Shown here: positions 1 to 43,844 of the stretch, in pieces
Layout: the number at the start of each line of letters is the position of its first letter
Numbering within the stretch: the stretch's first letter is position 1
Assembly: GCA_947588755.1 (NCBI GenBank)
Contig: CANPZB010000012.1
Location: 1 to 43,844, forward strand
Length of the DNA: 43,844 bases
DNA from: Candidatus Gastranaerophilales bacterium
GTDB lineage: Bacteria > Cyanobacteriota > Vampirovibrionia > Gastranaerophilales > Gastranaerophilaceae
Direction: 5' to 3'
Notes under the pieces: model-generated
What the model was told of the DNA's origin: nothing
The model's input: the letters and a program-made list of their open reading frames with translations, nothing else
Databases searched by the model: none
Program-made: the position numbers and the translations under genes

Positions 1-521
1 ATTTTATCAGCGACACCACAGGATTTTTGGTCTTTGGCATTATCACAAACTTTAACAATTTTTGCATTTTTTAAAAGTCTGTCACGAATTAGTATTGCAT
101 TAACTGCGTTATATGTTTCTTCATTTTCGTTTTGAGAACCCGCATCTCTGCCTGTTATGCCCCATTCGCCCGCTGTACCGTAATCTAATATAGCCAAACG
201 GTAAGCGTTAAATAAAGTATTGTATATTTTTTTGACTTTAACGACAGTTTCTTTTTCTTGATATTTTTGAATTAATGACGGCATAGTCATTGCCGCAACA
301 ACACCGATGATACCGAGGGTGATTAAGACCTCGGCTAAAGTGAATGCACAGCGTTGTGAAAAGTGAAAGGTGAAAAGTGAAAAGTCCTTATCGGGTGCTA
401 AAGCACCAGAAAGACCACACCTGAACCTCTCCATGTCACCCTGAACTCGTTTCAGGGTCTTACCATTTTCAAGTCTTACCAATTTTTCCAAATTTGTTAA
501 TTTTTTAATTTTTTCTTTCAT
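1..521 (-). CDS. Pseudopilin-like protein with long leader (3' end outside window)
   Basis: This reading frame begins at the ATG whose complement is 519-521 and runs off the left edge of the window. An AAAGGA ribosome site lies just upstream. It encodes a type IV pilin/type II secretion pseudopilin N-terminus: AFTLAEVLITLGIIGVVAAM, with F60 as the expected first mature residue and the usual Glu at +5. The leader is about 59 residues, far longer than the usual 6-25. It contains a palindromic repeat translated as KTLKRVQGD (residues 21-29) and a Ser/Phe-rich stretch shared with the pseudopilin at 29684-30508. The C-terminal part resembles small secreted pseudopilins with Cys pairs. The specific role is unknown; it may be exported and assembled by a type II/IV pilus-like machine encoded elsewhere. 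Confidence 0.8.
   Translation of the reverse strand, partial: MKEKIKKLTNLEKLVRLENGKTLKRVQGDMERFRCGLSGALAPDKDFSLFTFHFSQRCAFTLAEVLITLGIIGVVAAMTMPSLIQKYQEKETVVKVKKIYNTLFNAYRLAILDYGTAGEWGITGRDAGSQNENEETYNAVNAILIRDRLLKNAKIVKVCDNAKDQKSCGVADK
439..457. repeat. Palindromic repeat copy inside pseudopilin leader
   Basis: CCCTGAACTCGTTTCAGGG forms a near-perfect inverted repeat, flanked by ATGTCA on the left and TCTTA on the right. It lies in frame within the leader of the pseudopilin above. It belongs to the same family as the copies at 583, 742, 838, 33871, 35277, 35338 and 35513. Confidence 0.8.
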
Positions 522-582
522 TTTTAAGTCCTTTCTTTTTTTATTAATTACTATTTATTGAAAACTATAACTATACATGTCA

Positions 583-601
583 CCCTGAACTAGTTTCAGG
601 G
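583..601. repeat. Palindromic repeat copy
   Basis: CCCTGAACTAGTTTCAGGG, with the same flanks as the copy at 439-457 (ATGTCA before, TCTTA after). It is intergenic, upstream of the pseudopilin start. Confidence 0.8.
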
Positions 602-741
602 TCTTATTTATTCGGTATTGGTACATAATCCTGAAACGTCTTGGATTTGCTCCAATGCGTGCAGGAGTTTGTTATTCACCATAGTTGTGGACATTGACTT
701 TGGTTTAGTATCTTTTCTATTTAAAGACTTTATAAGGCTCA

Positions 742-770
742 GATGCTGAAACAAGTTCAGCATGACATGG
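742..770. repeat. Palindromic repeat copy (TGCTGAA stem variant)
   Basis: The arms TGCTGAA and TTCAGCA surround a short ACAAG loop, followed by TGACATGG. The stem has TGC/GCA where other copies have CCC/GGG, a compensated change. Confidence 0.75.
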
Positions 771-837
771 GGAGAGTTATGCATAACAGGACAGTGTGCT
801 GACATGACAGAACTAAGGTTCAGAGTCATGATACAAA

Positions 838-864
838 GATCCTGAAACAAGTTCAGCATGACAG
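838..864. repeat. Palindromic repeat copy, mixed stem
   Basis: GATCCTGAAACAAGTTCAGC followed by ATGACAG. The left arm is of the CCTGAA type and the right arm of the TTCAGCA type, so the outermost pair is mismatched. It may be a hybrid or decayed copy. Confidence 0.7.
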
Positions 865-946
865 AATTTTTGTATCTGGACACATTTAAAAACCCAAAAC
901 AACGAAAAGTGGCTAAAACGCAGTCATAGAGCGGGTTTGCAAACTC

Positions 947-1048
947 GGGGGGGGGGTGAATGCTAAAACTTCAAAATTCGATTTTTTCATAATTTTTTCA
1001 TTAACTCCCAAATTTTCGGTGCTTCGCAGCATAGTACTTCCCGATTGA
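947..1048 (+). other. G10 tract followed by GGGVN-type peptide frame (possible phase-variable remnant)
   Basis: Ten consecutive G lie at 947-956. Read in the frame that gives GGG codons followed by GTG AAT, the downstream 30 codons encode GGGVNAKTSKFDFFIIF and on to a TGA at 1046-1048. A similar peptide (GGGVNRSYQRFWRFFNFLL) follows the G10 tract at 35157-35166, so the two tracts look homologous. Here the frame upstream of the tract is stopped by TAA at 914-916 and no start codon is obvious. This copy may be degenerate or be read from a frame I could not identify. Confidence 0.45.
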
Positions 1049-1116
1049 AATATTTCAACCTTACATTTACATTATAACATATACTTTAAAGATTTCAAGT
1101 GTATTTTTACAAAGTA

Positions 1117-1143
1117 AGACCCCCTATTAAGGGGGCTCTTTTA
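1117..1143 (-). terminator. GC-rich hairpin, possible terminator
   Basis: The arms CCCCC and GGGGG surround TATTAA, extended by weaker flanking pairs. It lies 44 bp past the stop of the minus-strand gene at 1187-2347. The T-run is short in either direction (TCTT on the minus strand, TCTTTT on the plus strand), so it could act bidirectionally. Confidence 0.5.
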
Positions 1144-1186
1144 TAATTAAAGAAAGAAATTATTATGAAAGAATATTCATTATGGT

Positions 1187-2347
1187 TTATTTTATTTGTT
1201 CAAGTTTTGATAATGCGATGTTTGCCGCATCCTGAACATTTTTGTCTTGGTCGTTTTTAGCTATTGAGAATAAAGTATTCAAATCTTGCTTATATGCGGG
1301 GTGTTGAATGTAACTCAATGCTTCTATAGCCGATGCTCTTACCATTGGGTTAGGGTTGTTCTTTAATTGTTCGACTATGGGAACGGCACCGGGAAGTTCG
1401 GTAAGAGGAACAGTATTGTTGGTGAGTTTTGTAACTTCATCACCGTACAATTTATCCATTATTGAAATAGTAAACATTGCATAACTTTTATTTCTTTCCG
1501 ATTGCTCCATAGGAGTTATTGTTGTAGCAAGTTTTGTTTCTTCTTCAGTCAATTTTTCACCGTTCATAAGTTTTTGTCTTGCTGCAATTTGCGGTTGAGT
1601 CGGGCCTGCAAGTTTACTTGAATCGTTGTTAATTATGTTGACTAAAGAATTAATAACTTTTTCGTCAAGTAATTCAACTGCTTTTTGCGGGGTGTCTTTT
1701 ACCATATTTGCTATTTCTTCCATAGCAGCAGCTTGAATATCATAGTCAGGGTTTGTTAATTTTGCAAGAAAAGCGTTCAAATCAACCTGAGGTTTGATTT
1801 GTACAGGCTCCTGAATTTCTACTTTGGGTTTATCCGCAGGGACTGTACCGGCTTTTTCTTCAGCTTTCGGCGGCATGGGAACCGCTTCGGTAATTACCGG
1901 TTCCGGAACATTTGCTGCCGGCGGTAAATTTATGTTTTGCTGTTGAATTACTCTTGCGGGTTCGTTTACAAATGTATTTTGAGCGGGAACAGCTTCGGGC
2001 TGCTGTATCGGCGGCATGTATGCCATCGGGTTTGTTACCGGCGGATAGTAGGGTTGACCTGCTGCCTGCTGATAGTCATATAGCTGAGTTTGGGGGTAAG
2101 AATAATAATAAGGCACTGCGGAAGGTTGAGTATATTGCGGTGCATTTAATGATACAGGACCAATATTAGGTGCATTAACAGCCGGATTATGTAATTCAAT
2201 TTTTACTGCGTTATAATTCGGAGCAGGTAAAGGTTGCACACATGGAGCCTGTTGTACGTAGGGGTTGTACAAATTCGGAGCAGGCAGGGGTTGCACACAT
2301 GGAGCCTGCTGTACGTAAGGGTTGTACAAATTTGGAGCTTGAATCAT
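1187..2347 (-). CDS. Pro/Tyr/Gln-rich protein with HEAT-like helical C-terminal domain
   Basis: This is a 386-residue protein of unknown function, with start ATG at 2345-2347 and a GAAAGGAAG ribosome site. Residues 1-190 are low-complexity and rich in Pro, Gln, Asn and Tyr. They open with two exact copies of a 19-residue unit (APNLYNPYVQQAPCVQPLP). Residues from about 190 to the end form paired amphipathic helices of HEAT/armadillo type (for example NPMVRASAIEALSYIQHPAY and DKNVQDAANIALSKLEQ). This suggests a protein-binding scaffold with a disordered N-terminal arm. No signal peptide or membrane helix is evident. It is transcribed alone and divergently from the transketolase operon. The HEAT assignment is by pattern only. 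Confidence 0.75.
   Translation of the reverse strand: MIQAPNLYNPYVQQAPCVQPLPAPNLYNPYVQQAPCVQPLPAPNYNAVKIELHNPAVNAPNIGPVSLNAPQYTQPSAVPYYYSYPQTQLYDYQQAAGQPYYPPVTNPMAYMPPIQQPEAVPAQNTFVNEPARVIQQQNINLPPAANVPEPVITEAVPMPPKAEEKAGTVPADKPKVEIQEPVQIKPQVDLNAFLAKLTNPDYDIQAAAMEEIANMVKDTPQKAVELLDEKVINSLVNIINNDSSKLAGPTQPQIAARQKLMNGEKLTEEETKLATTITPMEQSERNKSYAMFTISIMDKLYGDEVTKLTNNTVPLTELPGAVPIVEQLKNNPNPMVRASAIEALSYIQHPAYKQDLNTLFSIAKNDQDKNVQDAANIALSKLEQIK
2220..2333 (-). repeat. 57-bp in-frame tandem duplication in the Pro-rich arm
   Basis: Two adjacent 57-bp units (2220-2276 and 2277-2333) encode identical 19-residue peptides while differing at several third-codon positions. The duplication is therefore not brand new, and the peptide sequence appears to be under selection. 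Confidence 0.85.
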
Positions 2348-2498
2348 TGAATTTCTTCCTTTCGTTTATAAAACAGTCATATTTCTAATTCTACTGTTTA
2401 AATATCCGTAAAGAAAATAAATTGCTAAAATTACTAAAAAAATTAATAATTCTTAACAAAGCATATTTAAAAACTGTATTACAGAACTTAATACCTTA

Positions 2499-2527
2499 TT
2501 AGCAATATTTTATATTTATGATAATAT
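2499..2527 (+). promoter_or_regulatory. Probable promoter of the transketolase/ftsEX operon
   Basis: TTAGCA (2499-2504) and TAATAT (2522-2527) are separated by 17 bp, with an overlapping TATGAT. Transcription would start near 2530-2535. That leaves no leader for the upstream ATG at 2532 and favours translation from 2580. Confidence 0.35.
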
Positions 2528-2579
2528 ATTAATGGAAACTTTTGTAAGGTTTACCGAACAAGTAATACAGAGTTATATC

Positions 2580-3542
2580 ATGCAAATAAACAAAAACGAA
2601 AAAAAATCCATACGTTCTGCATTCGGCAATGCATTAGTTGAATTGGGAAAAGAAAATAAAAATATTGTGGTAATGGATGCCGATTTGGCATGTTCAACAC
2701 AAACCGCAATGTTTGGCAAAAATTTTCCGGAACGTTTTTTTGATTGCGGAATAGCAGAGCAGGACATGATTGCTTCCGCCGCAGGACTTGCTTCTGTCGG
2801 GAAAATACCTTTTGTCGCAAGTTTTGCTATGTTTGCAACGGGCAGAACTTATGACCAAATCCGTAATTCCGTATGTTATCCGGAGTTTAACGTAAAAATA
2901 ATCGGCACTCATGGCGGTGTTACGGTCGGTGAGGACGGTGCAAGTCATCAGGCTTTGGAAGATATTTCATTGATGCGTGGTATTCCAAATATGTCCGTAA
3001 TTGTTCCGGCTGACTGCAGAGAATGCGAACAAGTCATTAAGTTTGCGGCAGAAAATTACGGTCCTATGTATATAAGAATTGCGAGAACCAATGTTTGTGA
3101 TATTTTTGATGAGAATTACGAATTTGATTTTTGCAAAGCGTATGTTATTCGGGAAGGCAGTGATGTTACGGTTATAACTAACGGCGAAACTCTTGCCGAA
3201 GTTATTTTGGCTGCTCAAATCCTTGAAAAAGAAGGCTATTCCGCACAAATAATACATGTTCCCGTCGTTAAACCTCTGGACGGTGCAACTATTATTGAAT
3301 ATGCCAAGAAAACAAAATTTGTGATTACCGTAGAAAACCATTCTATTATCGGTGGTTTGGGCAGTGCCGTTTGTGAACTTCTCGCAGAATATTATCCCAT
3401 GCCCGTTCACAGGCTGGGAGTTAATGATACATTCGGGCAAAGCGGGAAATGGGACTTTTTACTTGATTATTACGGGCTGAGTGCCGAAAAACTTGCCGTA
3501 AGCATTAAAAAGTATGTGGATAAATATCGTCTGGTAAAATAA
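2580..3542 (+). CDS. Transketolase, C-terminal subunit (split type)
   Basis: This is a 320-residue protein from ATG 2580; an in-frame ATG at 2532 sits at the predicted transcription start and is less likely. It matches the C-terminal half of split transketolases: a pyrimidine-binding domain (IRSAFGNALVELGKENKNIVV, then DCGIAEQDMIASAAGLASVG with the catalytic Glu of GIAEQ) followed by the transketolase C-terminal domain (VITVENHSIIGGLGSAV). Such subunits pair with an N-terminal TPP-binding half to transfer two-carbon units in the pentose phosphate pathway. No N-terminal partner lies next to it. DXP synthase shares this fold, but the length and sequence fit a split transketolase better. It heads an operon with ftsE. 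Confidence 0.85.
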   Translation: MQINKNEKKSIRSAFGNALVELGKENKNIVVMDADLACSTQTAMFGKNFPERFFDCGIAEQDMIASAAGLASVGKIPFVASFAMFATGRTYDQIRNSVCYPEFNVKIIGTHGGVTVGEDGASHQALEDISLMRGIPNMSVIVPADCRECEQVIKFAAENYGPMYIRIARTNVCDIFDENYEFDFCKAYVIREGSDVTVITNGETLAEVILAAQILEKEGYSAQIIHVPVVKPLDGATIIEYAKKTKFVITVENHSIIGGLGSAVCELLAEYYPMPVHRLGVNDTFGQSGKWDFLLDYYGLSAEKLAVSIKKYVDKYRLVK

Positions 3543-3558
3543 AAAGGATAATTTTTAC

Positions 3559-4236
3559 ATGATTCAGTTCAGATCGGTTACAAAAAAATATAAAAATGAG
3601 CATTACGCATTAAAGAATATTAATTTGGATATTCATTCCGGTGAATTTGTTTTTATCGTGGGTGCATCCGGTGCGGGAAAATCTACGTTAATGAAGCTGT
3701 TATATAACGAAGAACGTCCTTCAAGCGGTACGGTTACGATAGGCGGTATTAATGTTGCAAATTTACCCAATGATAAGATACCTAATTTGAGAAGATGTAT
3801 GGGAATTGTTTTTCAGGATTACAAACTCCTGCAAAATCAGTCGGTTTTTGACAATGTAGCTTATGTTATAAGAACTCTGGGGATAAGCTCATCGGAAATT
3901 AATGCCCGTGTTTCGGGTGCTTTGAAAATAGTCGGACTTTATGATAAAAAGAATGCGACTCCTGCCGAACTCTCAGGCGGTGAGCAGCAAAGAGTCGGAA
4001 TAGCAAGAGCTATAGTTAACGGGCCTCCGTTGTTGATAGCTGACGAACCGACGGGAAACCTTGACCCTAAAAACTCGATGGAAATTATGCAAATTTTAGA
4101 CCAGATTAACCAGCGGGGAATTACGGTCATTGTATCAACTCATGACAATGCTATGGTTGATTATTTCAGAAAAAGAGTTATTACTCTTGACAACGGTGAA
4201 GTGGTAAGGGATATACAGGCAGGTACGTATGAATAG
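3559..4236 (+). CDS. ftsE: Cell division ATP-binding protein FtsE
   Basis: This is a 225-residue ABC ATPase with Walker A GASGAGKS (35-42), Q-loop Gln86, signature LSGGEQQ (138-144), Walker B LLIADEP (158-164) and switch His195 in STHD. Its length and the immediately following FtsX gene identify it as FtsE. FtsE powers the FtsEX complex, which controls cell-wall hydrolases at the divisome through conformational change rather than transport. The ribosome site AAAGGA precedes the ATG. Its end overlaps ftsX by 8 bp, indicating translational coupling. Confidence 0.95.
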   Translation: MIQFRSVTKKYKNEHYALKNINLDIHSGEFVFIVGASGAGKSTLMKLLYNEERPSSGTVTIGGINVANLPNDKIPNLRRCMGIVFQDYKLLQNQSVFDNVAYVIRTLGISSSEINARVSGALKIVGLYDKKNATPAELSGGEQQRVGIARAIVNGPPLLIADEPTGNLDPKNSMEIMQILDQINQRGITVIVSTHDNAMVDYFRKRVITLDNGEVVRDIQAGTYE

Positions 4237-5137
4237 TTCCAGAATGCAGATAAAGAAAAAAGTTAAAAAACATATTCCTAAAGACTGGTTATGCGAATTG
4301 AGAATATTATACCGTTTAACCAAAGAAACTTTTAACGGAATTCAAAGGACAGGTATAGTTAATCTGGTTATAATCACGACTATGGCTGCAATATTGATTA
4401 TTTTCGGTTCTTTTTTCCGTTCGGCAATCTCAATATCGTCTTTTGCAAAAGAACTCGGCAATGTGCTTGAAATATCGGTTTATCTTAAACAAGGTACGGA
4501 TGCAAATATAATTAAAAAACGCATAAAAGAATTTAATCATGTGGAAAATGTTACAATAATTCCGAAAGAAACCTCATGGTCAAACCTTAAACGCGAAATG
4601 GACTTACCCGATATGGATAATCCGCTGCCGGATACGTTACATGTCAAAGTTGATAAGCCCGAAAACATAGACGAGGTTTTTAAAAACGTAAAGAAGATAA
4701 AGTCCGTTGAGGATATGAGTTACGCTCAGGATTTAGCCAAAAAGATAGAAACTTTAAATAAAATAGTTAATACAATAACCGTGCTTGTCGTTATAATTAT
4801 GGCTATATTGACGGTTACTATCATAAATAACACAATTCAACTTGTAATTCAGTCCAGAAAAGACGAAATTGAAATAATGCGGCTTATGGGTGTATCCAAC
4901 TGGTATATAAGATTTCCGCTTATTATGCAGGGTGCATTATACGGTTTTGCGGGAGCGTTAATAGCTGTTGTGCCGCTAAACGTAGTCCAAAACGGGCTTT
5001 TGAATATGCATAAATTTTTTATGGTGCCTGCACCAATGTACGCTCAAAATATAGTAATATCAATAATGTTTACTATGGCAATTTTATTCGGAGCGGGCGG
5101 CAGCTTTTTATGTATCAAAAAACATCTTCAGGTGTAA
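4229..5137 (+). CDS. ftsX: Cell division membrane protein FtsX
   Basis: This is a 302-residue membrane protein with the FtsX layout: a cytoplasmic N-terminus, one membrane helix near residues 45-65, an extracytoplasmic domain of about 110 residues, then three more helices (about 180-205, 232-256, 272-294). The conserved stretch SRKDEIEIMRLMGVSNWYIR, typical of FtsX/MacB permeases, links helices 2 and 3. It forms the membrane half of FtsEX and probably recruits a peptidoglycan hydrolase or its activator through the external loop. It overlaps ftsE by 8 bp and lies 6 bp before the next gene. Confidence 0.93.
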   Translation: MNSSRMQIKKKVKKHIPKDWLCELRILYRLTKETFNGIQRTGIVNLVIITTMAAILIIFGSFFRSAISISSFAKELGNVLEISVYLKQGTDANIIKKRIKEFNHVENVTIIPKETSWSNLKREMDLPDMDNPLPDTLHVKVDKPENIDEVFKNVKKIKSVEDMSYAQDLAKKIETLNKIVNTITVLVVIIMAILTVTIINNTIQLVIQSRKDEIEIMRLMGVSNWYIRFPLIMQGALYGFAGALIAVVPLNVVQNGLLNMHKFFMVPAPMYAQNIVISIMFTMAILFGAGGSFLCIKKHLQV

Positions 5138-5143
5138 ATTTCA

Positions 5144-6385
5144 ATGGGTAAAAAAAACGTAATATTGTTAATATCGGATGATGAACAGTTTTTTATAAAG
5201 TTAAGAAGGAAACTGGTATTTTTAAGACGGGATGATTGCATTGACTCAAGTAACTATTCTTCCTCGCTAAGTAAAATAGATGCCGCTCAAACAAAAGTTG
5301 TTCTGGTTCATGAAAATAAAAATAAAGACAAAACTATTAAACTTATTGAAAAAATAAAAAAGAAATTTAATCATATTTCACAGGTTCTGGTTGCCGACAA
5401 TTATGAAGCTGATTTTATTCTGGCTGCTTATGAAGCGGGGATATACGACTTTGTAATGTCAAGTGCAAAATCATTTGAATTTGTAATAAGAATAATTAAT
5501 ACAATGAAAATTAACACAATGGAAAAGACTTCACTTCGTGATACCAGACTTTTAATTCAGTCGGGAGTAGTGGATGAGTTGACAGGGTTGTATTCACATA
5601 AATTTTCCAAAAATGTTATAGAAAACGAAGTTAATTACAATTTAACAGACAAAGGTGTTTTTATTGCGGCAGAACCGAGTGAAGCATCCAAAAAAGGATT
5701 TTCCACCGAAAAAATGGCAGCCGCACTTAAAAAATCCCTCAGAGCGAATGATACCGCTACATTGGCAAAAGGTGCAAAATTCTATATTCTTTTGCCGGAA
5801 ACGGATTATAACGGTGCGGTTAAAGTTGTCGAAAAAATTAATCATAATTTCGGCAAAGATTTTAAATTGAAGGCGGGAATAGCTGATATTTCGGGAAAAT
5901 CATTTAATAAATATGAAAAAGAAGCTCTGATTGCATTGTCGGAAGCTGCTTATTCAAAAGAAGACTGCATATTTTCCGAAGATAAATCTCAAACTCTCGA
6001 TGAATGGCTTGATGAGGACAGCAGTAAGGAAAAAAATTATAAACTTTTTAAACAAATTTTTAACAAGAAATTGGAAAAAGTTATTGCTCCCGTGTTTTTC
6101 AGGCTTCAAAAGTCTTATGAAGAAAAACTATTTCAGACTAAAATCGAACAGTTTACAGACAGCGAGCAATATGTGTTTACTCTGCAAAATAAAAAGTTAA
6201 CCAGCAGTTTAAAAATTGTATATCCGGGATTTGCCAAAATCGTAATTTATATTAATCACAAAGGGTTGGACAGTCCCGAAAATACGGAAATTTCTTATCC
6301 ATTGACAAAAATTACTCAAAAAGAACTGATTAATATTATAGAAAATTTCATAAAAGATTTTAAAAGAACAGCGATAGACAGATAA
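5144..6385 (+). CDS. Degenerate receiver plus degenerate GGDEF protein
   Basis: This 413-residue protein starts with a receiver-like fold (KNVILLISDDEQFF, acidic pair D12-D13), but the strand expected to carry the phosphorylated Asp reads KVVLVHEN and has none. Residues from about 140 to 270 begin with DELTGLYSHKF, the typical entry to a GGDEF domain. The GGDEF motif itself is replaced by KGAKFYILLP, so cyclic-di-GMP synthesis is unlikely. The C-terminal 140 residues, after an acidic linker, are unassigned and lack membrane helices. The gene sits 6 bp after ftsX and 12 bp before an isochorismatase gene, so it may be a signal-insensitive scaffold working with FtsEX. That role is inference. Confidence 0.7.
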   Translation: MGKKNVILLISDDEQFFIKLRRKLVFLRRDDCIDSSNYSSSLSKIDAAQTKVVLVHENKNKDKTIKLIEKIKKKFNHISQVLVADNYEADFILAAYEAGIYDFVMSSAKSFEFVIRIINTMKINTMEKTSLRDTRLLIQSGVVDELTGLYSHKFSKNVIENEVNYNLTDKGVFIAAEPSEASKKGFSTEKMAAALKKSLRANDTATLAKGAKFYILLPETDYNGAVKVVEKINHNFGKDFKLKAGIADISGKSFNKYEKEALIALSEAAYSKEDCIFSEDKSQTLDEWLDEDSSKEKNYKLFKQIFNKKLEKVIAPVFFRLQKSYEEKLFQTKIEQFTDSEQYVFTLQNKKLTSSLKIVYPGFAKIVIYINHKGLDSPENTEISYPLTKITQKELINIIENFIKDFKRTAIDR

Positions 6386-6396
6386 AAGGAGAAAAA

Positions 6397-6951
6397 ATGA
6401 ACACTTTGTCGGCTAAGGACAGTCTTATACTTATAATTGATATTCAGGAAAGGCTTGTTGCCGCACTGAATAAAGATGTTATTGTATCAAATTCTTTAAA
6501 AATGGTAACAGCCGCAAATGCTATGAATATACCCGTTATTGTGACCGAACAGTATCCTAACGGTCTGGGAAACACTGTTCCCTTGCTGAAACAGAATTTG
6601 CCCGCCGATGCGGAATTTTTTGAAAAAACTTCTTTCAATGCGTTGAATGAAGATGGTTTTTTGGAAAAAATAAAGTCTTACGGCAAAAAACAAATAGTTA
6701 TTTTCGGGATAGAAACTCATGTTTGTGTTCATCAAACTGCAGCGGGTCTGCTCGAGGCGGGATTTGATGTTTATGTTATAAAAGATGCCTGTGCAAGCCG
6801 CAATAAGTACGAATTTAAACAGGGAATTGATATAATGCAGCAAAACGGTGCAAAAATTTCGTGTGTGGAAATAGCTTTGTTTGAATGGCTGAAAACTTCC
6901 AAAAACCCTAAATTTAAAGAAATTCAAGCTCTGGTAAAAAATCAGGCATAG
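6397..6951 (+). CDS. Isochorismatase-family cysteine hydrolase
   Basis: This 184-residue protein has the family triad: Asp15 in LIIDIQERL, Lys77 in FEKTSF and Cys110 in ETHVCV, with the usual cis-peptide region before the Cys. The family includes YcaC-like hydrolases, nicotinamidases and N-carbamoylsarcosine amidases; the substrate cannot be chosen from sequence. An AAAAGGAG ribosome site precedes the ATG. It is the last gene of the operon that begins at 2580 and converges with flhA, with only 14 bp between stop codons. Confidence 0.88.
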   Translation: MNTLSAKDSLILIIDIQERLVAALNKDVIVSNSLKMVTAANAMNIPVIVTEQYPNGLGNTVPLLKQNLPADAEFFEKTSFNALNEDGFLEKIKSYGKKQIVIFGIETHVCVHQTAAGLLEAGFDVYVIKDACASRNKYEFKQGIDIMQQNGAKISCVEIALFEWLKTSKNPKFKEIQALVKNQA

Positions 6952-6965
6952 AATTTTTGAAAACT

Positions 6966-9065
6966 TTATTCAACCGCGTATGACTCGCCGATAGTATCTA
7001 TTGCTTCAACTTTAATATCGGTAATCAGTTCGGAATATGATATTACGACTATTGTGGGTATATGACGTTCCAAAAGCTGGTACAGCGGAAGTCTTATTCT
7101 TGGCGAACACAATATAACAGGCTGCTGCCCGCAAGCCTGATGAGCCCTCATTAGTGTTGTAGCGGTTGTTTCTATCAACTCTTGTACCTGCATAGGGTTA
7201 AGAAGAAACATTGTACCTAACTCAGTACGCTGACAGCTGTCATCAAGAGTTTTTTCCCATTCGGGAGACAGTGTAAGAGCATAAAGCACTTTGTCATCGC
7301 CGACATTGGAAAGACAAATTTGACGTCCCAAAGCGGTTCGCAGTCTTTCGGAAAGAATATCAGGCTCTTTGGAAAATCTTGCATAATCGCATAGTCTTTC
7401 GAATACAAATAATATATCTTTAATTGATACTTTTTCTCTGATAAGATTTACAAATATTTTCCTTAAATCGCTTGTGGAAATAATTGTCGGAATAAGGTCA
7501 TTAACAAGTGTCGGGTCTTGCGTTCTGACAAGTTCCATAAGTTTAAGAACATCGGTTTTTGTCATAACTTCGTCAACATGTTTTCTTACGCATTCCTGTA
7601 AATGTGTAACTATTACGTCGGTTGAATCAACTGCCGTAACCGAACGTGCGGTTTTGGCATCATCCGGAGATATCCAGTATGCCTGTGTTTGGTAAGTAGG
7701 GTCAATACCGATTATGGCATCTTGCGGAACTTCTTTTTTTACGCTATCCCATTGGTCGGCTATTACCATTAATTTGCCGGGATAAACATAACCCGTTGCA
7801 ACGGTATTTCCGCGGATAGAAATCATATATTCGTTTGCATCAAGTGCCGAAGAATCCATAATTCTTATGTTAGGAAGTATGTATCCGAGTTCATCGGTTA
7901 CTCTTTGACGCAAAGCAGCGATTTTGGCAAGTAATTGACCTTCCTGATCGGGGTCTGCAATTACCAGCAGGTTAGAACCTACCTGTAAACTCAAAACATC
8001 AACTCCGAGACGCTCATACATACGGTTCGGATTTACCAAATCCTGCATATTCTGTCTTACATTTTCCAACTGCCCGAGCTGTGATTGTACATCGGCGTTA
8101 ATTAATGTTGAAAATCCCGCAATTCCCAGTCCTAATGAGAAGAAGAAAAATGGTAAAAATGGTAATCCCGTAAATATCGGACCTGTTATTGCAAGCAGCA
8201 TTAAAAATACGGATGCCAGAAATAAAGCCTGAGGTTTACTTATTATTTGTCCCGTAACATCAATACCTAAAGAGTCAGCTGCCGATGAACGTGTCATAAA
8301 TATACCTGCCGCTATTGACATAAGCAAAGAAGGTACTTGTGAAGCAAGACCGTCACCTATTGTTAATGTTGTGTATTTACTGACGGCATCGGCTAAGGGC
8401 ATCTGGTTCATAAGACAACCGATACACAGTCCGCCGATAATGTTTATTAAAGTAATTATTATCCCTGCAATGGTGTCCCCTTTTACAAATTTCATGGCAC
8501 CATCCATGCTGCCGAATAAATTTGATTCTCTTTGCAAATCCTCACGTTTTTTTGTAGCTTCTTCAGGTGAAATTAATCCGGCATTAAAATCGGCGTCAAT
8601 AGTCATTTGTTTACCGGGCATGGCATCCAATGCAAATCTCGCCGCAACTTCGGCAATACGTTCAGCACCTTTTGTAATAACCATAAACTGAACAACTGTT
8701 ATAATAAGAAATATAACTCCTCCGACAATCATATTACCGCCGGTAACAAATGTCCCGAAAGCATGGATAACTTCGCCCGCTTCACCTTTAGCAAGTATAC
8801 ATCGGGTTGATGCGATGGATAATACAAGCCTGAACATTGTACCGATAAGGATTATTGACGGAAAAGAAGCTAATTCAAGAGTCTTTTTTACATACAAAGA
8901 TATCATCAAAAGCACAATACCAAGAGTTATGTTTAAACAAATAGAAACATTTATTACCCAGTTCGGAAGTTCGCACAACAGCAAAATAATCAGCAGTAAT
9001 ACAAATACCGCCATAAAAACTTCGCTTAAATTGTTATTTGAACTCTGTGCCTGTTCCTGTGCCAT
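6966..9065 (-). CDS. flhA: Flagellar export apparatus protein FlhA
   Basis: This is a 699-residue membrane protein of normal FlhA length. The N-terminal half has about eight hydrophobic helices and carries the family signature RFALDAMPGKQMTIDADFNA with the following GLISPEEA. The C-terminal half is the soluble domain that docks chaperone-substrate complexes and forms the nonameric ring. It could in principle be an injectisome homologue (SctV), but a full-length FliF and a FliE in the same operon favour a flagellum. Its start overlaps the fliH stop by one base (TAATG), so translation is probably coupled. It is the last gene of the operon. Confidence 0.95.
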   Translation of the reverse strand: MAQEQAQSSNNNLSEVFMAVFVLLLIILLLCELPNWVINVSICLNITLGIVLLMISLYVKKTLELASFPSIILIGTMFRLVLSIASTRCILAKGEAGEVIHAFGTFVTGGNMIVGGVIFLIITVVQFMVITKGAERIAEVAARFALDAMPGKQMTIDADFNAGLISPEEATKKREDLQRESNLFGSMDGAMKFVKGDTIAGIIITLINIIGGLCIGCLMNQMPLADAVSKYTTLTIGDGLASQVPSLLMSIAAGIFMTRSSAADSLGIDVTGQIISKPQALFLASVFLMLLAITGPIFTGLPFLPFFFFSLGLGIAGFSTLINADVQSQLGQLENVRQNMQDLVNPNRMYERLGVDVLSLQVGSNLLVIADPDQEGQLLAKIAALRQRVTDELGYILPNIRIMDSSALDANEYMISIRGNTVATGYVYPGKLMVIADQWDSVKKEVPQDAIIGIDPTYQTQAYWISPDDAKTARSVTAVDSTDVIVTHLQECVRKHVDEVMTKTDVLKLMELVRTQDPTLVNDLIPTIISTSDLRKIFVNLIREKVSIKDILFVFERLCDYARFSKEPDILSERLRTALGRQICLSNVGDDKVLYALTLSPEWEKTLDDSCQRTELGTMFLLNPMQVQELIETTATTLMRAHQACGQQPVILCSPRIRLPLYQLLERHIPTIVVISYSELITDIKVEAIDTIGESYAVE

Positions 9066-9769
9066 TAAATTTCCTTTAACGCTTCTTTAATTATTGCAAG
9101 TTGTGCTTCAACGGTTGCATCGGTAACACCGTTTGACGTTGTCATCAGACAGCCGCCTTCCGATATTGATTCATCGGGAATTATTGTTACTTTTGCATCA
9201 AGCCCCGTAAGGCTTATTACTTCAGGTATTTCCTGCTTTACAAGTGCAGCCTGAGAAGGATTTACTCTCAGCATAATTTTTGTTTCTTCTTTTGATAATT
9301 CTTTAAGAATTTCACTGATGTTATCCATAATTAAATTCGGATTTTGGGTTATTTCTTTCTTAATTATTTTTCTTGCAATTTCAACGCTTATTTCAAGTAT
9401 GTCTCCCGAAATATAATCGAAAACTTCCTGTTTCGCGGTCAAAAATGATTTAACGGCGGATTTTATCTGTTCAATATCTTCTTTAAGGTCTTTTAATCCG
9501 TCCTGATAACCTTCTTTTGCGGCAGCTTCTTTTATTGCAAGAGCTTCTTCTCTGGCACGCGATATAAGATTACGGTCTTCAGTTCTTCTGTAACCCCGCC
9601 TTCTGTCTCCCTTACGTCTTTCCTGCCGCTGAGTAAAATCAATATTATCCAAATCAAACAAGTCTATTTTGTCAACATCGACTTCGGTTGTCTTTATATC
9701 AACTTTATCCCCGACAATCTGCTCATTTGAAGTTTCCCCGTTTTTTTGAAATTTCTTTTTGATAATCAT
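9065..9769 (-). CDS. fliH: FliH-like flagellar export regulator
   Basis: This 234-residue protein has a basic, charged N-terminal segment (RQERRKGDRRRGYRR), a long helix with an Ala/Glu-rich stretch and GYQDGL, and a C-terminal domain typical of FliH/SctL. That domain shows EISVEIARKIIKKEI, the VNP strand in RVNPSQAALV, and the DESISEGGCLMTT ending. FliH dimers bind the export ATPase FliI and tether it to the C-ring. The gene lies between a FliG-like gene and flhA; the expected fliI does not follow. The function is inferred from domain shape plus operon position. Confidence 0.82.
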   Translation of the reverse strand: MIIKKKFQKNGETSNEQIVGDKVDIKTTEVDVDKIDLFDLDNIDFTQRQERRKGDRRRGYRRTEDRNLISRAREEALAIKEAAAKEGYQDGLKDLKEDIEQIKSAVKSFLTAKQEVFDYISGDILEISVEIARKIIKKEITQNPNLIMDNISEILKELSKEETKIMLRVNPSQAALVKQEIPEVISLTGLDAKVTIIPDESISEGGCLMTTSNGVTDATVEAQLAIIKEALKEI

Positions 9770-9780
9770 GATTAATTATA

Positions 9781-10812
9781 TTATATACTATCTTCAAGGT
9801 GTGTGGCAATAATGTTAGCAACTCTGGGTGCCATTTCGTAATAATCACCGTCCAATGCGTTAAATACCAAGCGTTTTACGTTTTGACGTTCAAGTTTCAA
9901 CATTTGTTCAAGTTGCGGTCTTTCTACATATTGTGCAACATTTTGAATTCTGTTAACTATTTTTGCAGTGCTGATATTACCTGATGGTGAAGGAATATTG
10001 GTTTTGATTTCCTGAAGGCATTGCATTGCCGCATAAGGGTCAACTTTTGAATTCAAATCAGGTATTCCCATAAATTTTATTACGCTTGAAGCATCATCGG
10101 GATTAAACCTGTCAAGTATGGTTTGTACTTTATCCTGCTTCATTTTTTGGAATAAAAGTGCTAATGTCGCAAGCTTCAAAACTTTTGCGTTTTCTCCCGA
10201 AGGCATTTTGGCAAGTTGTGCCGGTGTGTTTTGAGCGGGTATATCTGACGGCGTTTCCGGATATGTAACATCAGACTCCGCAGTCTGCTGTTGAGAATTC
10301 TCCGCATTGGCTTGTTCCTGCTGCTGAACCATTGCATCTATGTTAGACTGGCTCATAGCCTGTTCCATAAGCCCTTCATCTATAAGGTTATTTTGTCTTA
10401 GTTCACCTATGCAATCTATATATGTTTTTTTAACGTGATGTTCTATCAGCTGAAGCATTTGGTCTTGGGGCAGCGACTGTTTAAAACTGTTTTTTGCTAT
10501 CTCGAAAATTGTCCCCGCAATTTTTTGCATTATGGGGTCCCAATATTGCTGCGGAATTTCGGAACGAATTAAATCAACAGATTTGTGAAAAGACCACTCG
10601 GCAATAATTTGAGTTGTCATCATAGCCTGATCAAGATTAAAACCCAATTCCTTATCATCGTTGAGTGCCTGCCCGGCTATAAGTGAAAAATTTAACAAAG
10701 TATTTGCTACATAATTGCGTTGATTATCGTTAAAATCTTTCGGAATAAGTTCCTGTGCCTGTTGGGCAAGATTTTGTGCAAATCCTTGATAATCAAATCC
10801 TTCTATAGCCAT
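9781..10812 (-). CDS. fliG: Divergent FliG-like motor switch protein
   Basis: This 343-residue helical protein occupies the fliG position between fliF and fliH. The N-terminal 150 residues are helical but unfamiliar. A Gln/Pro-rich linker follows (about 165-200), and then a region resembling FliG middle and C-terminal armadillo helices (KVLKLATLALLFQKMKQDKV, DRFNPDDASSVIKFMG). I do not see the EHPQ motif usual in FliG. If it is FliG, it would couple the MS ring to torque generation and rotational switching. The assignment rests mostly on position; an unrelated flagellar adaptor remains possible. Confidence 0.55.
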   Translation of the reverse strand: MAIEGFDYQGFAQNLAQQAQELIPKDFNDNQRNYVANTLLNFSLIAGQALNDDKELGFNLDQAMMTTQIIAEWSFHKSVDLIRSEIPQQYWDPIMQKIAGTIFEIAKNSFKQSLPQDQMLQLIEHHVKKTYIDCIGELRQNNLIDEGLMEQAMSQSNIDAMVQQQEQANAENSQQQTAESDVTYPETPSDIPAQNTPAQLAKMPSGENAKVLKLATLALLFQKMKQDKVQTILDRFNPDDASSVIKFMGIPDLNSKVDPYAAMQCLQEIKTNIPSPSGNISTAKIVNRIQNVAQYVERPQLEQMLKLERQNVKRLVFNALDGDYYEMAPRVANIIATHLEDSI

Positions 10813-10821
10813 TTTTTATTT

Positions 10822-12492
10822 TTATCCTTGTTCTATCCAACTTTTAATTTTTTCGGCAGTTTCATCTTCGTCGGCATCGGAAAATTCTGCCGAAAGGTTT
10901 GATAAAGTATCTGCAAGTTTGTCAGGACTTTGTTGAGGAATAAATTCTCTTTGTTGTTGTTCAAGAAGTCCCTGAGCCAGTTCGGACTGTCTTTCGGTCA
11001 GTTGTGCCGCTCTGCTGTTAATTTCTGCAAGCTGCTGTTCTTGTTGTGCCGATTTTTGTCTCAGCATTTCAACTTCTCTGAGGCTTTCTTCTCTTGCTCT
11101 GCCTACTTTATCGGAAACTGCTTTAAATACTATGAGTAATCCTATTGCACTTACGGCAATCGCAAGCCACCATGGGTTCCCTGTTTCATCGGGCTTAGGA
11201 AGGTTTGAAGGCTTATCTGACATTAAGTACGGGTCATTCGGGTCAGAAAATGCTATTGATACATTTTCAGCCGTAACCTTAGGACTTGCGGCATGTGCGA
11301 TTAGTTCTTTAAGTTCTTCCAATGTTGTATTTTCGGGAAGTGCATTTTTATCAAGCGTTACCGCAACGGAAATTTCTTCAACGACTCCCGGTTTAATGTA
11401 TTCGTTAGTTTGAGTTTTTGTTACACCGTATTGTACTTCTTTTGCTTCACGTGAATAATTTCTGTTTTGTGAAGAATCGGATGCACCTGAAGTAAGTCCG
11501 TTTGGCAGATAAACACTTACGGCATTAACACCTTTATTGGAATCTGATGTTCTGTCGCCCAAACCTTCCGTAAATGTTTGTTCATTAACCGCGGTTCTTC
11601 TTTCGGGGTCGTAATCAATGGTAAATTTTTCAACAGGTGCCTGACGTAAGAATGTGCTTACAGTTACTACATAGTTGCCTTTTCCGATAAGTCTGTCAAG
11701 CTGTTGTTGAACTTTGCCCGTCATGTATTTATCATTTTCTTCAATTTTTTGAAGCATTTCATCTTCCGCATCCATTATGCTGTGGTATGTATTTCCGTTT
11801 GTATCGGTAATGGCAATGTTTTCGGCTGTCAAACCCGTAACACTGCCGAGTAAAAGGTTTGTTATCGCCTTAACTTTAAGCTGATCAAGCTTTGCATCCG
11901 ACGGAATTGTTACCTGTACGGTTGCAGTTACAGGCTTTTGCATTGATGTAAACATTGATTGTTCCGGTATGGAAATGAAAACAGATGCATTTTCAATAGG
12001 TTTTATTCTTCTTATCAGTCTTGAAAGTTCACCGTTTATTGCACGTGCAAGTCTGATTTTTTTATCTTCTTTTGTCGATGTAAAGTCGCCTTTATCAAAA
12101 ATTTCAAGACCGGTATTTTGATCCATCAAACCGCTTTGAACTATTTGTATTAAAGCTTCATCACGCTGAGCGGTCGTACATTTTTTCCGCCCTGTTGTAC
12201 AATCGCCCTTTTTTAAATATAAAATGGATTTTGTACCGTCTATTTTACGGCTTACGGCAATGTCATGTTTCGCAAGCAATGCTTGAATTTCAATCGCTTT
12301 ACCCATATTGTCCGTTGTAATTAAATCTATATCTTCTTTAATGGGTTCATCGGTAACTGTTACACCGCCTTTGTTTGCGTTATGCGAATTTGAAATAATA
12401 CCCGCGGTTATGAACAAACCGAGCAGTATAAATAAACCGCCTGCTATACCGTATAATAATGCTTTGTTTTCCAGTAATTTTTGAAAATCCAT
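10822..12492 (-). CDS. fliF: Flagellar MS-ring protein FliF
   Basis: This 556-residue protein has the FliF layout: a membrane helix at about 14-34, ring-building motifs in the periplasmic region (RLARAINGELSRLIRRI, followed by SIPEQSMF), a disordered hinge, a second membrane helix at about 440-460 (WWLAIAVSAIGLLIVF), and a cytoplasmic coiled tail. The tail ends in an acidic stretch (DADEDETAEKIKSWIEQG) that fits the FliG-binding tail. Two Cys lie in a short loop near residue 80 (CTTGRKKC), which is unusual. Only 9 bp separate it from the fliG-like gene. The length rules out the shorter injectisome SctJ. Confidence 0.92.
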   Translation of the reverse strand: MDFQKLLENKALLYGIAGGLFILLGLFITAGIISNSHNANKGGVTVTDEPIKEDIDLITTDNMGKAIEIQALLAKHDIAVSRKIDGTKSILYLKKGDCTTGRKKCTTAQRDEALIQIVQSGLMDQNTGLEIFDKGDFTSTKEDKKIRLARAINGELSRLIRRIKPIENASVFISIPEQSMFTSMQKPVTATVQVTIPSDAKLDQLKVKAITNLLLGSVTGLTAENIAITDTNGNTYHSIMDAEDEMLQKIEENDKYMTGKVQQQLDRLIGKGNYVVTVSTFLRQAPVEKFTIDYDPERRTAVNEQTFTEGLGDRTSDSNKGVNAVSVYLPNGLTSGASDSSQNRNYSREAKEVQYGVTKTQTNEYIKPGVVEEISVAVTLDKNALPENTTLEELKELIAHAASPKVTAENVSIAFSDPNDPYLMSDKPSNLPKPDETGNPWWLAIAVSAIGLLIVFKAVSDKVGRAREESLREVEMLRQKSAQQEQQLAEINSRAAQLTERQSELAQGLLEQQQREFIPQQSPDKLADTLSNLSAEFSDADEDETAEKIKSWIEQG

Positions 12493-12534
12493 TTTTCACC
12501 GAGTCTGTTTTGTTTTACCTGCTACATTTGTAAA

Positions 12535-12873
12535 CTAAACCTGAATTTGCATTATTCTGTCGTATGCCTGAATAATTTTACCCGTTAATTGAGTTGCGAC
12601 ATTAATACTTATTTCGGATTTAGCCATGGCTGTCATTACGTCGTGAATATCAACATTCTGACTGCCTGACATTACGTCTTTTAAAAGGTTGTCAGGAGCG
12701 TTAAGTTCTGTGTTTAAATTCTCTGCAAGACCGGATATAACCTGCTTGAAATCAGGTGATGCGGTAGTTTCAACTCTGCTCATTCTCCCCGCAGGCATTG
12801 CAAATTCAATACCGGTGTCAAGTTTTGTGTGCTGTATTCTTCCTGCAAGGTCATATTGAGGATAAAAACTCAT
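12535..12873 (-). CDS. fliE: Flagellar hook-basal body protein FliE
   Basis: This 112-residue protein starts at ATG 12871-12873, chosen because AAAGGCAGGA lies just upstream; an in-frame ATG at 12909 lacks such a site. The C-terminal half matches FliE: VDIHDVMTAMAKSEISINV and the ending KIIQAYDRIMQIQV. FliE joins the MS ring to the proximal rod and is itself exported. It is the first visible gene of the fliE-fliF-fliG-fliH-flhA operon; the flgB-flgC pair that often precedes fliE is not here. Confidence 0.9.
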   Translation of the reverse strand: MSFYPQYDLAGRIQHTKLDTGIEFAMPAGRMSRVETTASPDFKQVISGLAENLNTELNAPDNLLKDVMSGSQNVDIHDVMTAMAKSEISINVATQLTGKIIQAYDRIMQIQV

Positions 12874-13007
12874 ACTTTTTCCTGCCTTTCTGTTTATATA
12901 ATATATCATTTTTCTTAAATTTACGTGTTTTTTTTATAAAAATCATACAATTTCCGTAGAAAAACTTGTAAATTTAATTCATACAAATTACGTTTGCATG
13001 AGTTTAA

Positions 13008-13027
13008 TGATTTTTAATTAAAAATCA
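13008..13027. promoter_or_regulatory. 20-bp perfect palindrome between divergent operons
   Basis: TGATTTTTAATTAAAAATCA is fully self-complementary. It lies in the 196-bp AT-rich gap between fliE (minus) and the MATE transporter gene (plus), about 29 bp before a TATAAT at 13056-13061 that probably serves the transporter. It could be a dimeric regulator site. AT-richness makes chance palindromes easier, so this is only a candidate. Confidence 0.4.
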
Positions 13028-13069
13028 ATATATTTATTATTATTTTGTTTTAAGATATAATTTTGTGGG

Positions 13070-14395
13070 ATGATTAAAACCTGTACAAATTATTGTAAAG
13101 AATTATTGAACATTGCCCTGCCTATAATTATGGGAAATTTGGGCTTTATACTCATTGGTGCGGGAGATGTATTAATTGCCGGCAGACATTCAACCGATAC
13201 TCTTGCCGCAATTTCGATAGCAACAGCTATACTAAATGTAATTTTTATATTCGGAATAGGGCTGTTGGGCAGTGTTACTCCGATATTATCAAATATGAGG
13301 GGTGCAAAACAGCCCGCAAAAAAATATTTTTACCCCACTGTCAGATTTGCAATATTACTCGCTTTAATAACTTCCGTTGTAGTTTATGCCTGCATTCCGC
13401 TGATTGATTTTATGAATTTTGAAACAAAACTTATTTATCCGATAAAAGAATATATGTTTATATCAGCCTTTGCAACCGTCGGAATGTACCTTAATGCCGC
13501 ACTAAAAGAATATTTACAAGCTTTTGAAATCGTTATTTTCCCGAATTTGGTGACAGTATTTTGTGTATTTTTGAACATTATTTTAAATATAATTCTTGTT
13601 TTCGGATTTGGACCTATAGCTTCAATGGGGGTTATCGGGCTTGCGATTGCAAGTTTGATAGTAAGGTGGGTTATGGGTTTATCCCTGTATATTTATTGCA
13701 TTATAAAAATGAATGTTAAAAATTTCGGTGATATGAGTTATTACAGAAAGATAATTAAAATCGGGCTGCCGATATCGTTAGCGGTAATGATTGAATTCAT
13801 TGCGTTTAACAGTATTGCCGTAATTATGGGCAGAGTTTCCGGTATTTATGCCGCGGCACAAAATATGGTTTGTACGCTGACTTCCGTATCTTTTATGGTT
13901 CCGCTGGCTCTTTCAAATGCCATAGCCGTAAAAGTAGGTTATGCCAACGGCTCAAAAAATATATATGATTTGAAAAAATATGCTTTTTGGGGAATTTTTA
14001 TGTCTGTCGGATTTATGATGTGCAGTTCAATCGTATTTGCTTCCGTTCCTGCATTTTTGGCAGGGTTATTTACCAAAGATATTTCGCTTATTAAAATTTC
14101 AGTTCCGTTAATTTATATGCTGTCTATGTTTCAGGTATTTGACGGATTACAGGTTTCTCTTTCGGGGGTTTTTAAAGGGATTAAAAAAACACGTATCGTT
14201 ATGGCGGCAAATTTTATTGCATACTGGATTATTTCCATGCCTTTAGGGTACATTTTGGCTTTTAATTACAATATGAAACTTACGGGTTTTTGGATAGGAC
14301 TTGTTTTGGCGGCTGTTATTTTATGCTCTTTAATGGGTATATTTCTGATTATAACCCTTAAAAAACCTGAATATTCTTATTGTAAAACTAATTAA
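13070..14395 (+). CDS. MATE-family multidrug/metabolite efflux transporter
   Basis: This 441-residue membrane protein has about twelve hydrophobic helices in two related halves. The opening LLNIALPIIMGNLGFILIGA and the repeat beginning IKIGLPISLAVMIEF in the second half are typical of MATE transporters, which export cationic drugs or metabolites in exchange for Na+ or H+. The substrate and ion cannot be read from the sequence. A TATAAT (13056-13061) lies 9 bp before the start. That leaves almost no leader and no clear ribosome site, so the mRNA may be leaderless or start a little further upstream. Confidence 0.9.
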   Translation: MIKTCTNYCKELLNIALPIIMGNLGFILIGAGDVLIAGRHSTDTLAAISIATAILNVIFIFGIGLLGSVTPILSNMRGAKQPAKKYFYPTVRFAILLALITSVVVYACIPLIDFMNFETKLIYPIKEYMFISAFATVGMYLNAALKEYLQAFEIVIFPNLVTVFCVFLNIILNIILVFGFGPIASMGVIGLAIASLIVRWVMGLSLYIYCIIKMNVKNFGDMSYYRKIIKIGLPISLAVMIEFIAFNSIAVIMGRVSGIYAAAQNMVCTLTSVSFMVPLALSNAIAVKVGYANGSKNIYDLKKYAFWGIFMSVGFMMCSSIVFASVPAFLAGLFTKDISLIKISVPLIYMLSMFQVFDGLQVSLSGVFKGIKKTRIVMAANFIAYWIISMPLGYILAFNYNMKLTGFWIGLVLAAVILCSLMGIFLIITLKKPEYSYCKTN

Positions 14396-14457
14396 CTTTA
14401 CAATATGGCAATATTTTCGTTTTTGCTGTATAATTTATATATATAGGAGAAGATTTT

Positions 14458-14925
14458 ATGCAGAGAGAAGAAAGAACTTTTATTGCAGTAAAACCTGACG
14501 GAGTTAAACGCGGGTTGGTGGGTGAAATTATCAAAAGATTTGAGAATAAGGGCTATAAACTTATTGCTTTAAAGATGATTGACGTTACTCCCGAAATGGC
14601 TGAAAAACATTACGGTGAACACAAGGGCAAGCCTTTTTATGACCGTTTGATAAGATATATCCAAAGCGGGCCGATAGTTGCAATGGTTTGGAAAGGCTTT
14701 GATGCAATAGCAGGTTCAAGACAGCTGATGGGTTCAACAAAACCGCTTGAGGCTCAAGTCGGAACAATAAGAGCGGATTATGCGTTGATTAAAGAATACA
14801 ATGTTGTTCATGGCTCGGATTCCGTTGAAAGTGCCGAACGTGAAATCGCAATATATTTTAAAGAAGATGAAATATGCGATGAATACGAAAATATGGCAGA
14901 AATCGTAATTGACGATTTGGAATAG
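14458..14925 (+). CDS. ndk: Nucleoside diphosphate kinase
   Basis: This 155-residue protein transfers the gamma phosphate between nucleoside triphosphates and diphosphates through a phospho-histidine. The catalytic His118 sits in the family motif NVVHGSDS, and the N-terminus TFIAVKPDGVKRGLVGEII is standard. It is slightly longer than the usual 140-150 residues because of an acidic C-terminal tail. AGGAGA precedes the start, and a TATAAT box lies upstream near 14430. It is followed after 18 bp by tgt, probably in one transcript. Confidence 0.96.
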   Translation: MQREERTFIAVKPDGVKRGLVGEIIKRFENKGYKLIALKMIDVTPEMAEKHYGEHKGKPFYDRLIRYIQSGPIVAMVWKGFDAIAGSRQLMGSTKPLEAQVGTIRADYALIKEYNVVHGSDSVESAEREIAIYFKEDEICDEYENMAEIVIDDLE

Positions 14926-14943
14926 ATTTGGAAAGCAAACAGT

Positions 14944-16101
14944 ATGAGCCAGAACTCATGTAAATCCGTCAATAATAATACTTGCACCTCAAACGCATAT
15001 TTTAAATATGAACTTGTACATGAGTGTTCTCAAACAGGTGCAAGGGCGGGGATTTTGACTACTCCGCACGGAATTATTGAAACTCCGGTGTTTATGCCGG
15101 TAGGGACTAATTCCGCCGTTAAAACACTTACGTGTGACCAAATAGAGGATACGGGAGCAAGTATAATTCTTGCAAATTCCTATCATTTGTACCTTAGGGC
15201 AGGAACAAAATTGATTAAACAATTCGGCGGTATTCATGAATGGATGAATTGGCATAAACCTGTCTTGACTGATTCGGGCGGTTTTCAGGTGTTTTCTCTG
15301 GGGCATTTGAATAAAATAAGTGAGGACGGAGTTGAATTTCGTGACCCTAAAGACGGAAAAAAACATTTTATAAGCCCAGAGATATCAATGGAAATTCAGC
15401 AGGACATAGGGGCTGATATTATCATGGCGTTTGATGAGTGTGCTCCTTATCCTTGTGATTACGACACGGCAAAAAAGGCTATGGAAAGGACACATCGCTG
15501 GCTGGAAAGATGTTTTGCCGCCAAAACAAATCCGCGTCAGGCACTATTCCCGATAGTTCAGGGGGCATTTTATGATGATTTGAGAAAAGAAAGTGCTTCG
15601 GTTATTTCGTCTTATGATGCCGCAGGATACGCTATAGGCGGTGTAAGTGTCGGTGAACCGCAGGATATTAAAAATCATTTTGTGGAATTAACCGCACCTT
15701 TGCTGCCGAAATATAAACCGCGTTACCTTATGGGGGTCGGTACTCCAGAAGATTTATTGGACGGTATTAAACGCGGAATAGATATGTTTGATTGCGTTTT
15801 GCCTACAAGAAATGCAAGACATGGTTCATTTTTTACTTATGAAGGTAAAAATAACATTAAAAAACAATTATTTTATGATGACAAAAGCCCGCTTGTTGAA
15901 GGGTGCAACTGTTATGCCTGCAAAAATCATTCAAGGGCTTATATTAGGCATTTATGGCGATGCGGTGAAAGTACTGCCGCTACACTGTTGTCCGTTCATA
16001 ACATTAAATTCCTTATTGATTTCGCCAAAATGGCAAGACAGGCTGTTTTAAATGACTCTTTCGGCGACTTTTACAACGAGTATTACAAGAAATTAGTCTG
16101 A
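14944..16101 (+). CDS. tgt: tRNA-guanine transglycosylase (queuine tRNA-ribosyltransferase)
   Basis: This 385-residue enzyme exchanges guanine 34 for a queuine precursor in tRNAs with GUN anticodons. It shows TDSGGFQVFSLG (Asp110), the substrate-binding loop GGVSVGEP, MGVGTPEDLLDGI, DCVLPTRNARHG and the zinc site CNCYACKNHSRAYIRHL. The N-terminus is about 20 residues longer than usual; the region before YFKYEL may be untranslated if a later start is used, though no better ATG is seen. Its stop overlaps the convergent gene 16093-16902 by 9 bp. Confidence 0.96.
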   Translation: MSQNSCKSVNNNTCTSNAYFKYELVHECSQTGARAGILTTPHGIIETPVFMPVGTNSAVKTLTCDQIEDTGASIILANSYHLYLRAGTKLIKQFGGIHEWMNWHKPVLTDSGGFQVFSLGHLNKISEDGVEFRDPKDGKKHFISPEISMEIQQDIGADIIMAFDECAPYPCDYDTAKKAMERTHRWLERCFAAKTNPRQALFPIVQGAFYDDLRKESASVISSYDAAGYAIGGVSVGEPQDIKNHFVELTAPLLPKYKPRYLMGVGTPEDLLDGIKRGIDMFDCVLPTRNARHGSFFTYEGKNNIKKQLFYDDKSPLVEGCNCYACKNHSRAYIRHLWRCGESTAATLLSVHNIKFLIDFAKMARQAVLNDSFGDFYNEYYKKLV

Positions 16102-16902
16102 ATAAAATTTTAAAAATAATTCTTTTAAGCAGGGATAGTATCCTTGGTTAAGTAATTCATAAAAAATTTCACAAACTTCGGGGGCAATTCTTTGCACTGT
16201 GTGTTTATCCGAATATAATCCTTCAATAAGTCTGGCAAACAGTTCACATGGTTTTTGATAATATTTTTTGAGTCTGTTTATCCTTGAAGTTATGCGTGTT
16301 TGTTTCCGCATAAGTGATTTAAGTCTGATATATGCCGCAAAGGATGCGGGCATGTCGGGAAAGTCAGTTTCGATATTATCAACGGAATATATTTTTGTTC
16401 GGGTGATAAAAAGCCCTTTTTCCATAACTTTTACCCTGTCATATTTTAATAAATACTTTGCTTTTGATTTTTTTATATATTTTTCAAAAGGCTTGAATTT
16501 TTTTGAACGCATAAATTCGGGATAATCTTTTTTTATTATGCTTACAAGTGCGTTAATGTTTTTTTTGACCTGCTTTTTATGTTCATAAAGCTTTGTACAT
16601 AAAGAGTTTTCATCCGCAAAATTTGTAATTTTTATTAATTGCTCAAGCAGTTCTGGGTTATCGGATTTAAAAAGGACTTTGAGTGTTCCGCCTGTTTTAT
16701 TCATATCAGGCTCAAGTTTGGAATGAACATAGTGTGCAAATTCGTGAAGCAATGTAGGTATAAGTCTTTTGTCGGGAATATTTTTGGAAATATCAATTCT
16801 GTTTTTCAGAAAAAATCCCTGATGACCTCTTGCTTTTGTTGAAGTATGAACTTCAATTCCCAGACTCCTGATATATCCGATTAAATCTTTTGCTTCCATC
16901 AT
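16093..16902 (-). CDS. HExxH zinc-peptidase-like protein
   Basis: This 269-residue protein has the zincin motif HEFAH (His53, Glu54, His57). The preceding helix LIPTLLHEFAHYVH resembles ImmA/IrrE or SprT-like domains. A candidate third ligand is the Glu in KKYYQKPCELFARLIEGLY near residue 225. The middle is Lys-rich and helical. No signal peptide or helix-turn-helix is visible, and no XRE partner lies beside it. It may be a cytoplasmic metallopeptidase; the substrate is unknown. No clear ribosome site precedes the tandem ATG ATG start. The 3' end overlaps tgt by 9 bp tail to tail. Confidence 0.7.
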   Translation of the reverse strand: MMEAKDLIGYIRSLGIEVHTSTKARGHQGFFLKNRIDISKNIPDKRLIPTLLHEFAHYVHSKLEPDMNKTGGTLKVLFKSDNPELLEQLIKITNFADENSLCTKLYEHKKQVKKNINALVSIIKKDYPEFMRSKKFKPFEKYIKKSKAKYLLKYDRVKVMEKGLFITRTKIYSVDNIETDFPDMPASFAAYIRLKSLMRKQTRITSRINRLKKYYQKPCELFARLIEGLYSDKHTVQRIAPEVCEIFYELLNQGYYPCLKELFLKFYSD

Positions 16903-16927
16903 TTTTTTTTTAAAATTTATACTTTAA

Positions 16928-18313
16928 CTAAAATATTTTGTAAGGGTTGAGTATATTGTCGGGGTCGAAAGCTTTTTTAATTTTTCGCATATATTCAATA
17001 GCGTTAGGATTAACCGTCATCGACAAATAATCTCTCTTAAGAACCCCTATCCCATGCTCGCCCGAAATTGTTCCGCCTAAATCGGCAGTTAGTTTATATA
17101 TTTCCGTTTTTGCGAGTTTATAATTTTGGTATTCGGTTTTGTCATTGTAATCAATCGGGATTTGCGGATGAATGCTGCCGTCGCCTACATGTCCGACAAG
17201 ACAGGTTGTAAGGTTATATTTCTCGCAAATATGTTGAATTCCCGTAACCATTGCCGCAAGATTTTTACGCGGAACTATGATGTCATCTGTCGTAACGTTA
17301 GGTTTAAGCTTTGCACAGGCTCCCATTGAAGAACGTCTCGCTGTCCATATTTTTTCGTATTCTTCATCATTATGAGAAGCTTTAATATCAGATGCATTAC
17401 AGGATTTCAGGATATCCGTTATAATTTTTTCCTGATAAGGCATGGAAACCTTAAATCCGTCAATTTCAATTATAAGTGCCGCTTCTTTTGATGTTAAAAG
17501 TCCTGCGGGATAAAATTTTTCGACTGTTTGAAGTGCGTTTTTGTCCATAAAATCTATTGTTGCAGGAAATATTCTTTGCTCAATTACGGCATTAACAGTT
17601 TTGACCGCTTCCGTTACGGAGTCAAAATATGCCATAAAAACTTTTTTAGCCTCGGGTTTGGGAATAAGTTTAAGCGTAGCTTCCGTAATTATTCCAAGTG
17701 TCCCTTCGGAGCCTGCAAAAAGGCTGTTGAGATTATAACCTGCCGCATTTTTAATTGTTCCGGAGCCTGTTTTAATAATTTCCCCGCTTGCATCAACAAC
17801 GGTTAAATCCAGTATGTAGTCCTTTGTTGAACCGTATTTAAAAGTCTTTGCACCGCCCGATGACTGTGCTATACTTCCGCCTATTGTTGAAACCGCCATA
17901 TTTGACGGGTCAGGAGGATAAAAAAGTCCTATTTTTTCAACCGCTGTCTGCAAATCTTTCAATATAACTCCGGGTTGAACAACTGCTGTCATATTCTCAC
18001 GGCTTATGTTTAATATTTTATTCATTCGGGTGAAATTTAATATTATTCCGCCATGGCTGACCGTACAAGCCCCGACGACATTTGTACCGGCACCCCTGCA
18101 AATTACCGGAGTTTTATATTTATGAGCAAGTTTTAATATTTTTTGAACTTGTTCGGTTGTTTCAGGAAAAACAACGGCATCAGGAATATTTTTTATGTCG
18201 GGAATATTGGAAGAGTCCTGTGCGTATACGTAGCGTTCTTCCTCAGAGGTAAGAATTTTATCGGGAGTAATATTTTTTTTAAGTTCTGATATAAACCTGT
18301 TATTCGTCAACAT
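16928..18313 (-). CDS. FAD-linked 2-hydroxyacid oxidase/dehydrogenase (GlcD-like)
   Basis: This 461-residue flavoprotein has an N-terminal FAD-binding domain (PVICRGAGTNVVGACTVSHG, then STIGGSIAQSSGGAKTFKYG) and a C-terminal FAD-oxidase domain with GHVGDGSIHPQI and SGEHGIG. These match glycolate oxidase GlcD and D-lactate dehydrogenase. It probably oxidises a 2-hydroxy acid such as D-lactate or glycolate and passes electrons to a quinone, flavoprotein or ferredoxin partner. Neither glcE nor glcF is adjacent, so D-lactate dehydrogenase is a reasonable alternative. Its start overlaps the end of the upstream coiled-coil gene by 14 bp, suggesting co-transcription. Confidence 0.9.
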   Translation of the reverse strand: MLTNNRFISELKKNITPDKILTSEEERYVYAQDSSNIPDIKNIPDAVVFPETTEQVQKILKLAHKYKTPVICRGAGTNVVGACTVSHGGIILNFTRMNKILNISRENMTAVVQPGVILKDLQTAVEKIGLFYPPDPSNMAVSTIGGSIAQSSGGAKTFKYGSTKDYILDLTVVDASGEIIKTGSGTIKNAAGYNLNSLFAGSEGTLGIITEATLKLIPKPEAKKVFMAYFDSVTEAVKTVNAVIEQRIFPATIDFMDKNALQTVEKFYPAGLLTSKEAALIIEIDGFKVSMPYQEKIITDILKSCNASDIKASHNDEEYEKIWTARRSSMGACAKLKPNVTTDDIIVPRKNLAAMVTGIQHICEKYNLTTCLVGHVGDGSIHPQIPIDYNDKTEYQNYKLAKTEIYKLTADLGGTISGEHGIGVLKRDYLSMTVNPNAIEYMRKIKKAFDPDNILNPYKIF

Positions 18314-21300
18314 AAGAAGCCAGTTTTTCTATATTTTTGCCCAGAGCTGAAATTTGTTTTTCTATTTTATCAACTTTTTTGTTTAATACATTATTATTTT
18401 TTTCGGACAGAGCGGCAAGAACTTTTTCAATTTTTAACTCAAGCCTGTCAATCCTTGATTCTTGATTTTCAAACCTTATTTGCAGTTCATCAAGCAATAA
18501 TGTTTTTTCGGGCATATCATTTTTAAGTTCGTAAATCATATTTTTTACTTCATCAATTTCGGATACTCTTTCCGATATGGAAGTTAAGTTTTCGCTTGCC
18601 GAGTCTATCCATTCGCCGAGATATCCCATAACTTGATGCAAAACTTTATTTGAATTAAGCGAGGTTGTAACGATTGATTTTACGGAGTCTATTTCTTGTT
18701 CAATTCGTTGAGTTATTTCTTTGTTATCAAGGTAATCCAGTTTTTCTTCAAGTCCGCTTACCATTCCGTTAAATTTATCCAGACCGTCATTTAATGCTTT
18801 GTAAGATTCATCGGAATTCAAAAGCAATTTGTTGGTTCTTGAACTAATACTTACTATATCTTCGTTCAGCTTATCAAATTCTTCTTTCAAATCCGAAAAT
18901 TCATCAGGAGTAAGCGATGATTCGATATCCTTAACTGTTACGGCAATTTTATCTATATTTTGATTTAATTTATCAATATCATCTTTAGAAGAAGTGTTGG
19001 AAATCTCATTGAGAGCCAAACGGAGTTTTGCAATATCGGATTCCACATCCTGAAGCGTATATGAGTAATCAGAGTCATTCGAATTGCTTGTTATTTGTTT
19101 CAATTGTTCTCTTACGTCGTTGATATGACGATTTAATTCATCGGTCTTTTCTTCGACAAAATCCTTGATTTCTTCGGTTTCTTCAATAAAGGACATTTGT
19201 TCAAAAACCGAAACGACAGTATTTATTACCGATTCTTTTATGTCATTGGAACTCTTTTCCAAATCAAGATTTGAAAGCTTTTCAAGAATTTCGTCAAGAC
19301 ATTTAATCATCATTTCGTTTTTCTGTGATACTTCGAGTTTATCAAAGTAATCTTTTTGCTCGGTTATCAAATTTTTAATGTCTTTTATATCATTTTCCTG
19401 AGCCAGAACTGCTATTTTGTCGGTAAGTGTTTCTATAGTTTCCGAAAGTTCAGTGTTAAAAATTTCATCATCAGCTGTTAAAATATCAAGTTTTTGGTGA
19501 AGTGCTTCAAGTGAAGTTTGGGCTTGCTCAATATATTTGCCCTGTTCACTTTTGATATCTTTAATAAGTTTCTTGATATCACCTTCAAAATCTTTAAATA
19601 AATCCTCTTTGAGTAAATCATTTAATGAGGAAGTAAGTTGTTCAATCTCGGATTTTATGAACATTTCAATGTTAGCATTTTTGTTGGATTGTTCAACCAG
19701 AAAAGTACTTAATTTACCGTTGATTTCATTATTGATTTCCGTAATTGACGAAAGTATTTCCTGATTATTCGCCGAAGAATCAATATGAGATTTTAAATTT
19801 TCAACAAAATTATTTATTTTTTCTTCAACAGATTTTCTTATATCAGCCGCAAAAAGTGCAAGAGAGTCATTAACTGTTCTGTTTATGCCGGAAAGCTGCT
19901 TTGATATCCTGTCAATTTCCAATCTCCAATCGGAAATGAAACTGTTTGTATTATTACTGTTTTCTTCAACATTTTTATTTACGTTTTCAACTGCAAGTTT
20001 TAATAACTCAATATTTTCGGCATTTTGTTCGTGTAAAAAGCTTTCTATTTCCGTTATTTTGTTGAGAGTATCCTTATAAGCATCTTCAAGCTTGTATAAA
20101 GATGCGTTGTTATCTTCCAAGCCGTTTATTACATTATCTTCAATACTTTTATAAGAAAGTTCTATTTGTGCTTTAACGTCATCAAGAATTCCCGAAAATT
20201 CATTATTCAAAAAGCTTTCTATTCCTGATTTTACGGGCTCAAATGATTTTATAATATTTTCCGCACCGTCATTAAGCGTATTGCAAATATCGGTATTTAT
20301 AAGATTAATTTCCTGTTTCAATGAAGATAAGTTTTCGCTGATATTCGATGAATCGGGTGAGGAAATATTTTTCAATTCTCCCATAACGGTATCAATTTTT
20401 GAAAATTTATCGTCAATAACTGATATTGCTTTTTCAAAATATGAATTGAAATTTTCATTATTTGATGAGTTAATTTCCGTAATACTGTTAACTATATTTT
20501 CAATTTCAAGATTTATATAAGAAGTTAACTGTTTTAATTGTTCGTTACTGCTGTCGGAATTTGCTTTTAATATTTCGGATAAATTTTCCAATTCGGATTT
20601 GATATCGTTAAATTCGTCCAGAGAATTTGCGATACTTATATTTTTTTCATCCGTAAGTTTTTCCGTTTTATTTATGTATTCCGAAATTTTGCTTTGCAAA
20701 ACAGACAATTTTTCATCGTATTCATTCGCACAACTCGTTAAAACCGCTTCAATATTTGCCAATTTTTCGGGAATTTTATCATCGGCATGAGCGGATACAT
20801 TTTTTATGCCTTCAATATAGTCTTTTAAACTTTCATCAATTTCTTTTATATAACTTTTAAAATCTTCGGATTTTTCACTTATTGAATTTTCGATATTTTG
20901 TATATTTTCGTTAAAATTGTTCTGAAATCCGACTAAAAGATTAGTATTATCAATGAGAATACCTTCTCTTACGTTATTGAGATTTTCGGAACTTGTATCT
21001 ATTTTTTCAATTATTTTCGTAACATTATCCTGAGCGGTGTTTACAAACTCGGATTTAAGTTTTTCCAATGAACTTATAAGATTGTCAAAAGAGACTCTGA
21101 ATGTATCAAAACCGGACGATATATTGTATGTATTAGAATCGTTTTTCTCCGTTATATCTTTTTTGATAGCTTCTAAGTCGCTTACTATTACGGATATTGC
21201 ATCTTTTATACTGTCAAAGTTTAAATTAACCTGTTTATTAAATTTTTGTTCCAATTCATTTAATGCGTTGCTAAGATATGACGAAATGTTTGTCAGCATA

Positions 21301-22946
21301 TCGATGGACTCTCTTGAAACATTACCGTTTAAGAATTTTATTGTTCCCGCAATCTTATCGATATTTTGTTTAATTTCGTCAACGGATTTTTGTCTTTCGG
21401 AATTTGTATTTTCAAAGCATTTTTGAAACCGTTCGGATAAAAGTAGTAATTCTTGTGACAAATTCTCATAGTTCATCTTAGAATTATTTTCAAAAGTATC
21501 CTTTAAATCACCTATACTTAAGGCTATATTTTCAAACCCTGTCGAGTAATCCAATGTATCAATTTTTGATAAAATATTTTCTGTTTTTTGCTTTATATCA
21601 TCAAAATTAAAGTTAACTATTGAAGTACGGTCGTCAAATTTTTGAAGAAATTCATTGAAGGTTGACTTTAACTCTTTGTAATCATCCTTGCTAAAAAGGG
21701 TATTAATCATGTCAGCCAGTTCTTCATTTTTTTGGTCGGAAATTTTTAATGATGCGAATATTGAATTGGTTGCCATGTATATATTTTCGAGTTCACGCTT
21801 AATTATATCGTTTTGCTCGGTTGTGTCCATCATCATTAAATTCTTAATGATATTTTGCAAATTAACATTTATATCAATTAATGTGGCTTCAAAACCGTGA
21901 TTAAGTTCATCAAGTGCGGTAAGTTTTTCATTTATTTTAGTATCACTGTCGCTTAATGAGGTATTAAGATTTTGTCCGGTTTGCTCAACGGTGTCTTTCA
22001 GGCTTAAGAACTTTTCTTCGATAAGATTTTTATAATCGTTGTTATAAGCGTTTATAAGCCCGTTAAGTTCGGTAATATTTGATGAAATTTCCTGAATTAA
22101 AGTTATTTTTTCTTCGTGGCTCGTTTGATTTCTGTTTATTAAATCTTCATTTTGTTTTGCCAGGGCGTCAGACAATTCGGACAGTAATCCTTTGATTTTT
22201 TCATAATTGCCCGAAGCGGTTTCGCTGAATTTTTCATCCAGACTGTCGACTTTAAAAGAAACTTCGTCAATATTTAACAGAATATCACCTGAGCTGTCGG
22301 AATCGGCAATATTTTTTATATCGGAACGTACATCTGAAATAACGGAAGATAAATTTGTATTCAGGGCTTCTATTTGCTCTTTTAATTCTTCATTTTTTTC
22401 GGCTAAATTAAGTGATAAAATTGCCGATGTTTTTTCTTGCAATTCGGAAATTACATTTTCGAAAGATGTGTTTACGAGTGAATTTAATTCAAGAATATTT
22501 GTCTTTACGGCGGAAATATTTTCAACAATTTCATTTTTATCGGTCTTGTCATTTTTAAGTATTTCAAGCCTGTCGTCGATTTTTTCAATTATTTCTTTTT
22601 GAGAGAGTACTTTTTCAAAATATTCGTTAATTGAATTTTTCAGTTCATCCGTAAGTTCTCTAACCTGTGTAATTTTAGCGTTTTCGGTCAGATTTTGTGC
22701 AATTTGTGCAAAAGACTTTTCAATGCCGTTAAAAACGGAAATTGTATAATTATGTTTGTCTTCCACGGCTTTTTTTAATTCGGCAAGATAAACCTGTATA
22801 AATTCCGTGTTTGTATTATCTTCGCTAATCAAATCAAGCTTATTGTTTATGGATGAAAACGATTTATCCAGAATTTTAGTGTTATTTTCGGTGTTATCTT
22901 TTATTGTTTTAAGTATTTCAGATATATCATTGATAGTCTGTGCCAT
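18300..22946 (-). CDS. Giant coiled-coil protein of unknown function
   Basis: This 1548-residue protein (start ATG 22944-22946, ribosome site AAGGAAAG) consists almost entirely of heptad-like helices rich in Ser, Asn, Glu, Lys, Ile and Leu. Blocks such as IENIDTSS/IEKIDTSS, NLSSVISDV and ITEINSSNNEN recur along its length without exact repetition. Cys and Trp are nearly absent. I see no signal peptide, membrane helix, ATP-binding or DNA-binding motif. The C-terminus ends in a compact Lys/Glu coiled coil (DRLELKIEKVLAALSEKNN). Possible roles are a cytoskeletal rod, a receptor-like signalling rod without a membrane anchor, or a scaffold. It shares its 3' end with the GlcD-like gene. Confidence 0.85.
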   Translation of the reverse strand: MAQTINDISEILKTIKDNTENNTKILDKSFSSINNKLDLISEDNTNTEFIQVYLAELKKAVEDKHNYTISVFNGIEKSFAQIAQNLTENAKITQVRELTDELKNSINEYFEKVLSQKEIIEKIDDRLEILKNDKTDKNEIVENISAVKTNILELNSLVNTSFENVISELQEKTSAILSLNLAEKNEELKEQIEALNTNLSSVISDVRSDIKNIADSDSSGDILLNIDEVSFKVDSLDEKFSETASGNYEKIKGLLSELSDALAKQNEDLINRNQTSHEEKITLIQEISSNITELNGLINAYNNDYKNLIEEKFLSLKDTVEQTGQNLNTSLSDSDTKINEKLTALDELNHGFEATLIDINVNLQNIIKNLMMMDTTEQNDIIKRELENIYMATNSIFASLKISDQKNEELADMINTLFSKDDYKELKSTFNEFLQKFDDRTSIVNFNFDDIKQKTENILSKIDTLDYSTGFENIALSIGDLKDTFENNSKMNYENLSQELLLLSERFQKCFENTNSERQKSVDEIKQNIDKIAGTIKFLNGNVSRESIDMLTNISSYLSNALNELEQKFNKQVNLNFDSIKDAISVIVSDLEAIKKDITEKNDSNTYNISSGFDTFRVSFDNLISSLEKLKSEFVNTAQDNVTKIIEKIDTSSENLNNVREGILIDNTNLLVGFQNNFNENIQNIENSISEKSEDFKSYIKEIDESLKDYIEGIKNVSAHADDKIPEKLANIEAVLTSCANEYDEKLSVLQSKISEYINKTEKLTDEKNISIANSLDEFNDIKSELENLSEILKANSDSSNEQLKQLTSYINLEIENIVNSITEINSSNNENFNSYFEKAISVIDDKFSKIDTVMGELKNISSPDSSNISENLSSLKQEINLINTDICNTLNDGAENIIKSFEPVKSGIESFLNNEFSGILDDVKAQIELSYKSIEDNVINGLEDNNASLYKLEDAYKDTLNKITEIESFLHEQNAENIELLKLAVENVNKNVEENSNNTNSFISDWRLEIDRISKQLSGINRTVNDSLALFAADIRKSVEEKINNFVENLKSHIDSSANNQEILSSITEINNEINGKLSTFLVEQSNKNANIEMFIKSEIEQLTSSLNDLLKEDLFKDFEGDIKKLIKDIKSEQGKYIEQAQTSLEALHQKLDILTADDEIFNTELSETIETLTDKIAVLAQENDIKDIKNLITEQKDYFDKLEVSQKNEMMIKCLDEILEKLSNLDLEKSSNDIKESVINTVVSVFEQMSFIEETEEIKDFVEEKTDELNRHINDVREQLKQITSNSNDSDYSYTLQDVESDIAKLRLALNEISNTSSKDDIDKLNQNIDKIAVTVKDIESSLTPDEFSDLKEEFDKLNEDIVSISSRTNKLLLNSDESYKALNDGLDKFNGMVSGLEEKLDYLDNKEITQRIEQEIDSVKSIVTTSLNSNKVLHQVMGYLGEWIDSASENLTSISERVSEIDEVKNMIYELKNDMPEKTLLLDELQIRFENQESRIDRLELKIEKVLAALSEKNNNVLNKKVDKIEKQISALGKNIEKLASYVDE

Positions 22947-23108
22947 TTTCCCGCTTTCCTTAAAAATATCCCTCTTGTTCTATATTAACAGAACAATAAC
23001 TGTTTTAGCAAAAATATTAACATTTATATTACAATTTTGTAAAGAAGATATTTGAAATATCATATTAAGTATTATAATGTAAATGTGGTCATGGGGAAAG
23101 AGGTGGCA

Positions 23109-23321
23109 ATGAGTCATATTGTTATAGATGAAAACAGGTGCAAAGCATGTTATTTATGCATATCCGAATGCCCTAAAGAACTTATACACAAAAGCAGCAA
23201 GATGAACAGTGTCGGAGCACATTCGGTTGAATTTTCAGACCCCGATAGTAAGTGTCTGGGATGTGCAATGTGTGCTGCAAGATGCCCTGATATGGCTATT
23301 ACTGCCGTTTATAGAAATTGA
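23109..23321 (+). CDS. 2-oxoacid:ferredoxin oxidoreductase, delta (ferredoxin) subunit
   Basis: This 70-residue protein starts at ATG 23109, preceded by AGAGGTGG; longer in-frame starts have no ribosome site. It has two [4Fe-4S] binding motifs: C11, C14, C17, C21 (CKACYLCISECP) and C49, C52, C55, C59 (CLGCAMCAARCP). It relays electrons from the catalytic subunits to external ferredoxin. It is the first gene of the delta-alpha-beta-gamma cluster, 14 bp before alpha. A TATAAT near 23075 probably belongs to its promoter. Confidence 0.93.
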   Translation: MSHIVIDENRCKACYLCISECPKELIHKSSKMNSVGAHSVEFSDPDSKCLGCAMCAARCPDMAITAVYRN

Positions 23322-23335
23322 TAAATTGAGGAAAT

Positions 23336-24400
23336 ATGACGGAAACACTTATAAATAAAAAAGTTTTAACCAAAGGAAATTATGCAATAGCACAGGCGGC
23401 GATAAATGCAGGCGTGGAGTGTTATTTCGGTTATCCGATTACCCCGCAGAGTGAAATAGGCGAATTTATGAGCGGAAAAATGCAGGAATTGCACAGAGCT
23501 TATGTTTCTGCCGAAAGTGAACTTGCCGCCATAAACATGGTAATCGGTGCATGTTCAACGGGTGCAAAGGCTATGACTTCATCCTCATCTTGTGCTGTAG
23601 CTCTTATGCAGGAAGCACTTTCTTACGCATCAGCCGATGAACTGCCTGTGGTTCTTGTCAGTGTTATGCGTGCGGGGCCGGGGCTGGGTAACATCTACCC
23701 CTCACAGGGAGATTATTTTCAGGCAACCAAAGGCGGCGGTGACGGCGATTATAAACTTATTGTCCTTGCACCTTCAACCGTTCAGGAATGTGCTGACTTG
23801 ACTTACAAAGCTTTTTATCTCGCTCATAAATATCGTACTCCTACCGTACTTCTGGCAGACGGCTTGTTGGGGCAAATGATGGAGCCTGTTGAATATAAAA
23901 CTTATCCGTATCCCGAGATTGACAATTCCGACTGGGCTTTGACGGGTGCAAAAGGCAGAAACGGCAGAATTATTCGTTCTTATGCTCCTGTTGAACAAGA
24001 CAGATGTGAATTTTTGGAAAGACTTTATGCCAAATACAGGCTTATTGAGGAAAATGAAACCGAATGGGAAGAAAAAGATACCGATGATGCGGAAGTTTTG
24101 CTTGTAAGTTTTGGAAGCTGTGCAAGAAACGTAAAAATCGCGGCAAAAATTTGCAGAGAAAAAGGTATTAAAGCCGGTGTACTCAGACCGATAACATTGT
24201 ATCCTTTCCCGACTGCACGTATATTTGAATTGTCGCAAAAAGTTAAAAAAGTTATTACGGTTGAAGTTAACATGGGGCAAATGGTTAACGATGTAAAACT
24301 CGCCGTAAACGGAAATGTTCCGGTTGAGCTTATCCGTAAGCCTGTCGGTATTCCGCCGGCACCTGATGAAATAGCAGAACAAATTGAAGGATTAATGTAA
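23336..24400 (+). CDS. vorB: 2-oxoacid:ferredoxin oxidoreductase, alpha subunit (VorB/KorA type)
   Basis: This 354-residue subunit has a pyrimidine-binding domain (KGNYAIAQAAINAGVECYFG with YPITPQSEI) and a C-terminal transketolase-like domain (VLRPITLYPFPTARIFEL). The sequence style is that of subunits annotated VorB (2-oxoisovalerate) or KorA (2-oxoglutarate), so the natural substrate is ambiguous between branched-chain 2-oxoacids and 2-oxoglutarate. The complex decarboxylates the oxoacid to acyl-CoA and reduces ferredoxin in anaerobes. GAGGAAAT precedes the ATG. It overlaps the beta subunit start by one base (TAATG). Confidence 0.93.
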   Translation: MTETLINKKVLTKGNYAIAQAAINAGVECYFGYPITPQSEIGEFMSGKMQELHRAYVSAESELAAINMVIGACSTGAKAMTSSSSCAVALMQEALSYASADELPVVLVSVMRAGPGLGNIYPSQGDYFQATKGGGDGDYKLIVLAPSTVQECADLTYKAFYLAHKYRTPTVLLADGLLGQMMEPVEYKTYPYPEIDNSDWALTGAKGRNGRIIRSYAPVEQDRCEFLERLYAKYRLIEENETEWEEKDTDDAEVLLVSFGSCARNVKIAAKICREKGIKAGVLRPITLYPFPTARIFELSQKVKKVITVEVNMGQMVNDVKLAVNGNVPVELIRKPVGIPPAPDEIAEQIEGLM

Positions 24401-25176
24401 TGTCTGTACAAGTTTTTAAAATACCTGAATCTATAAGAGAAAATGCAAAATTTTCGTTTTGTCCGGGCTGTGACCATGGCATTGCGGTCAGGCTTGTGGC
24501 TGAACTTCTCGATGAAATGAATTTAAGAGAAAAAACTGTTTTGGCTGCTTCCATAGGGTGTTCCGTTACCATTTATGATTTTTTGAATGTTGATTCAATA
24601 GAAGCACCCCATGGCAGAGCTCTTGCAGAGGCAACCGGAGTAAAAAGAGCACGTCCCGATAAATTTGTTTTCACATATCAGGGAGACGGGGATTTTGCTT
24701 CAATAGGACTTGCTGAAAGCATGCATGCGGCATTAAGGGGTGAAAATATTACCGCAATATGTATTAATAATACGACTTACGGCATGACGGGCGGTCAACT
24801 CGGACCGACTACTTTGCTGGGACAAAAGACAACGACCTCACCGACAGGAAGAAATGTTGAATATTACGGATATCCAATAAAAATTGCGGAACACATGGCT
24901 CTTTGTGACGGAACCGCATTTTCGGCAAGAGTTTCGCTTGATACGGTTGCAAACATCAGAAAGGCAAAATCGGCGTTGAAAAAAGCTTTTGAAGTTCAAC
25001 TAAAAGGCTTGGGACTGGGGTTTGTTGAAATTTTATCCACATGCCCCACAAACTGGAAAATGTCTCCCCAAAAGGCTCATGAGCGGGTTAGAGATGAAAT
25101 GATGCCGATATTTAAACTGGGCATATATAAGGATGTTACGCAAGGAATTGAATATCAGGCGGTTTCGGCGGAATAA
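24400..25176 (+). CDS. 2-oxoacid:ferredoxin oxidoreductase, beta subunit (TPP-binding)
   Basis: This 258-residue catalytic subunit carries the CPGC motif (21-24) and the thiamine diphosphate/Mg site GDGDFASIGLAE with NNTTYGMTGGQLGPTT downstream. It binds TPP and carries out oxoacid decarboxylation with the alpha subunit; electrons pass to the ferredoxin-like delta subunit. KorB is the usual name if the substrate is 2-oxoglutarate. It starts inside the stop of the alpha gene and ends 43 bp before the gamma subunit. Confidence 0.93.
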   Translation: MSVQVFKIPESIRENAKFSFCPGCDHGIAVRLVAELLDEMNLREKTVLAASIGCSVTIYDFLNVDSIEAPHGRALAEATGVKRARPDKFVFTYQGDGDFASIGLAESMHAALRGENITAICINNTTYGMTGGQLGPTTLLGQKTTTSPTGRNVEYYGYPIKIAEHMALCDGTAFSARVSLDTVANIRKAKSALKKAFEVQLKGLGLGFVEILSTCPTNWKMSPQKAHERVRDEMMPIFKLGIYKDVTQGIEYQAVSAE

Positions 25177-25219
25177 AATAATTATCCGCAAAGCATGAAT
25201 AATACAGAGGACAAAACGT

Positions 25220-25768
25220 ATGGAAAAATCATTTTTAATAGCAGGATTTGGCGGTCAGGGAGTACTTTTGGCAGGTGAAGTGCTTGCCAACGCATTTATG
25301 CTTGCGGGTAAGAATGTAACATGGTATCCTTCTTACGGTGCCGAAATGAGAGGAGGTACGGTTAACTGTTCCGTAAAGATGTCCGACGAAGATATAGGCA
25401 GTGTCAGGGATTTAACTTCCGATTATATTATTGCTCTTAATCAGGCATCTATTGACAGATTTTTACCGTCTGTTGCCAAAGGCGGAACTATTATCGTGAA
25501 TACTTCTCTTGCGGATAAAAATAAGATAAGAGATGATATAAATTACGTTTTTGCACCTGTTACTCAAATGGCTGATGAAAAATTAGATAATACAAAAATG
25601 GCAAATATCATTTCTTTAGGAATTCTTGCAAGAGTTTGCGGAATTGGCGATGTTAAAATTCTTGAGGAAGCTTTAAACAGAGTAATTCCCCCGCACAGAA
25701 AAAATCTTTTGCCGTTAAATATTCAGGCTTTAAAAATAGGCTTTGAATATGATTTATTGCATGTGTAA
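25220..25768 (+). CDS. 2-oxoacid:ferredoxin oxidoreductase, gamma subunit
   Basis: This 182-residue protein has the gamma-domain signature FLIAGFGGQGVLLAGEVLA and WYPSYGAEMRGGTVNC. It completes the four-subunit complex and probably participates in CoA binding and subunit assembly. AGAGGA precedes the ATG. KorC/VorC-type naming would apply depending on substrate. Confidence 0.93.
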   Translation: MEKSFLIAGFGGQGVLLAGEVLANAFMLAGKNVTWYPSYGAEMRGGTVNCSVKMSDEDIGSVRDLTSDYIIALNQASIDRFLPSVAKGGTIIVNTSLADKNKIRDDINYVFAPVTQMADEKLDNTKMANIISLGILARVCGIGDVKILEEALNRVIPPHRKNLLPLNIQALKIGFEYDLLHV

Positions 25769-25816
25769 CTTTAAATCAACCAAAAAGCCGATTTAATATT
25801 TTGAAATTAATATTAT

Positions 25817-25834
25817 CCTGAATGTAACTTCAGG
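25817..25834. repeat. Small inverted repeat, possibly a decayed palindromic repeat copy
   Basis: The arms CCTGAA and TTCAGG surround TGTAAC, followed by CATGAAA. It resembles the CCTGAA/TTCAGG core of the dispersed repeat family but lacks the TGACA flank, and lies 49 bp after the gamma-subunit stop. It has no T-run, so it is a poor terminator. Confidence 0.4.
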
Positions 25835-25879
25835 CATGAAATTGAAGATGCCCCAAATATAAAAAGAGGTCTTTATAAG

Positions 25880-26113
25880 GTGGAAAAAGAACTTAAACAG
25901 TTAATCAAAGATAAAGAAATTCAACTTTCAAAATTAAAAACACATGCGGACAAAAGTTCGGTTTGTTCGGACTTGTATAATAAAATAGTTTTGGAAAAAG
26001 CTATTTTGAATAAAAAACTTAAAGATTGCAGACGCAATGTTTTTGCGGAATTTTTAAGGAATTTAATCCCCGGTAAAAAAACATTAATTTGTGATTATTT
26101 CAAGACAAAATAA
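25880..26113 (+). CDS. Small Lys-rich protein of unknown function
   Basis: This 77-residue frame starts at GTG 25880 with AGAGG nine bases upstream, which supports the unusual start. It is Lys/Leu-rich and predicted helical, with two Cys near the middle and one near the C-terminus. No domain is recognised. It lies alone between the oxidoreductase cluster and the convergent rqcP gene, 10 bp from the rqcP stop. Confidence 0.55.
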   Translation: MEKELKQLIKDKEIQLSKLKTHADKSSVCSDLYNKIVLEKAILNKKLKDCRRNVFAEFLRNLIPGKKTLICDYFKTK

Positions 26114-26123
26114 TTTAATTATA

Positions 26124-26366
26124 TTAAAGAATTTCATATAATTCCGAAGCTTGTTGAACACTGACGTTTCCCGTAGGGATTTTAACAACTTTGACTTCAA
26201 GTATTCTGTTGGCATATTCTATTGCGATTATGTCACCTTCTTTAAGTTGTTTGGCAGGTTTAGCAGGATTTCCGTTCACCGACACTCTGCCCGTTTCGGA
26301 AACTTCATTGGCAACGGTTCTTCTTTTTATCAGTCTTGATACTTTTAAAAATTTGTCGAGTCGCAT
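26124..26366 (-). CDS. rqcP: S4-domain RNA-binding protein RqcP-like (YabO/HslR family)
   Basis: This 80-residue protein is almost entirely an S4 domain: MRLDKFLKVSRLIKRRTVAN, then GRVSVNGNPAKPAKQLKEGD. In Bacillus, RqcP works with RqcH on stalled 50S subunits during Ala-tailing of nascent chains. HslR, the proteobacterial relative, binds 50S-peptidyl-tRNA complexes. The length fits RqcP well. It is divergent from the metallophosphoesterase gene. Confidence 0.88.
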   Translation of the reverse strand: MRLDKFLKVSRLIKRRTVANEVSETGRVSVNGNPAKPAKQLKEGDIIAIEYANRILEVKVVKIPTGNVSVQQASELYEIL

Positions 26367-26465
26367 ATCAGCCTTTTTATAAAATTATGTATCTGTTATG
26401 TTATAATTTTACCATACGGATAAGTTTTATGTTATATTTATCAATGTAAATTATTTAAAGGATTT

Positions 26466-27290
26466 ATGATGAATAGAAAATTTATAATATTATCATTTAT
26501 TTCAATTATATTTTGTTTTATATTTCAAGGTATTGCCTGTGCAAGGGTCATCAAATTTATACAGGTTACCGATGTTCATTATAACAATGAGCCGTACAGA
26601 AAAGAAATTTTAACCAAGACGGTAAAAGACATAAATAAACAAAAAGGGATTTCTTTCGTAATTTTTACGGGTGATAATGTGGATTCGCCAAAGGAAGAAC
26701 ATTTGGAAGAATTTGTGAAAATCGTTAATCATATTGATGTCCCTTATTATTTAGTAATAGGAAATCATGATGTTTTTAAGAGTAACGGGTTATCAAAACA
26801 GCGTTATATAGAAGTAATAAAAGAAAATAACTTTTTTTATAAGCCTAAAAAAGCAAATTATGTTATAAAAAAAGGCGGATTTGTATTTATTATAGCCGAC
26901 GGAGCAAAAGAGGTTATTCCGGGTGCCGTCGGGTATTACAGGGAAGATACTTTGGATTGGGTGGAAAAACAACTTAAAAAATATAAAAACAGACCCGCTG
27001 TAATTGTTCAGCATTTTCCTCTGGTTGAGCCGAAAAAATTAAAATCGCATGAAACTTATAAAAAAGACGAATATCTAACGAGATTAGACAAATATAACAA
27101 TGTAATAGCCGTTGTTTCGGGGCATTTTCATACAAACGGCGAAAATATGCGAAACGGGGTTTATCATATATCATCCCCTTCACTGATGGTGCCGCCTAAC
27201 GAATATAAAATCATTGAAATATCTACGTCAAAAAAGTTCTCCCCCATTATCTATACCGAACTTAAACAGGTTAGCCCCGAAGATAATTGA
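26466..27290 (+). CDS. Exported metallophosphoesterase
   Basis: This 274-residue protein has calcineurin-like metal-binding motifs in order: DVH (Asp36, His38), GDN (Asp70), GNHD (Asn100, His101), QHFP and GHFH. The N-terminus is a signal peptide of about 26 residues ending IACA; the Cys there does not sit in a good lipobox. It probably hydrolyses phosphate esters outside the cytoplasm; the substrate is unknown. Two adjacent ATGs are possible; the second (26469) is better spaced from AAAGGA. It is a single-gene unit. Confidence 0.87.
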   Translation: MMNRKFIILSFISIIFCFIFQGIACARVIKFIQVTDVHYNNEPYRKEILTKTVKDINKQKGISFVIFTGDNVDSPKEEHLEEFVKIVNHIDVPYYLVIGNHDVFKSNGLSKQRYIEVIKENNFFYKPKKANYVIKKGGFVFIIADGAKEVIPGAVGYYREDTLDWVEKQLKKYKNRPAVIVQHFPLVEPKKLKSHETYKKDEYLTRLDKYNNVIAVVSGHFHTNGENMRNGVYHISSPSLMVPPNEYKIIEISTSKKFSPIIYTELKQVSPEDN

Positions 27291-27363
27291 TTAGTATTGC
27301 ATTTTTTTGGTAATAATATTATAATGAATTTCAAGACAGATAAATAAAGGAATAAATAACTAA

Positions 27364-28722
27364 ATGGATGAGACGGGTTCTACGATATTTAATTTGTTTG
27401 TAATAGCATTTTTGTTATTTTCAAACGGATTTTTTGTTGCTTCGGAATTTGCAATGGTAAAGGTAAGAAAAACCCGTATCGAACAACTTGTTAACGAGGG
27501 CAATTATGACGCTAAAATTGCACTTGAGGCTATAAAGGATTTGGATAAATTCATAGCCGCCGTTCAATTGGGTGTAACAATTTCAAGTATAGGTCTCGGC
27601 TGGGTAGGGGAAGCTACACTTGCAACGATTATTGAACCGATTTTCGGATTTATTCCGGGTGCGGGGGCTGCAATTGCAACACATACTGTTTCCGTATCGG
27701 TTGCATTTGCTCTTATTACATTTATGCATGTTGTCATCGGTGAACTTATTCCCAAGTCTATTGCTCTGGAATTTACGGAAAAAACAGCACTTATTGTTGC
27801 CCGTCCCATGCAGGCAATAACTTTTATTTTTAATCCTTTTATCTGGCTGTTGAACGGTTTTGGAAATTTAGTTTTGAAGATATTTAATATACCGCATTCA
27901 CACAAGGGTTCTCTTGTGCATTCGACGGAAGAACTTGACATGTTGGTTAATGCCAGTTACAACGGCGGTGTTTTAAACGAAACGGAGAAAGAAATGCTCC
28001 ATAACGTATTTAAGTTCTCCGATTTAACGGCAAAGCAAGTAATGATACCGCGAACGGATATGGTTTGTATACCTATTGATATGCCTCTTGAAGAACTGAA
28101 TAAACTCGCCGCGGAAAGCCAGTATACACGTTATCCCGTTTATGAAGAAGATATTGACCATATTACAGGTCTGGTTCATGTAAAAGATTTGTATTCACTC
28201 TCTTTGAAGGATGAAGTTTGTCCTATCGCTAAAATTCAGCGTGAAATTTTAATGGTTCCCGAAACAATAACAATGGATAATTTGGTTTTGGAGCTTAAAA
28301 AAAGAAAGAGCCAGATGGCAATAGTAGTGGACGAATTTGGCGGAACTTCCGGACTTTTAACGCTTGAGGACGTTATTGAGGAAATTTTCGGTGATGTTCA
28401 GGATGAATTTGATGAGGAAGAAGAAGAAGTTTGCGAAATCAAAGAAATAGAGCCTGACAGATATATCGCAAATTCAATGATGCGTCTTGATGAATTTGCC
28501 GAGTTTTTCAATATAGACGAAAAGCAGATAGACGATGAAGATATTGACACCATAGGCGGGTTGGTTGTAAAAATTCTCGGGCGTCTGGCAGAAGTTAACG
28601 ACACCGTGAAACTGAATAATTTAACTTTTGTTGTTAAAGAAGTTGACGGTGCAAGAATTACCAAGCTTGAAATTATTCGGGAAACTCAGGAATCCGTTTC
28701 CGGCGAAGCCGAAAATAAATAA
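27364..28722 (+). CDS. CNNM/CorC (hemolysin C-like) membrane protein with CBS domains
   Basis: This 452-residue protein has an N-terminal DUF21/CNNM transmembrane domain (residues 1-190, with SNGFFVASEFAMVKVRKTRI and HVVIGELIPKSIALEF). Two CBS domains follow (about 215-335, with VMIPRTDM and MAIVVDEFGGTSGLLTLEDV), then a C-terminal CorC_HlyC transporter-associated domain. CNNM proteins bind adenine nucleotides at the CBS pair and move or sense Mg2+ (and in some cases Na+). The GGTSGLLTLEDVIEEI signature is very well kept. AAAGGA is 14 bp from the ATG, slightly far. Confidence 0.92.
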   Translation: MDETGSTIFNLFVIAFLLFSNGFFVASEFAMVKVRKTRIEQLVNEGNYDAKIALEAIKDLDKFIAAVQLGVTISSIGLGWVGEATLATIIEPIFGFIPGAGAAIATHTVSVSVAFALITFMHVVIGELIPKSIALEFTEKTALIVARPMQAITFIFNPFIWLLNGFGNLVLKIFNIPHSHKGSLVHSTEELDMLVNASYNGGVLNETEKEMLHNVFKFSDLTAKQVMIPRTDMVCIPIDMPLEELNKLAAESQYTRYPVYEEDIDHITGLVHVKDLYSLSLKDEVCPIAKIQREILMVPETITMDNLVLELKKRKSQMAIVVDEFGGTSGLLTLEDVIEEIFGDVQDEFDEEEEEVCEIKEIEPDRYIANSMMRLDEFAEFFNIDEKQIDDEDIDTIGGLVVKILGRLAEVNDTVKLNNLTFVVKEVDGARITKLEIIRETQESVSGEAENK

Positions 28723-28840
28723 ATTTCGACTTTATACATCTAAAACTTTAGCATTATCAAATTATTTCGTCTTTTTATATGATGTGGCAAAAATTATATC
28801 ATATAGAATAATAATGTAGGATTTAAGGTTTGGGCAGATA

Positions 28841-29668
28841 ATGGGTCAAGGTTTTGATTTTACATCATATAATAATATAAAAAGACTCCCCGAGGACGAA
28901 TTGATATCGCTCTGGCAGACTTATTTCAGCAACAAGAATGACAAAACCGTTCGTGATACTTTGATTATTCAGTATATATATTTAATCAGATACGTTGTCG
29001 GACGTGTCAGGGTAACTTTGCCGAGTACGATTTCCGTAGAAGATATTGCAGGATACGGTGTGGAAGGTCTTATAGATGCAATAGAAAAATATTCACCCCA
29101 AAGAAATACAAGATTTGAAACCTATGCACTGATTAGAATAAGAGGTGCAATATTGGATAAAATTCGTTCGGAAGATTTTTTGCCCCGTAGTGTAAGAAAA
29201 AAAATTAAGGACATAAAGTCTGCACAGGAATACCTTAAACAAGAACTCGGAAGAACTCCTACAACGGCTGAATTGTCACAATATCTCGATATGGAGCCGG
29301 AAAAAATTAACCAGATACTTGCAGAGGATACCACGATTACTTCTATTTACGAGAAGAAGGCTGCAAATGAGGAAAGCATAGAAATTATTGATACAATTCA
29401 AGATACAAACAAGCTAAATCCTCAAGAGCAAATGGAGGAAAATAATGTTAAACAGGAATTGGAGAGTGCTTTGAAAAGATTACCAGAAAGAGAACGCGTC
29501 ATAATGGTTTTGTATTATCAGGAAAATATGACTCTTAAGGAAATAGGAGAAACTCTGGGAATGTCTGAATCAAGAGTTTGTCAGCTTCATGCTCAGTCGA
29601 TAATGAAACTTAAAAATATTCTCAGCGAAAAAAGGACATCCCGCATGCGTCAAAGCATTGTTGCCTAG
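28841..29668 (+). CDS. fliA: FliA/WhiG-type RNA polymerase sigma factor (sigma-28)
   Basis: This 275-residue sigma factor has region 2 (DTLIIQYIYLIRYVVGRVRV, then GYGVEGLIDAIEKYSPQ and RFETYALIRIRGAILDKIR), region 3 (LPRSVRKKIKDIKSAQEYLK) and region 4 (LPERERVIMVLYYQENMTLK with a GMSESRVCQLHAQ helix-turn-helix). The R(I/G)RGAILDxIR signature and spacing are those of FliA/SigD. With the flagellar operon in the same window it probably directs late flagellar genes. I found no convincing sigma-28 promoter in the window. No anti-sigma flgM is adjacent. Confidence 0.9.
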   Translation: MGQGFDFTSYNNIKRLPEDELISLWQTYFSNKNDKTVRDTLIIQYIYLIRYVVGRVRVTLPSTISVEDIAGYGVEGLIDAIEKYSPQRNTRFETYALIRIRGAILDKIRSEDFLPRSVRKKIKDIKSAQEYLKQELGRTPTTAELSQYLDMEPEKINQILAEDTTITSIYEKKAANEESIEIIDTIQDTNKLNPQEQMEENNVKQELESALKRLPERERVIMVLYYQENMTLKEIGETLGMSESRVCQLHAQSIMKLKNILSEKRTSRMRQSIVA

Positions 29669-29683
29669 CATATCGGTAAAAAA

Positions 29684-30508
29684 TTAATATGATATTTTTC
29701 CTTCCAACAAAACTTTAGCGGCACAGTCATGATCCGCAAAATTACTTTTACTTCCGGAATTACAGCTCTCTGACTTATTATAGGTACCTGAAGGCACTAA
29801 CGCTCCTTTATCCGGGTCAATAAAAAATAAAAATACATCCTTACCTAAAGTATTGGGTTTTTTATCCCCGTTAACATCTACATAAAAGAAAGGATTTGTT
29901 TTCTTCATTAAACTCTCTACCCAGATACCCGATCCTGTATAACTCCACTCATCAAATGACAAATTCATACCGTCCACCAATCTTACCGCACAGTGGTTAT
30001 TTCCCATACGACCTTTTGAAGCGGCACTTGCAACAACACCGCTGATAGTTTTAGTTGCATCTTCACTCCAGCAACCTGTTACCGTTGTACCGCACCCGCA
30101 GTCTTTAGCTATTTTCAGATACGGTTTATATAAATCAAACAATACTTTTGAATTTTCAAAATTGCCGTCTATTAGAGTCCATTCCGAAGATGGATGTTCT
30201 ATTTGAACCATTGCATTTGCCTGTGAAAGAACGGAATATGCTTTTTTTAATGCCGTTACCAAATGTCTGTTTTGAATTTTATTCATCAATGACGGCATGG
30301 TCATTGCCGCCACAACGCCGATTATTCCGAGGGTGATTAAAACCTCCGATAATGTAAAAGCGTATTTACGTGAAAGGTGAGAAGTGAAAAGTGAAAAGTT
30401 CTTATCGGGTGTTAAAGCACCAAAATGAACACACTTAACGCCGTCTGTCCTAATTTTAGAATGGAATAAATCCGCATTTATTTTTGTTAACTTAAATTCA
30501 TTTTTCAT
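29684..30508 (-). CDS. Pseudopilin-like secreted protein, Cys-rich
   Basis: This 274-residue protein has the prepilin helix AFTLSEVLITLGIIGVVAAM (F51 as predicted first mature residue, Glu at +5) behind a 50-residue leader. The leader contains GALTPDKNFSLFTSHLS, closely matching GALAPDKDFSLFTFHFS in the pseudopilin at 1-521; the DNA is also similar. The mature domain has about seven Cys (CGCG, CWSED, CAVRL, CNSG, CAAK) and a Ca-site-like DVNGDKKPN. It may be a minor pseudopilin. It is transcribed divergently from the XRE gene. Confidence 0.82.
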   Translation of the reverse strand: MKNEFKLTKINADLFHSKIRTDGVKCVHFGALTPDKNFSLFTSHLSRKYAFTLSEVLITLGIIGVVAAMTMPSLMNKIQNRHLVTALKKAYSVLSQANAMVQIEHPSSEWTLIDGNFENSKVLFDLYKPYLKIAKDCGCGTTVTGCWSEDATKTISGVVASAASKGRMGNNHCAVRLVDGMNLSFDEWSYTGSGIWVESLMKKTNPFFYVDVNGDKKPNTLGKDVFLFFIDPDKGALVPSGTYNKSESCNSGSKSNFADHDCAAKVLLEGKISY

Positions 30509-30545
30509 AAAATATTCTCCTTAAACATGCTCTACATGCTGATTA

Positions 30546-30594
30546 TAGCAAAAAATATCCAAAATAGCAATACTTTTGCTAAAATTATTTGCTA
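30546..30594. promoter_or_regulatory. Cluster of TAGCAA half-sites, candidate XRE operator
   Basis: TAGCAA occurs at 30546-30551 and 30565-30570, and its complement TTGCTA at 30576-30581 and 30589-30594. They form nested inverted repeats (inner TAGCAATACTTTTGCTA) in the 97-bp gap between a pseudopilin gene and the XRE gene. The position just 12 bp before the XRE start fits autoregulation and control of the divergent pilin gene. This is inference from symmetry. Confidence 0.5.
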
Positions 30595-30605
30595 TACCTT
30601 AGTTT

Positions 30606-30830
30606 ATGGTCAAAAAGATGAGTAAAGTTTTTCATAAGAAATTCGGTCAGCGTGTTCGTGAACTTCGCCGTGAAAGAGGAATGACACAAGAACAACTGAG
30701 TTTTGAAATAGGTGCCGACAATTCTTACATCGCAAATATTGAAAATGCTCACAGAGATATACCTTTATCAAGAATAAGAATGATAGCAAAAGCCTTAAAT
30801 ATTGAGCCTTATGAACTTTTAAAATTTTAG
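30606..30830 (+). CDS. XRE-family helix-turn-helix regulator
   Basis: This 74-residue protein is a single XRE/Cro-type HTH domain: GQRVRELRRERGMTQEQLSF, then SYIANIENAHRDIPLSRIRM and LNIEPYELL. It has no sensor domain, so it probably acts as a DNA-binding dimer or needs a partner. There is no clear ribosome site for the ATG at 30606 or the in-frame ATG at 30621. It is divergent from the pseudopilin gene with a candidate operator between them. Confidence 0.85.
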   Translation: MVKKMSKVFHKKFGQRVRELRRERGMTQEQLSFEIGADNSYIANIENAHRDIPLSRIRMIAKALNIEPYELLKF

Positions 30831-30939
30831 TTTTATCTTGTTCCGAAAAATTTTTACATTCCGTAATAAAACAAGGTTATGTATTTTCTTTATAAACTAA
30901 TGCTATTTAATGGTAATGTTCAATTTTCGCTTTGAAAAC

Positions 30940-30968
30940 CTGTCATATTTATTTTAATCTTGTATAAT
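30940..30968 (+). promoter_or_regulatory. Probable hppA promoter
   Basis: CTGTCA (30940-30945), a 17-bp spacer and TATAAT (30963-30968). The predicted transcript would have a leader of about 50 nt before the strong GAAGGAGAG ribosome site of hppA. A second TATAAT lies near 30985. Confidence 0.5.
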
Positions 30969-31025
30969 ATTGAAATTTATATTATAATACCTGTGTAGAA
31001 TGACTCATTTAGTGAAGGAGAGAAA

Positions 31026-33449
31026 ATGATTAAGAGATTTTTTTTACCAAAGTCATTAATTGCAGTGTTTGCATTAATGTCAGGCTGTTTAATGCCCGCA
31101 TTTGCGAGCGAAGCGGATTTGGTTGTTCCGGCAATAAAAGACACAAATCCGTCGTTTTTTAACCTGTTACTGATTGGTATTGTTATTTCGGTAATAGGAC
31201 TTATATTCGGATTTATAGAGTTTGTACGAATTAAAAAACTTCCCGTAATATCCGCAATGGCAGATGTCGGAAGTACGATTTTTGAAACCTGTAAAACTTA
31301 CCTTATACAGCAGGGCAAATTTTTGTTTGTGTTGGAAGTTTTAATCGGTTTATGTATAGCGTTTTATTTCGGTTACTTGCAGCACATGGGCATAAGTGAA
31401 GTTTTGACAATACTTGGCTGGTCGGTAATCGGTATTTTAGGTTCTTATGCCGTTGCTTGGTTCGGAATAAGAATGAATACACTTGCAAATTCCAGAACGG
31501 CATTTGCTTCTTTAAAAGGTAATCCTCTCAATATAATGAATATACCTTTGAAAGCGGGAATGTCTATAGGGGTTTGCCTTGTATCCGTAGAACTTATATT
31601 AATGTTAACCATATTGTTATTTGTCCCGGGTCATCTTGCGGGTGCATGCTTTATCGGATTTGCGATAGGTGAAAGCCTTGGTGCATCGGCATTACGTGTT
31701 GCGGGCGGTATTTTTACAAAAATTGCGGATATCGGCTCGGATTTAATGAAAATTCAATTCGGTATTAAAGAAGATGACCCGCGTAACCCCGGTGTAATTG
31801 CCGACTGTACAGGTGATAATGCAGGCGATTCGATAGGGCCTACGGCTGACGGTTTTGAAACTTACGGCGTAACGGGTGTAGCATTGGTTTCGTTCATTTT
31901 ACTTGCGGTTGTGGGTGAAGCTAATCAGGTTCAATTATTGACCTGGATATTTGTTATGAGATTTTTAATGATAGTTACCTCGGTTGTTTCCTACTGGATA
32001 AACTGTATTGCAGACAGAATTTATGCGGCTAAAACCGAAAAATTTGATTTTGAAAAACCTTTGACAAATCTCGTATGGTTAACTTCAATATTATCCATAA
32101 TTATGACATTTGGTGTAAGCCGTTGGCTGTTGTCTGATTTAGGCGGCAACTTGTGGCTTGTTTTATCTGCAATAATTTCTTGCGGAACACTGGGTGCGGC
32201 ACTTATTCCCGAATTTACCAAAATATTTACTTCTCCTAAGGCAAGACATACGGAAGAAGTTGTTACGGCTTCAAAAGAAGGCGGTTCTTCACTTACTATA
32301 CTTTCAGGTATAGTCGCGGGCAATTTCAGTGCGTTTTGGATAGGTATGGTAATTGTTTTACTTATGGGTTTGGCATATACCGCATCAAATTATATCCCGG
32401 ATACTTTGATGATTTATCCGTCGGTATTTGCATTCGGGCTTGTTGCATTCGGATTTTTGGGAATGGGACCTGTTACTATTGCCGTTGATTCTTACGGGCC
32501 GGTTACGGATAACGCTCAGTCAGTTTACGAACTTTCTTTGATAGAAGAAATTCCTGATGTTAAGGCTCAAATTGAGAAAGAATTCGGTTTTACTCCGAAT
32601 TTTGATAATGCTAAACAGTATTTGGAAGAAAATGACGGTGCGGGAAATACATTCAAAGCCACTTCAAAACCCGTTCTTATCGGTACTGCCGTCGTCGGTG
32701 CAACAACAATGATTTTCTCACTTATTCTTGTTATAAAATCGACACTCGGCATTGACCCCGAAATGATATTAAATGTGTTAAATCCGTATACGCTTTTGGG
32801 ATTTTTAACAGGTGGTGCGGTAATTTACTGGTTTTCGGGTGCTTCGATGCAGGCTGTTACAACGGGTGCTTACCGTGCTACGGAATACATTAAAGACAAT
32901 ATTAAACTTGATGATGCAAATTCAAAAAGTGCAAATGTCGCTAATTCAAAAGAAGTTGTAAAAATTTGTACGCAGTATGCTCAAAAAGGTATGATAAATA
33001 TCTTTATAGCATTATTTGCGTTTGCATTGGCACTGGCATGTTTATCGGCACCGAGATGTTTAACTTCTGCACCTGTTGCGTTTTTCGTAAGTTATCTTAT
33101 TGCAATTGCGGTATTCGGGCTGTTTCAAGCGGTATTTATGGCAAATGCAGGCGGATGCTGGGATAATGCAAAAAAAATTGTCGAAGTTGATTTGAAAGAA
33201 AAAGGTACTCCGCTGCATGAGGCTACGGTAGTCGGTGATACTGTCGGCGACCCGTTTAAAGATACATCTTCGGTTGCAATGAATCCGATTATTAAATTCA
33301 CGACATTGTTCGGACTGCTTGCGATGGAAATTGCACTTTCCGAGTCTTTCAGGTGTATCGCACCGTCTATCGGTTGGATATTACTTCTTATAGCGTTGAT
33401 ATTCGTTATACGTTCGTTTTATTCAATGCGAATACCCGTTAAAAAATAA
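31026..33449 (+). CDS. hppA: Membrane-bound ion-pumping pyrophosphatase
   Basis: This is an 807-residue membrane protein with about sixteen helices. It couples hydrolysis of pyrophosphate to H+ (or Na+) export. Core motifs are EDDPRNPGVIADCTGDNAGD, DGFETYGVTG, DSYGPVTDNAQSVYELS and the C-terminal GGCWDNAKK and VVGDTVGDPFKDTSS. Lys544 in GNTFKA occupies the position that is Ala in K+-dependent and Lys in K+-independent enzymes, so this is probably K+-independent. It is longer than the usual 650-770 residues, partly from a signal-peptide-like N-terminus ending AFASEA. The substrate-site motif DCTGDNAGDSIGP departs from the usual DNVGDNVGDCAGM, placing it in a divergent subgroup. Confidence 0.93.
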   Translation: MIKRFFLPKSLIAVFALMSGCLMPAFASEADLVVPAIKDTNPSFFNLLLIGIVISVIGLIFGFIEFVRIKKLPVISAMADVGSTIFETCKTYLIQQGKFLFVLEVLIGLCIAFYFGYLQHMGISEVLTILGWSVIGILGSYAVAWFGIRMNTLANSRTAFASLKGNPLNIMNIPLKAGMSIGVCLVSVELILMLTILLFVPGHLAGACFIGFAIGESLGASALRVAGGIFTKIADIGSDLMKIQFGIKEDDPRNPGVIADCTGDNAGDSIGPTADGFETYGVTGVALVSFILLAVVGEANQVQLLTWIFVMRFLMIVTSVVSYWINCIADRIYAAKTEKFDFEKPLTNLVWLTSILSIIMTFGVSRWLLSDLGGNLWLVLSAIISCGTLGAALIPEFTKIFTSPKARHTEEVVTASKEGGSSLTILSGIVAGNFSAFWIGMVIVLLMGLAYTASNYIPDTLMIYPSVFAFGLVAFGFLGMGPVTIAVDSYGPVTDNAQSVYELSLIEEIPDVKAQIEKEFGFTPNFDNAKQYLEENDGAGNTFKATSKPVLIGTAVVGATTMIFSLILVIKSTLGIDPEMILNVLNPYTLLGFLTGGAVIYWFSGASMQAVTTGAYRATEYIKDNIKLDDANSKSANVANSKEVVKICTQYAQKGMINIFIALFAFALALACLSAPRCLTSAPVAFFVSYLIAIAVFGLFQAVFMANAGGCWDNAKKIVEVDLKEKGTPLHEATVVGDTVGDPFKDTSSVAMNPIIKFTTLFGLLAMEIALSESFRCIAPSIGWILLLIALIFVIRSFYSMRIPVKK

Positions 33450-33462
33450 TGAAACGATATGT

Positions 33463-33489
33463 AGGCACTCATAATGAGTGCCTGTTAAT
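33463..33489 (+). terminator. Rho-independent-like terminator after hppA
   Basis: Perfect 9-bp arms AGGCACTCA and TGAGTGCCT with a TAA loop lie 14 bp past the hppA stop, followed by GTTAATTT. The T-run is interrupted but the stem is strong. Confidence 0.75.
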
Positions 33490-33574
33490 TTATGTAAAGG
33501 ATTATGAGAAATATTTAAAGTTTTTTTTATAATTTGTCGATATATAATCCTGTAGAAGATATAAGGAGAATAAT

Positions 33575-33838
33575 ATGACAATATCGGTTGGCAATTCATT
33601 TAACGGTAATTACGAAAATAGCTCCGATGCTTCGCCTGAAAACAATGTTTCTAAGAAAACGGCAAAGATAAATTGTATGGAAGAATATATGCGGAGGGTT
33701 AAAGGCAAAGCCGGTGACAATGCTAAGAAAGTATGTCCGGATAATAATCCTTCTGCTAAATGCCCTCCTAATAAGGGATTTATGAATAGTGTGAAAACAA
33801 AAACCGAAGCAATGAAATTGAATAAAAAAGAAAATTAA
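33575..33838 (+). CDS. Small hydrophilic protein of unknown function
   Basis: This 87-residue protein has an excellent ribosome site (AAGGAGAAT) and a TATAAT box near 33543, so it is probably real and expressed. It is rich in Asn, Lys and Ser, with three Cys (one near residue 34; two in VCPDNNPSAKCPPNK) and no membrane helix or signal peptide. No domain is recognised. It stands alone between hppA and surE. Confidence 0.65.
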   Translation: MTISVGNSFNGNYENSSDASPENNVSKKTAKINCMEEYMRRVKGKAGDNAKKVCPDNNPSAKCPPNKGFMNSVKTKTEAMKLNKKEN

Positions 33839-33870
33839 TTGATGTTTTAATAAGCACTAAACAAATTAAC

Positions 33871-33894
33871 TCCTGAACCATGTTCAGGGTGACA
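33871..33894. repeat. Palindromic repeat copy
   Basis: CCTGAACCATGTTCAGG core followed by GTGACA, intergenic between the small protein at 33575 and surE. Confidence 0.75.
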
Positions 33895-33969
33895 AGCTAA
33901 AATAGTTTGTTAACAAGTATTTTAACTGCTTGCTTAGTACACTTTTTCTGTCAAATTGATATTAGTTTG

Positions 33970-34761
33970 TTAAAACCAGTTACATGAGTCTGCTTTACAT
34001 AAAACGGCTTCAAGATTTGCCATTACGTCCTCTTTTGTCATCTCATACGTAACGGGTGTAATGGAAATTTTATTATTTTTAACGGCAGCGATGTCGGTGT
34101 TTGAGTCCTCGGCTTCGGTAATCAATTCACCTGCCATCCAATAGTATATTTTACCTCTCGGGTCTACTCTTTTTTCGTAACTGTCAGTAAACATTTTTCT
34201 GCCGAGTTCGGTTATCGCAATTCCTGCAATATCATCTTCATCAAGTGCCGGAACATTGATATTTAAAATGCTTTTTTTAGGGAAATTAAACTCTTTTAAT
34301 TTTGGCAAAAGCAAGTTAACGAATTTAGCCGAATATTTAAAGCTTTCATATTCATAATGCATACTTGCAAGCGACATGGCAATACTGGGGACTCCAAGCA
34401 TAGCACCTTCCATGGCACAGCTTACCGTTCCCGAATAAAGTATGTCTGCACCGAGGTTAGGACCGTGGTTAATCCCTGATATAACCAAATCAGGCTGTTC
34501 CTCAGGTGACAAAATAGCATTAATCCCTATTTTTACGCAGTCTCCGGGAGTTCCCGTAGTAACCCATGCTCTTTTTACGCCATGGTATGCTTCAACTTCT
34601 TCTACTCTTAAAGGTGTATGCAGCGTGAGTGAATGTCCTGCCGCACTTCTTTCTCTGTCGGGTGCTATTACGTATACATCATGTTCTTGTGCAAGCGTTT
34701 CGGTAAGACATCTGATACCATTTGCAGCTATTCCGTCATCGTTGGAAACTAAAATCTTCAT
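33970..34761 (-). CDS. surE: 5'/3'-nucleotidase SurE
   Basis: This 263-residue enzyme has the SurE N-terminal metal site MKILVSNDDG (Asp8, Asp9), the RERSAAGHSLTLH loop, TGTPGDCVKIG, and SGINHGPNLGADILYSGTVSCAMEGA. It dephosphorylates nucleoside 5'- and 3'-monophosphates and sometimes polyphosphate, using a divalent metal. The ribosome site AAAGGAGAA and a TATAAT (34806-34811 on the minus strand) support the start. It is a single-gene unit. Confidence 0.96.
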   Translation of the reverse strand: MKILVSNDDGIAANGIRCLTETLAQEHDVYVIAPDRERSAAGHSLTLHTPLRVEEVEAYHGVKRAWVTTGTPGDCVKIGINAILSPEEQPDLVISGINHGPNLGADILYSGTVSCAMEGAMLGVPSIAMSLASMHYEYESFKYSAKFVNLLLPKLKEFNFPKKSILNINVPALDEDDIAGIAITELGRKMFTDSYEKRVDPRGKIYYWMAGELITEAEDSNTDIAAVKNNKISITPVTYEMTKEDVMANLEAVLCKADSCNWF

Positions 34762-34902
34762 AATTCTCCTTTATTAATTCAAAAAATAAGGGTATTTCTA
34801 AGTACATTATACACATAATATGGCTATTTTTACATGAAAGATTGTGAAGTTTTGTAAAAAATAAAAATTTTCAATAAAAAATATAGCAATAATATATACA
34901 AA

Positions 34903-35044
34903 AAATTTTTTATATACATGAACACGAGGAAAGCTTAAAACGAGGAATCAAAAAAGCGTTTTTAAGCACACACTACACTTCACACTTTTACGAGGAATTA
35001 TAAAAAGAATTCCGACCCTATCCATTCAGGATAGGTTTTTTTTT
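34903..35044 (+). ncRNA. Candidate small RNA with three ACGAGGAA motifs and a terminator
   Basis: This is a non-coding stretch of about 120-140 nt ending in a strong terminator. It contains ACGAGGAA three times (near 34924, 34940 and 34990). The second lies between arms GCTTAAAA and TTTTTAAGC, so AGGA sits in a hairpin loop. The third lies between TTTTA and TAAAA, although GGAATT/AATTCC could compete. Repeated GGA in loops is the hallmark of CsrA/RsmA-sequestering RNAs. The only coding option is a 6-codon frame from 34918 (MNTRKA). The 5' end is a guess; upstream -35/-10 boxes are weak. The CsrA link is inference. Confidence 0.45.
35017..35044 (+). terminator. Rho-independent terminator
   Basis: The arms CCTATCC and GGATAGG with an ATTCA loop are followed by nine T (35036-35044). 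It ends the candidate small RNA and insulates the next promoter, whose -35 begins 12 bp later. Confidence 0.9.
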
Positions 35045-35055
35045 GATTTATTTTC

Positions 35056-35084
35056 TTGACAAAACTTAAAGAAAATGTTAGAAT
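35056..35084 (+). promoter_or_regulatory. Strong sigma-70-type promoter
   Basis: TTGACA (35056-35061), a 17-bp spacer and TAGAAT (35079-35084). The context TTTTCTTGACAAAA then TTAA nearly matches the promoter at 43772. It would transcribe the poly-G-interrupted frame at 35125 and possibly the pseudopilin at 35452. Confidence 0.75.
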
Positions 35085-35124
35085 TCGTCTGTAAATGGGA
35101 ATAATAGAGTTAAGAGGTCATTAA

Positions 35125-35345
35125 ATGGCAGATACAGAGATTAAAAACGGACAAGTGGGGGGGGGGTAAACCGCTCATACCAAAGGTTTTGGCGATTTTT
35201 TAATTTTTTATTAAGCCCCGAAAGATTGGATTCTCGTTCTGTCATCCTGAAAAACCATGTCATCCTGAACCATGATGTCATGCTGAACTCGTTTCAGCAT
35301 CTTATTTCGTGGCATTGGTTCAGTATTTTATATATAAGACCCTGA
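35125..35345 (+). other. Poly-G-interrupted small reading frame (probably switched OFF)
   Basis: ATG 35125, with AAGAGG upstream, opens MADTEIKNGQV, which runs into a G10 tract (35157-35166) and hits TAA immediately after it. One extra G would open a 73-codon frame continuing VNRSYQRFWRFFNFLLSPER and ending at TGA 35343-35345, its last part encoded by palindromic repeats. The peptide after the tract resembles the one after the G10 tract at 947. This fits slipped-strand phase variation of a small protein, here in the OFF register, or a decayed gene. Confidence 0.5.
35241..35304. repeat. Palindromic repeat cluster (one full, two partial copies)
   Basis: Two half copies reading GTCATCCTGAA (35241 and 35259) precede a full copy, TGCTGAACTCGTTTCAGCA flanked by GTCA and TCTTA (35277-35304). 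Tandem partial copies suggest growth by slippage or repeated insertion. Confidence 0.7.
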
Positions 35346-35366
35346 AACTAGTTCAGGGTGACATGG
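35338..35366. repeat. Palindromic repeat copy
   Basis: CCCTGAAACTAGTTCAGGG followed by TGACATGG, in inverted orientation to the copy at 583. A half copy (AGCATGACATG) follows at about 35376. Confidence 0.8.
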
Positions 35367-35451
35367 TGGTGTTTAGCATGACATGAAGGTATTTGAATGA
35401 CAAATAAAAAAGTAACAAACAGTAATAAATAAAAAAAGAAAGGAACAAAAA

Positions 35452-36159
35452 ATGAAAGAAGAAATTAAAAACTTGAAGATTTTGGAAAAGTTGGTAAGAC
35501 CTGAAAAAGCTAAGATGCTGAACCAAGTTCAGCATGACAAATCAGCCTTTACTCTCGCTGAGGTGTTAATAACCCTTGGGATAATCGGCGTTGTAGCGGC
35601 AATGACTATTCCGTCGCTTGTTCAGCATTATAAAAAACAGGTTGTAGAAACTAAATTACAGAAAGTATATTCTGTTATGAATCAGGCGATTGCTCAATCA
35701 GAACTTGTAAATGGTGAAAAAGAAACTTGGCAGGGCGGATTAACACCAATGGAATTTTACGAACAATATTACAAGGGTTTTGTAAAAGTAGCAAAAGTTG
35801 AGCAAGTTGGTTCAGATGCATTAATGTATTTTGCAGACGGCAGTTTGCTAAGAATATCAACTAACGGTCGTGATTACGTGTTTTATATAAACAGTAAAAG
35901 TTTCATAGGTGATAAAACTACGGACAATAATAATAAGTCAATGGGTCGTGACGTGTTTTCATTCAGATTTGCACCGTACTATAATGAACCTAATAACAAA
36001 ATTTTTGAACCCGATAAAATAAATTGGGACGGAACAGAATCGGATTTATTTAATAATAGTAGTTACGGGTGTGCAAATAGTAAGAGCAAACATTATTGTA
36101 CAGCTATCATTCAGCTTAACGGGTGGAAGATACCTGATGATTACCCGATAAAGTTTTGA
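35452..36159 (+). CDS. Pseudopilin-like secreted protein
   Basis: This 235-residue protein has the prepilin helix AFTLAEVLITLGIIGVVAAM (F33 predicted as first mature residue) after a 32-residue leader. The leader MKEEIKNLKILEKLVRPEKA matches the start of the leader at 1-521, and both carry a palindromic repeat at residues 21-29 (here KMLNQVQHD). The upstream DNA (AAAGAAAGGAAC before the ATG) is also alike. The mature part has three Cys (in SSYGCANSKSKHYCT) and the DGSLLRIS strand common in these pseudopilins. The last codons lie in the first unit of a 62-bp tandem repeat. Role unknown. Confidence 0.83.
   Translation: MKEEIKNLKILEKLVRPEKAKMLNQVQHDKSAFTLAEVLITLGIIGVVAAMTIPSLVQHYKKQVVETKLQKVYSVMNQAIAQSELVNGEKETWQGGLTPMEFYEQYYKGFVKVAKVEQVGSDALMYFADGSLLRISTNGRDYVFYINSKSFIGDKTTDNNNKSMGRDVFSFRFAPYYNEPNNKIFEPDKINWDGTESDLFNNSSYGCANSKSKHYCTAIIQLNGWKIPDDYPIKF
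35513..35540. repeat. Palindromic repeat copy inside pseudopilin leader
   Basis: The arms TGCTGAA and TTCAGCA around CCAAG, followed by TGACAA, lie in frame at leader residues 21-29. Compared with the copy at 439-457, the outer stem pairs differ but still pair. Confidence 0.8.
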
Positions 36160-36341
36160 CAAAAATCTGCAAAGAGGAAAACGGGCTTTGCCCGCCTGAT
36201 GATTACCCGATAAAGTTTTGACAAAAATCTGCAAAGAGGAAAACGGGCTTTGCCCGCCTGATGATTACCCGATAAAGTTCTGACAAAAATCTGCAGAGAG
36301 GGAAACGGGCTATGCCCGTTTGACGATTATTCGATAAAGTT
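36133..36341. repeat. 62-bp tandem repeat, three units plus a partial fourth
   Basis: Units begin at 36133, 36195, 36257 and 36319 with an exact 62-bp period. Each carries DNA for the pilin C-terminus (GATGATTACCCGATAAAG), a GAGGAAAA stretch and a small hairpin with arms CGGGC and GCCCG around TTT. Unit 1 spans the end and stop of the pseudopilin. The third and fourth units are diverged. The period is not a multiple of three, so only unit 1 is translated in frame. Confidence 0.9.
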
Positions 36342-36348
36342 TAAACGA

Positions 36349-36744
36349 TTATTGATTATTTAAAGTTGCTTTTAGTCTTGCCATTGCCCGTGCTATTGCG
36401 GCTTCGGCACGTTTGGCATCAATATTTGCATTTTTTTCGTCAAGTCTTGCTTTTGCACGTGCGAGTGCTTCTTTAGCACGGGCAACGTCAATTTCATCAC
36501 CGCGTTCGGCTGTTGTGGTTAAAATAATGGCTTCTTCATTCTTAAATTGAAAAACCCCGCCCATAGTCGTAAAGAATATTTCTTCGCCGCCTTTAACAAC
36601 TTTTGTAACACCAATATCAAGGGCTGTCATAATAGGCACGTGACCTGATAATACACCGAATTCCCCGTCAACACTGCGAGTGTATACGGCATCTATATCT
36701 TCGTCAAAAACCACTTTTTCGTGTGTAATTATTTTTAAATGCAT
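36349..36744 (-). CDS. atpC: ATP synthase epsilon subunit
   Basis: This 131-residue protein has the N-terminal beta sandwich (MHLKIITHEKVVFDEDIDAV, then GEFGVLSGHVPIMTALDIG) and the C-terminal helical hairpin (RAKEALARAKARLDEKN). It is part of the central stalk of the F1 motor and can inhibit ATP hydrolysis. It follows atpD by 15 bp with ribosome site GAGG. The cyanobacterial name for this gene would be atpE. Confidence 0.95.
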   Translation of the reverse strand: MHLKIITHEKVVFDEDIDAVYTRSVDGEFGVLSGHVPIMTALDIGVTKVVKGGEEIFFTTMGGVFQFKNEEAIILTTTAERGDEIDVARAKEALARAKARLDEKNANIDAKRAEAAIARAMARLKATLNNQ

Positions 36745-36759
36745 TAAAACCTCATATTA

Positions 36760-38260
<1,501 letters not shown>

Positions 38261-38338
38261 GCGGCGAACACTTGTCAGAAAATGAGAGTGTAGGGAAGTT
38301 ATCCCCGATATATATATATAAAAAGAAAGAGGTAAAAA

Positions 38339-38881
38339 ATGACAACGGTAGAACCAATCAGAGAATTATCGGATATCAGGAAAATAGAAAGATATCTGGC
38401 AGAAAAAAATCCGAGAGATTTACTATTATTTACTGTCGGAACAAATTGCGGATTAAGGATTTCAGACATAGTTGCGTTAAATATAGGTGATGTTAAAAAT
38501 AAAACGCATATACAAATTAATGAAAAGAAAACGGGTAAATTTAAGAAATTCCCTATAAATGCAAAATTAAAGCCTATGTTTGAAGATTTTATTCAAGGAA
38601 AACATGCCGAAAATGCTTTATTTGAATCAAAAAATCATAATCGGCTTGACAGATTTACCGCATACAGAATAATAAAAACAGCTTGTAAAAGTGTTGGTTT
38701 GGAAGAACGAGTTGGTACACATACTATGAGAAAAACTTTCGGATATCATCATTATAAGAAATATAAAGATGTGGCAATGTTACAGAAGATATTTAATCAC
38801 TCAAATCCGGAAATCACTTTAAGGTATATAGGAATTGAGCAAGACCAAATAGACGAAAGTTATTCAAATTTTATATTATAA
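38339..38881 (+). CDS. Short tyrosine recombinase (FimB/XerC-like DNA invertase candidate)
   Basis: This 180-residue protein consists of the catalytic domain only, like FimB/FimE. The full catalytic set is present: Arg40 (GLRISDI), Lys63 or Lys64 (NEKKTGK), His128 and Arg131 (THTMRKTFGY), His154 (FNHSNPE) and Tyr163 (LRYIGI). It should cut and rejoin DNA at short inverted or direct sites through a 3'-phosphotyrosine. GAAAGAGG precedes the ATG. It ends 19 bp before the left arm of a 23-bp inverted repeat, which is probably its target. No phage or transposon genes surround it, favouring a dedicated switch over an integrase. Confidence 0.9.
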   Translation: MTTVEPIRELSDIRKIERYLAEKNPRDLLLFTVGTNCGLRISDIVALNIGDVKNKTHIQINEKKTGKFKKFPINAKLKPMFEDFIQGKHAENALFESKNHNRLDRFTAYRIIKTACKSVGLEERVGTHTMRKTFGYHHYKKYKDVAMLQKIFNHSNPEITLRYIGIEQDQIDESYSNFIL

Positions 38882-38933
38882 AACAAGTTACGAGAATATC
38901 ACATTTTATTGTTTTTGTGGTATGAGTCGGGAA

Positions 38934-38970
38934 ATAGGGCTATATATTAATTACATCCATATAGCCCTAT
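38934..38970. repeat. 12-bp perfect inverted repeat within the invertible segment
   Basis: ATAGGGCTATAT (38934-38945) and ATATAGCCCTAT (38959-38970) with a 13-bp loop. It could be a bidirectional terminator preventing read-through from the recombinase gene in either orientation, or an accessory protein site. It lacks a T-run. Confidence 0.7.
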
Positions 38971-39088
38971 GAAAAAAATAAATAACGTAACATTTTTTAA
39001 CAAAAGGATAAAGCTTTTTATTATTTTTGTTATTATAGTCTTGGTGGTTTTGAATATTGAATACCACAAAAACAATAAAATGTTATGA
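38969..39088 (+). CDS. Possible 39-residue single-pass membrane peptide
   Basis: The frame starts at ATG 38969 and reads a Lys/Asn-rich head, a hydrophobic helix (LFIIFVIIVLVVL) and a short polar tail whose last codons lie in the right inverted repeat. No ribosome site is visible, the start overlaps a hairpin, and inversion of the segment would separate it from its stop. It may be fortuitous. Confidence 0.25.
   Translation: MKKINNVTFFNKRIKLFIIFVIIVLVVLNIEYHKNNKML
38997..39024 (+). promoter_or_regulatory. Promoter-like sequence inside the invertible segment
   Basis: TTAACA (38997-39002), a 16-bp spacer and TATTAT (39019-39024), each one mismatch from consensus. It points toward the asparagine-synthase-like gene in the orientation seen here. 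On the opposite strand a perfect TATAAT (complement of 39034-39039 region) has only a weak -35 partner. Confidence 0.5.
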
Positions 39089-39103
39089 AGAAGGGAATAT
39101 TTT

Positions 39104-40165
39104 ATGATAGATAAGAATTATTGCATGAGCCATTATTTGGCTTTCAGGTTTATTAAAGATGAGAATGTTAACTTCTTTGACGGTTTAACTCATAGTGTTT
39201 TCAAACCCAAAAGCGAAAAAGATATTGAGTTTGTATACACTATTGATGATATGGACAAAGTCATAAGAGAAAAAATAAATGATTTTTATATACCGAATAA
39301 AACTGCAATATTATTATCAGGCGGAATTGATAGTGCTGTTCTGGCAAGTTATTTGCCTGAAGGTACTAAAGCATATACATTTAAATGTATTGCCGAGGGT
39401 GCAATTGACGAGACCCAAAGAGCAAAAAAATATTGCGAGAAATACGGACTTAACCATGAAATAATTGAAATGTACTGGTCTGATTTTGAAGAATTGACTC
39501 CCGAAATATTGAAACATGACGGCGTACCTTTTCATTCTATTGAAGTTCAATTGCTGAAAGCCGCAAGACATGCCAAATCTCAAGGGATTGAAAGATTAAT
39601 CATAGGGGAAAGTGCTGATTTGATTTTCGGCGGTATGGATAAATTAATTTCAAAAAATTGGGATTTCAATGAATTTAAAGAAAGATATAATTTTGTTAAT
39701 CCGCAAAAAGTTCTCAAAAATCCGGTGAGTGTTGATGATGTTTATGAAAAATACAGACTTGAAAATAATAAAATTGACTTTTTAAAATTTCTCGATGAAG
39801 TATTTTCCATTGAATCATCAACATCATATATGCACGCATTTGAAATTGCGGGAATTGAATATTTAGATCCTTATTCATATATGAGAATGGGAGAAAAACT
39901 AGACTTAAACAGAGTAAGAAACGGTGAACCCAAATATATGGTTAGAGAATTATTCAGAAAATGTTATCCTGATTTTGAAATTCCTGATAAAATCCCTATG
40001 CCAAGAGCAACGGATGCTTGGCTGGATGACTATCGGGGGGGGGGGCACAGCAGCTTGGTTTTTACCGAAAATTTCACTCAAAATATGTCCGGCGACCAAA
40101 AATGGCTTTGCTGGTGTCTTGAAAAGTTTTTAGAATTGTATGATAAAGGGGTAGAAAATGTCTAA
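39104..40165 (+). CDS. Asparagine-synthase-like ATP-pyrophosphatase with in-frame G11 tract
   Basis: This 353-residue protein has the PP-loop SGGIDS (72-77) of the asparagine synthase C-terminal domain, which adenylates a carboxylate before amide transfer. It lacks the N-terminal glutaminase domain, so ammonia would come from a partner. The C-terminal MSGDQKWLCWCLEKFL fits the family. Codons 311-314 are read from eleven G (40035-40045). Losing one G would stop translation at 40133 and gaining one at 40122, either way replacing the last 40 residues. The gene lies 20 bp after an inverted repeat and overlaps the next gene by 8 bp. It is probably a surface-glycan or lipid-head modification enzyme; the substrate is unknown. 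Confidence 0.8.
   Translation: MIDKNYCMSHYLAFRFIKDENVNFFDGLTHSVFKPKSEKDIEFVYTIDDMDKVIREKINDFYIPNKTAILLSGGIDSAVLASYLPEGTKAYTFKCIAEGAIDETQRAKKYCEKYGLNHEIIEMYWSDFEELTPEILKHDGVPFHSIEVQLLKAARHAKSQGIERLIIGESADLIFGGMDKLISKNWDFNEFKERYNFVNPQKVLKNPVSVDDVYEKYRLENNKIDFLKFLDEVFSIESSTSYMHAFEIAGIEYLDPYSYMRMGEKLDLNRVRNGEPKYMVRELFRKCYPDFEIPDKIPMPRATDAWLDDYRGGGHSSLVFTENFTQNMSGDQKWLCWCLEKFLELYDKGVENV
40035..40045 (+). repeat. G11 homopolymer tract in coding sequence
   Basis: Eleven G in a row within an AT-rich gene, in the register that keeps the frame open. One of three G tracts of ten or more in the window (also 947-956 and 35157-35166). Confidence 0.95.
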
Positions 40166-40583
40166 AATGATTGTAGGGTATACGGCGGGTGTTTATGATT
40201 TATTTCATATCGGTCATTTGAATTTATTAAAAAATGCAAAAGGTTTATGTGACAAATTAATCGTTGGTGTAACGGTTGATGAACTTGTGCAGTATAAAAA
40301 TAAACATGCTGTAATCCCGTTTGAAGAACGAATTGAAATTGTGAGAAATATAAAATATGTTGATGCTGCAATTCCTCAGGAAGAAATAGACAAATTTAAA
40401 ATGTGGGAAAAATTGCATTTTGATGTCCTTTTTGTTGGAGATGACTGGTTTAATTCGCCAAGCTGGAAAGAAATGGAAGGAAAATTTTCCGAAGTCGGTG
40501 TACGTGTAATTTATTTCCCATATACAAAAGGTACAAGTTCAACTTTGATAAATAAAACTTTACGTCAACTCAGAGCAAATTAG
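40158..40583 (+). CDS. TagD-like cytidylyltransferase
   Basis: This 141-residue nucleotidyltransferase has GVYDLFHIGHLNLL with the HxGH motif, GDDWFNSPSWKE, and the ending YTKGTSSTLINKTL, equivalent to the RTEGxSST motif. These match glycerol-3-phosphate cytidylyltransferases (TagD) and related CTP:phosphoalcohol enzymes, which make CDP-activated precursors for teichoic acids or capsules. The start may be 40158 or the ATG at 40167. It overlaps the asparagine-synthase-like gene by 8 bp, so both would be switched together. Confidence 0.88.
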   Translation: MSKMIVGYTAGVYDLFHIGHLNLLKNAKGLCDKLIVGVTVDELVQYKNKHAVIPFEERIEIVRNIKYVDAAIPQEEIDKFKMWEKLHFDVLFVGDDWFNSPSWKEMEGKFSEVGVRVIYFPYTKGTSSTLINKTLRQLRAN

Positions 40584-40679
40584 TTTTATTCCGTTAATTC
40601 AACTTATCGGTTATGCAATACCCGTGAATTATCGAAAAAATTATCAAACGAAATAATTTAATGATTTTCGGTTTTGTTA

Positions 40680-40685
40680 TATAAT
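40680..40685 (+). promoter_or_regulatory. -10 box of mnmG
   Basis: TATAAT lies 11 bp before the mnmG ATG with only a weak -35 (TTTAAT, 17 bp upstream). Transcription would start within a few bases of the start codon, suggesting a leaderless or nearly leaderless mRNA. Confidence 0.45.
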
Positions 40686-40696
40686 TATATCGGAAT

Positions 40697-42580
40697 ATGA
40701 ATTATTTAAAAAACCAATACGATGTAATAGTTGTCGGAGCGGGGCATGCAGGGTGTGAAGCCGCTATTTCCTGTGCAAAATTAGGTGCAAAGGTGCTTTT
40801 GTGTACTTTAAATATAGACCATATAGCATTAATGCCTTGTAATCCCGCTATCGGCGGTCCTGCCAAATCAACTCTGGTTAGGGAAATTGATGCTTTGGGC
40901 GGTGTAATGGGCGAGGCTGCGGACGCTACTTATATACAAATGAAAATGCTTAATTCTTCAAAAGGCCCTGCGGTAAGAGCTTTGCGTGCACAGTCCGACA
41001 AAAAAGAATATATGAGTTACATGAGAAACATTATTGAAAATAATGAAAACATTTTTTTAAGACAGGCTTGTGTAACTGATTTGACGGTTAAGGACGGGGA
41101 AATCACAGGTGCAGTCGACGAGTTCGGAATAGAGTATTCCGCAAGAGCAGTTGTCCTTACTACGGGAACATCTTTGAACGGGAAAATTTATGTCGGATTA
41201 CGTTCATACAGTGCGGGCAGAATGGGTGAAAAAGCCGCATCAGGCTTATCGGAGTCTTTGAAAAGTCTGGGTATTAATATCAAAAAATTAAAAACCGGAA
41301 CTCCGCCCAGAGTAGATAAAAGAACTATTGATTATTCAAAAATGACAATTCAACCGGGTGATGAGGAGTTAAATTTTTACTCTTTTAAACCGAACAGACC
41401 AATAAGACCGCAGTATCCCTGTTATTTAACACGTACTAACGAAAAAACTCATGAAATAATTAAGTCTAACCTTGACAAATCTCCCATGTATAAGGGTTTA
41501 ATCCAAGGTGTCGGGCCGAGATATTGTCCGTCAATAGAGGATAAGGTAGTCAGGTTTGCTCAAAACCCTTCTCATCATATTTTTATCGAGCCTGAAGGTT
41601 TGGGGACTTATGAAGTATATATTCAGGGATTTTCCAGCAGTTTACCTGCGGATGTGCAGTTGAAAATGTTAAGAACGCTTCCGGGACTGGAAAAGGCACA
41701 TATAATTAAACCTGCTTATGCGGTTGAGTATGATTACGTTCCCGCCGTGCAAACAACTCATTCTTTGATGTCAAAGGATATTAAAGGGCTGTTTTTTGCG
41801 GGACAAATTAACGGAACCAGCGGTTACGAAGAAGCTGCGGCACAAGGACTCGTGGCAGGTATTAATGCTTACAATTACCTGAATAATTCTCAGATGTTGG
41901 AATTGTCCCGAAGTTCATCTTACATAGGAACTCTTATTGATGATTTGGTTACGAAAGATATTGATGACCCTTACAGAATGTTAACTTCGCGTTCGGAATA
42001 CAGACTGCTGCTGCGTCAGGACAACGCTGATGCGAGATTGACTCCGACAGGTCATAAGATAGGGTTAATTGATGACTGCCAGTATAAAATTTTTACAGAA
42101 AAACAACAGGCAATTTTAAAAGAACTGCAAAGAATTAAGGAAGCAAAAATTTCCGTTACCGAAGAAGTTAATTCCCTGCTGGCAAAGTACAATGAACATC
42201 TTGAACGCGGTATTAGAATTTCCGAGTTGTTAAAACGCCCGAATATCAATTATAAAATTATAAAAGAAACAGATAAACAGACACGGGAGGAAAATCTTTC
42301 ACGTGACGTTTGTGAGCAGGTAGAAATTCTTGTTAAATACGACGGGTATTTGAAACGTCAGGAATATCAGGTTGAGCAATCCGGCAAGCTTGAAAAATTT
42401 AAAATTCCCGATGATATTGATTACAATTTGATAGAGCATATTTCGTCTGAAACAAGGGATAAACTCAGCAAAATCCGTCCGAAAACACTCGCTCAGGCTT
42501 CGCGTATAGGAGGTGTAAAACCTGCGGATATATCAATTTTAATGGTGCTTTTAGAACGAGGTATTGCGAAGAAAAACTAA
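40697..42580 (+). CDS. mnmG: tRNA uridine-5-carboxymethylaminomethyl modification enzyme MnmG
   Basis: This 627-residue flavoprotein (GidA) has FAD-binding GAGHAG (14-19), [20 protein letters not shown], the Cys motifs near KTGTPPRV and [23 protein letters not shown], and the C-terminal tRNA-binding helical domain ending [19 protein letters not shown]. With MnmE it installs the cmnm5 or nm5 group on wobble uridine 34 of tRNAs. The length is normal. It stands alone here, without mnmE or rsmG, and converges on mscL with a 4-bp stop overlap. Confidence 0.97.
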
Positions 42581-43056
42581 ATTTCCGATGTGCAATACGG
42601 ACATCTTGTTGCTTTGATGTCTATGGTTGAAAAACACTTCGGACATTGTTTTGTCGTAATTTCTTCCGCTTTTTCGCATTCTTTAATTGAAGCAGTTTTG
42701 ATTTTGTTTATAATTTTTATAATGATAAAGACCGAAAAAGCAACGAGAATGAAGCTTATTAAAGTGTTTAGAAACATACCGTAATTAATAGTTACGGCAC
42801 CTGCTTGCTGTGCGGCTTCAAGTGAGGGGTATTTTACAAATTCACCGTCAAGATTAGGCAGTGTCAAATACATATTTGTGAAGTCAACTCTGCCTATCAG
42901 CCAGCCCAAAGGCGGCATTATAATGTCTTTCACAAGAGAATCTATAATTTTTCCGAAAGCGGCACCTATAATTATACCGACTGCCATGTCTATGACATTT
43001 CCACGCATTGCAAAAGTTTTAAATTCATCCAGATTTCTTTTGATAAAATTTAACAT
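42577..43056 (-). CDS. mscL: Large-conductance mechanosensitive channel with zinc-ribbon tail
   Basis: This 159-residue protein has the MscL N-terminus ([20 protein letters not shown], then [19 protein letters not shown]), a periplasmic loop and a second helix. The cytoplasmic tail carries Cys138, Cys141, Cys152 and Cys155 (CPKC and CPYC), a small zinc ribbon absent from the E. coli channel. MscL opens under membrane tension to release solutes on osmotic downshock. GAAGGAG precedes the ATG. Confidence 0.95.
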
Positions 43057-43108
43057 ATTTAACTCCTTCTTTTTTTTTTAGATTATATAATAAACAGAAA
43101 AAATTTTT

Positions 43109-43705
43109 TTATTTTTCAAACCATTCAATGAGCGGTTTTTTATCACCGAAAGAAAATTCAAATCCTTTTTCAAAATCCTTATTGGTCAAAAAATCGTAAC
43201 TTACGTTGTATGCGTAAGGAAACAAATCCGTCTTAAGTGATTTAACTTTATCTTCCGATATTTTTTTTGTTTCGGGATTCATAACATTTGAATAATTTAA
43301 GCCTTCAAAGCAGCAAAACGGAACTTTTACTCTATCGTTTTTGGTATACAAAAGCCCGAACGAACGGCAAACAATACCTCTGTAGTTGTATACAGAGCAT
43401 CTGTCATTAATTAAAAACGGACAATCGTATTTAAACCCCTCGCCTTTGTAATTTCTTTTGTCGGATAAAATTTTATTGATTTTATTAAAAATCATTTCCT
43501 GTGTATCTTCGTCAAGAAAAGCATAACCTGCCATCAGGTATTGGTGTTCGATGTATGAATAAGGAAATTCCGCATTTTTGCAGCATTTTGCACAGCCTTC
43601 TTTACAAAAAATGAACGGTTTTTGTTTATCAAAAAAACCGCTTAGTTTTGAATTTAAAAATCTGAGGTAAAGCATATAGTTGTATAGTTGTGTTTCGTTA
43701 TCCAT
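43109..43705 (-). CDS. YkgJ-family cysteine-cluster protein
   Basis: This 198-residue protein has the conserved Cys pattern of the YkgJ/UPF0153 family: CKEGCAKCCKN near residue 34, then CPFLINDRCSVYNYRGIVCRSFG in the middle and one more Cys pair (FCCFEG). The cluster is thought to bind zinc or an iron-sulfur centre; the function is unknown. A TATATA box abuts the start codon and no ribosome site is visible, so the mRNA may be leaderless. Confidence 0.85.
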   Translation of the reverse strand: MDNETQLYNYMLYLRFLNSKLSGFFDKQKPFIFCKEGCAKCCKNAEFPYSYIEHQYLMAGYAFLDEDTQEMIFNKINKILSDKRNYKGEGFKYDCPFLINDRCSVYNYRGIVCRSFGLLYTKNDRVKVPFCCFEGLNYSNVMNPETKKISEDKVKSLKTDLFPYAYNVSYDFLTNKDFEKGFEFSFGDKKPLIEWFEK

Positions 43706-43771
43706 ATATACAGTAAATATTTTATTACAATTGAAGTCAAATGTTTTACAGAACTTAAATATTGAATTTTC

Positions 43772-43799
43772 TTGACAAAAGTTAAGAAAAGTATATAAT
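43772..43799 (+). promoter_or_regulatory. Strong promoter reading out of the window
   Basis: TTGACA (43772-43777), a 16-bp spacer and TATAAT (43794-43799). The surrounding TTTTCTTGACAAAA then TTAAGAAAA nearly repeats the promoter context at 35051-35075. The gene it serves starts beyond, or at an ATG near 43840. Confidence 0.75.
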
Positions 43800-43844
43800 C
43801 ATGTTTATAAAACGAAAAAATAGGGTATAAGAATATTATATGGT

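Follow-up and report, generated by a model that had tools for sequence, protein, structure and literature searches.

A probable promoter inverton beside a phage-type mini-integrase in a genome of the Gastranaerophilales

A short segment of DNA in a genome of Candidatus Gastranaerophilales bacterium is very likely a phase-variation switch, that is, a promoter inverton flipped by its own recombinase; the flipping and the resulting change of expression in a clonal population are inferred. Gastranaerophilales are non-photosynthetic Cyanobacteria of animal guts and are largely uncultured. The switch lies on a stretch of 43,844 nucleotides (contig CANPZB010000012.1), referred to here as the window, in a genome of 1.83 Mb across 89 contigs. 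A 189-bp segment with inverted arms lies 16 bp downstream of a tyrosine recombinase gene, and after it come a gene of the Asn-synthase superfamily and an overlapping cytidylyltransferase-like gene (Table 1). The flanks carry housekeeping genes, those for ATP synthase beta/epsilon on one side and MnmG on the other, and there are no phage genes directly beside the locus. Invertible promoters are well known. However, their occurrence in this lineage appears to be undescribed in the open-licence literature, where our search found no report of phase variation by inversion in Gastranaerophilales/Melainabacteria; subscription papers were outside that search.

Table 1. Features of the putative switch and its neighbours, in window coordinates.
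Feature	Position	Strand	Evidence or remark
Tyrosine recombinase of 180 aa, catalytic domain only; predicted invertase	38339..38881	+	Pfam, catalytic hexad, AF2 model, fold match
Left recombination site / inverted arm ATCACATTTTATTGTTTTTGTGGTAT	38898..38923	+	
Invertible segment, 189 bp	38898..39086	.	96% identical copy at G000:C24:26009-26194, in opposite orientation relative to its own gene
Stable hairpin in segment, 12-13 bp stem	38934..38970	.	-15.5 / -16.9 kcal/mol, z -4.1 / -3.5
Extended -10 promoter motif TTTTTGTTATTAT, -10 TATTAT at 39031-39036	39024..39036	+	Family-wide motif; faces gene
Right recombination site / inverted arm	39061..39086	-	
Ribosome-binding-site-like GAAGAAGGGA	39087..39096	+	Sequence; outside invertible segment
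Asn-synthase-superfamily gene, 353 aa, putative switched gene	39104..40165	+	Pfam PF00733, 2e-17
In-frame run of 11 G in the putative switched gene	40035..40045	+	Candidate slippage-based second switch
Glycerol-3-phosphate-cytidylyltransferase-like gene	40158..40583	+	Overlaps Asn-synthase-like gene

The recombinase, the arms and the genes behind them

The initial annotation had described a 180-residue tyrosine recombinase with all catalytic residues, and this held. The protein matches Phage_integrase (PF00589, E 5.7e-25) in Pfam, its catalytic hexad (R40, K64, H128, R131, H154 and Y163) is complete and invariant across 27 relatives, and its AlphaFold2 model (pLDDT 92) folds onto XerA plus the catalytic domains of HP1 and lambda integrase. 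Both marks of the tyrosine recombinase superfamily, the catalytic R-K-H-R-H-Y set and the fold, are present. Membership of phrog_216, which we judged by a match across the whole protein, is also met, residues 1-178 aligning with positions 49-236 of the 301 in the profile (E 1e-59, 203 bits). This phage sequence family is the closest one, and so we call the protein a phage-type mini-integrase; the match assigns no function. Identity to prophage proteins is about 50%, and many of the relatives sit in prophage contigs. In a tree, the protein groups with the sampled Gastranaerophilales genome loci in a well-supported part (98/91), apart from most of the prophage relatives. It is not a FimB/FimE-type invertase by the NCBIfam cut-offs (32.1 bits against 221 for NF007370 and 44.8 against 222 for NF007371), and, being of the tyrosine type, it is not an Mpi-type serine invertase.

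The perfect 23-bp inverted arms of the initial annotation (38901-38923 and 39061-39083) were confirmed, as were their distances of 19 bp from the recombinase stop codon and 20 bp from the ATG at 39104. The arms extend to 26 nt, with 25 of 26 positions paired (96% complementary) and 137 nt between them, and they have the internal dyad structure that is usual for the core sites of tyrosine recombinases. A strict dyad pattern search misses these very sites because their half-sites are asymmetric. In the inverted-repeat test that we applied to the family, which has a threshold of 16 or more, the window pair would score 23, and no pair reached the threshold in 72 shuffled regions of the relatives or in 63 + 77 real control regions. 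The segment is thus bounded by inverted recombination sites beside a site-specific recombinase, as a promoter inverton should be.

The hairpin inside the segment has no T-tract, and a scan for intrinsic terminators was negative; it might act as an insulator, but its role is unknown. A small open reading frame at 38968-39088, which crosses the right arm and would encode a membrane-like peptide of 39-40 aa, was rejected as a gene, as it is frameshifted in the segment copy on contig C24.

The gene behind the segment does not pass as a true asparagine synthetase: it scores 43.6 bits with asn_synth_AEB (TIGR01536), for which the cut-off is 267.1, and no glutaminase domain was matched. It likely shares an operon with the cytidylyltransferase-like gene. 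Slippage at its run of G would shift the reading frame, and this could possibly be a second layer of switching; overlapping matches to G10 number 100 in the genome. Poly-G tracts of nine or more are in great excess despite the low GC (947-956 and 35157-35166 are other examples in the window). They are common in the family, rare in the order's other families and often at contig ends, and an assembly artefact is not excluded. Other repeats in the window include three 62-bp tandem units (36133-36342), the first of which overlaps the end of a gene for a pilin-like DUF6613 protein, and an intergenic palindromic repeat resembling CCTGAAACAAGTTCAGGATGACA, which has many copies (window 574-860 and 35236-35370; contig C48, L041, 12200-12616).

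Evidence for inversion and for a promoter

Both orientations exist, between paralogous loci of the window genome and between related genomes. The C24 copy of the segment precedes a paralogous Asn-synthase gene and is reversed with respect to it. Aligned as they are, the two loci share 206/314 identities, and after in silico inversion 262/287; on the gene side the flank agrees beyond the arms, and the segment that they enclose is reversed. The loci L080 and L081 of related genomes differ by a clean 189-bp inversion between the two sites (164/250 identities, rising to 225/230). Where their half-sites differ, the difference remains with the outer flank, which places the exchange in the central TTAGTA. 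A third pair, L049 and L130, shows the same kind of difference, at one of the two site pairs available there (324/454 identities before and 357/432 after in silico inversion). The search for the opposite orientation that the initial annotation had proposed therefore succeeded at the paralogous locus of the same genome and at two homologous switches in relatives. L049 against L074 was not counted; BLAST gives a reversed stretch, but there were no matching cores for an in silico inversion.

These are comparisons between loci and between species, mostly of metagenome assemblies. There are no reads that bear on flipping inside one strain, which is inferred, and the window locus is known from one genome of its genus. 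Orthologues of the Asn-synthase-like gene in nine relatives have no inverton upstream, and so the switching of this gene would be a local acquisition.

The promoter pair that had been proposed at 38997 and 39019 did not hold up. A sigma-70 scan gave 10 promoter-like sites in 1 kb, which is not above chance (6.8 +/- 2.9 in shuffles), and the promoter is better placed at 39024-39036. There the family-wide motif is found, and its consensus, TTTnTGnTAnnAT, has a full 9/9 match in 19 of 33 spacers, against 0.65 expected. That consensus was first drawn by eye from about seven of the tested spacers, and so its position is a more independent test than the number of matches: 17 of 20 instances, whichever way they face, start 30-50 nt before the next site, where 2.9 were expected and the maximum in 20,000 simulations was 10. 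Relative to the gene, the motif points away in 12 spacers and toward it in six, and upstream of ordinary genes it is mildly sense-biased (11 sense versus 4 antisense among 198). It faces the gene in the window and faces away at both switches on C24 and at the one on C48, and these would accordingly be predicted to be ON in the window and OFF elsewhere. An outward promoter is thus indicated by the sequence and position of the motif alone, without transcript data. The reading of the segment as an invertible promoter, also made initially, is supported by the opposite orientations and by this directional motif with its constant spacing to the sites.

We propose that the recombinase binds two inverted sites of about 22-26 bp and cuts and rejoins them in their central 6 bp or so, which would invert the 189-bp segment; both steps are inferred from homologues and have not been shown in the window strain. 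The segment would carry a single outward promoter. In the orientation shown, this promoter would fire through the right-hand site into the Asn-synthase-like/cytidylyltransferase operon (ON), and when flipped it would aim back at the recombinase and leave the operon silent (OFF). The same recombinase would probably also act in trans and flip two C24 segments that carry its sites without a recombinase of their own; one of these would drive the paralogous Asn-synthase gene and was caught in the OFF state. A surface glycan is the probable target of the switched genes, and the switch would therefore diversify the cell surfaces in one population.

Related switches in the genome and the family

Three recombinases of the mini-integrase type are present in the window genome, each with its own site sequence; the sites were located by pattern searches. 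Sites of the window type (two mismatches or fewer) are found by pattern search at the window locus, four times on C24 and once on C31, and nowhere else. The lone site-like match on C31 has no strong arm pair. No recombinase homologue was found on C24, and so its sites are probably served in trans; the single locus of the initial annotation is extended in this way to a distant contig. Beside a C24 switch, an open reading frame (L006, 11268-12452) appears by eye to be a fusion of a pilin-like N-terminus and a lipid-kinase-like C-terminus, possibly the result of recombination or misassembly.

The second site sequence has three copies, all on C48, and exopolysaccharide export and sugar-transferase genes are among the run of genes that follows them. 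These sites (L041, 9452-9480, 9612-9640 and 9754-9778) lie between the recombinase and that run, one opposed to two, and they might allow two inversions and one deletion. The third recombinase gene is itself enclosed by the third sequence, which has two copies on C1 (L042), perfect 26-bp inverted repeats at 2605-2630 and 3315-3340; a gene for a large protein lies downstream.

Recombinase homologues (E <= 1e-40) are present in 136 of 191 genomes of the family and in 34 of its 41 genera, with 1-10 in each genome. Enough sequence was available at 72 loci, and at 25 of these an arm pair scoring 16 or more lies within 560 bp 3' of the recombinase, as compared with 0/72 shuffled, 0/63 far and 0/77 upstream regions in the same test. 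The segments of the relatives differ in sequence and share the layout. Most of the genes behind the switches are surface glycan genes, including glycosyltransferases (GT1, GT2 and GT9), sugar nucleotidyltransferases, epimerases and a DegT aminotransferase; a subset are phage-type or other regulators, for example a phage-type HTH gene at L075. In three prophage relatives (L217, L219 and L220), an inverted arm pair precedes the recombinase, at -148 to -13, and it is conceivable that these phage genes switch themselves.

In the glycan operons of relatives, the first gene behind the inverton is often a dead recombinase paralogue (L049, L050, L073, L076, L084, L090, L091, L098 and L276-L292). H128 is lost in all 22 that are readable, H154, Y163 and R40 are lost in most, Y163 having become F in most, and yet the reading frame is still open. 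Twelve of the 22 lie directly behind an active recombinase; the window locus has no such paralogue. Presumably these proteins would be made mainly when the switch is ON and could bind the sites, a possibility that rests on inference without binding data. A bolder reading would join these observations into a family-wide network of surface phase variation, in which phage-derived mini-integrases with private sites flip the promoters of glycan operons, linked and unlinked, in addition to abundant poly-G tracts, and in which, in many members, the ON operon starts with a dead recombinase whose synthesis is confined to the ON state and which, by binding the sites, feeds back on the switch to bias or lock it. 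We offer this joint reading as speculation and lean slightly against it as a whole.

Alternative explanations and known systems

The alternative that survives best, although it is unlikely, is that the inversion is real and control is not by the promoter, for example if the hairpin blocks upstream read-through in one orientation. The hairpin is strong (-16.9 kcal/mol) and lies beside the left arm, and the OFF orientation would place it just before the gene. Against this, the spacing between the conserved motif and the site is fixed, and a terminator-like T-tract is missing. The two kinds of control are not mutually exclusive.

Two other explanations are very unlikely. The segment could be a MITE-like transposable element, with the 26-bp arms as terminal inverted repeats and the C24 copy as a second insertion, and one genome does have two near-identical copies with inverted ends. 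However, both copies are equally placed before paralogous genes, and their gene-side flanks agree beyond the arms although the segment itself is reversed, which insertion does not produce. The differing sequences and common layout of the relatives' segments and the dyads within the arms also speak against it. Alternatively, the locus could be the remnant of an integrative element, with the arms as att sites and the difference in orientation being ancient. The phage integrases among the recombinase's relatives, many of them in prophage contigs, and the switches of the same build before phage-type HTH genes, as at L075, would fit this. However, one would expect att sites to be directly repeated at the ends of a large element, and the window arms instead enclose a promoter in inverted orientation; housekeeping genes adjoin the locus, and recombinase homologues persist in most genera. 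That the arms act as a regulatory element which does not move (a hairpin, terminator or operator), with a recombinase nearby by coincidence, has the strong hairpin in its favour and is all but excluded, since the enrichment of arm pairs is confined to the stretch just 3' of these recombinases and homologous loci differ in orientation.

We return, then, to the promoter inverton. Its layout is of the fimS or Bacteroides type, as had been proposed initially, and the recombinase is neither FimB/E-like by the curated cut-offs nor of the serine type. As in the fimS/FimB-FimE system of E. coli, a tyrosine recombinase of catalytic-domain size adjoins a short invertible segment with a promoter, and a surface gene follows. 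Unlike that system, the window has arms of 26 bp, one active recombinase, which scores far below both invertase models, glycan genes instead of pili and further copies that are probably switched in trans. RecV of Clostridioides difficile is a single tyrosine recombinase that acts on several unlinked switches (PMC5903667), and the window recombinase probably resembles it in this; however, it adjoins one of its own switches and differs in phylum, sites and genes. Bacteroides have invertible capsule promoters served by the serine recombinase Mpi (PMC5903667, PMC11892184) and, similarly, several invertible promoters per genome before surface-polysaccharide operons. UpxY is commonly regulated there, whereas several Gastranaerophilales relatives have a catalytically dead recombinase as the first gene. 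RecV and Mpi had already established that one recombinase can serve several switches (PMC5903667). The phage mini-integrases of phrog_216 are the closest in sequence, but outside the Gastranaerophilales only one of 69 phage members has an arm pair just downstream in the same test.

Very little is known about how Gastranaerophilales meet host immunity and phages. With a common and recognizable switch, known sites and a promoter motif, the ON and OFF states of surface genes would become countable from existing gut metagenomes, and the dead recombinases in the switched operons raise a new and testable question, namely how such switches get biased.
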